Positions 1 through 35,739 of a DNA stretch of 35,739 bases are shown one piece after another; the first letter of the stretch is position 1, and the number at the start of each line of letters is the position of its first letter. Source of the DNA: Candidatus Nitrosopumilus sp. (GTDB lineage: Archaea > Thermoproteota > Nitrososphaeria > Nitrososphaerales > Nitrosopumilaceae); assembly GCA_018263505.1 (NCBI GenBank), contig JAANXA010000021.1:1-35739 (forward strand), written 5' to 3'. Under the pieces are notes generated by a model, which saw only the letters and a program-made list of their open reading frames with translations, had not been told where the DNA came from and did not search any database. Position numbers and translations under genes: made by a program.

Positions 1-127
1 TGTTGTATTTTGAAATTGTTTTTGCGGTTTTTCTAACTATGGAATTTGAAAAACATTGTGAACATAATTTTTGACCTGAATATTTTCTAGTATAAACAGC
101 TTGATTTTCACATCTATCACATTTCAT
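1..127 (-). CDS. tRNA 2-thiolation ATPase, Ctu1/NcsA-like (partial, N-terminus only)
   Basis: The reading frame opens at an ATG (125-127) and runs off the left edge, so only about 42 N-terminal residues are visible. They begin MKCDRC and continue with a second Cys pair (LCSQCF), giving a CxxC...CxxC zinc finger followed by a basic helix. This is the usual N-terminus of archaeal PP-loop ATPases of the Ctu1/NcsA/TtcA type, which 2-thiolate uridine or cytidine in tRNA. The PP-loop itself lies outside the window, so the family call rests on the zinc finger alone. The gene starts 41 bp after the site-2 protease stop on the same strand and may be cotranscribed with it. Another zinc-finger protein cannot be excluded. 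Confidence 0.65.
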   Translation of the reverse strand, partial: MKCDRCENQAVYTRKYSGQKLCSQCFSNSIVRKTAKTISKYN

Positions 128-168
128 GAAATTAATTATAATTTTTCATTAATGATTCTTTAGGTAAA

Positions 169-1398
169 TTAGATTGTAAACCATCCTGATTTCATATATG
201 ATAAAGCAATATTGAGACCAAATAGAACAAACGTGAATGCGTAAATTCCCACCATTGTCATATTGACTGCTTTTTCTGAAATTCTTTTATCAATAATAAT
301 ATGAATGAATTTTCCACCGTCTAGAATTGGTAATGGCAACATGTTGATTATTCCAATGAAAAATGAAATCATCCACAACCATAACAAGAAATATGAAAAT
401 TGACCTCCTATAGCTGTGTCTAACCCCCAATCGATGACGTTGTAAATTGGTACTGGTTGTGAATCGTTTCTCATTATTCCAATTAATCCTCTTTCAGCAT
501 TCTCTGGTGCTGGCATCACTTGTAATTCAAAATCTAATGGTTGACTTTCTCTTAACACTGAAACAGTAGCAGTTTCACCTGGATTCAAAGTGGGAAAATC
601 TGCTGGATTATGAATTGATATGCCGTTAATTGAAGTAATCAAATCATTTGCTTGAATACCTGCTTGTTGTGCTCCACCACCATCAATTACTGATAGTACC
701 ATAACTCCATCCATTTCAGCTTTTTCGTAAAATGTACTTTGTATTGGTTCTGGAACAACCATTGCAAACATTGGATTTGTCAACAAAATAGCTCCTAATG
801 CAAATGAAAACAAAACATTTGAAGTTGCACCTGCTCCAATAACTCTTAATTTAGAAATCTTTTTTGCTTTTTCAAACTCTTCTTCGTCTGGTTCAACAAA
901 ACCTGCAAACATTGCAATAAAAATGGCAAAGCCACCTGTTTTGATTTTTATTTTTTCAAGAGCTGCTACAATTCCATGTCCGCCCTCATGCATGACAAGT
1001 ACAATTGGGATTGAAAGTAAAAAGGCCCCAATTGCTGGGGCTGAAGTTAATGTAACGCCTGGAATTAATACGGTTAATTCATTAAATTCTGATTGTGCAA
1101 CAAAATAATTTGAAACATTATTTAACAAAAACCAAAATGCAAAACCCATCATTATGAATCCTGCAATGACACTAACATTTGCAAATACAGATACTGCTGA
1201 TCTTGTTCTACCTAGAATTTTTATTAAAAGTTCATTGACTCCTTTATTTTTATAAACTAGACTGTATGCCTTTATTTCAAAACCAAACCGCTCTAATTTT
1301 AGAGCTTTGGCTGATATGAAAATTCCTACCCATCCAATTAAGACATAGATAATGGGTAAATTCTCTTCTAATCTTTGAGTAATAAAACCAAGTTCCAA
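169..1398 (-). CDS. site-2 protease family membrane zinc metalloprotease with PDZ domain
   Basis: This 409-residue polytopic membrane protein should perform intramembrane proteolysis. HEGGH at residues 137-141 is the HExxH zinc site within a hydrophobic helix. The second motif, NMLPLPILDGG (352-362), supplies the third zinc ligand (Asp360). A PDZ-like domain lies between them at about 230-295. Several hydrophobic segments flank these (about 15-33, 70-95, 123-145, 185-215, 335-355, 378-400). Both catalytic motifs are intact. The start is TTG, with an A/T-rich TATA-like element about 22 nt upstream on this strand, which suits a leaderless message. Natural substrates are not evident. The gene faces the TnpB element across 285 noncoding bases. 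Confidence 0.9.
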   Translation of the reverse strand: MELGFITQRLEENLPIIYVLIGWVGIFISAKALKLERFGFEIKAYSLVYKNKGVNELLIKILGRTRSAVSVFANVSVIAGFIMMGFAFWFLLNNVSNYFVAQSEFNELTVLIPGVTLTSAPAIGAFLLSIPIVLVMHEGGHGIVAALEKIKIKTGGFAIFIAMFAGFVEPDEEEFEKAKKISKLRVIGAGATSNVLFSFALGAILLTNPMFAMVVPEPIQSTFYEKAEMDGVMVLSVIDGGGAQQAGIQANDLITSINGISIHNPADFPTLNPGETATVSVLRESQPLDFELQVMPAPENAERGLIGIMRNDSQPVPIYNVIDWGLDTAIGGQFSYFLLWLWMISFFIGIINMLPLPILDGGKFIHIIIDKRISEKAVNMTMVGIYAFTFVLFGLNIALSYMKSGWFTI

Positions 1399-1683
1399 AC
1401 TAATTGTTAATTTTTTAAGTCACGTACATTTATCGGTTTCTAGCGTTGATAGTCATATACGATATAGGAGATATCTTAACTCCTTTACTGTAGAACGCCA
1501 AAATAAATCAATTATATTATGGAATTCTTTTTGACGTCCAAACTTGATAAGATCTTGAAATTAATCTAGAATCACTATAAATCTAATTCCAGAATAGTCA
1601 ATATTGTATACAGATAAGCTTACAATTTTTGCCATGACAAATAATTTAACATTGTTTATCGTATATCAAAACCAGATAATCTC
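1399..1683. other. noncoding gap between the protease gene and tnpB; probable left part of the IS element
   Basis: These 285 bases contain no credible gene. The left edge carries the promoter of the minus-strand protease. The rest probably contains the left end of the IS200/IS605-type element. Small dyads are visible: GATAT-AGGAG-ATATC (1461-1475), AGGAG/CTCCT (1466-1470 and 1480-1484), and a 10-bp inverted repeat, ATATACGATA at 1455-1464 against TATCGTATAT at 1657-1666. None can be named as the transposon left end from this one copy. Confidence 0.4.
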
Positions 1684-2856
1684 ATGAAAACTAGAAACTA
1701 CAAATTTAGACTGTATCCAAATGACTCGCAAGAAAAAAAACTGCAAAACAATCTAGCAGTATGTAGGTGGGTATACAATAAATTTGTAGAATGTGCTCAA
1801 AAAGGATTCATATCGCGAAATGACTGTAACTACTATTTGGTTGAATTAAAACAGCAGGAACGATGGTTATATGGTTATTACTCCAAAATGCTTCAAGCAA
1901 TATCTGCACAAATAGACAGTGCTCAAAAAGTCATAATCGAGCTTAACAAAAAAGGATATCATACAGGAAATTTGAGATTTTGTAAGTATCATGACTATCG
2001 AACTTTTACATACAACCAAACTGGATTCAAGATGGAACAACATGGAAACACCGATCTATTACATCTCTCAAAAATTGGATGGATTGAAATAAGACAACAC
2101 CGTGATTTTCCACAAAATTCAAAAATAAAGCAAGTGATAGTTACAAAATCTAAGAGTGAAAGATGGTTTGTATGCGTTACAGTTGATATTTCAGAATCAC
2201 TGGTTGATATTCCAAAGATATCATTCTCAAGATCAGTCGGTATTGATGTTGGAGTAAAGTCATTTGCATATGATAGTAACGGCAATCAGACACCCAACCC
2301 CAAGAACTTTCAAAAAATGTTAAAACCACTTGCAAGAGTGCAGAGAAAGATTTCAAGAAGAAAGAAGGGATCAAACAACAGACTCAAAGCAATTCTCAAA
2401 ATGCAAAAGATTCATGAAAAGATAGCAAATAAAAGAAAAGACTTTCAGCACAAACTGTCTACACAGTATGCAAAAAATAATGATGTTGTATTTGTTGAAA
2501 AACTACAAAAACTAAACATGGTAAAAAACCATAGATTGTCTAGAAGCATAATGGATGCAAGTTGGGGTATATTCTTACAAAAACTAGAATACAAATGTAA
2601 AATGGTAATTGAAGTCCCAGCCAGAAACACTACAATAGATTGTTCACGTTGTGGCAACAAAGTACCAAAAAGTTTAGCTGTTAGAATTCACAGATGCAAT
2701 TTTTGTAATTTGGTACTAGATCGTGATTATAATGCATCAATTAATATCCTCAACAAGGGATTGAACAAACTACCGCAGGAACTGCGGGAAGTAACGCTTG
2801 TGGAGATGCCAAAGGTATCAAAGAAGCAAGAAGAGGCCACTCAATTTGTTGGGTGA
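1684..2856 (+). CDS. tnpB: TnpB, RNA-guided RuvC-type nuclease of an IS200/IS605-family element
   Basis: The 390-residue protein has the full TnpB layout. The N-terminal part begins with the family signature (YKFRLYPN, then CRWVYNKF). The RuvC-like core follows, with Asp188 (GIDVGVKSF), Glu272 (VFVEKL) and the third acidic site at DRDYNAS (346-352). Just before it is a zinc ribbon, C320-x2-C323 and C338-x2-C341. All catalytic positions are present and there is no frameshift, so it should be active. In studied relatives TnpB cuts DNA using an RNA made from the 3' end of its own gene plus the flanking sequence. Here the gene's last codons run into the right-end hairpin, as that model expects. 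The tail region (GLNKLPQELREV) matches the usual archaeal OrfB ending. Confidence 0.92.
   Translation: MKTRNYKFRLYPNDSQEKKLQNNLAVCRWVYNKFVECAQKGFISRNDCNYYLVELKQQERWLYGYYSKMLQAISAQIDSAQKVIIELNKKGYHTGNLRFCKYHDYRTFTYNQTGFKMEQHGNTDLLHLSKIGWIEIRQHRDFPQNSKIKQVIVTKSKSERWFVCVTVDISESLVDIPKISFSRSVGIDVGVKSFAYDSNGNQTPNPKNFQKMLKPLARVQRKISRRKKGSNNRLKAILKMQKIHEKIANKRKDFQHKLSTQYAKNNDVVFVEKLQKLNMVKNHRLSRSIMDASWGIFLQKLEYKCKMVIEVPARNTTIDCSRCGNKVPKSLAVRIHRCNFCNLVLDRDYNASINILNKGLNKLPQELREVTLVEMPKVSKKQEEATQFVG
2838..2855 (+). repeat. right-end hairpin of the IS element / 3' part of the predicted omegaRNA
   Basis: The sequence CACTCAA-TTTG-TTGGGTG forms a 7-bp stem with one G-T pair and a 4-base loop. It overlaps the last codons and stop of tnpB. 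A short subterminal hairpin at the right end is the structure recognised by Y1 transposases in IS200/IS605 elements, and in TnpB systems it lies at the scaffold end of the guide RNA. The following bases TTCACC (2860-2865) are a plausible cleavage boundary. Sequences just beyond it would supply the guide. Confidence 0.6.
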
Positions 2857-2872
2857 TAGTTCACCGGTTACT

Positions 2873-3184
2873 ATGAAATCTGTGATTATCATCTCAACAT
2901 ATCCTAATAAAAAATCTATTTCAAAAATCGCAAAAGAACTTGTACAATACAAAACAGTAGCCTGTGTCAATATCTCAAAAGTCTCATCAATTTATTCTTG
3001 GAATAAAAAAATTGAAAATACGTCTGAATACTTGGCAATTTTCAAAACTACTTTAAAAAACAAAAAATTACTAAAACAAAAAATTAAAGAAACTCATCCT
3101 TATGATGTGCCTGAAATTGCAGAGATTGATATTACATCAATTAACAAGTCTTATCTAAAATGGTTAATTGAATCTACAAATTAA
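2873..3184 (+). CDS. cutA: CutA1-family divalent-cation tolerance protein
   Basis: The 103-residue product matches CutA1, a small trimeric protein that binds divalent metals and is linked to copper tolerance in bacteria; its exact archaeal role is unsettled. Family marks are the CVNI segment, YSW (41-43), the LAIFKTT strand and the signature HPYDVPEI (75-82). I chose the ATG at 2873 because the protein then starts at the family's normal first strand (MKSVIIISTYP). The in-frame extension to 2798 reads through the tnpB 3' end and is not CutA-like. The gene lies directly behind the IS right end, and its own promoter may have been displaced. Its stop overlaps the convergent pelota stop by 4 bp. 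Confidence 0.92.
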   Translation: MKSVIIISTYPNKKSISKIAKELVQYKTVACVNISKVSSIYSWNKKIENTSEYLAIFKTTLKNKKLLKQKIKETHPYDVPEIAEIDITSINKSYLKWLIESTN

Positions 3185-4221
3185 GATTCAATTACATATC
3201 GCAACAATGAAACTATTCCGCCCAAACCTGTAACCCTTAGACCAATATCTGTAGTTGAATCAACACTGTAAATTTTAACTCCTTTACTCTCTACATCATT
3301 TAGAAAATCTATCATTTTTTGTTCATCATCTTGAATTGCTTTATCTGAAAATACAAGTGATTCTACAGCTCCCATTTGATTTGCATTATATGTTTCATCA
3401 AAACCCATCGTGAATTTTTTATTTTGTTTGTTTGCTAGAACCATTATTTCATCAATTATCGATGATGCTTTGGCAAGATTACTTTCAGACATTATCTCTT
3501 TCATGGTTTGAGATTTTGTAAATATGTAAATCCCATCTTCACCTCCAGAATCAATCCCATCAATTACTTTAATGTTGAATTTTTGAGATTTTTGAATAAA
3601 ATTTGAGAATCTTTTCTTTGTTTCTCCTGGACCAAAAATTATCATCGTGTCTTCTTTTTTGATTATAGTTAATACTGCTTGTTGGACATGTTCAAAAAAT
3701 TTTTCAATATTGAAATTAGTTTTGTATCTTTTTCCACCTGAACCTGAATAAATATTTGGCATAAATTCCAAGTGTGTACCTCGTAATCTTGCAATACCGC
3801 AATCTCCTGTATCAATTGCAACAAGTACAAAACCAATCTGTTTGTTATTAGATTCTAAAAGATTTTTTTCAATTGGTAGCCACTTTTTCTTTGAGATTGT
3901 AATTCCATCATTTATTTTTAAAATAAATGAATGGTGTGAACCATGTGGAACTGATTCATTATTTGATTCAGAAATTATTCCACTAACTCTTAATCTATCT
4001 AAAACATCATCAAGAGAAATTTTTTCTACAGTTAAAGCAATTCTTATTTTGATCCTTTCACCTTTGTCTGGTCTTGAATAATCTCTATCTTGTTTTAATA
4101 CTCTAGTTGTATCTCCTATTACTTTATCATTTTCTTTAATTATTCGACGTAAATTTAACAAATCATCTGAATCTTCAGGAATTACTGAGATTGAATTCTC
4201 ATCAATAATTTTTGTAATCAT
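3181..4221 (-). CDS. pelA: Pelota (Dom34) mRNA surveillance / ribosome rescue factor
   Basis: At 346 residues this is the normal length for archaeal Pelota, which binds the empty A site of stalled ribosomes and with aEF1A and ABCE1 splits them. The N-terminal Sm-like domain (about 1-125) contains the characteristic PHGSHHSF segment. The central and C-terminal eRF1-like domains follow, ending in GLGGIVSLLRYVIES, a typical Pelota finish. As expected for Pelota, no GGQ motif is present. The ATG start is clear. The gene is convergent with cutA (4-bp overlap) and lies downstream of the conserved unknown at 4258-4731 on the same strand. Confidence 0.93.
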   Translation of the reverse strand: MITKIIDENSISVIPEDSDDLLNLRRIIKENDKVIGDTTRVLKQDRDYSRPDKGERIKIRIALTVEKISLDDVLDRLRVSGIISESNNESVPHGSHHSFILKINDGITISKKKWLPIEKNLLESNNKQIGFVLVAIDTGDCGIARLRGTHLEFMPNIYSGSGGKRYKTNFNIEKFFEHVQQAVLTIIKKEDTMIIFGPGETKKRFSNFIQKSQKFNIKVIDGIDSGGEDGIYIFTKSQTMKEIMSESNLAKASSIIDEIMVLANKQNKKFTMGFDETYNANQMGAVESLVFSDKAIQDDEQKMIDFLNDVESKGVKIYSVDSTTDIGLRVTGLGGIVSLLRYVIES

Positions 4222-4257
4222 AATATAATTCCAATCTACAAAAAGAAAAAGTTAAGT

Positions 4258-4731
4258 TTATTCTTTTTTGGCTTTTGTTTCTTCAGATTTTTTTTTCAAA
4301 TAATTTTCAACCCAATCTAAAGTCAATACACCTGATTCTGCAAGATTTGTTAGAGAATTTGCAGAAGCTTCTCCAGTAACTTTTCCATTATTTCTTTTTA
4401 ATTGACGCCACTTAAGAGATGTATTACCACTTTTTGAATTATAAATAACTCCAAGAATGTCTCTTGCATTTACAAATGTCATATCTCTTAATTTTTTTAA
4501 AGTCACTTTATCTGCAGCCTCTACATAAATTGCTCCAAGACTATCTTCTCTTTCAGCAAATACTTCAGCATCTTCTAAATAACTTCTAGGAGCAAATGAT
4601 CTACATGTACTAGAAATAATGAACCTCCTAAAACTTTCAACTGAAGCAGGTGTATCAATTGTAACCATTTTGACTAATTCAAATATTTGCCATTTATCAA
4701 GCTTCTTGAAAGATTCAATAGGAATCCTCAA
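4258..4731 (-). CDS. conserved hypothetical protein, 157 residues
   Basis: I do not recognise this family. The product is soluble, with no signal peptide or membrane segment, mostly helical in appearance, and ends in a highly charged tail (KKKSEETKAKKE). A central stretch (about 60-105) alternates acidic and hydrophobic residues. The start is uncertain. TTG at 4731 is used, but the frame stays open without an ATG to about 4815, across the sRNA predicted on the other strand. The first internal ATG would remove 21 residues. It precedes pelota by 36 bp and may share its transcript. Confidence 0.7.
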   Translation of the reverse strand: MRIPIESFKKLDKWQIFELVKMVTIDTPASVESFRRFIISSTCRSFAPRSYLEDAEVFAEREDSLGAIYVEAADKVTLKKLRDMTFVNARDILGVIYNSKSGNTSLKWRQLKRNNGKVTGEASANSLTNLAESGVLTLDWVENYLKKKSEETKAKKE

Positions 4732-4746
4732 AATATTTGGCTTGCG

Positions 4747-4804
4747 GGCAGTGATGAACCTATCCCTTTGATTGATGATGAGGATCTTGAGTTCTGAGCC
4801 TGCC
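4747..4804 (+). ncRNA. probable C/D box small RNA (2'-O-methylation guide)
   Basis: All archaeal C/D box parts occur in order within 58 nt. A 5' stem half GGCA (4747-4750) is followed by C box GTGATGA (4751-4757) and a 10-nt guide. A weak D' box TTGA (4768-4771), C' box ATGATGA (4775-4781), a 12-nt guide, D box CTGA (4794-4797) and 3' stem half TGCC (4801-4804) complete it. Box spacing and terminal pairing are typical. D' is off-consensus (TTGA for CTGA). Target sites in rRNA or tRNA were not searched. The opposite strand is an open frame continuing upstream of the 4258-4731 gene, so overlap with its N-terminus is the main alternative. Confidence 0.68.
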
Positions 4805-4838
4805 TTAGAATTTTAAGTAATGTATATCTTTGAAAAGT

Positions 4839-5258
4839 ATGAAATCTTTAACTGAATATCTAACATTTAAAGTAAAAACACGAAGGGCTTTTGTAAATAT
4901 TACATCTAATATTACAAAATTGGTTACCAAAAGTAAAATCAAAGAAGGACTTTGTTTAGTAAATGCAATGCATATCACTGCTAGTGTATTCATAAATGAC
5001 AATGAAAGTGGATTACATCATGATTATGAAAAATGGCTGGAAGGATTAGCTCCTCATGAACCAATTGAACAATATGATCATAATAAAACAGGTGAAGATA
5101 ATGCTGATGCACATCTTAAACGACAAGTTATGGGAAGAGAAGTAGTAATTGCAATTACTGATGGTAAATTAGATTTTGGACCATGGGAAGCAATTTTCTA
5201 TGGTGAATTTGATGGAAGAAGACCAAAAAGAGTTTTAGTAAAAATTATTGGTGAATAA
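4839..5258 (+). CDS. YjbQ/UPF0047 family protein (secondary thiamine-phosphate synthase type)
   Basis: The 139-residue product belongs to the YjbQ family. Some members complement thiamine-phosphate synthase loss, but the physiological role is uncertain. Signature segments are all present: [12 protein letters not shown], the [13 protein letters not shown] region with its metal-binding His residues, [12 protein letters not shown], and the conserved C-terminus [27 protein letters not shown] chose ATG 4839 over an in-frame TTG at 4830, because MKSLTEYL is the usual family start. It abuts the convergent mini-protein gene, with stop codons directly adjacent. Confidence 0.88.
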
Positions 5259-5423
5259 TTATCCGAAATCTGCATCACGTTTTTGGCTTTGTGATTCATT
5301 TTTTCTTGCAGCATTTCTAAATTCATCATCATGATTTTGAGGCCCATGTCCACATTCTATACATGCCATTTTGAATCCATCATCACTTTTTTGATATGTT
5401 TCACAACCACAAAAACATGCCAT
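5259..5423 (-). CDS. 54-residue zinc-ribbon mini-protein
   Basis: The frame ATG (5421-5423) to TAA (5259-5261) encodes 54 residues. An N-terminal CFCGCE is followed by CIECGHG, so at least four Cys are placed as a compact treble-clef or ribbon zinc site. A hydrophilic tail rich in Asn, Asp, Arg and Gln follows. No membrane segment is present. The Cys spacing and full use of the space between yjbQ and the DtxR gene argue that it is real. I do not recognise a function. It lies 42 bp downstream of the DtxR-family gene on the same strand and could be the third gene of that operon. Confidence 0.72.
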   Translation of the reverse strand: MACFCGCETYQKSDDGFKMACIECGHGPQNHDDEFRNAARKNESQSQKRDADFG

Positions 5424-5465
5424 GAATTAACGAACTTCTAAGATGATATATCTTTTAGGATATTA

Positions 5466-5915
5466 TTATGATTCACAACATTGTCCCATAGGAATTTCAT
5501 GATCATGTGGACATTTTCTTGGATGCTTTAGCATTGTACATAATGCATCTGTAAATTGTTTGTTCATATGATGTTCAATTCCACACACCATCTCTTCATC
5601 AATATCTACTTTGAGTGCACTATCCATTAGAACTTCAAGTAATCTACTGTTTCGCATCATACTAGCACCAATATTTTGACCTTCTTCTGTAAGTTTTACT
5701 CCTGCTTTATTGTAAGAAACTAAATTTTTACCATTTAGTTTTTTTAACATTTGAACAACACTTGGTTGTCGTACATTGAGCATTTTGGCAATGGTACTAA
5801 TTTTGACATCTTCACCTCTTTCTTTTATGTGCCAAATTGCTTTTAGATACATTTCAACATGTTCAGCTTCTGCTGTTCCTACAAATAATGTCTCTTTGTC
5901 TTCAAGTATGTCCAT
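5466..5915 (-). CDS. DtxR/MntR-family metal-dependent transcriptional regulator
   Basis: This 149-residue protein has the DtxR layout. A winged helix-turn-helix (about 17-80, with the recognition segment RQPSVVQMLKKL) is followed by the metal-binding dimerisation domain. The signature VCGIEHHM (110-117) carries Cys111, Glu114, His115 and His116, and the segment HPRKCPHDHEIPMG closes the family core. It stops after the first two domains, with no SH3-like third domain, as in MntR-type members. It probably represses metal-uptake genes when Fe(II) or Mn(II) is bound. The start codon lies 3 bp after the TrmB-family stop, so the two regulators form an operon. Confidence 0.93.
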   Translation of the reverse strand: MDILEDKETLFVGTAEAEHVEMYLKAIWHIKERGEDVKISTIAKMLNVRQPSVVQMLKKLNGKNLVSYNKAGVKLTEEGQNIGASMMRNSRLLEVLMDSALKVDIDEEMVCGIEHHMNKQFTDALCTMLKHPRKCPHDHEIPMGQCCES

Positions 5916-5918
5916 ATT

Positions 5919-6686
5919 CTATACTTCCTTTGAATCTTTTAATAAATATTCAAAATATTGTCGTGCAAATCCTGCTAACCCTGCATGATCTGCCCAAATT
6001 GCTACAATATCTGATGAACCTTCTATCGCAGTTTCTGGACCTAATAAAATTACAACATACCTTTTATCTGAAATTATCCCTCCTCCAAACAAACCTTTTT
6101 TGATTTTTACTGTTGCAACTCTTTTGATTGCCTTAATTGATTCCTCATCAATTTTATCTGAAGTTAGAATAGTTATTTCTACCCCTCTATCGTGAAGTGA
6201 TCTTAATTTTGGTAATGCTTGTCTCACTAATTCTTCCCCAGCTTCTGGTAATGCAATCATCACTTCATTTCTACAAGTTTCTACCATCTCTAAAATTTTA
6301 GATGTAATGTTTATTGCACCTGACAATACCCAAATGTCTGGTTTTTCACTAATTCCACTTTTTTCGTATAGTGGAACTAACTCATTTAAAATAACATTTT
6401 GATTTTTTAAAAAATCTGTCTCCATTTTTTGTTTTGTTGTTTCTAATCCTGTGGATGGTGATTTTGCAAAATATCTTGTAGGCCTTGAATCATCAGATCC
6501 TATCCAGCTTTTTTCTTCTAACGTTCCTAAGACTTCATAAATTTTTGAATAAGGAACTCCTGATTTTTGACTTAGATCTGATGCTGTTAATTCTCCTGTT
6601 TTGAGCAGTACAGAAAATGTCTTTATCTCATAACTTGTAAGACCAATTTTTTCAAGAGATTTTCTTGTTTTATCTGATATACTCAT
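5919..6686 (-). CDS. TrmB-family transcriptional regulator
   Basis: The 255-residue product has an N-terminal winged helix (about 8-70, LTSYEIKTFSVLLKTGELTA then GVPYSKIYEVLGTLEEK), typical of TrmB regulators. It is followed by a coiled linker and a phospholipase-D-like effector domain (about 115-250) as in TrmB-like proteins. The sugar-binding C-terminal domain of full-length TrmB (about 340 residues) is absent, so the ligand may not be a sugar. It is divergent from the tetraether-synthase-like gene with 117 bp between starts. A perfect 12-bp palindrome sits 6 bp before its ATG, suggesting autoregulation and possible control of the divergent gene. The DtxR gene follows 3 bp downstream. Confidence 0.88.
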   Translation of the reverse strand: MSISDKTRKSLEKIGLTSYEIKTFSVLLKTGELTASDLSQKSGVPYSKIYEVLGTLEEKSWIGSDDSRPTRYFAKSPSTGLETTKQKMETDFLKNQNVILNELVPLYEKSGISEKPDIWVLSGAINITSKILEMVETCRNEVMIALPEAGEELVRQALPKLRSLHDRGVEITILTSDKIDEESIKAIKRVATVKIKKGLFGGGIISDKRYVVILLGPETAIEGSSDIVAIWADHAGLAGFARQYFEYLLKDSKEV

Positions 6687-6691
6687 GCGAT

Positions 6692-6703
6692 CTAATCGAT
6701 TAG
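6692..6703. promoter_or_regulatory. 12-bp palindrome in the TrmB / radical SAM divergent promoter
   Basis: CTAATCGATTAG is a perfect palindrome placed between the TrmB ATG (6686) and a TATA-like TTTAAATA on the same strand (about 6709-6716). A repressor bound here would sit at the transcription start of the TrmB-DtxR operon, so autorepression is the simplest reading. Binding itself is inferred. Confidence 0.45.
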
Positions 6704-6742
6704 CTTTGATATTTAAACCTCATACGAATATGTCTCCTAAAT

Positions 6743-6754
6743 CCCCCACGGGGG
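6743..6754. promoter_or_regulatory. GC-only dyad CCCCC-AC-GGGGG upstream of the radical SAM gene
   Basis: A 5-bp C/G dyad with a 2-base centre stands out in this A/T-rich intergenic region. It lies 17 bp upstream of the TATA box at 6771-6776 and about 50 bp before the chosen start at 6804. That position suits an activator or regulator site rather than an untranslated leader. Confidence 0.35.
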
Positions 6755-6770
6755 CAAGTATGAAATGCAT

Positions 6771-6776
6771 TATATA
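6771..6776 (+). promoter_or_regulatory. TATA box of the tetraether-synthase-like gene
   Basis: TATATA is followed 27 bp later by the ATG at 6804. This spacing fits an archaeal promoter giving a leaderless or near-leaderless transcript, and it decides the start in favour of 6804 over the in-frame ATG at 6765. Confidence 0.5.
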
Positions 6777-6803
6777 CCAATTAGAAAAGTTATCGTTATA
6801 GAC

Positions 6804-8468
6804 ATGGCACTAATTCAGATATCTAATCAAACATCTAAGAATTTAGGTAAGAAATCAACAATTCGTTTCACTCAAAGTATTTGTCCTGATTGTAACATGA
6901 TTTTAGATGCAGAACTTTTTGAGCGAGATAATAGAGTATTCATGTCAAAAGTTTGTCCAACTCACGGTGAATGTGAGGAATTATACTTTGGTTCTTATGA
7001 AATGTACAAAAAATTTAGTACTTATTGGATGGATGGAAAGGGTGCCCACTCTCCAAATGTAATGATGGATAAATGTTCATGTCCAAATAATTGTGGCTTA
7101 TGTTCAAATCACTTGTCTCATAGTGGACTTGCAAACATGATTGTAACTAATAGATGTGATTTGACATGTTGGTATTGCTTTTTCTATGTAAAAAAGGGAT
7201 TAGAAGGTGCTTACATGTATGAACCAGATCATACCCAAATTAGAGGAATGATGAAAACCTTACGTTCTCAAAGACCAATTCCAGGAAATTCTATGCAGAT
7301 TACTGGTGGTGAACCAATGTTAAGAGAAGACATTGCTGATGTTATCAAAATTATGAAAGAAGAAGGTGTTGATCATATTCAGATGAATACTAATGGAATT
7401 AGACATGCAATGGATCCAGAAGCTGCACGTGAAGTAAGACTTGCTGGGTGTAACAATTTGTATTTATCATTTGATGGAGTTACAGCAAGAACTAATCCAA
7501 AAAATCACTGGGAAATTCCATATGCACTTGATAGTTGCAGAAAGACTGGTACTACTGTTGTATTTGTTCCAACTGTAATTAAATCAATTAATGATCATGA
7601 ATTAGGTGGAATTATCAGATATGCACAAAAGAATATGGATGTAGTTCATGCAGTAAACTTCCAACCTGTATCTCTAACAGGTAGAATGGGTAAAGGTGAA
7701 CGTGAAAAATATAGAATTACTGTTCCTGATTGTATTCAAAGAATTGAAGAACAAACAAATGGTGATGTAACTGTTGATGATTGGTTCCCAGTTCCAAGTT
7801 GTATGCCATTGACAAATGTTATTGAAGCATTTTCTAGTAAACCAAAATACGAATTATCAATTCACTTTGCTTGTGGTGCAGGTACCTATATCTTTGAGGA
7901 TGCCGATACCAAGAAATTTGTTCCATTAACAAAATTCTGTGATATTCAAGGAATGCTTGAATTATTTGAAGATAAAGCTGAAGAAATTCGCTCTGGTAAA
8001 AACAAGTATTTCACAATGCTTGAAGTTGTAAGAAAACTTAAAGGATTTGTTGATTCTAAAAAACAACCAGCAGGTTTAGACTTGGCAAAAATGTTTGGAA
8101 ATATTCTTATGAAAAGATCATTTGATTCAGTTGGCTCATGGCATGTAAAAGGACTATTTCTTGGTATGATGCATTTCCAAGATAAATACAATGAAGATTT
8201 GGAAAGATTACAAAGATGTGATATTCACTATGTTACTCCAGATCTTAGAATAGTTCCATTTTGTGCATTTAATGTAATTCCTGAGTGGTATAGAGATAGA
8301 ATTCAGAAGAAATTCTCAGTTACTGTTGAGGAATGGGAACAAAGAGAAGATGTTAAACTAGAAGATTGTCTATATCGTGGATTAATGAGACGTGGAGCTG
8401 GTGATGAATTAGCTGCTGGTTGTGCAAAGAGTCAGATGTTCCATGATGCTTCACAAGCTACAATGTAA
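6804..8468 (+). CDS. radical SAM protein, tetraether lipid synthase (Tes)-like / MJ0619 family
   Basis: The 554-residue product has the architecture known for Tes, which joins archaeol chains into GDGT membrane lipids by radical C-C coupling. The N-terminal Cys cluster (CPDC at 27-30, CPTHG at 51-55) matches the rubredoxin-like domain. A second Cys group (91, 93, 97, 100) comes just before the radical SAM motif C118-x3-C122-x2-C125, with GGEP at 168-171. More Cys sit in the C-terminal half (FACGAG, KFCDIQ, PFCAFN), suitable for auxiliary Fe-S clusters. Thaumarchaeota make GDGTs, so such a gene is expected. I prefer ATG 6804, 27 bp after a TATA box. Another MJ0619-type radical SAM role cannot be ruled out. 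It faces the TrmB-DtxR operon. Confidence 0.75.
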   Translation: MALIQISNQTSKNLGKKSTIRFTQSICPDCNMILDAELFERDNRVFMSKVCPTHGECEELYFGSYEMYKKFSTYWMDGKGAHSPNVMMDKCSCPNNCGLCSNHLSHSGLANMIVTNRCDLTCWYCFFYVKKGLEGAYMYEPDHTQIRGMMKTLRSQRPIPGNSMQITGGEPMLREDIADVIKIMKEEGVDHIQMNTNGIRHAMDPEAAREVRLAGCNNLYLSFDGVTARTNPKNHWEIPYALDSCRKTGTTVVFVPTVIKSINDHELGGIIRYAQKNMDVVHAVNFQPVSLTGRMGKGEREKYRITVPDCIQRIEEQTNGDVTVDDWFPVPSCMPLTNVIEAFSSKPKYELSIHFACGAGTYIFEDADTKKFVPLTKFCDIQGMLELFEDKAEEIRSGKNKYFTMLEVVRKLKGFVDSKKQPAGLDLAKMFGNILMKRSFDSVGSWHVKGLFLGMMHFQDKYNEDLERLQRCDIHYVTPDLRIVPFCAFNVIPEWYRDRIQKKFSVTVEEWEQREDVKLEDCLYRGLMRRGAGDELAAGCAKSQMFHDASQATM

Positions 8469-8521
8469 AACTCATTGAAAATTTTTAAAACTAAATAACA
8501 AATTAAATATTTTTGTTTAAA

Positions 8522-9349
8522 TCAATCCATCATTTTTTTAAATAATTTTTTTGGATTGTTAATGATATCTTTCCACGAATATTTTAAATTATTTTTGCAA
8601 TGTTGACGAATTTTTTCCTCATAATTTATGTTCCAATTAAAAAAAAAACCTAATGAAAACATAAATCCATTATACAAACCAAATTTTTTTGCAATAATGA
8701 AACCTCTTCCAATTCCATAAAGTGTTGTATATCCTAAAGCTTTGTAAGAAAAACCCATATGAAAAAATTTTTTTTTATTATAATTTGTTCCAGTGGGTCT
8801 TTGAGTTTTTGTAATTATTGGATAAACTGATACTTTCAAACCTTCTGATTGAATTTTAAATAAAGCATATGTTTCATAACCATAATTGATTTGATATTTC
8901 CAATTGATACACTCCATGGCTTTTTTTGTAAAAATCCTTCCTGAACCTCTCGGAGATTCTGTAATTTCATTTTTAATAATACCTGATGATAAATCTACAT
9001 TATCATCATTCATATTTTTTGTAATTTTTTCAACATAGTCTTTAGGTAGAATATGATCTGCACCAAGAATCATAAAATGAGAATTGTTTTTATTAAAATA
9101 ATTCATACCAAATGAAAAAACAATGCCTAACTTTCCACTAATCACCCAATTTTTATGCTCATAAGGAAAATCAATAACTCTCACACCAATTTTTTTAGCA
9201 ATTTTTCCTGTTTCATCTGTTGAATTATCATTAATGACAATTATTGAATCCGGTTTGACTGTTTGATTACAAACACATTCTAGAGTTTTCCTAATATTGT
9301 TTTCTTCATTTCTTGCAAGAATTAATACATCATAGTTTATTTTGTTCAT
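8522..9349 (-). CDS. family 2 glycosyltransferase
   Basis: This 275-residue GT-A-fold enzyme should move a sugar from a nucleotide donor to an unknown acceptor. The N-terminal nucleotide-binding part shows ILARNEENNIRKTL, the IVINDNSTDET motif and the metal-site segment LGADHIL (Asp in place of DxD). The C-terminal third is basic and aromatic, with one or two weakly hydrophobic stretches (about 195-235), so the protein may sit at the membrane surface. Its start overlaps the end of the small membrane-protein gene by 20 bp, so the two are translated from one transcript. It converges with the radical SAM gene across 53 A/T-rich bases. Confidence 0.85.
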   Translation of the reverse strand: MNKINYDVLILARNEENNIRKTLECVCNQTVKPDSIIVINDNSTDETGKIAKKIGVRVIDFPYEHKNWVISGKLGIVFSFGMNYFNKNNSHFMILGADHILPKDYVEKITKNMNDDNVDLSSGIIKNEITESPRGSGRIFTKKAMECINWKYQINYGYETYALFKIQSEGLKVSVYPIITKTQRPTGTNYNKKKFFHMGFSYKALGYTTLYGIGRGFIIAKKFGLYNGFMFSLGFFFNWNINYEEKIRQHCKNNLKYSWKDIINNPKKLFKKMMD

Positions 9350-9689
9350 GTTCTTTTTCCATCTTTTCTAATTCATTTATCCATGATTTGGTTTCTGATG
9401 TTTTGACTGTTTGTGATTCTAGAATCAATCTAATTGATTTAATCAAATTAGTCTGTTTTCTAAAATTCATATTAAAATCAGTTGTTTGTTGTTTGTTATG
9501 AAAAATACTTCCAATAATCATTAAAACAGAAATTAAACATATTGCAAAAATTGGAATGTAAATATGAATTGGAATAATGTCTTTAATTGTTGTCAGGGAA
9601 TATGAAATAATTATAAAATTTATCATCGAAATAATTGGAAAAACTACTGATTGACCTAATCGCATTTTATGATAAAGTTCTTTAAACAT
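9330..9689 (-). CDS. small two-helix membrane protein upstream of the glycosyltransferase
   Basis: The 119-residue product has two hydrophobic helices (about 15-32 and 40-62) separated by a short polar turn, then a long charged helical tail (about 70-119, Lys/Glu rich). It does not belong to a family I recognise. A Shine-Dalgarno-like AGGAG lies 6 bases before the ATG, which supports the start. It overlaps the glycosyltransferase gene by 20 bp and may anchor or regulate it. Confidence 0.72.
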   Translation of the reverse strand: MFKELYHKMRLGQSVVFPIISMINFIIISYSLTTIKDIIPIHIYIPIFAICLISVLMIIGSIFHNKQQTTDFNMNFRKQTNLIKSIRLILESQTVKTSETKSWINELEKMEKEHEQNKL

Positions 9690-9836
9690 ACACTTCTCCT
9701 ACTACAACATTAATTAGATTTCTTCATAAAACTATTCTTTGAATTAATATGTATTTTTGAGTCAAAATATATTTTTGAGGCTAATTTTTGACATTTTTGG
9801 TATGGTTTTAATTAAGTTTGAAGTGTTCAAAATTAC

Positions 9837-10898
9837 ATGGAAAAGCAAACTATTGAAATTAATTCTTCACTGAGAACAGTAGAATGGAAAGATAATAAAG
9901 TAATTATGATTGATCAAACTAAATTACCAAATCAACTTGTTTTTGTTGAATATGATGATTTTAATCAAGTAGCAAATGCCATTAGTACTTTGGTGGTTCG
10001 TGGTGCACCTGCTATTGGTGTTTCAGGTGCTTTTGGTTTAGCATTGGCAGTTTTACAAAGTAATGCAACAACAAAAGATGAATTGATTTCTGATTTACAA
10101 ACTGCAAGAAAAGTTCTTTTTGCAACACGACCTACTGCTGTAAACTTAGGATGGGGATTAGAAAAAATTATGAATATTGCAAAAACTGGAGAAACAGTAG
10201 AACAAATCAAAGAATCAGTAATTTCTGAAGCTAAAAAAATGGCAGATGAGGATATTGAAATTAATAAAACAATGGGTAAAAATGGTTCTGTATTATTTGA
10301 TAATAATGATACTATAATGACTCATTGTAATGCAGGTGCATTAGCTACTGTTGCATATGGAACTGCATTGGGTGTAATTCGTGCAACCAGAGAAAGTGGA
10401 AAAAATGTTAAAGTGATAGCTACTGAAACTAGACCGATTCAACAAGGTTCACGATTAACAGCATTTGAACTAAAACATGATGGATTTGATGTTAGTTTGG
10501 TTCCTGATACTGCAGTAGGCTATTCAATGGCAAATGGTCTTGTGAATAAAGTTGTAGTTGGTGCTGATAGAATTGTAAAAACTGGTCATGTTTTTAATAA
10601 AATTGGAACATATCAAGTAGCAACAATGGCAAAACAACATGGAATTCCATTTTATGTTGCAGCTCCATTATCTACAATTGATTTGGAAACAAAGGCTGAT
10701 GATGTAATTATTGAGATGAGAAAAGGAAATGAAGTAACTGGAATTGGTGAGAAAAAAACTGCACCTGATGATATTGGTGTAATTAACCCCGCATTTGATA
10801 TGACTCCTCCCGAATTAATTTCAGGAATAATCACTGAAAAAGGTGTGGCAACTGCACCATTTGAGGAATCTATACCAAAATTATTTGCAGCTAATTAA
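9837..10898 (+). CDS. mtnA: methylthioribose-1-phosphate isomerase (MtnA / eIF2B-like family)
   Basis: The 353-residue product matches MtnA, which converts methylthioribose-1-phosphate to methylthioribulose-1-phosphate in methionine salvage. The key motifs are RGAPAIGV (55-62), THCNAGALAT with catalytic Cys164, ETRPIQQGSRLTAFEL, and GADRI with catalytic Asp244 followed by NKIGTYQVA. Length and both catalytic residues fit MtnA better than regulatory eIF2B subunits. Ribose-1,5-bisphosphate isomerase is a related alternative but is usually shorter at the N-terminus. A TATA-like element lies about 28 bp before the ATG. The next gene follows after 24 bp. Confidence 0.88.
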   Translation: MEKQTIEINSSLRTVEWKDNKVIMIDQTKLPNQLVFVEYDDFNQVANAISTLVVRGAPAIGVSGAFGLALAVLQSNATTKDELISDLQTARKVLFATRPTAVNLGWGLEKIMNIAKTGETVEQIKESVISEAKKMADEDIEINKTMGKNGSVLFDNNDTIMTHCNAGALATVAYGTALGVIRATRESGKNVKVIATETRPIQQGSRLTAFELKHDGFDVSLVPDTAVGYSMANGLVNKVVVGADRIVKTGHVFNKIGTYQVATMAKQHGIPFYVAAPLSTIDLETKADDVIIEMRKGNEVTGIGEKKTAPDDIGVINPAFDMTPPELISGIITEKGVATAPFEESIPKLFAAN

Positions 10899-10922
10899 TA
10901 GAAAGTTTTTATTGTTTTTCTA

Positions 10923-11576
10923 ATGGTTCATAACATTATGAGTATCGTTTCTGCACAAGCAATTGAAGAATCATTAAAACAATGCATGGATCCTGAAGTT
11001 CCATTAAACATTGTAGAAATGGGATTAATTTATGGAATTGATGTTGCAGAAAATAATGACGTAAATATCAAAATGACAATGACTACTCAAGGTTGCCCAC
11101 TTCATGAGACTCTAGTTGAAGATGCAACAAGATATGCAAAAAAAGTTCCCGGAGTAAATAATGTCAAAATAGACATAGTATGGGAACCTGCATGGTCAAT
11201 GGATAAAATGACTGAAGAAGGAAAATTAAAAATTAAGAAAATGGGTGCTGCCATGAATACTCCTGCACCAATAAACTATGAAACTGCATTACCTCAAGGT
11301 GTTGGAAAATTAGTTACTCAAGAAGATGGTTCTATGGTATTGGCAAATGAACATGATCAAGGATTTATGGTGAATCAAGCAATTGTAGATTTTTGGAAGT
11401 CTTGTAATGGTTCTCGTAAAGTGACTGAATTAGTAGAAATTTTTGCACAACAAACAGGATTACAAAGAAAACAAGTAGAAAAAGAAGTCATGCAATTACT
11501 TCAACAACTTCGTGATGGTGGATTAATTGCAATTGTAGATCATCCAGATTCACCAAATGTTGAATTTAAAAAATAA
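10923..11576 (+). CDS. DUF59/MIP18-like Fe-S assembly protein with C-terminal PqqD-like domain
   Basis: The 217-residue protein has two parts. The first (about 7-105) is a MIP18/SufT-like DUF59 domain with DPEVPLNIVEMGLIYGI and the conserved Cys segment TTQGCPLHETL; relatives help mature Fe-S proteins. The second (about 125-210) resembles the PqqD fold (MVLANEHDQGFMVNQAIVDFWKSCNG), which in other systems presents peptides or clusters to partner enzymes. The combination is characteristic but its function is not established. Two starts are possible, ATG 10923 or ATG 10938. It follows mtnA by 24 bp, so cotranscription is likely. Confidence 0.78.
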   Translation: MVHNIMSIVSAQAIEESLKQCMDPEVPLNIVEMGLIYGIDVAENNDVNIKMTMTTQGCPLHETLVEDATRYAKKVPGVNNVKIDIVWEPAWSMDKMTEEGKLKIKKMGAAMNTPAPINYETALPQGVGKLVTQEDGSMVLANEHDQGFMVNQAIVDFWKSCNGSRKVTELVEIFAQQTGLQRKQVEKEVMQLLQQLRDGGLIAIVDHPDSPNVEFKK

Positions 11577-11590
11577 TTTAAAAAATAATT

Positions 11591-12238
11591 TTAATAAATA
11601 TAATTTGAATTTGCACCATCAAAGTTAATTGTAACTCCTGATAGATATTTTATTTTATTCTCGACAATTGATTTAACAAAGTTTCCAATTTCTTCTGGCT
11701 CTCCTAATCTCTTCATGGGTAATGTTTTTTCAAATTCTTCAATATTTTCTATTAATTCTTTAGTTCTATCTGTATTAATTGGACCTGGTGCAATGTTTAT
11801 ACAACTAATGTTTCTTTGAGCATATTCTTTACTCAATACTTTGAAAACTTCTACAAATGCTGCTCTATATGCTGATGATATAATTAATTTTGAATTTGGT
11901 TCTTTGATAACATTTGAACTAATCAAAAATAGATATCCTTCATTATTGAGTTTGATATTTTGTAATATTGTTACAAATCCTAAAAATAATTGATTGTGAT
12001 ATAATTTCCAATCTTCTTCTGTAATTGCATGAAATGGTTTTGGTACAGGACCTCCAGTGTTTAGAATCAAAATATCTGTTTGATTATGATTTTTTACAAA
12101 TTCTCTAACACTGTCCAAATTAGATGTATCAATATCTTTTTTTGAAGCTGCAAAGACATCAATATCTATTGTTTTTAATGTATTGGAAATCGCTTTTCCA
12201 ATTCCCCGTGAACCACCAAGAACTATTGCACTATTCAT
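11591..12238 (-). CDS. short-chain dehydrogenase/reductase-like protein lacking the catalytic Lys
   Basis: The 215-residue protein has the SDR Rossmann fold. GGSRGIG (8-14) is the dinucleotide loop and NTGGP (60-64) replaces the usual NNAG. The active-site Ser pair is at 107-108 and Tyr at 124. The YxxxK motif is incomplete because the expected Lys128 is Phe (YRAAF). Divergent SDR subfamilies with NTGGP-type motifs are known to lack part of the tetrad, so this may be a binding or non-classical enzyme rather than a decayed gene. The C-terminal PGPI and FDGA segments are normal. It is convergent with the DUF59 gene across 14 bp and 25 bp downstream of the next same-strand gene. Confidence 0.82.
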   Translation of the reverse strand: MNSAIVLGGSRGIGKAISNTLKTIDIDVFAASKKDIDTSNLDSVREFVKNHNQTDILILNTGGPVPKPFHAITEEDWKLYHNQLFLGFVTILQNIKLNNEGYLFLISSNVIKEPNSKLIISSAYRAAFVEVFKVLSKEYAQRNISCINIAPGPINTDRTKELIENIEEFEKTLPMKRLGEPEEIGNFVKSIVENKIKYLSGVTINFDGANSNYIY

Positions 12239-12263
12239 AATTATTCAAAAAATCCCTTGAAAT

Positions 12264-12524
12264 TTAAATTTCTTTAATTTCAGTTATTGTTCCTAACACT
12301 GAATCCATCTGAACTATTGATTTCCTTTCCTCCCATCCTAATGCAACATACCAGTCTCCTGAATCTATGTCATATTTTGTCTCTAGTGTTTTAATTTCAT
12401 CAGGTTTCACATCAAATTTTTTTGCAATTCCTGATACTGCAAGTGCAATTGCATCTTTTTCTTTTTCTAATCGCCTTTTCATAAGGCCTATTCCTGGATT
12501 CATATTATTCTCAGGTTGTTTCAT
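12264..12524 (-). CDS. hypothetical protein, 86 residues
   Basis: I do not recognise this small soluble protein. A charged helix (about 15-40, KRRLEKEKDAIALAVSGIAKKF) is followed by a compact alpha/beta region with DSGDWYVALGWEERK, which resembles a small sensing or binding fold, but no family is claimed. There is no signal or membrane segment. It lies 25 bp upstream of the SDR gene on the same strand and probably shares its transcript. Confidence 0.6.
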   Translation of the reverse strand: MKQPENNMNPGIGLMKRRLEKEKDAIALAVSGIAKKFDVKPDEIKTLETKYDIDSGDWYVALGWEERKSIVQMDSVLGTITEIKEI

Positions 12525-12623
12525 CTAATATAGTTAATTCATTAAATTTTGTCATTATGTTTAATTTCATTAATTGATAAATTTCCAATATTTCAAATAC
12601 CTCGATTCTAATAGAAAATTAAA

Positions 12624-13217
12624 ATGAAATTACTTCAAAGATTATCTAATTCATCTTTAACCAAATCTAGTTCATTAGTTTCTTTTGTATCTGTTTTAGC
12701 AGTAATTGGCCCTGTTGTAGTTGTTTCAGCAGGATTTTGGGATGCAATTTCTCATCTTCAAAAAGAACCTGAATTTTTCTGGAGCACTTCTCACATTATT
12801 GTGTATACTGGAGTTTCTATGACTACATGTGCTGCAATAATGGGAATTATACTAATTATTAGAAAATCGATTCACAAATCTCTTAAGACTGGAATTAAAC
12901 TTGTCATGGTAGGTTCTATTATACAAATTATTTCAGGATTTGGAGATTCTTTATCTCATGATCTCTTTGGAATCGATGGACTAATCTCTTGGTCTCATCA
13001 ACCACTTGAATTAGGATTAATTCTTGCATCTTTAGGCGGATTACTAATTTTAAAAAATAGAGAACACACAAAACTCAAAGTATTACTTCCTTTTTCAATC
13101 ATTACATTTTTGTTCTTTACTACATGGTTAGTTTTTAATTTATTTTTAATAATTGGACATACCATTCAATGTATTCCAGTTTATGAAATATTTTCATCTG
13201 GTTGTTCTATTTTGTAA
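12624..13217 (+). CDS. five-helix membrane protein with paired Asp/His motifs
   Basis: The 197-residue protein has about five membrane helices (17-40, 57-80, 91-110, 127-143, 150-180). Two similar polar motifs occur at the membrane edges: GFWDAISHL with nearby TSHIIVY, and GFGDSLSHD with nearby SHQPLE. The repeated G-x-x-D-x-x-S-H pattern suggests an internal duplication and a possible metal or haem site, but the family is not known to me. Its 3' end overlaps the convergent next gene by 37 bp. Confidence 0.7.
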   Translation: MKLLQRLSNSSLTKSSSLVSFVSVLAVIGPVVVVSAGFWDAISHLQKEPEFFWSTSHIIVYTGVSMTTCAAIMGIILIIRKSIHKSLKTGIKLVMVGSIIQIISGFGDSLSHDLFGIDGLISWSHQPLELGLILASLGGLLILKNREHTKLKVLLPFSIITFLFFTTWLVFNLFLIIGHTIQCIPVYEIFSSGCSIL

Positions 13218-13672
13218 TTTTTTATTTTAAAATACGCCATTGCTATGATGATTACCGCACCTACAAGAATTAACATTCCTGCTGTAATCATCTCTTGAGA
13301 ACTTGTATCTCCAAATTCTACTTGTAAATTAATTTGATTTGTTGAAATATTTGTAATCTTAATTGTATGTGCCCCACTATGACTAAAATCAAAATATCCC
13401 ACCGACATCTTTGTTTGAATTCTCTCTTCTTGAATTACATTATTTTTTGGGTCTAAAATCTGTACAAATATCTCCTCGCCTGTAAATTCAGGCATGTAGA
13501 CTTTGTAAAATCCAATATCTTCACCAAGGAATTCCGATTTCAACTCAAAAAAACTAGATTGTTCCAATATTCTTGAATGTTGTATTTTTTCACTCTCTAC
13601 AAAAATCACACCAATCCAAAAAATCCCTATTATTGCTAGAATAATTCCAATTTTAAATAGTGAAATTTTCAT
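13181..13672 (-). CDS. membrane-anchored extracytoplasmic protein, function unknown
   Basis: The 163-residue protein has an N-terminal hydrophobic helix (about 5-25, uncleaved anchor or signal), a beta-rich middle (about 40-120, with VQILDPKNNVIQEE and SGAHTIKITN strands typical of a small beta-sandwich), and a second helix (about 128-148) before a short charged tail. The middle should therefore lie outside the membrane. I do not recognise a specific family. It overlaps the five-helix membrane gene tail to tail by 37 bp. Confidence 0.68.
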   Translation of the reverse strand: MKISLFKIGIILAIIGIFWIGVIFVESEKIQHSRILEQSSFFELKSEFLGEDIGFYKVYMPEFTGEEIFVQILDPKNNVIQEERIQTKMSVGYFDFSHSGAHTIKITNISTNQINLQVEFGDTSSQEMITAGMLILVGAVIIIAMAYFKIKNYKIEQPDENIS

Positions 13673-13713
13673 TATATCAAGTGGAAAATTATTTTCCTAA
13701 TAAAATAATCTAA

Positions 13714-13788
13714 AGGGCTCGGAGGGCTTCGATCCCTCGACCTAGCGGTTCGAAGCCGCTCGCACTATCCAGACTGTGCAACGAGTCC
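13714..13788 (-). tRNA. tRNA-Arg (anticodon TCG) with unusual features
   Basis: Read on the minus strand, the cloverleaf is acceptor GGACTCG with CGAGCCC, D stem GCAC/GTGC, anticodon arm AGCGG-CTTCGAA-CCGCT and T arm GAGGG-ATCGAAG-CCCTC. The anticodon TCG is at 13751-13753. Three positions are odd. The acceptor pair 3-70 is A-C rather than A-T, T-loop base 54 is A instead of T, and the discriminator would be T. CCA is not encoded. A TATA-like element lies about 20-27 bp upstream on the minus strand. It may be functional with tolerated changes, a decaying copy, or affected by sequencing error. Confidence 0.82.
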
Positions 13789-13826
13789 AAACAAATAAGA
13801 TTTTAACAGGTCTAAATATCTGTCTA

Positions 13827-13843
13827 GATACTTTGAAAGTATC
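13827..13843. promoter_or_regulatory. 17-bp palindrome over the aminotransferase start codon
   Basis: GATACTTT-G-AAAGTATC has perfect 8-bp arms around one base and contains the proposed TTG start (13833-13835). A protein bound here would block transcription start or translation. The core TACTT-N3-AAGTA recurs at 27373-27385 over another TTG start. Confidence 0.4.
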
Positions 13844-15005
13844 AAAAAAAGTTGCAGGTGTTGAATATGCAATTAGAGATATCGTTCTAGCTGCAAGAAA
13901 AGTTGAACAAACTGGAATGGGTATTGATTATCTAAATATTGGAGATCCTGTGCAATTTGGTTTTCAACCACCAAATAATGTAAAACAAGCTTTTATTGAT
14001 GCAATTAACAAAGGTGAAAATTTCTATTCTTCATCTGAAGGTCTTTTGGAATTAAGAACTGAAATTGCAAAAAAAGAAAATAACAAAGGTCTCTCTATTG
14101 GTGCTGATGATATTTTAGTAACTAATGGCGTTTCTGAAGGACTTGATATGGTAATTTCTTCAATTGTAGAAGATGGAGATGAAGTATTACTTCCTGGTCC
14201 ATATTATCCACCATACGCATCTTACGTACGATTACATGGTGGCATTCCTGTAGAATTTGCAGTTGATTTGAATAACTCAACACCAGACATTGATGATATT
14301 AAATCCAAAATTACTCCAAAAACTGTTGCAATTTGTTTGATTAGTCCTAACAATCCTACAGGTGTTGTTTTTAATGAAAAATCCCTCAAAGAATTAGTTG
14401 ACGTTGCAAATCAAAATAATTTGTATATCATTTGTGATGAAATCTATGATCAAATTATTTTTGATGAGAAATTTGTAGGAATTGGTAAAGTTGCAGGAGA
14501 TTCACCTGTAATTATTCTAAATGGTTTTTCAAAAGTACATCTTATGTCTGGATGGAGAATTGGATACATTGCATTTAATCAATCGCCTAAACTTGATGCA
14601 TTACGAGAAAATCTTCCAAAACTAGCTAGAGTTAGAATTGCAACTAGTCTTCCAGTGCAACATGCAGCATTAGAATCCTTACGTGGTCCGCAAAATTACA
14701 TTAATGATTTTGTTGCAGAAATTAAAAAACGTCGTGATTTGGTTGTAAAACGACTAAATGAAATGCCTGGTTTATCATGCCCAACACCAAAAGGTGCATT
14801 TTATGCATTTCCAAAAATTGAAGACAATCGATTTGGAACTGATAAAGAATTTGTAACCAAACTATTGGAATCCAAAGGTGTTCTTACTGTTCATGGTTCA
14901 GGATTTGGTGAACAATATGGTAGTGGACATTTTAGATTAGTTTATCTTCCAAGTTTAGAAGTTTTAGATTCTGCAATGAACAAAATTGAAGAATTTGTTT
15001 CTTAA
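13833..15005 (+). CDS. class I/II PLP-dependent aminotransferase (alanine/aspartate type)
   Basis: With the TTG start at 13833 the protein is 390 residues, the usual length for fold-type I aminotransferases. Hallmarks are NNPTG (173-177), DEIY (202-205) for the PLP ring contact, and FSKVHLMSGWRIGY with Schiff-base Lys234. It should transfer amino groups between an amino acid, probably alanine or aspartate, and a 2-oxo acid; the substrate is not resolvable here. The open frame extends upstream to 13776 but then overlaps the tRNA-Arg, so those residues are unlikely to be translated. A palindrome covers the start. Its stop overlaps the convergent PPOX gene by 4 bp. Confidence 0.88.
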   Translation: MKVSKKVAGVEYAIRDIVLAARKVEQTGMGIDYLNIGDPVQFGFQPPNNVKQAFIDAINKGENFYSSSEGLLELRTEIAKKENNKGLSIGADDILVTNGVSEGLDMVISSIVEDGDEVLLPGPYYPPYASYVRLHGGIPVEFAVDLNNSTPDIDDIKSKITPKTVAICLISPNNPTGVVFNEKSLKELVDVANQNNLYIICDEIYDQIIFDEKFVGIGKVAGDSPVIILNGFSKVHLMSGWRIGYIAFNQSPKLDALRENLPKLARVRIATSLPVQHAALESLRGPQNYINDFVAEIKKRRDLVVKRLNEMPGLSCPTPKGAFYAFPKIEDNRFGTDKEFVTKLLESKGVLTVHGSGFGEQYGSGHFRLVYLPSLEVLDSAMNKIEEFVS

Positions 15006-15403
15006 TAATTCCAAACTGAAAGTTTTTCTGGAATTATTTCTATAATACAATTAGTATCATTTAGTAATTCTTTTGCAGATTTGTTTTCTAATGTCTTAAA
15101 ATACCTCAAAAGAATTTTTTTTGCAATTGTTTTTACTTTTCTTTTGTCAATAATTAAATTAGCTTCTCCTTGCCCCATTACACCAAAAATATTTGGTGCA
15201 TTAATTCCAATATCTACACAGAATGAAATTTTATTATTTTTTTTAATATTTTTTACTTTTTCTGTTTTAGAATTTGTTCCAATATAGAATTTTTTTGTAG
15301 CATATCTATACCATACAGGTACAATATGTGGAATTTCATTTTTGTCAATTGTTGCTAATCGTAAAATTTTTTGTGTTTTTAGAAATTCATCTTTTTTGTT
15401 CAT
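15002..15403 (-). CDS. PPOX-class (pyridoxamine 5'-phosphate oxidase-like) flavin/F420-binding protein
   Basis: The 133-residue split-barrel protein starts with the family pattern LRLATIDKNEIPHIVPVWYRY and continues with FYIGTNSKTEKVKNI and ISFCVDIG, typical of PPOX-class FMN or F420 proteins. These reduce or oxidise small substrates with a bound flavin or deazaflavin. It is the last gene of a minus-strand group with a two-helix membrane protein (17-bp overlap) and the F420:NADP reductase NpdG. That context makes F420 the more likely cofactor, but this is inference. The stop overlaps the aminotransferase stop. Confidence 0.8.
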   Translation of the reverse strand: MNKKDEFLKTQKILRLATIDKNEIPHIVPVWYRYATKKFYIGTNSKTEKVKNIKKNNKISFCVDIGINAPNIFGVMGQGEANLIIDKRKVKTIAKKILLRYFKTLENKSAKELLNDTNCIIEIIPEKLSVWNY

Positions 15404-15620
15404 GTTTTCTAAACCCTAATAGTATCATAAAAATCCCAAACCCCAACATTGCAACTGACACTTTTTCATTTGTAATTTCTGAATTAAACAAAAATTCTTC
15501 AACAAACTCTATTCCCCAAATTAATAATTGCCTAATCAGAACGATTCCTGCCATTACTGAAAATAATGTACCCATTGCAGTAAACCAATTTCTACCTCGT
15601 CTGTGGTATTCCTCACTCAT
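15387..15620 (-). CDS. small two-helix membrane protein in the F420 gene group
   Basis: The 77-residue product has two hydrophobic helices (about 15-35 and 55-70) joined by an acidic loop, a basic N-terminus (EEYHRRGRNW) and a basic C-terminus, so both ends should face the cytoplasm. No family is recognised. It sits 19 bp after npdG and overlaps the PPOX gene by 17 bp, so all three are probably cotranscribed. Confidence 0.66.
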   Translation of the reverse strand: MSEEYHRRGRNWFTAMGTLFSVMAGIVLIRQLLIWGIEFVEEFLFNSEITNEKVSVAMLGFGIFMILLGFRKHEQKR

Positions 15621-15639
15621 GATAAATGAAAATTATCTC

Positions 15640-16311
15640 TTAGATTATTTTGATGCCTGGATTTTTAATTTTATTTCTAATCATTGCATTAAGAAGTAAT
15701 GGTGTGGACATTTCTGCAAGATATGATAATTCTATTGGTCCCAGGTAAATTGATCTAAGACCTTTAATCTCATTAATCAATTCATTTACTACTACTACTG
15801 AGTCTTTATCATCTCCACATACGAAGATATCATAATCTAATTCCAAAGTTGGATTCACAAGTTTTTTTTCTGAAATTACATGAAATGCAGAAACTAATTT
15901 TGATTTATCTTTCATGTGATTTGATACTAATTTGTATGAAAATGGTTTGTTATCTTTAATTGAAATACATTCAAAACCAACATCTGTTTTTATCATTGGA
16001 ACAATTGGTGATACTACAACACAGCTATCTTTAATTTCAGATAAAATTGTTGAACATGTAGAATCAATATTTTCATATGGAATTGATAAAATTAAAACAT
16101 CACTTTCTTTTGCAACTGAAACATTATCCTTTCCTGAAATACTTCCTTTAATTTCTCCAAATGCTTCTTTTGCAAGATTTGTATATTCTGCAGCAGACTC
16201 TGATGCTCTTGTAGCATCACGTGAACCCACAATTACATTATGACTTTGTGACCATCTTAGTGCAAATCCTTTTCCCATTCCTCCGGTCCCACCAATAATT
16301 CCAACTTTCAT
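15640..16311 (-). CDS. npdG: NADPH-dependent F420 reductase (F420H2:NADP oxidoreductase)
   Basis: The 223-residue enzyme moves hydride between F420 and NADP. The N-terminal Rossmann loop is GGTGGMGKG (7-15), and SRD (30-32) is placed to bind the 2'-phosphate of NADP. The middle segment SDVLILSIPYE and the C-terminal segment TPLLLNAMIRNKIKNPGIK are typical for the family, whose usual length is 210-225. It opens a minus-strand group with a two-helix protein and a PPOX protein, pointing to F420 chemistry. A 16-bp inverted repeat lies directly before its ATG. Confidence 0.9.
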   Translation of the reverse strand: MKVGIIGGTGGMGKGFALRWSQSHNVIVGSRDATRASESAAEYTNLAKEAFGEIKGSISGKDNVSVAKESDVLILSIPYENIDSTCSTILSEIKDSCVVVSPIVPMIKTDVGFECISIKDNKPFSYKLVSNHMKDKSKLVSAFHVISEKKLVNPTLELDYDIFVCGDDKDSVVVVNELINEIKGLRSIYLGPIELSYLAEMSTPLLLNAMIRNKIKNPGIKII

Positions 16312-16312
16312 G

Positions 16313-16328
16313 ATTGTCCCCAGACAAT
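16313..16328. promoter_or_regulatory. inverted repeat at the npdG start
   Basis: ATTGTC-CCCA-GACAAT has perfect 6-bp arms and begins 1 bp before the npdG ATG (minus strand), in the 51-bp divergent gap shared with the histidine phosphatase gene. It could be an operator or a short 5' hairpin. Confidence 0.3.
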
Positions 16329-16362
16329 GTTATTATTATCTTTATTTGAATTTTAGACTAAA

Positions 16363-16986
16363 TTGGGACAAATTATTTTTCTAAGACATGGTCAAGCAAA
16401 AAATAACACTGATAGAATTTTAGCAGGAAGAACAGAAGGAATCCCCTTAACTGAAACTGGAATTAAACAAGCACAACATACTGCTGAATTATTAGAACAC
16501 ATGAATATCTCTGCAATTTATTCTAGTCCTATTCAACGAGCAAAACATACTGCAGAAATTGCAGGACGACATAATTCTGTTGATGTAACTATTGATGAAC
16601 GTTTAATCGAATTAGATATGGGAAAATTCACTGGAATGCATTATGACCAAATTTTCAATAGTCATGGAAATGTATTTATGAAATTTTACAATGGTGAATT
16701 AGAAATTGCACATAATGGAGTAGAAACATTTTCTCAAGTCAAAAATAGAGTTTTGAGTCTAGTAGATCATGTAATAGAAAAACATCCTGATGAGAATGTA
16801 GTCCTTGTAACTCATATGGATCCGATCAAAGCAATGTTGTCTACTATAGTTGAATTATCTCCAACCAATCTCTTTGAGTTAATAATTGCTAATGCCTCTC
16901 TTAACATATTTCGTGAAAAAGAAAATCGATTTTCTATTTCTGGACTTAACGTAATGCATCCCTCTAGATTCGATCAAGGTTGGTAG
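16363..16986 (+). CDS. histidine phosphatase (phosphoglycerate mutase-like) family protein
   Basis: The 207-residue protein has the branch-1 histidine phosphatase motifs. LRHGQA carries the phospho-accepting His9, followed by SSPIQRAKHTAE with Arg59, acidic Glu83 (RLIELDMGKFTG), and THMDPIKA with His151. Substrates in this family range from phosphoglycerate to alpha-ribazole phosphate and cannot be told here. Cobalamin-pathway phosphatase is one option, since Thaumarchaeota make B12. The start is TTG, about 25 bp after a TATA-like stretch, so leaderless. The gene ends 54 bp before the oxidase cluster. Confidence 0.88.
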   Translation: MGQIIFLRHGQAKNNTDRILAGRTEGIPLTETGIKQAQHTAELLEHMNISAIYSSPIQRAKHTAEIAGRHNSVDVTIDERLIELDMGKFTGMHYDQIFNSHGNVFMKFYNGELEIAHNGVETFSQVKNRVLSLVDHVIEKHPDENVVLVTHMDPIKAMLSTIVELSPTNLFELIIANASLNIFREKENRFSISGLNVMHPSRFDQGW

Positions 16987-17005
16987 CTAATAATCTTGAA
17001 AACCC

Positions 17006-17013
17006 TTAAATAG
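17006..17013 (+). promoter_or_regulatory. probable TATA box of the terminal oxidase cluster
   Basis: TTAAATAG preceded by a C-rich AACCC (BRE-like position) lies 28 bp before the ATG at 17041. Spacing and sequence fit an archaeal promoter that would drive the whole plus-strand oxidase group. Confidence 0.45.
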
Positions 17014-17040
17014 AAATCATTAGTCACGTCATTCATTACT

Positions 17041-17301
17041 ATGAAGAGCATTATAGGATTATTCTTGGTTTTAGCGGTTTTAGTAATTGTACCTGCTGTA
17101 GATTTAGCATTTGCTGCAGGTGATGAGCCTGGAGAATATCTTGATCGTAGAGTAATAATTTGGAATTTGTTCTTTAGAATGATGACTATTGCATTTGTAG
17201 TAGGTGCTGTAGTCTCTGGTACTATTATTTGGCAAGTTTGGAGATTTAGGGAATCTCATCCAAAAGCAAAACCAACTCCCTATGAAGGAACGGATTGGTA
17301 A
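17041..17301 (+). CDS. oxidase subunit II membrane-helix protein (N-terminal part of a split CoxB)
   Basis: The 86-residue protein starts with a probable signal peptide (about 1-26, ending AFAA). Mature residues DEPGEYLDRRVIIWNLFFRMM lead into one membrane helix (about 38-66) and a polar end. This matches the N-terminal helix of cytochrome oxidase subunit II, including the tail VWRFRESHPKAKPTPYEG that normally leads to the second helix. The CuA domain is in the next gene, whose TTG start lies inside this gene's last codons (7-bp overlap). Together they make a normal two-helix subunit II, so the two products probably assemble as one subunit. Confidence 0.8.
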   Translation: MKSIIGLFLVLAVLVIVPAVDLAFAAGDEPGEYLDRRVIIWNLFFRMMTIAFVVGAVVSGTIIWQVWRFRESHPKAKPTPYEGTDW

Positions 17302-17735
17302 AATTGAGTGGACATTCTAACTGGCCTGAATGGATTTACGTTGGTGTTGTAATTGCGTTAATGTGCTGGGTAGGTGCAGAAGCATGGGAAGCTGAAAGAC
17401 TAGTAGAACATGTTCCTGCTGATGTTGAAATTATTAAAGTAGTTGGACAACAATGGTTCTGGACTTTTGAGCATGAAGATGGAACTAAAGAAATTGGTGA
17501 GTTACATGTTGAAGCAGGAAAAGCTTACAAATTCGAAATTCATTCAACAGATGTAATTCATTCATTTAATATTCATGATTATGTTGTATTGATGGATGCA
17601 GTTCCTGGTCGAGTAAATACTGTATGGTTTGCACCCGATCAACCAGGAACCCATGACATTCAATGTAGAGAATATTGTGGATTAATTCATTATAATATGA
17701 GAGGAACATTAATTGTGGAGGAACCAACACATTGA
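17295..17735 (+). CDS. coxB: heme-copper oxidase subunit II, CuA domain protein
   Basis: The 146-residue protein has one membrane helix (about 12-30) and an extracellular cupredoxin domain. The complete CuA ligand set is present: His89 (STDVIHSFNIHD), then C124-x-E126-x-C128-x3-H132-x2-M135. GQQWFWTFEHEDG (51-63) is the usual aromatic strand for electron entry. It should accept electrons from a blue-copper protein and pass them to the haem centre of subunit I. The start is TTG at 17295, or possibly TTG at 17304, which would remove the 7-bp overlap with the upstream gene. Confidence 0.92.
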   Translation: MVKLSGHSNWPEWIYVGVVIALMCWVGAEAWEAERLVEHVPADVEIIKVVGQQWFWTFEHEDGTKEIGELHVEAGKAYKFEIHSTDVIHSFNIHDYVVLMDAVPGRVNTVWFAPDQPGTHDIQCREYCGLIHYNMRGTLIVEEPTH

Positions 17736-17784
17736 CAATCTTAACAACGCTTTTATCACAAAATATAATCGAGGAGATTAACTA

Positions 17785-19311
17785 ATGGTTCTAGAATTAC
17801 AAAAGCCAAGACCAATATGGCAAATTATGTTCTCTACACATCATACTGATGTAGGTTTATTGTACTTGATTTTGTCTATAGGATTCTTATTCTTAGGTGG
17901 TGCATTGGCATTAATCATTAGAGCAGAATTATTCTTACCTGGTGCACAAATAATTGGTGATGCCATGACATTTAACAGAATTTTTACAGTCCATGGAACA
18001 ACGTTAATCTTTTTGTTTATCTTGCCTTTTGCATCATCTGTTGGAAATTATTTTGTTCCAATCATGATTAGATACAAAGATATGGCATATCCAAAATTAA
18101 ATGCACTTGCATTCTGGATGATTCCGCCAGGAGGTGCACTCATTTGGTTAGGTTTTGCAGATTTTTCTTGGTATGCAAATCCACCTTACTCTATCATTAG
18201 CGCCCCAGGTCCGGCAGCTGATATGTGGATATTTGGATTGAAGATTTTGGGAATCTCATCAGTTCTTGGTGCAATTAACTTTATTGTGACAATTCTCAAA
18301 TGTAAGCATCCTGACATGTCAATTGGACAAGTTCCATTATTGGCTTGGTCATTTTTATCATCATCATTAATTATCCTAGTTGCAATCCCTACGTTTGCAG
18401 CAGCATTATTGATGCTTTTAACAGATAGATTAGGTGTTACTGGATTTTTCAATCCTGCAATGGGTGGAGATCCAATTGCATATGCACACTTGTTTTGGTT
18501 TACTTTCCATCCAGAGGTGTATGTATTAGTAATTCCAGCAATCGGTATGATGTATGAAATTATTCCAAGATTTTCAAGAAAACCAATTCACAGTTATAAT
18601 TCTGGTATCTTCGCATTTGTCTTATTATCTATAGTTGGTTTCTCATCATGGGCACACCACATGTATGCAACTGGAATGTCCTTCACTGAAAAAACAGTCT
18701 TTATGGTAGGAACTCTTGCAGCAGTACCAGCATCTGCATTACACGTTTTCAACTTTGTTGCAACAATGTGGAATGGTAGAATTAAATTCTCAACTCCTAT
18801 GATGTGGGCAGTAGGTGGAATTGCATTATTCTTCTCTGCAGGTGCAGGCGGTGTAGCAAATGCTGCAATGCCATTAGACTTTACAACTCACGATACATAT
18901 TGGGTAGTTGGCCATTTCCATCTCTTTGTAATGGGAACTATTGCATTTGGTTCATTTGGATTCATGTATTACATGTATCCATATGTAACAGGAAGAATGT
19001 ATAATGAGGCCTTAGGAAAGATTCACTTTATTATGTCTTTTATTGGAACCATCTTGGTTTTCTTTACACAACACGTTCTTGGTTTGTACGGAATGCCAAG
19101 AAGAGTTTTCGATTATCCTCCAATCCCAGAATGGATTGCCATGAACCAAATTGCATCAATAGGTGCAATGATTATTGGTGTCAGTATGGTAATCTTCCTT
19201 GCAAACATAATTCACAGTGCAGGAAAAGGAAAACTAGCAGATACCGACGACCCATTTGGTGTGGGCGGAAAGTATTACTATCCATTTGAGGCAAGGAATC
19301 CATCACACTAG
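17785..19311 (+). CDS. coxA: heme-copper oxidase subunit I
   Basis: The 508-residue, roughly 12-helix protein is the catalytic oxygen-reducing, proton-pumping subunit. Haem and copper ligands are all present: His70 (FTVHGTT) and His379 for the low-spin haem, His377 for the oxygen-binding haem (VVGHFHLF), and His242, His291 and His292 for CuB. Tyr246 in HPEVY is the residue that crosslinks to the CuB ligand in A-type oxidases. One oddity is that the usual Gly before HPEV is Phe (FTFHPEVY). A Shine-Dalgarno-like GAGGAG lies 8 bp before the ATG, so this internal gene is translated from a leadered message. Confidence 0.96.
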   Translation: MVLELQKPRPIWQIMFSTHHTDVGLLYLILSIGFLFLGGALALIIRAELFLPGAQIIGDAMTFNRIFTVHGTTLIFLFILPFASSVGNYFVPIMIRYKDMAYPKLNALAFWMIPPGGALIWLGFADFSWYANPPYSIISAPGPAADMWIFGLKILGISSVLGAINFIVTILKCKHPDMSIGQVPLLAWSFLSSSLIILVAIPTFAAALLMLLTDRLGVTGFFNPAMGGDPIAYAHLFWFTFHPEVYVLVIPAIGMMYEIIPRFSRKPIHSYNSGIFAFVLLSIVGFSSWAHHMYATGMSFTEKTVFMVGTLAAVPASALHVFNFVATMWNGRIKFSTPMMWAVGGIALFFSAGAGGVANAAMPLDFTTHDTYWVVGHFHLFVMGTIAFGSFGFMYYMYPYVTGRMYNEALGKIHFIMSFIGTILVFFTQHVLGLYGMPRRVFDYPPIPEWIAMNQIASIGAMIIGVSMVIFLANIIHSAGKGKLADTDDPFGVGGKYYYPFEARNPSH

Positions 19312-19323
19312 GAGATATATGAA

Positions 19324-20286
19324 ATGAATCAAGATAATTCCCAAATTTATAGAACAACTCCCGCAAGAACTGGAAAGATGATGGCAATTATGTTAGGAAT
19401 TTGTATTGTTGGTGGAGTAATATTCTTCTCCATGTGGGATTATTGGATTTCAGAACAACCCCCAGTTGTTGCAGCAATGTCTGGAGCAGATGATCATGCA
19501 GCTCCCGCAGTAGCAACAGGAAAAACTATTTCATACGATCTTTCATTTCTTGAATCAGCTGACTTTAGATCTTTGACGTTTAATGCTATGATTGATGAAC
19601 CCGGAGTCAATCCAACAATTGAGATGAGTGTTGGTGACAAAGTTATCTTTAATGTTGTAAATGATGGAAAATCATTCCATTCATTTGGTGTTACAAAAGA
19701 CACTGAAGGCTTTAGTGGAATTATTCCAGGAAGTGAAATCGCATCTGCATCTAATCCATTAAAATCTGGAGAGAGTGGCTCATCAGAATTTGTTGCAGGT
19801 GAGGAGGGAACTTACTATTACATTTGTACTGTTCCTGGACATAGAGAACAAGGTATGGTGGGTGAAATCATTATTGGTCCATCACAAGGTGGAAGTTCTT
19901 CTGGTGTAGCAGCAGCCCCAACAGGTGTGTCTCATGAATTTACTTTGGACTTTGTAGAATCATCTGACTTTAGGACCTTAGCATTTAATGCATTACCAGG
20001 AGAGGATAATAGCAATCCTGAAATCCGTGTAAACTCTGGTGATGAAGTTTCTATTTCATCAACAAATAATGGAAAATCATTCCATTCATTTGGAGTAGTT
20101 TCTGATCCTGAAGACTTTAACAATGTAATTTGGGGTTCTGAAATCGCATCAGCATCTAACCCATTGAAACCAGGAGATGCTGGTAGCACAACATTTACTG
20201 CAGGTGCCCCTGGAACTTACTATTACATTTGTACTGTTCCTGGACATGCCTTACAAGGTATGCAAGGTAGTTTTATTGTAGAATAA
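19324..20286 (+). CDS. membrane-anchored tandem blue-copper (plastocyanin-like) protein
   Basis: The 320-residue protein has one N-terminal membrane helix (about 18-40), a flexible linker, and two type-1 copper domains in a row. Domain 1 (about 68-186) has ligands His119, Cys168, His173 and Met178. Domain 2 (about 203-320) has His254, Cys303, His308 and Met313. Both sets are complete and the two domains are close copies (KSFHSFG and YYYICTVPGH occur in each), pointing to internal duplication. Its place between coxA and ctaA suggests it feeds electrons to CuA in place of cytochrome c, which fits the copper-based electron transport of ammonia-oxidising archaea. Confidence 0.92.
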   Translation: MNQDNSQIYRTTPARTGKMMAIMLGICIVGGVIFFSMWDYWISEQPPVVAAMSGADDHAAPAVATGKTISYDLSFLESADFRSLTFNAMIDEPGVNPTIEMSVGDKVIFNVVNDGKSFHSFGVTKDTEGFSGIIPGSEIASASNPLKSGESGSSEFVAGEEGTYYYICTVPGHREQGMVGEIIIGPSQGGSSSGVAAAPTGVSHEFTLDFVESSDFRTLAFNALPGEDNSNPEIRVNSGDEVSISSTNNGKSFHSFGVVSDPEDFNNVIWGSEIASASNPLKPGDAGSTTFTAGAPGTYYYICTVPGHALQGMQGSFIVE

Positions 20287-20288
20287 TT

Positions 20289-20732
20289 TTGGCAATTCAA
20301 TACCTCGCATTAACAACAATGATTGTTTTGTACACTTTGATGTTTATTGGAGGGTATGTGTCAGCAGCTGGACTTGGTTTAACTTGTCCTGAATGGCCAA
20401 TGTGTCCAGATGGAATTATGCCTTCAGAAGAATATCTTATCGAATGGATTCATAGACTTGTTGCAGCAACAACTGGAAGTTTAGTTATAGCAACAATGAT
20501 TGCAAGTTTAATCAATAAAAATTCTGATTTAAAGATTAAAGTTACTAGCACTCTTGCAACTATATTTGTAATTACTCAAATTGGACTTGGTGCAATGGTT
20601 ATTGATACAAAATTACATGCAGTATTAGTTGCTGTTCATTTGGGAATTGGAATATTGTTGTTTTCTATGGTATTACTTACAACTATTTTTGCATTTAGAA
20701 TTTCTAAAGTCTCAGTTTCATCTAAAGCTTAG
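20289..20732 (+). CDS. ctaA: half-size heme A synthase (CtaA family)
   Basis: The 147-residue protein has four membrane helices, about half of bacterial CtaA, as in some archaeal members such as that of Aeropyrum. The family signature GGYVSAAGLGLTCPEWPMCPDG holds the Cys pair C33 and C39. His55 (WIHRLVA) and His117 (VHLG) are candidate haem ligands, with His110 nearby. It should oxidise haem O to haem A, so the adjacent oxidase likely carries an A-type haem. One half may dimerise to replace the missing repeat. The TTG start lies 2 bp after the cupredoxin stop, so the genes are cotranscribed. The 3' end overlaps the convergent next gene by 11 bp. Confidence 0.88.
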   Translation: MAIQYLALTTMIVLYTLMFIGGYVSAAGLGLTCPEWPMCPDGIMPSEEYLIEWIHRLVAATTGSLVIATMIASLINKNSDLKIKVTSTLATIFVITQIGLGAMVIDTKLHAVLVAVHLGIGILLFSMVLLTTIFAFRISKVSVSSKA

Positions 20733-21243
20733 ATTTTTTTAAAACTTTTGGGACATAAATATACATTACAACTCCTGTAAGTGTTAATGCTCCTACAATA
20801 ATTGCTGCAAAGAAAATATATCCAAATGGACTTTGTGTTCCCATGTTAAATGTAAAAGTGTGAGTTTCTTTCTCTTCTCCAATGTCATACAAATCAATTA
20901 AAACAATATGATTTCCTTGAGTTCTCCAAACATAATCAAAATCCCAATGAGATCCTTCTATTGCAGTAGGTGGAATTGCATCTACTTGCTGACCGTTAAA
21001 TTGAATTCTAATTCCCATTGTAAAATTTTCAACTTCTTCATAGTTATGTCCTTCAGTTACTCTAACTCTGAATTGAGATGGTTCATTAATTTGTGGAAAT
21101 TCTGGAGTTGTTGCTACTTGAACTCTAAATCCAGCTTCAAATTTTTCAGCAGAATTAAACATTGAATGTGCATCTGCACTATTAACCATCATAGGTGAAA
21201 TAATCAAAACAGCAAAAATGATAACTGATCGCAATTTATTCAT
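20722..21243 (-). CDS. secreted, membrane-anchored His-containing protein; possible copper handling
   Basis: The 173-residue protein has a clear signal peptide with an AxA-type cleavage site (SADA at 22-25). The mature chain would then begin with His26. An extracellular beta-rich domain (about 30-130) resembles YtkA/CopC-like sandwiches, with further His at 66, 99, 112 and 128, and a single C-terminal helix (about 137-160) anchors it. A free N-terminal His plus internal His is the layout of copper-binding histidine-brace proteins, but this is inference and the cleavage site is predicted by eye. It lies tail to tail with ctaA, next to the oxidase genes. A 32-bp dyad covers its promoter. Confidence 0.72.
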   Translation of the reverse strand: MNKLRSVIIFAVLIISPMMVNSADAHSMFNSAEKFEAGFRVQVATTPEFPQINEPSQFRVRVTEGHNYEEVENFTMGIRIQFNGQQVDAIPPTAIEGSHWDFDYVWRTQGNHIVLIDLYDIGEEKETHTFTFNMGTQSPFGYIFFAAIIVGALTLTGVVMYIYVPKVLKKSKL

Positions 21244-21275
21244 AATATATTCCCTAGATTCATCATGAATATATT
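21244..21275. promoter_or_regulatory. inverted repeat in the promoter of the secreted His-containing protein
   Basis: AATATATTC and GAATATATT form perfect 9-bp arms around 14 bases, ending at the ATG (21243, minus strand). The distal arm sits where the TATA box is expected and the proximal arm where transcription should start. It may be an operator, or simply a TATA box mirrored by chance in A/T-rich DNA. Confidence 0.3.
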
Positions 21276-21339
21276 GTAAGTTAATTTGTCTAGGAAAATC
21301 TTCAAAACCTTTAAATCCTTATCGACAAGAGTTGATCCG

Positions 21340-21942
21340 ATGACTCTCGTCTCAAAATCAATAGAAATCAAAACACCTGTAGAAAATGTCTTTACATATT
21401 TTGCAAGACCAGAACATGTTTCTGATCAAATCAAAAATGACATTGTAGGAATGACTGTAATTCCTATGGATATCAAAGAAGGCATGGGTGTAGGCACAAC
21501 ATTTAGAATCATCGGCGACTTTAGCGGTAAACGTTTAGAGTGGGATTGTGAAACAACTGATTTTATCAGAAATGAGAAAATCGTTGCAAAACAAATCAAA
21601 GGTCCATTCAAGAGATGGCAAATTACCAATGAGTTTCAGTCATTAGGTGATACTCTCACTAAAGTAACCATGTCAGTAGATTATGAAATGCCATTTGGTC
21701 CTCTAGGAGCAATTATGGATAAAGCAAAATTTGCAAAATCTGCTGAAAGTGGAATGGAAACTGCACTTTATAATGTTAGAGGTTTACTTGAAGGAAACGG
21801 TTCAATTCCTGTATACATAACATTAGATGCATACCAAAAACTTCTTGCCGAAAAGAAAAAAATGAATGATGTTCCAGTTTCAACTGCATTGACTGCAATC
21901 ATTGAAAAATACAATGAAATTGAAGCTAAAGCACAAAACTAA
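21340..21942 (+). CDS. SRPBCC (START/polyketide cyclase-like) domain protein
   Basis: With the ATG at 21340 the product is 200 residues. Residues 1-145 have the SRPBCC helix-grip pattern: KSIEIKTPVENVFTYFARPEHVSD, a GTTFRIIGDFSGKRLEWDCET strand pair, and a C-terminal amphipathic helix. Such domains bind hydrophobic ligands. The last 50 residues add a charged helical tail (LAEKKKMNDVPVST) of unknown role. I chose 21340 because TTTAAA at 21310-21315 is 25 bp upstream, a good leaderless promoter; a longer TTG start at 21286 would span that TATA box. No substrate is suggested by context. Confidence 0.75.
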   Translation: MTLVSKSIEIKTPVENVFTYFARPEHVSDQIKNDIVGMTVIPMDIKEGMGVGTTFRIIGDFSGKRLEWDCETTDFIRNEKIVAKQIKGPFKRWQITNEFQSLGDTLTKVTMSVDYEMPFGPLGAIMDKAKFAKSAESGMETALYNVRGLLEGNGSIPVYITLDAYQKLLAEKKKMNDVPVSTALTAIIEKYNEIEAKAQN

Positions 21943-22001
21943 TTTTTCCTTTATTTTACAATCTTAAAGTTAATAACAACTCTAGGCATATTGTTTTCGG
22001 T

Positions 22002-22075
22002 GGGTCTATGGCGCAGCCAGGTAGCGCACCGGACTCTTAATCCGGTTGTCAAGGGTCCGAATCCCTTTAGACCCG
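22002..22075 (+). tRNA. tRNA-Lys (anticodon CTT)
   Basis: The cloverleaf is complete: acceptor GGGTCTA/TAGACCC, D stem GCGC/GCGC, anticodon arm CCGGA-CTCTTAA-TCCGG and T arm AAGGG-TCCGAAT-CCCTT, with discriminator G. The anticodon CTT reads AAG lysine codons. One oddity is C at T-loop position 55, where T (pseudouridine) is nearly universal. CCA is not encoded. Confidence 0.93.
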
Positions 22076-22084
22076 CTTTTAAAA

Positions 22085-22642
22085 TTATAATTTTTTTAGT
22101 AAAGTAAATCTTGTTTTGTCTTCTCCATAATCTTCATGCAAGTTAACATCACTGACAAACTTTACTTTGTAACCTAGCCATTTTTCTCCCATATTACGAA
22201 ATTTATGATTTTCATCAATCTGTTTTTCAACTTCTTCATATTTTTCACAATGCATGATCCATCTTTTAGATACTCTAAACATTTCTGAAATTCCTTTTTC
22301 TAATACATCATTTTCTAAATAATTCATTAACCCATGTGTAAACACAAAATCTATTGAAGAATCCTCAAATGGTAATTTTGTAATATCGCCTTTCTGAAAA
22401 TTTACATTTGATAATTTTGTTTTTGCAATTTCTAATGCATGCTCATTTAGATCTACCCCGTGTAATTGGAATGTCTTAGGAAATAATCTCAAGTCAATTC
22501 CTGTCCCACACCCTATTTCTAAAATACTTTGTACAGTTGGTAAAGATCCAGCTAAATCTCTAATATATTTTGAAAATTCTTCATTATATCTTGATTCATT
22601 TTTATCTGCATACTCATTCCAAAATTCTTCATTATACTGCAT
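22085..22642 (-). CDS. class I SAM-dependent methyltransferase
   Basis: The 185-residue product (ATG 22642; a TTG four codons earlier is possible) has the methyltransferase Rossmann motifs. ILEIGCGTGIDLRLF is motif I (42-48 for the glycine loop), GVDLNEHALEIA holds the acidic ribose contact, and GDITKLPFEDSSIDFVFTHGLMNYL holds the adenine region and motif IV. The first residues (EEFWNEYADKNESRY) resemble methylases found near pseudaminic-acid genes, but no such genes are here, so the substrate is unknown. It lies 10 bp after the convergent tRNA-Lys. Confidence 0.83.
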   Translation of the reverse strand: MQYNEEFWNEYADKNESRYNEEFSKYIRDLAGSLPTVQSILEIGCGTGIDLRLFPKTFQLHGVDLNEHALEIAKTKLSNVNFQKGDITKLPFEDSSIDFVFTHGLMNYLENDVLEKGISEMFRVSKRWIMHCEKYEEVEKQIDENHKFRNMGEKWLGYKVKFVSDVNLHEDYGEDKTRFTLLKKL

Positions 22643-22685
22643 ATTATTTTTCAATTGGAGCTGTATTTGTTATTATTTCTATTTA

Positions 22686-22856
22686 CTAATGTTGACATTT
22701 GCATAGAATGAACTTTGTATCAAATGTACAATCATGTGGACCTTCTGTTTTTCCTTGAGTAGGAATTTCTTTCATACAATCTTCATGACGATTTTTCCTA
22801 CAAAACCAACAAATTTCATTGGTTTTACCTGGTGTACATGAATCCATATTATTCAT
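22686..22856 (-). CDS. 56-residue cysteine-rich mini-protein
   Basis: The frame ATG (22854-22856) to TAG (22686-22688) encodes 56 residues with seven Cys (7, 16, 19, 27, 43, 52, 54), including CWFC and a terminal CKCQH. The spacing suits one or two zinc sites or an Fe-S site. There is no signal or membrane segment. It fills the gap between ilvE and the methyltransferase on the same strand (30 bp after the ilvE start region, 43 bp before the methyltransferase start). I do not recognise the family. The dense Cys pattern makes a chance frame unlikely. Confidence 0.65.
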   Translation of the reverse strand: MNNMDSCTPGKTNEICWFCRKNRHEDCMKEIPTQGKTEGPHDCTFDTKFILCKCQH

Positions 22857-22886
22857 TAATTTCTATGGTAAAAAACATGGCTAAAA

Positions 22887-23801
22887 TCAAATAAATGTTA
22901 ACCACGGCAAAAATCTTTCATCTTTTCCCATTACGACATCTGTAAATGATTTTTGTAGTGCTTTTGTAATTGTCCCCATTTTTCCATTTCCAATTTTTAC
23001 TTTGTCAATTTGTGTAACTGATTTGACTTCAGCTGCAGTACCTGTCATGAAAATTTCATCAGATGAATAAAGATCATCTCTTTCAAGATCTCTTTCAATT
23101 ACAAATCCACCATTTTCTTCAATTATTTGTATCACTGCATCTCTTGTAATGCCTTCTAATCCTCCAGCTGAAAGTGGAGGTGTTTGAATAATATCATCTT
23201 TGACTATGAAAATATTTTCAGCACTTCCTTCAGCAACTTTTCCTTGTGAATTCAACATTATTGCTTCATCGTATCCATTTTCTAATGCCTCCATTCTTGC
23301 TAATGCTGCATTTGCATAGTTTGATGCAGCTTTTGCTTGCATTGGTTGAGATCTTGAATCAATTTTTGTCCAACTGGAAACTTTACATTTTGCTCCTGAA
23401 AATTTACCTGCTTTTGATTCCCCCATTTTCCATTCCCAACATGCAATTGAAACATCTACCTTATTTTGAGTAGGTGTTAATCCCATTGTTCCATAACCAT
23501 AATATGCTAATGGTCTGACGTAACATTCTTTGAGTTTACTTGTCTTCACAGTTTCTAAAATTGCATCTGAAATTATTTTTTTTGAGAATTGCATTTTCAT
23601 CGAATATAATTTTGCAGATTTGAAAAATCTATCAACATGTTCTTGTAATCTGAATATTGCAGAACCATGTGGTGTATCATAACATCTTATTCCTTCAAAA
23701 ATTGATGTTGAATAGTGTAATGCATGAGTTAGAACATGTACTTTTGCATCTTTAAATGGAACTAATTTTCCATTCATCCATATCTTACCTGTTTCTTTCA
23801 T
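22887..23801 (-). CDS. ilvE: branched-chain amino acid aminotransferase
   Basis: The 304-residue fold-type IV PLP enzyme makes the last step of valine, leucine and isoleucine synthesis. Family marks are THALHYSTSIFEGIRCY (25-41), the catalytic Lys157 (QPMQAKAASNYANAALA), GYDEAIMLNSQGKVAEGSAENIF and PPLSAGGLEGITRDAV. D-amino acid transaminase and aminodeoxychorismate lyase are relatives, but the length and the FEGIRCY segment favour IlvE. The ATG start is clear. The gene is divergent from the small membrane protein at 23900. Confidence 0.92.
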   Translation of the reverse strand: MKETGKIWMNGKLVPFKDAKVHVLTHALHYSTSIFEGIRCYDTPHGSAIFRLQEHVDRFFKSAKLYSMKMQFSKKIISDAILETVKTSKLKECYVRPLAYYGYGTMGLTPTQNKVDVSIACWEWKMGESKAGKFSGAKCKVSSWTKIDSRSQPMQAKAASNYANAALARMEALENGYDEAIMLNSQGKVAEGSAENIFIVKDDIIQTPPLSAGGLEGITRDAVIQIIEENGGFVIERDLERDDLYSSDEIFMTGTAAEVKSVTQIDKVKIGNGKMGTITKALQKSFTDVVMGKDERFLPWLTFI

Positions 23802-23899
23802 AGGTGTGAGAAAAAACTTTACCCATTTAAAGAATTATTTTTGAATATATTTTTGATATTTTCTGTAAACTACATAATAGACAGTCATTATATGATGTC

Positions 23900-24106
23900 A
23901 TGGAATGGACAATGGGATTTTTGGCTATAATTTTACTCATAATTGGTCTTATTGGGAATGCATTTGAGATGAGAAAAATCCGTTTATCCACCACTGCTGA
24001 AGGCGAATTGGCTTCTCCAAATATTTTTTTAAATAGGAACAATTTCAAATGGTATGCCATTTTAGGTGTTGGAATTGTTCTTTGGTATATTGCTGAACGT
24101 GTTTGA
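23900..24106 (+). CDS. 68-residue two-helix membrane protein
   Basis: Two hydrophobic helices (about 5-23 and 48-65) flank a polar loop (RKIRLSTTAEGELASPNIF), a simple hairpin membrane protein. Its promoter would lie in the 98-bp gap shared with ilvE. No family is recognised. The overlapping minus-strand frame (23827-24147) is longer but has no recognisable pattern, so I prefer this one with moderate confidence. Confidence 0.55.
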   Translation: MEWTMGFLAIILLIIGLIGNAFEMRKIRLSTTAEGELASPNIFLNRNNFKWYAILGVGIVLWYIAERV

Positions 24107-24182
24107 CTGTTTCTATATAGTTTATCTCTAAATATTAGAAAAATCAAGTATTATTATTGCGTGTTTTGGGTAACGCCGAACT

Positions 24183-24248
24183 AACTCTAGATAATGGTTC
24201 ATGAATAAACCCTAGATAGTGGTATACATGTGTAAAATTTGTTATACC
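24183..24248. repeat. imperfect 25-bp tandem repeat and hairpin in a convergent gap
   Basis: In the 152 bp between the two-helix protein and lysC 3' ends, AACTCTAGATAATGG (24183-24197) recurs 25 bp later as AACCCTAGATAGTGG (24208-24222). An inverted pair GGTATA (24221-24226) and TATACC (24243-24248) follows. No gene is visible. It may be a terminator region or an unrecognised small RNA. Confidence 0.35.
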
Positions 24249-24258
24249 CCACTTATCA

Positions 24259-25674
24259 TTAAATAAAATTGATTTTTGATACTTCTTGATGTATTGCAAT
24301 AATTGCTTTTTTGATATTATCTTCTGAATCCTCTACAACTATGATAATCCTTGAAGTCTCTTCTTGTGCATCCATGTTTAAAATATTTAATCCAGATTCC
24401 CCAATTTTTGCACTAGTTCTAGATGCAACTTGTTGCACTCTCCACATTTCATCCCCAATCAATGTGATAACACCTCGATTGTATGTAATTGTTGCAAGTG
24501 AATCAAACCCTAAAAGATATTTCTCATTTCTTCTAACATAATCACCATCAAGAAATAAAATTCTTGAAAATCCTATCCCATCTTTTGTAAATGGAGATAA
24601 AATAATGAATTCACTATATCTTTTGTCTTTTTCTAATGACGTTAATAATTTTTGAATATTGGATGTTTCAATTCTAAAAATAGAACAATTTTCTTTTCCT
24701 GTAACTATTTTTATTGGATGACCTTTTTGTTCATCTAAAATTCTTTTTATTGTTGTGATTTTTTCTGGATTCTTCATATTTGTTATTGTTATTGGCATAT
24801 CTACACCATTTTCTACAATTTCTTTGATTGCAATAGGATCTAAAATTTTCATTCCAAACATTCCTGCCAATCTGGCTTCGTTGTATGATAATTCATTTAC
24901 CTCACTTAATCCTGAATCAACAATTTTTGGATCCGCTGAAACTACTGCACTATCTTTCTCAAAATCTACCCTTGTTTCATATTTTTTGTGAAACAAAATT
25001 GCAAGATCAGCTGCAGTTCTATCTGAACCTCCTCTTTCATATGTAGTAGTTACATTATCTACTGTCTTTCCAATAAAACCTCCAATTGTAACTACTTCAT
25101 TAATACTGACTAATTCTTCTGTCTTTTGCATTTTTGTACGTGATTCTGGTGCAAGAAAATTAGTTGATTCTATATTTTCATCTGTAATAATTGGCCAGTT
25201 ATCAAAACTTACAGCATCTGTTTTTACTCCATTACTTCTTAGAATGTAATTCATTACATGTGAAATTAAAATTTCTCCTGAAAATGCAAGTGCTCTGGAA
25301 CGAATTTCATCAGCAAATTCTTTAATTTTTAATGCCTCATCAAGAGCTTTTTGTGCATTTTGTAAATGAAATTCAATTGATTTTTTACAATCTTCTTTAT
25401 TTTCTGAATTTACAAATTCAAGAATTTTTTGATAAGTTAACTTCACAACTTTCAAATCAGGTGTTATTCCCTTTTCTGCATTTTTCCCTTGCTCTAAAAC
25501 AACATCAGTTAATGAACGTTTTTTATCATTATGAATAGTTAGAGGTGCTGAAAAAACTGCTATTACTTTTGAATCTCTCTTTAACCTATTAATTCGTTCA
25601 ATAATTTCTGGAATAGAAATTCCATCTGGACCTAAAGCACTCCCTCCAAATTTGGTAACTATCAAATTAGTCAT
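24259..25674 (-). CDS. lysC: aspartate kinase with C-terminal ACT domains
   Basis: The 471-residue enzyme phosphorylates aspartate, the first step to lysine, threonine and methionine. The N-terminal kinase domain has KFGGSALG (8-15), the FSGEILISH segment, GGFIGKT and TTTYERGGSDRTAADLAI. Two ACT domains follow (about 315-385 and 400-470, e.g. GVITLIGDEMWRVQQVASR), so feedback control by lysine or threonine is likely. Length and domain order are normal for a monofunctional archaeal kinase. The ATG start is clear. It lies 42 bp downstream of the GT28-like gene on the same strand. Confidence 0.93.
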   Translation of the reverse strand: MTNLIVTKFGGSALGPDGISIPEIIERINRLKRDSKVIAVFSAPLTIHNDKKRSLTDVVLEQGKNAEKGITPDLKVVKLTYQKILEFVNSENKEDCKKSIEFHLQNAQKALDEALKIKEFADEIRSRALAFSGEILISHVMNYILRSNGVKTDAVSFDNWPIITDENIESTNFLAPESRTKMQKTEELVSINEVVTIGGFIGKTVDNVTTTYERGGSDRTAADLAILFHKKYETRVDFEKDSAVVSADPKIVDSGLSEVNELSYNEARLAGMFGMKILDPIAIKEIVENGVDMPITITNMKNPEKITTIKRILDEQKGHPIKIVTGKENCSIFRIETSNIQKLLTSLEKDKRYSEFIILSPFTKDGIGFSRILFLDGDYVRRNEKYLLGFDSLATITYNRGVITLIGDEMWRVQQVASRTSAKIGESGLNILNMDAQEETSRIIIVVEDSEDNIKKAIIAIHQEVSKINFI

Positions 25675-25716
25675 GATAACTTGATAGAGTTTTGTAGTTA
25701 TCTATTAAGCATTTGA

Positions 25717-26736
25717 TTATTCTGAAAATCTTTTTTGAATGATTTCTGATGCTTTTATTGCACCCTTAGCATTTTTTTGATTTCGTTTTTCTTCAATTTT
25801 TTCCAAAATTAATTCTTTTAATTTTTTAATATCTTCAAAAATAAATCCTTGTTTTCTTGCATTATCTTCTTGCTCAAAATGACCTTTAATCGGAATGAAA
25901 ATAGATGGTGTTCCATAGGTATTGGCTTCATCAATAGTTGATTTTCCAGCTAAAGAAATTATTACATCTGCTGCAAAAATCAATTCATGTAAATTATTTA
26001 CAAATCCCATATTCCTTACATTCTCAAATTTTTTGTTTATTGCAGGACCTGATACTACAACTATTTCTATATCCTGATTAATTTTTTTAATTACTTTTAA
26101 TGATTCTTCAATTAGAAACAACCCTGCATCTGTTCCTCCAATTGATATTAGAATAGTTTTTTTTGTAAATGAAAATTTTTCACGCAATCTTGTTCTTGAT
26201 TCTTCAATTTGTCTAACAATTGGCCCTACTCTCTTAATGTTTCCTGAATCTTTCCCATATTCTGGAATTATGACTACATCACATTTGTCAATTATTTTTT
26301 CCATTGATTTATTCATTTTTCTCTCAATTATGGAGATTATTCCATTAGTAAATTTAGTTTCTAAGATATCTGTGATTAAAACAGTCGGAATTTTCATCTC
26401 TTGTGCATTAGTTAATGATGCAAAATCTTCATCACTAATCACCACATTTGGATTATCTGAAAGTAGAATTTTTTTAGATATTATTTTACATTCTTTATAA
26501 TATTTGTAATAACCCCATAACCATTTTGTGGAATTTTGTAATACTCCATTTTTGATTACAAATACTGGTGGTTTGTATGTGTCTAAAACTGTAAAATTTT
26601 GATTTCTTAAAATTTTTGCAGCTCCACTCCCTGTGATAAATTTATTTTTACATTTCTGAAATTTTTCTACAATTGCTATATCTCTGGTTACGTGACCTAA
26701 TCCTATAGGGCTAGAAAAAAAATCAAAATCATTCAT
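25717..26736 (-). CDS. GT28/MurG-like glycosyltransferase
   Basis: The 339-residue protein has the GT-B fold of UDP-sugar transferases. The N-terminal glycine loop SPIGLGHVTRDIAI resembles the MurG GGxGGH region. The C-terminal donor domain has ILISIGGTDAGLF and the segment ADVIISLAGKSTIDEANTYGTPSIFIPIKGHFEQEDNARK, the classical Glyco_tran_28 signature. In Archaea such enzymes add sugars to lipids or glycoproteins rather than murein; the acceptor here is unknown. It precedes lysC on the same strand and is divergent from tRNA-Val. Confidence 0.82.
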   Translation of the reverse strand: MNDFDFFSSPIGLGHVTRDIAIVEKFQKCKNKFITGSGAAKILRNQNFTVLDTYKPPVFVIKNGVLQNSTKWLWGYYKYYKECKIISKKILLSDNPNVVISDEDFASLTNAQEMKIPTVLITDILETKFTNGIISIIERKMNKSMEKIIDKCDVVIIPEYGKDSGNIKRVGPIVRQIEESRTRLREKFSFTKKTILISIGGTDAGLFLIEESLKVIKKINQDIEIVVVSGPAINKKFENVRNMGFVNNLHELIFAADVIISLAGKSTIDEANTYGTPSIFIPIKGHFEQEDNARKQGFIFEDIKKLKELILEKIEEKRNQKNAKGAIKASEIIQKRFSE

Positions 26737-26814
26737 GATTTTTATTATTTTTAATCAAATTTTTAGATTTTTTTCTGTCTCAAAGTTTAAATGGATTTTA
26801 ACTAGGAAGTTTTT

Positions 26815-26889
26815 GGGCTCATAGTCCAGGTCGGTTATGACGTCGCCCTTACACGGCGAAGATCCGGGGTTCAAATCCCCGTGGGCCCA
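26815..26889 (+). tRNA. tRNA-Val (anticodon TAC)
   Basis: The acceptor is GGGCTCA/TGGGCCC with one T-G pair. The anticodon arm is TCGCC-CTTACAC-GGCGA and the T arm is CGGGG-TTCAAAT-CCCCG. The D arm has a 3-bp stem GTC/GAC and the discriminator is A. A TATA-like TTTAAAT lies about 25 bp upstream. It ends 1 bp before the stop of the convergent membrane-protein gene. Confidence 0.95.
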
Positions 26890-26890
26890 T

Positions 26891-27382
26891 CTATCCAATT
26901 TTACAACAATTTTTACTTTGTAATCCCCGTGCGATCCAAAATATTGAAAAAATTAAAACACCTACTGAAATGAATTTCAATTCTAATCCTTGCATAGGGA
27001 ATAATGATAATCCTCCTATTGCGCCTAAAATTATTGCTAATGGTGCAGTACATGCAGGACATCCTGGAGTGAATATTCCAAATATTCCTCCTAACAAAGA
27101 TGTTGAATTTGATTTGACAGAATTCATCATTTTCATTCTTTTAATTCTAAATGCCACCATTGCAAAATTAATTCCACCTAAACTTGAAATTATTATTGTT
27201 AAACCAATTGATGTTGAAATGTACAATGATGATAACTCCATTGCTAAATCAAAATGCGTAGGCAGCATCGACATTGTTAAAAAATAATAAATTATTCCTA
27301 ATCCTAACCCACTAATTATTGCAATTACTGCATATTTTGTTGTTGATAAAACGTTTGAAATAATTTGTAACTTACTTGCCAA
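26891..27382 (-). CDS. four-helix membrane protein with an intramembrane CPAC motif
   Basis: The 163-residue protein has four membrane helices (about 15-37, 48-75, 95-125, 130-152). The third contains FTPGCPACTAPLAIILGAIGG, a CxxC pair flanked by Pro and Gly inside the membrane. A second Cys pair is near the C-terminus (KNCCKIG). The layout suggests thiol-disulfide or metal transfer across the membrane, but the family is not known to me. The start is TTG and lies within a perfect 17-bp palindrome. The gene ends 1 bp from the tRNA-Val. Confidence 0.75.
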   Translation of the reverse strand: MASKLQIISNVLSTTKYAVIAIISGLGLGIIYYFLTMSMLPTHFDLAMELSSLYISTSIGLTIIISSLGGINFAMVAFRIKRMKMMNSVKSNSTSLLGGIFGIFTPGCPACTAPLAIILGAIGGLSLFPMQGLELKFISVGVLIFSIFWIARGLQSKNCCKIG

Positions 27383-27387
27383 GTAAG
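27371..27387. promoter_or_regulatory. 17-bp palindrome over the CPAC membrane-protein start
   Basis: CTTACTTG-C-CAAGTAAG has perfect 8-bp arms around one base and contains the TTG start codon (27380-27382, minus strand). Its core TACTT-N3-AAGTA equals that of the palindrome over the aminotransferase start at 13827-13843. Confidence 0.42.
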
Positions 27388-27463
27388 AATATTTTGTGAT
27401 TCATCGTATTTTAACTATTTTCATTTAATCAAAGATTATTTAGACTAATATTTTTCATATTAT

Positions 27464-27715
27464 ATGACCAAATTTACATTTGATGAGAAAATAATTCTTG
27501 TTCAATATGCCATAAAAAAATTTGAAAATGAAGAAATTGTTATTAAAAAACTTAGATCAATTATTCCTGAAAAAGATATTCAAAGAAATATTGATACGTT
27601 AATTGGTACACAATTAGTAAGACGAATAGGGCCAGAAAACATTCAAAATAATGAAAGTCATACCGAGTTGCCACAACTCCATGATTCTTTAAAAGAAATA
27701 ATTGATGATTTGTAA
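27464..27715 (+). CDS. hypothetical protein, 83 residues
   Basis: This small charged, helical protein has no membrane segment. The first 60 residues (FDEKIILVQYAIKKFENEEIVIKKLRSIIP, then QRNIDTLIGTQLVRRIGP) look like a compact helical domain, possibly winged-helix-like, but I claim no family. It is monocistronic between divergent and convergent neighbours. Confidence 0.58.
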   Translation: MTKFTFDEKIILVQYAIKKFENEEIVIKKLRSIIPEKDIQRNIDTLIGTQLVRRIGPENIQNNESHTELPQLHDSLKEIIDDL

Positions 27716-27754
27716 TAATTCAAATTTTTAAAAAATAACTTTTGAAAAATTAAT

Positions 27755-28636
27755 TTAAAATCCTCTTAGTCCTTGTGGACGCATAATTTCTGGATGTTGT
27801 TTCATCCAATCTATTTTATCTAACATATCTTGTTTATCTTGAGGAAATGTTCCTTTGATTGTATATGCATTTGAACCATGATTTGCTCTAAAAATAATTT
27901 CATCATTAGAATCTATTTGATTGATTAATCTATACAATTCTTCTAATGACTCATCATCATCAATTCTGATAAATTCTCCATCAAACTTATCCAAAAACTC
28001 TTGTTTTATTCCATTTTCAAGATATAGTGTTAATGCTCCTACATATTGAGGAGAACATGCACTAATTACTTCTGCAGTTCCTTTGATGTGTTCCTTTGAA
28101 TATATTCTACCACCCAATCCTAAAATGACCATACATGACATTATGTATCCAGATTCTTTTGCTTTGTTTACTGATTTGATAATTGTTTTTGCAATAGCTC
28201 CTTTTGTTACTTTTTTTAAAACAACATCTGAACCACTTTCAATTCCTAAATATAACATGTCTAATCCTGCATCATTCATTTTCTTTAATTCTTCAGGTGT
28301 TTTTTTGAGAATGTTCATAGGCATTGCATAACATGAAATTCTTTCCAATTCTCCAAATTTTTCTTTAATGTATTTGATGATCTTTATCATGTATTCTGAA
28401 TTTAGATTTAATGCATCTCCATCTGCAAGAAATACTCTTTTAGTATTTGGTAAATAACTAGCCATCAAATCAATTTCTGATTTGATTTCTTCCCATGGTC
28501 TTTCAGAGTATTCTTTAGATCTATACATATCACAAAATGAACATTCATTGAATGAACAACCTAACGTAACTTGAAAAATTAATGATCTAGCTTCAGAGGG
28601 TGGTCTGTATAGTGGAGCATCATAATTTAGTGACAT
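27755..28636 (-). CDS. radical SAM protein with CX4CX2C cluster motif
   Basis: I place the start at ATG 28636 (293 residues); a TTG four codons earlier is the alternative. The cluster motif is GCSFNECSFCDMY, i.e. C-x4-C-x2-C (residues 27, 32, 35), one residue longer than the usual CX3CX2C. This variant is known in a COG1032-like archaeal group. Other marks are FLADGDAL, the LYLGIESGSD strand and MVILGLGG, typical of radical SAM barrels. No B12-binding or auxiliary-cluster domain is seen. The reaction and substrate are unknown. A possible 28-codon frame lies just upstream. Confidence 0.85.
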   Translation of the reverse strand: MSLNYDAPLYRPPSEARSLIFQVTLGCSFNECSFCDMYRSKEYSERPWEEIKSEIDLMASYLPNTKRVFLADGDALNLNSEYMIKIIKYIKEKFGELERISCYAMPMNILKKTPEELKKMNDAGLDMLYLGIESGSDVVLKKVTKGAIAKTIIKSVNKAKESGYIMSCMVILGLGGRIYSKEHIKGTAEVISACSPQYVGALTLYLENGIKQEFLDKFDGEFIRIDDDESLEELYRLINQIDSNDEIIFRANHGSNAYTIKGTFPQDKQDMLDKIDWMKQHPEIMRPQGLRGF

Positions 28637-28654
28637 TAATTGTTTCAAATGAAC

Positions 28655-28741
28655 TTATTTGATTATGTTTTTTATAGTTTCTATTTTGTTATTACTTTCT
28701 TCAAATTTTCTAATAGTTGGTTTTTTTGTTATTCTATTCAT
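28655..28741 (-). CDS. possible 28-residue peptide upstream of the radical SAM gene
   Basis: A short frame from ATG (28739-28741) to TAA (28655-28657) would encode a Lys/Asn/Ile-rich peptide starting MNRITKKPTIRKFEE, ending 18 bp before the radical SAM start. A TATA-like A/T run precedes it. In DNA this A/T-rich a frame of this size can arise by chance, so this is only a candidate. Confidence 0.22.
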   Translation of the reverse strand: MNRITKKPTIRKFEESNNKIETIKNIIK

Positions 28742-28799
28742 TTTAAAAATTAATTTTTAATTAATTTTAGTTAAATGTAGTAATTATCAAGTATGATTA

Positions 28800-29243
28800 A
28801 TGTTACAAGAATATTTGAAACTTAACAAAAATATTCTCATTGCTTTTGCTTCGTCCATTTCTGTATCTGCTATAGTTGCTCAATTACTATCTGAACAAGC
28901 ACATCATCTTAATACAACATATACAACAATCACTGATTATGTAATTTATTTTTCTGTTTTTAGTGGATTATTTTATTTTGATAATAAGAAAAAATATTAT
29001 TTGGAATCTGGTAAAATCAATACTTCAAAATTAAAACATGATCTCAAAAAATTAATAACATCTCTGGGTATTGCTGAAATTGTTTATACTATAATTCGTT
29101 GGTTTTTACAATACTACTTCCTTATTCTTAATTATGATCCATATTTTGCATCAATTATATCTCAAGGAATATCTACAATAATCTATATGATGGTGGTTAA
29201 TCTCAGTGTTAAATTAACAAGGTTATACAAAAATGAAAATTAG
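28800..29243 (+). CDS. four-helix membrane protein, function unknown
   Basis: The 147-residue protein has four hydrophobic helices (about 10-30, 42-60, 85-108, 115-138). A short cytoplasmic-looking segment (DNKKKYYLESGKINTSKLKHDLKK) separates the second and third. No family is recognised. Its 3' end overlaps the RNase HI gene by 11 bp, so the two are cotranscribed. The 151-bp region upstream holds the radical SAM promoter and the small candidate peptide. Confidence 0.68.
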   Translation: MLQEYLKLNKNILIAFASSISVSAIVAQLLSEQAHHLNTTYTTITDYVIYFSVFSGLFYFDNKKKYYLESGKINTSKLKHDLKKLITSLGIAEIVYTIIRWFLQYYFLILNYDPYFASIISQGISTIIYMMVVNLSVKLTRLYKNEN

Positions 29244-29586
29244 TATTTATGTTGATGGTTCAGGAGGCTCAGACAGTGGTTATGGATATTTTGTAAAGGA
29301 AACTGGAGAATCATTTTATGAAAAAAAAATTGATTTAACAAACAATCAGGCTGAATATTTTGCAATTATTTCAGCATTAAAAAAATTCATTGATTCAGAT
29401 TATGAGATTACAATATACAGTGATTCAAAAAACACTGTAAACCAATTAAATCATAAATTTGCAATAAATAATGACAAACTTCGTGAATTAGCACGTGAAT
29501 CTTGGAAAATTATGGGAACATCTGATATTCTTATTCAATGGATCCCAAGAAAAGAAAATTTGGCAGGAAAAATGTTGGGAAGTTAA
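29233..29586 (+). CDS. RNase HI-like protein lacking the fourth catalytic carboxylate
   Basis: The 117-residue protein has the type 1 RNase H fold, which cleaves RNA in RNA-DNA hybrids. Three catalytic acids are in place: Asp8 (YVDGSGG), Glu41 (NNQAEYFAI) and Asp64 (YSDSKNTV). The usual final motif N-x-A-D is NLAGKML, with Gly112 where the fourth Asp normally lies. The rest of the C-terminal segment (WIPRKENLAG) is well conserved, so the change is a point replacement, not a truncation. It may be weakly active or act as a binding protein. It overlaps the upstream membrane-protein gene by 11 bp. Confidence 0.85.
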   Translation: MKISIYVDGSGGSDSGYGYFVKETGESFYEKKIDLTNNQAEYFAIISALKKFIDSDYEITIYSDSKNTVNQLNHKFAINNDKLRELARESWKIMGTSDILIQWIPRKENLAGKMLGS

Positions 29587-29645
29587 ATTAAGTCCAAAAA
29601 TTTCATGAATAACTTTATTATACAAAATCCTTAAGTTCCAAACGT

Positions 29646-31742
29646 ATGGCAGAATCTGTCTTTTTATCTCCAAAATCAATTGCAGTAATTGGTGCATCTG
29701 ATAAACGGGGAAGTGTAGGTGCTACTATTACATCAAACATAATGAATGGTTTTACTGGCACTGTTTACCCAATTAGTCCATCAAGAGAATCTGTCTTTTA
29801 CAAGAAAGCTTACAAAACTGTTTTAGATGTTCCAAAATCTATTGATCTTGCAGTAATTGTAATCAAAAATACTTTGGTAGCTCCAGTTTTAGAAGAATGT
29901 GGAAAGAAAAAAGTCAAAGGTGTCATAATTATCACAGCTGGTTTCAAAGAAGTAGATGAAGAGGGAGCAAAACGTGAACAAGAAATTAAAGATATTGCCA
30001 AAAAATACAAAATCCAAATTATTGGACCAAATTGTCTTGGTGTCATGAATCTTGATCCAAAAACAATGATGAATTCTACATTTCTAAAAGTCACACCTAA
30101 ATCTGGAAAAATTGCACTTGTTTCACAAAGTGGTGCAATATGTGCTGCACTAGTTGAAGATGCCAGTGCACAAGGAATTGGATTTTCTGCAGTAGTAAGT
30201 TTAGGAAATAAAGCCGCTATGAGTGAAGTTGATGTTCTAAAAATTCTTGCAACTCATAAACAAACTGAGGTTATTGTAATGTATCTTGAAGATATGGGTG
30301 ATGGACAAGAATTCCTTAAAGTTTGTAAAAATATTACTAAAAAACTCAAAAAACCAATACTTGTGTTAAAATCTGGGCGTAGTCCAGAAGGTGCTAAAGC
30401 TGCAATGTCTCATACTGGAGCTTTAATGGGCTCAGATGAAATTTATGATGCGCTTCTTAAACAATCTGGTGCAATCCGAGTAGATACTATGGAGGAACTT
30501 TTTGATTATGCTACTGCATTTTCTAAACAACCATTACCTTCTGCTGGTGATCTTGTAATCGTTTCAAATGCTGGTGGACCTGCAATCATTTCTACTGATG
30601 CATGTTCTAAAATGAAAATTAAAATGGCAGATATTACAAGTGCAAGAAAAAAAATTGATGCTGTAATTCCTCCATGGGGAAGTTCTAGAAATCCTGTGGA
30701 TATTGTAGGCGATGCTGATTTTAATCGATTTCACAATGTTTTGGATCGTGTTTTAAAACACCCAAAAGTTGGTTCAGTAATTTCAATGTGTACTCCTTCT
30801 GGGACTCTTAATTATGATAAATTAGCTGAAGTTATTGTAGAAATGTCAAAGAAATACAAAAAAACAATGCTTGCAAGTTTAATGGGATTAGATGAAGGAA
30901 TTACAAATAGAGAAATTTTAGCTAGAGGAAATGTTCCATATTATACATATGCAGAAGGTGCAATTCGAACTCTTGCTGCAATGAATAGATTTTCTAATTG
31001 GGTTAAGTCACCCTCTGGAAAAATCACAAAATTTAAAGTAAACAAATCAAAAGCTCAAAAAATATTTGATCTAGTTAAAAAAGAACAAAGACCAAATCTT
31101 TTGGAAGAAGAAGGACAAGAAGTTCTAAAAGCATACGGATTACCATTACCTTCTAGTGCTCTTGCAAAAAATGAAATGGATGCAGTAAAAATCGCAAAGA
31201 AAATTGGATACCCTGTTGTAATGAAAATTACATCACCACAAATAATTCATAAATCTGATGCTGGTGGTGTTAAGGTAAATTTGACTAATGATGATGAAGT
31301 TAAAACTGCATTCCAAACAATAATCAAAAATGCTAAAAAATATAATAAAAAAGCTGAGATCAAAGGTGTCTTAATTGTTGAAATGGTGAAAGGTGGAAAA
31401 GAACTAATCATTGGTTCAAAACTAGAACCTGGATTTGGACCAGTAATTATGCTTGGAATGGGTGGAATTTATGTTGAAGTTCTTAAGGATGTTACATTCA
31501 AACTAGCACCCGTAACTTCTAATGAAGCAGATGATATGATTGCATCTATTAAAACTCAAAAATTATTACAAGGCGTACGTGGCGAAAAACCATCTGATAT
31601 TGCAAAATTATCTGAGTGTATACAAAGATTATCTCAATTAGTAACTGATTTTTCAGAAATAAAAGAATTAGATATGAATCCTGTATTGGTTATGGAAAAA
31701 GGTAAAGGTTGTCGTATCTTAGATGTTCGAATTGGTCTATAA
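29646..31742 (+). CDS. 4-hydroxybutyrate--CoA ligase (ADP-forming), fused alpha-beta acyl-CoA synthetase
   Basis: The 698-residue protein is the one-chain form of ADP-forming acyl-CoA synthetase. The CoA-binding domain (1-130, AVIGASDKRGSVG) and ligase-CoA domains (about 150-450) include catalytic His256 (AMSHTGALMGSDE). The ATP-grasp part (about 480-698, with GYPVVMKITSPQIIHKSDAGG) follows. Such enzymes activate an acid with ATP and CoA, releasing ADP. Placement next to 4-hydroxybutyryl-CoA dehydratase indicates 4-hydroxybutyrate as substrate, as characterised for Nitrosopumilus (Nmar_0206, from memory). 3-hydroxypropionate and acetate are alternative substrates. ADP formation is one reason the thaumarchaeal cycle is energy-efficient. 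Confidence 0.9.
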   Translation: MAESVFLSPKSIAVIGASDKRGSVGATITSNIMNGFTGTVYPISPSRESVFYKKAYKTVLDVPKSIDLAVIVIKNTLVAPVLEECGKKKVKGVIIITAGFKEVDEEGAKREQEIKDIAKKYKIQIIGPNCLGVMNLDPKTMMNSTFLKVTPKSGKIALVSQSGAICAALVEDASAQGIGFSAVVSLGNKAAMSEVDVLKILATHKQTEVIVMYLEDMGDGQEFLKVCKNITKKLKKPILVLKSGRSPEGAKAAMSHTGALMGSDEIYDALLKQSGAIRVDTMEELFDYATAFSKQPLPSAGDLVIVSNAGGPAIISTDACSKMKIKMADITSARKKIDAVIPPWGSSRNPVDIVGDADFNRFHNVLDRVLKHPKVGSVISMCTPSGTLNYDKLAEVIVEMSKKYKKTMLASLMGLDEGITNREILARGNVPYYTYAEGAIRTLAAMNRFSNWVKSPSGKITKFKVNKSKAQKIFDLVKKEQRPNLLEEEGQEVLKAYGLPLPSSALAKNEMDAVKIAKKIGYPVVMKITSPQIIHKSDAGGVKVNLTNDDEVKTAFQTIIKNAKKYNKKAEIKGVLIVEMVKGGKELIIGSKLEPGFGPVIMLGMGGIYVEVLKDVTFKLAPVTSNEADDMIASIKTQKLLQGVRGEKPSDIAKLSECIQRLSQLVTDFSEIKELDMNPVLVMEKGKGCRILDVRIGL

Positions 31743-31805
31743 TTCGAATTTATTCCTGTAATTATATTTAGAATATTTATACAACATCAAAATCAATAAT
31801 AATAC

Positions 31806-33332
31806 ATGACTGAAATCTCAAAGATTATTCGAACAGGTGATGATTATATTGATAGTCTTAGAGGTAGAGATCTCAAAATTTATCTTTTTGGTGAGTTAGT
31901 AAAAAATTATGTTGATCATCCAATAATCAGACCTTCAATAAATGCAGTTGCAGAAACTTATGATCTTGCAATTCGTGAGGAAGCACTAGCTTCTGCCACT
32001 TCTTCTTTATCTGGATTAAAAGTAAATCGATTTTTACATATTGCTGAAAGTGCAGAAGATCTAGTTTTACAAAATAAAATGCAAAGAAAATTAGGACAAA
32101 ATACTGGAACTTGTTTCCAAAGATGTGTGGGAATGGATGCGATGAATGCTTTACATTCTACAACATTTGAAATAGATGAAAAACACGGAACTGATTATCA
32201 TAAAAAATTCTTAGAATTTGTAAAGATGGTTCAAAAAGAAAATTTTGTCATTGGTGGTGCCATGACTGATCCTAAAGGTGATAGGAGTAAAGGACCTTCA
32301 GAACAAGATGATCCTGATTTGTTTACTAGGGTGGTAGAAACTAATGAAAATGGAGTTTATGTTTCAGGAGCTAAAGCCCATCAAACTGGTTGCATAAACT
32401 CTCATTGGATTATCTTAATGCCTACGATTCGACTTACTGATGTTGATAAAGATTGGGCTATTGTTGGTGCAATTCCAGCTGATGCAGAAGGTGTCACTTA
32501 CATCTATGGTAGGCAGTCATGTGATACCAGAAGTATGGAAGATGGTGATATAGATGATGGAAACGCAAAATATGGTGGACAAGAGGCTTTGATTATTTTA
32601 GATAGGGTGTTTATCCCATGGGATAAAGTCTTCATGAATGGTGAATATGAATTTGCATCAATGTTAGTAGATCGTTTTACTTGTTATCATAGACGTAGTT
32701 ATGTTTGTAAAACTGGATTAGGTGATGTGTTAATCGGAGCAGCAGCAACAATTGCAGATTACAATGGTGTTCCTAAAGTTTCTCATATTAAGGATAAAAT
32801 TATTGAGATGACTCATCTTAATGAAACAATTTTTGGTGTAGGTATTGCTTCTTCTCATCAAGGACAAAAAATGAAGTCAGGTGTTTTCCTTAATGATGAT
32901 ATGCTTGCACAAGTTTGTAAACATAATGTAACTAGATTCCCTTATGAAATTAGTAGATTAGCACAAGACATTGCTGGCGGATTGGTTGTTACACTTCCTT
33001 CTGAAAAAGACTTTCGACATCCAGAAGCTGGACCACTACTAAAAAAATACCTTGCAGGAAGAAAAGGAATAGATGTTGAAAATAGAATGAGAATTTTAAG
33101 ATTGATTGAAAACATGACTCTTGGCAGAAATGCAGTTGGCTATCTTACTGAATCAATGCATGGTGCTGGTTCTCCTCAAGCACAAAGAATTCAGATTCAA
33201 AGACAAATGCAAGTTGGATATAAGAAGAATTTGGCAAAACATCTAGCAGGAATAACAAATGATAAAGAAGAACCACAAGAACCATCTGATTACTTTAAAC
33301 GAGTTTTTAAAACTAAAGATTCTGTTATTTGA
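31806..33332 (+). CDS. 4-hydroxybutyryl-CoA dehydratase
   Basis: The 508-residue flavoprotein dehydrates 4-hydroxybutyryl-CoA to crotonyl-CoA, the signature step of the 3HP/4HB cycle. Cluster ligands are visible: Cys103 and Cys107 (GTCFQRCVGMDAM), His295 (CYHRRSYVC) and Cys301. FAD-binding marks of the acyl-CoA dehydrogenase-like fold are present, including AHQTGC and GGAMTDPKGDRSKGPSEQ. In the Clostridium enzyme, as I recall it, the last His-Cys pair is seven residues apart; here it is six. Full length and conserved motifs argue for an active enzyme. It follows the CoA ligase by 63 bp with its own TATA-like box. Confidence 0.95.
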   Translation: MTEISKIIRTGDDYIDSLRGRDLKIYLFGELVKNYVDHPIIRPSINAVAETYDLAIREEALASATSSLSGLKVNRFLHIAESAEDLVLQNKMQRKLGQNTGTCFQRCVGMDAMNALHSTTFEIDEKHGTDYHKKFLEFVKMVQKENFVIGGAMTDPKGDRSKGPSEQDDPDLFTRVVETNENGVYVSGAKAHQTGCINSHWIILMPTIRLTDVDKDWAIVGAIPADAEGVTYIYGRQSCDTRSMEDGDIDDGNAKYGGQEALIILDRVFIPWDKVFMNGEYEFASMLVDRFTCYHRRSYVCKTGLGDVLIGAAATIADYNGVPKVSHIKDKIIEMTHLNETIFGVGIASSHQGQKMKSGVFLNDDMLAQVCKHNVTRFPYEISRLAQDIAGGLVVTLPSEKDFRHPEAGPLLKKYLAGRKGIDVENRMRILRLIENMTLGRNAVGYLTESMHGAGSPQAQRIQIQRQMQVGYKKNLAKHLAGITNDKEEPQEPSDYFKRVFKTKDSVI

Positions 33333-33439
33333 TTAATTCTTTTATCGTTTTTCAAAATTTGACATTTCTTAATAATTCTATTTTCTAAACTAATGATTCC
33401 TAAGTAACTTTTTTTAATAAATTTCTCTTTATTATATTG

Positions 33440-33497
33440 TCAAATAAACAGGACGATCTAATGCTGTTTTAGGCATCATGTGAACTTGTTTATTTGA
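33440..33497. repeat. long hairpin between the dehydratase and signal peptidase genes
   Basis: TCAAATAAACA (33440-33450) pairs perfectly with TGTTTATTTGA (33487-33497). Two further bases extend the stem with one G-T pair. The 32-base loop contains a small inner dyad ATGC/GCAT (33461-33464 and 33473-33476). The surrounding 176-bp gap (33333-33508) has no clear gene, but the minus strand has a 15-codon frame inside it (MMPKTALDRPVYLTI). It may be a bidirectional terminator or a small structured RNA. Confidence 0.45.
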
Positions 33498-33508
33498 ATA
33501 TTCAAATA

Positions 33509-34192
33509 TCATTTTTCTTCTTTTGATTTATTAGGATTAGATTTTCTTGTTTCTTCCTTATCTTCATCAATGTTAATTTTTTCTGAATGATTAGAATATT
33601 CTGTATCTTTTTCCAATTCACTAATGTCTGATAATTCATCATGTGTATCCGATTCATCATCTGAAGCCTGAAATACATCTTGTTTTGTGGACTCTTTTTT
33701 CTTTTTTGAGAATTGTTTTATTATCATTATTCCAACAACAATTACAATTATGATATAGTTAATTGGTGGTTTTAGTAATTGTGTTACATATCCTACTTGT
33801 GGGAATATGTATTCTACTTTTCCAATATATTCTTCTTCTGTTATTGGAAAATCTGTACCTGGAATTGATCCTGGGTTGGCATCTCCTTGTGTTCTGATTG
33901 TTTTAGGATTATCATCAATTATTGATACAACTCTATGTACGATTACTCTATTATGATCTGATGGTCTATCAAACACAATTATGTCTCCTATTTTGATTTC
34001 ATCAAATGGAATATGTCCTTGAATAACAATTACGTCATATACCTCTAAGTTTGGAATCATACTTCCACTTGCAACAACATAAAATGGATTTTGAGTACCA
34101 AAAGCTATTTGCAAACCTATCCAAATAACTAATACTGCAACAGCAACAATAAGAATATCTTTTATGACTCCTTTTGAAATTGCTTTTTTCAT
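33509..34192 (-). CDS. signal peptidase I, archaeal (Sec11-type)
   Basis: With the ATG at 34192 the protein has 227 residues and removes signal peptides from exported proteins. It has an N-terminal membrane helix (about 12-32). The catalytic Ser44 sits in ASGSMIPNL, His86 in IVHRV, and Asp104 in the GDAN box, a Ser-His-Asp arrangement typical of archaeal and ER enzymes rather than the bacterial Ser-Lys pair. A second helix (about 143-163) is followed by a long, strongly acidic and Ser/Lys-rich cytoplasmic tail (about 165-227), longer than usual. A TTG one codon upstream is the alternative start. It may be cotranscribed with the zinc-ribbon/PRC gene 45 bp upstream. Confidence 0.92.
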   Translation of the reverse strand: MKKAISKGVIKDILIVAVAVLVIWIGLQIAFGTQNPFYVVASGSMIPNLEVYDVIVIQGHIPFDEIKIGDIIVFDRPSDHNRVIVHRVVSIIDDNPKTIRTQGDANPGSIPGTDFPITEEEYIGKVEYIFPQVGYVTQLLKPPINYIIIVIVVGIMIIKQFSKKKKESTKQDVFQASDDESDTHDELSDISELEKDTEYSNHSEKINIDEDKEETRKSNPNKSKEEK

Positions 34193-34237
34193 CAATTATT
34201 TTCCTTGCCTATGTTGTACATTGATAAAATTTTCTTT

Positions 34238-35005
34238 TTATTGTAGAGGTGTTCCACACTCTTCACAAAACTTTGAACCATCTTTATTTACAAATCCACA
34301 TGAACATTTTCCTGGTTGAGCCGTTTCTTCAGGATTCCCTAACAGAATAATCTCTCCAACTTTTTTGATGTTTTTCCACGGAATTCCACCTTCTGTACCG
34401 TCATTTTGAGAAATTACTAGGATCATGGATTGCGTAGAATCAATTCCTACTTGTTTTGCAATTCCTACTCTATTTGCATTTTCATCATAAACTATTCTAC
34501 CTTCAATTGAATTAATTGAAGTCACTGGACCTGGTTGTGTTGTCGTTTCTTGGACTTGAGGTGTTGATTGGACTTGAGGTGTTGATTGGACTTGAGGTGT
34601 TGATTGGACTTGAGGTGTTGATTGGACTTGAGGTGTTGATTGGACTTGTTCAATTGGTTTTGCTTCACCTACATCCCCTCCTTCATCTTGTTTTTTGAAT
34701 TCTCTATATTCTGCAATTGATGAATTACAGGTATTGCATAGATATTGACCTTTTTCTGCTAACATTAGATTTTCTGCAACTTCTTCGTTAGGATTTTCAA
34801 ATTCTATTTTTGGAGAACCTTCAAATTCTTTTTCACAAGTATTGCAAAAATGTTTAGAAATTAACTCTGCATCTAATCTACCAATTGGTGCTAAAAATAA
34901 ATCAGGACCCCCCAAGTTTCCTTTTACTTGTTGATCATCTGTCAATCTGGCCATTATGTAGCCACCAGAACCTCTTAATTTTTTAATTCTAAGTTCCGAA
35001 CTCAT
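34238..35005 (-). CDS. zinc-ribbon / PRC-barrel-like protein with PQVQST hexapeptide repeats
   Basis: The 255-residue protein has three parts. The N-terminal part (about 1-100) holds a zinc site with Cys54, Cys57, Cys90 and Cys93. A disordered linker (about 117-153) is made of the six-residue unit PQVQST repeated about five times. The C-terminal part has a PRC-barrel-like domain (about 164-222, IEGRIVYDENANRVGIAK) and a final zinc ribbon (Cys234, 236, 247, 250). PRC barrels occur in RNA-processing and photosynthetic or regulatory proteins; the role here is unknown. The repeat is encoded by identical 18-bp units, so its length may vary between strains. Confidence 0.75.
   Translation of the reverse strand: MSSELRIKKLRGSGGYIMARLTDDQQVKGNLGGPDLFLAPIGRLDAELISKHFCNTCEKEFEGSPKIEFENPNEEVAENLMLAEKGQYLCNTCNSSIAEYREFKKQDEGGDVGEAKPIEQVQSTPQVQSTPQVQSTPQVQSTPQVQSTPQVQETTTQPGPVTSINSIEGRIVYDENANRVGIAKQVGIDSTQSMILVISQNDGTEGGIPWKNIKKVGEIILLGNPEETAQPGKCSCGFVNKDGSKFCEECGTPLQ
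34551..34640. repeat. perfect 18-bp tandem repeat, five copies, inside a coding region
   Basis: The unit TGGACTTGAGGTGTTGAT occurs five times in a row without a single difference and a sixth copy begins (34641-34648). Each unit encodes six residues of the linker of the zinc-ribbon/PRC protein, keeping the frame. Identity at the DNA level, including third codon positions, points to recent slippage or selection on copy number. Confidence 0.95.
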
Positions 35006-35126
35006 ATCCAGATTTTACTAAAACGTCATTTAAATATATGGCAAAATTATTCAAACGAAAAATTTATTTCCAAAATCGTAAAATTTGGTTAACATTTTTA
35101 GGTGTGTTTGATAGATTGAGTTCATA

Positions 35127-35453
35127 ATGGGAATTACCGAAATTTCTGATGCAAAATCCTGGGAAGTAGATGTGATAAATTCTAACATCCCTGTGTTTGT
35201 AGACTTTTGGGCAGAATGGTGTGGACCATGTAGAATGGTTGGTCCAGTTGTTGAAGAATTGGCAAGTGATTATGATGGCAAAGTTAAATTTGTCAAAGTG
35301 AATGTTGACGAGGCCAATGAATTGGCTTCAAAATACAACGTGTTTAGTATTCCAACATTAATTCTTCTTAAGAATGGTGAAATAGTTAGCCAACAAGTTG
35401 GCGCTGCATCTAAAGAATCATACCAAGGTATGATTGATAGAGCACTTGCATAA
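35127..35453 (+). CDS. trxA: thioredoxin
   Basis: The 108-residue protein is a classical thioredoxin that reduces protein disulfides. FVDFWAEWCGPCRMVGPV holds the active-site WCGPC (31-35), followed by the family strands KFVKVNVDEANELASKYNV and the cis-Pro loop SIPTLIL. No signal peptide is seen, so it works in the cytoplasm. The ATG start is normal. It is divergent from the zinc-ribbon/PRC gene across 121 bp. Confidence 0.96.
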   Translation: MGITEISDAKSWEVDVINSNIPVFVDFWAEWCGPCRMVGPVVEELASDYDGKVKFVKVNVDEANELASKYNVFSIPTLILLKNGEIVSQQVGAASKESYQGMIDRALA

Positions 35454-35739
35454 TACACAAAACTTTTTTCTTATTTTTAATAATCTGATATCTTAGTTTG
35501 ATGAATTCTTAATTATTACTCAAAATACATACTATTGCCTATATTTTTAAAAAATGTATAGATATTGAAATAATTTTTCTCTTTTTATAATTAAAAATTT
35601 ACTATGATGTTTCTGTTCAAACCACCTATTTTTTGTTCAAGTGTATTTCTAAAATATCCATTTTAGTCTAATTTTGGACGTATTACAAGTGAAAAACACG
35701 CATGCGTATTTACTTTTTGTAACATCACTTGAACAAATG
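35454..35739. other. noncoding tail with nested inverted repeats
   Basis: The last 286 bases hold no gene I can support. They contain a 40-bp imperfect palindrome (35683-35722) centred on ACGCATGCGT (35698-35707), and a 12-bp perfect inverted pair TTTGTTCAAGTG (35632-35643) and CACTTGAACAAA (35726-35737). TGTTCAA also occurs directly at 35614-35620. The window ends in ATG (35737-35739), which could start the next gene, with TATTTAC about 25 bp before it. Confidence 0.45.

Follow-up and report, generated by a model that had tools for sequence, protein, structure and literature searches.

Archaeal IS1341-type elements carry tnpB without tnpA, and tnpB-only elements in archaea reportedly give rise to 3' sense-overlapping RNAs, as Gomes-Filho is said, in PMC12558985, to have described in 2015. 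RNA-guided TnpB nucleases of IS605-type elements are represented in archaea by SisTnpB1/TnpB7 of Sulfolobus islandicus, in which the guide starts right after UUCAC and the TAM is TTTAA (PMC11043419). In Deinococcus radiodurans, ISDra2 TnpB cleaves DNA 15-21 bp away from its TAM, TTGAT, and belongs to a complete tnpA-tnpB element with left end (LE) and right end (RE); homing has been proposed for it (PMC8612924). An IS200/605 gene drive has further been described in plasmids, where TnpB cuts element-free copies of its insertion site (PMC11870625).

The locus examined here lies in the window, the whole stretch of 35,739 nucleotides that was analysed, which is contig C14 of a Nitrosopumilus-group MAG (1.37 Mb, 68 contigs, 97% complete) from an ammonia-oxidising archaeon of marine type. 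We consider it likely that the locus holds a stranded, 5'-truncated, IS605-derived and IS1341-like tnpB with a homing-type nuclease, placed at the divergent promoter of cutA and S2P. The features concerned are as follows.

128-1400, minus strand: S2P (peptidase M50), allele from the G003/G018 lineage (informative sites; tree, 100/100)
1411-1419, plus strand: conserved TTTTTTAAG box, likely the cutA TATA box, judged from its conservation in element-free loci
1429-1433, plus strand: TAM TTTAT at the left flank (immediately precedes the target in C16 and 62 relatives; independent insertion sites)
1434-2864, plus strand: full extent of the insertion, 1431 bp against the empty allele (alignment with C16, locus L069, and 62 other genomes; TTCAC terminus)
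1434-1443, plus strand: CGGTTtCTA, which repeats the target's first ~10 nt with one mismatch (sequence; scan of all elements)
1594-1683, minus strand: remnant of the tnpA 5' end and divergent intergenic region (aligns locally to the tnpA-tnpB element of G047)
1684-2856, plus strand: tnpB, RNA-guided RuvC nuclease (Pfam and PDB matches, dN/dS)
2773-2864, plus strand: predicted reRNA (omega RNA) scaffold formed by the tnpB 3' end and RE, ending ATAGTTCAC (22-sequence alignment)
2773-2787, 2797-2830, 2805-2819 and terminal hairpin 2838-2855, plus strand: scaffold stems (covariation)
2865-2884, plus strand: predicted guide CGGTTACTATGAAATCTGTG, spanning the cutA start codon, directly after TTCAC as in SisTnpB (PMC11043419)
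2873-3184, plus strand: cutA (PF03091; Pfam E 4e-30)

The window element resembles SisTnpB1/TnpB7 in being an archaeal TnpB with a guide, here predicted, right after UUCAC and a 5-bp T-rich TAM, but the TAM deduced here is TTTAT, and activity was assayed there while our account is drawn from sequence. With ISDra2 TnpB it shares the domain layout, the catalytic residues, a predicted reRNA from the tnpB 3' end and RE, and a right-flank guide; unlike ISDra2, it is not a complete element. It is like the IS1341-type elements in having tnpB and RE without tnpA, and differs in a tnpA remnant, a lost left end, a target fragment retained at that edge and a visible empty allele. The logic of the plasmid drive, the cutting of empty sites, would be the same here, but at a chromosomal site, in an archaeal population and with no transposase.

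Element ends, empty allele and predicted target

An element-free allele, TTTAT|CGGTTACTATGAAACC, forms the end of contig C16 in the same MAG, and a second, partial CutA match (95% over residues 1-44) is found at the very end of this contig. The empty allele on C16 reads ...GTCACGTACATTTATCGGTTACTATGAAACCTGTG, and the occupied allele in the window reads ...GTCACGTACATTTAT-CGGTTTCTAG...GATAGTTCAC-CGGTTACTATGAAATCTGTG. The CGGTT common to both alleles leaves a 5-bp ambiguity in the element ends, which is settled because all aligned family elements end in TTCAC, a terminus that lies behind a covarying RNA scaffold in 22 out of 22 aligned family members. The C16 comparison and the TTCAC terminus thus give 1434-2864 for the element and 1429-1433 for the TAM, with the predicted guide starting at 2865. 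The earlier note, made from the window sequence alone, had given the element as 1440-2900, a span that is corrected here; its right end just before cutA is upheld, since C16 and 62 other genomes put that end at 2864|2865. Its prediction of a guide over the cutA start, at about 2866-2885, is supported by the empty sites, TTCAC and SisTnpB, with the start moved one base earlier, to 2865. The note had named an empty site with a different right end as grounds for refutation; the comparison was made here, and the guide prediction survives it to within one base.

TTTAT stands 5' of the target at this site (site 1) in 63 out of 63 element-free loci (C16 and 62 other genomes), and is also the TAM at the independent sites 2 and 3 of relatives, for example at the equivalent of window 4697|4698. 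Insertion at the TTTAT-cutA target is absent from 62 of 62 other genomes, and a search with the RE-junction pattern finds the same RE-cutA junction in no other genome of the genus. Candidate occupied cutA sites in G032, G065 and G082 were set aside, since these matches have 2 mismatches and are surrounded by unrelated sequence that lacks the right end of a TnpB element.

Occupied and element-free alleles therefore coexist within one MAG bin. Because the element-free version of the site sits in the same bin, the predicted target of TnpB is directly visible; the presence of both alleles also means that any drive has not reached fixation. To our knowledge, natural loci in which occupied and empty alleles, TAM, guide and recombination tract can all be read in one population are uncommon, and at the cutA locus chromosomal homing by an archaeal TnpB can be put to a direct test. 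As the source is a MAG in which two strains are apparently co-binned, and C14 starts with exactly 127 bp common to C16 (apparently a branch in the assembly graph where two strains part), one might suspect that cutA and an unrelated TnpB were brought together as an assembly chimera. The junctions fall exactly where the family predicts, however, with TTTAT on the left and TTCAC on the right, and the sequence right of the element has its own SNPs relative to C16; we find a chimera hardly credible.

The predicted guide corresponds to the start of cutA, and its first 15-16 nt are the most relevant part. Its first 12 bases are exact in 45 of the 63 element-free loci, and at least 14 of 16 are matched in 61 of 63. 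The sole perfect TTTATCGGTTACTATGAAA in the MAG (TAM-flanked, first 14 guide nt) is the C16 allele, which mismatches the guide at position 15. No TAM-flanked guide match was found on the element-bearing chromosome itself in a search of the MAG.

In the homing-type reading that we favor, the element would have inserted 3' of a TTTAT TAM and, lacking tnpA, would be incapable of transposing by itself. The 3' end of the tnpB mRNA would be processed into a reRNA guided to the cutA start, and since the guide is the start of cutA, TnpB would cut element-free TTTAT-cutA copies, on chromosomes or incoming DNA that carry TTTAT-CGGTTACTATGAAA without the element. The predicted cleavage substrate for TnpB with its reRNA is TTTAT-CGGTTACTATGAAATCT DNA, and the findings are consistent with the earlier note's suggestion that TnpB would cut copies of the cutA locus lacking the element. 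Repair from an element-bearing copy would then keep or spread the element at this single site, much as a homing endonuclease does. We infer this RNA production, cleavage and repair-driven maintenance, and likewise the read-through dependence of cutA.

In element-free loci the conserved TTTTTTAAG box lies at ~-31 to -23 from the cutA ATG, and the TATA box of an archaeal leaderless transcript is expected at about -31 to -23. The insertion puts 1.4 kb between cutA and this box, and the element stretch at the corresponding position, CAATTTGTT, is a poor TATA box. tnpB ends 16 bp upstream of the cutA ATG (2873). The anatomy thus fits the earlier suggestion that the element replaced the cutA promoter, and expression of cutA by read-through from tnpB is plausible.

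The short divergent promoter between S2P and cutA (1398-1440; AATTGTTAATTTTTTAA...CATTTATCGGTTACTATG) shows extreme conservation throughout the genus, and this intergenic stretch is perhaps a bidirectional promoter.

TldR proteins are nuclease-dead TnpB proteins that regulate other genes. A predicted guide on the promoter and start region of a host gene could likewise suggest that TnpB-reRNA has been domesticated to bind the cutA start and control the gene. Such a role appears highly improbable, as the RuvC triad is intact rather than lost as in TldR, the element-bearing chromosome offers no TAM-flanked copy to bind, and the arrangement is not conserved at the cutA locus.

TnpB, its predicted reRNA and the lost left end

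The 390-aa TnpB contains the OrfB_IS605, Cas12f1-like_TNB and HTH_OrfB_IS605 domains, all above the curated Pfam cut-offs and together spanning nearly its full length. Its closest solved natural relative is ISDra2 TnpB (PDB 8h1j/8bf8; E 4e-44; residues 4-360 aligned), with which the RuvC motifs GxDVG, VE and DRDxNA and the CxxC...CxxC ribbon align. This alignment bears out the earlier claim that the RuvC residues and zinc ribbon are intact: D188, E272 and D348 of the triad are all kept, and the ribbon CxxC motifs are present at C320 and C338. The absence of TnpA claimed alongside also holds, as a PF01797 search finds no Y1 transposase anywhere in the 97%-complete MAG. No second TnpB was found in the MAG, which leaves the window TnpB as the sole copy.

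Rfam at gathering thresholds returns three tRNAs only in the window, and the predicted reRNA was therefore tested by alignment. Across 22 relatives, the four helices in the last ~130 nt keep 94.6% of pair cells, with 15 pairs changed on both sides. The covariation score is 0.447 compared with 0.166 in shuffles (reached by 0 of 500), and drops to about 0.1 or below for slid structures, though part of the excess over the slid versions is expected because both the window sequence and the alignment had been used to draw up the structure. The terminal hairpin at 2838-2855 overlaps the tnpB stop codon at 2854-2856, and its end lies 17 bp short of the cutA ATG; the earlier note had already read this overlap and spacing. 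The structured RNA predicted here ends at the RE boundary, as expected of TnpB nucleases.

Purifying selection acts on TnpB across its family: the dN/dS of tnpB is 0.09-0.16 against 11 relatives, values that reflect the history of the whole family and may not show selection on the stranded window copy. The figure is about 0.1 in tnpA-less relatives as well, which argues against an inert relic, that is, an ordinary IS605 insertion, now without tnpA and left end, that drifts neutrally with an inactive TnpB. Such a relic would account for the missing LE and tnpA and for an element seen in one allele and in 0 of 62 other genomes, and broken TnpBs are known in the genus (G011 site 2, G049 and G093). 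Given that the TnpB ORF, catalytic residues, scaffold stems and TTCAC|guide junction are also fully kept, we judge a relic to be quite unlikely.

The element as a whole had been described as intact, a description that applies to TnpB alone, since the element has lost its left end together with almost the whole of tnpA. G047 has a complete relative with a full, divergent tnpA. Where an autonomous IS605 has an intact Y1 TnpA, the window has only the ~90-bp remnant at 1594-1683, which aligns with the G047 element with a score of 79.5 (0 of 1000 shuffles as good). Where an autonomous IS605 has its LE directly 3' of the TAM, a remnant of the target is found instead, and the family LE terminus AATnTnATGG (seen at site 2, in G047 and others, with a hairpin in G047 and G093) is absent at 1434. 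In searches for the origin of the 160 bp at 1434-1593, tnpA gives no significant match, and the family genomes give weak pieces of 20-50 bp only. A degenerate cutA copy in this stretch was considered and rejected, its alignment being no better than shuffles; a site-2-type LE at ~1511 is suggestive by eye and likewise no better than shuffles.

The chance of finding at most one mismatch in 10 at one position, as in the target copy at 1434-1443, is ~3e-5, with several tens of positions looked at. The pattern recurs at site 3 (~5926, minus strand), where TAAAAGA[T/C]TC is found on both sides of the insertions in G011 and G020. IS605 transposition, as far as we know, makes no target duplication. 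Such a remnant would be expected if an end cut 15-21 bp from the TAM, the distance measured for ISDra2 (PMC8612924), were joined to an element copied only in part. The target leftovers hint at how tnpB might be mobile without a transposase. TnpB would cut an empty site ~10-20 nt beyond the TAM; copying would start at the right end and run through RE and tnpB of an element-bearing chromosome, and imprecise joining would follow on the left. The resulting copies would be truncated at the 5' side, precise at the right end and left with target remains at the left edge (sites 1 and 3). If this is true, the nuclease alone, and not a transposase, would drive spread between strains. That the tnpB-only elements here spread as chromosomal homing elements through such one-sided repair is a tentative proposal that we rate as unlikely.

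The T/C variant of the 10-nt left-edge copy at ~5926 agrees with the right side in each genome.

The S2P allele beside the element and recurrent sites in relatives

Informative sites place the S2P gene next to the element in a foreign tract. Within 128-1400, 167 of the 221 informative sites are foreign, 34 resident and 20 other, and the resident type is found at 17 of 17 sites left of 117 and 31 of 31 right of 1418, with breakpoints at 116-128 and 1400-1419. Identity of the window S2P with the relatives that were compared is 76-79.5%, the C16 allele from the same MAG being at 77.6%. C16 S2P is 87% identical to G019, as is the window's downstream region at 87.4%. In the tree, window S2P groups with G018 and G003 (100/100) and C16 S2P with G019 (100/100), while the window's downstream region groups with G088 and G019.

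The resident markers right of 1418 imply that the import stops 15-34 bp short of the element. This closeness, and the fact that both features differ together between the alleles, could suggest a single event in which a TnpB cut was repaired with foreign DNA and S2P was co-converted. However, positions 1419-1433, between tract and element, are of resident type, and the element therefore did not arrive on the same unbroken tract, which weakens co-import of S2P and TnpB in that form. Moreover, the element is absent at the cutA site from all donor-lineage genomes, and a heterologous insertion of 1.4 kb can by itself halt an ordinary recombination tract there. A single origin for both is in our estimation rather doubtful. 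Cutting of incoming empty alleles by TnpB would equally halt the tract at the element.

The two S2P alleles in the MAG (window 128-1400; L069 3446-4700) differ by 22% between near-identical flanks, a clean interspecies gene replacement within one population.

We further note that related TnpBs are found at the same positions in different species, at the equivalents of 4697|4698 and ~5926. The former holds a TnpB in G094 and G011, which are sisters in the tree, and in G065 on a different branch, with a remnant in G093; the latter holds a TnpB in G011 and G020. This recurrence fits site-bound persistence with horizontal exchange, and vertical inheritance with loss is possible. No close TnpB relatives were found in viral contigs, and the TnpBs in phage and plasmid records are all below 60% identity.

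The TTTAT site at 4697|4698 (L078, L083, L081/L082, L079) has been hit in four genomes by at least two TnpB branches. The insertions at ~5926 (L083 6343-7655; L076 300-1680) sit between TrmB-like and DtxR-like genes. L034 and L060 (G020 and G049) apparently share a further site across two species, with guides ...AACTATCTTCTxCxTGCAAGG, and one of their TnpBs is internally deleted.
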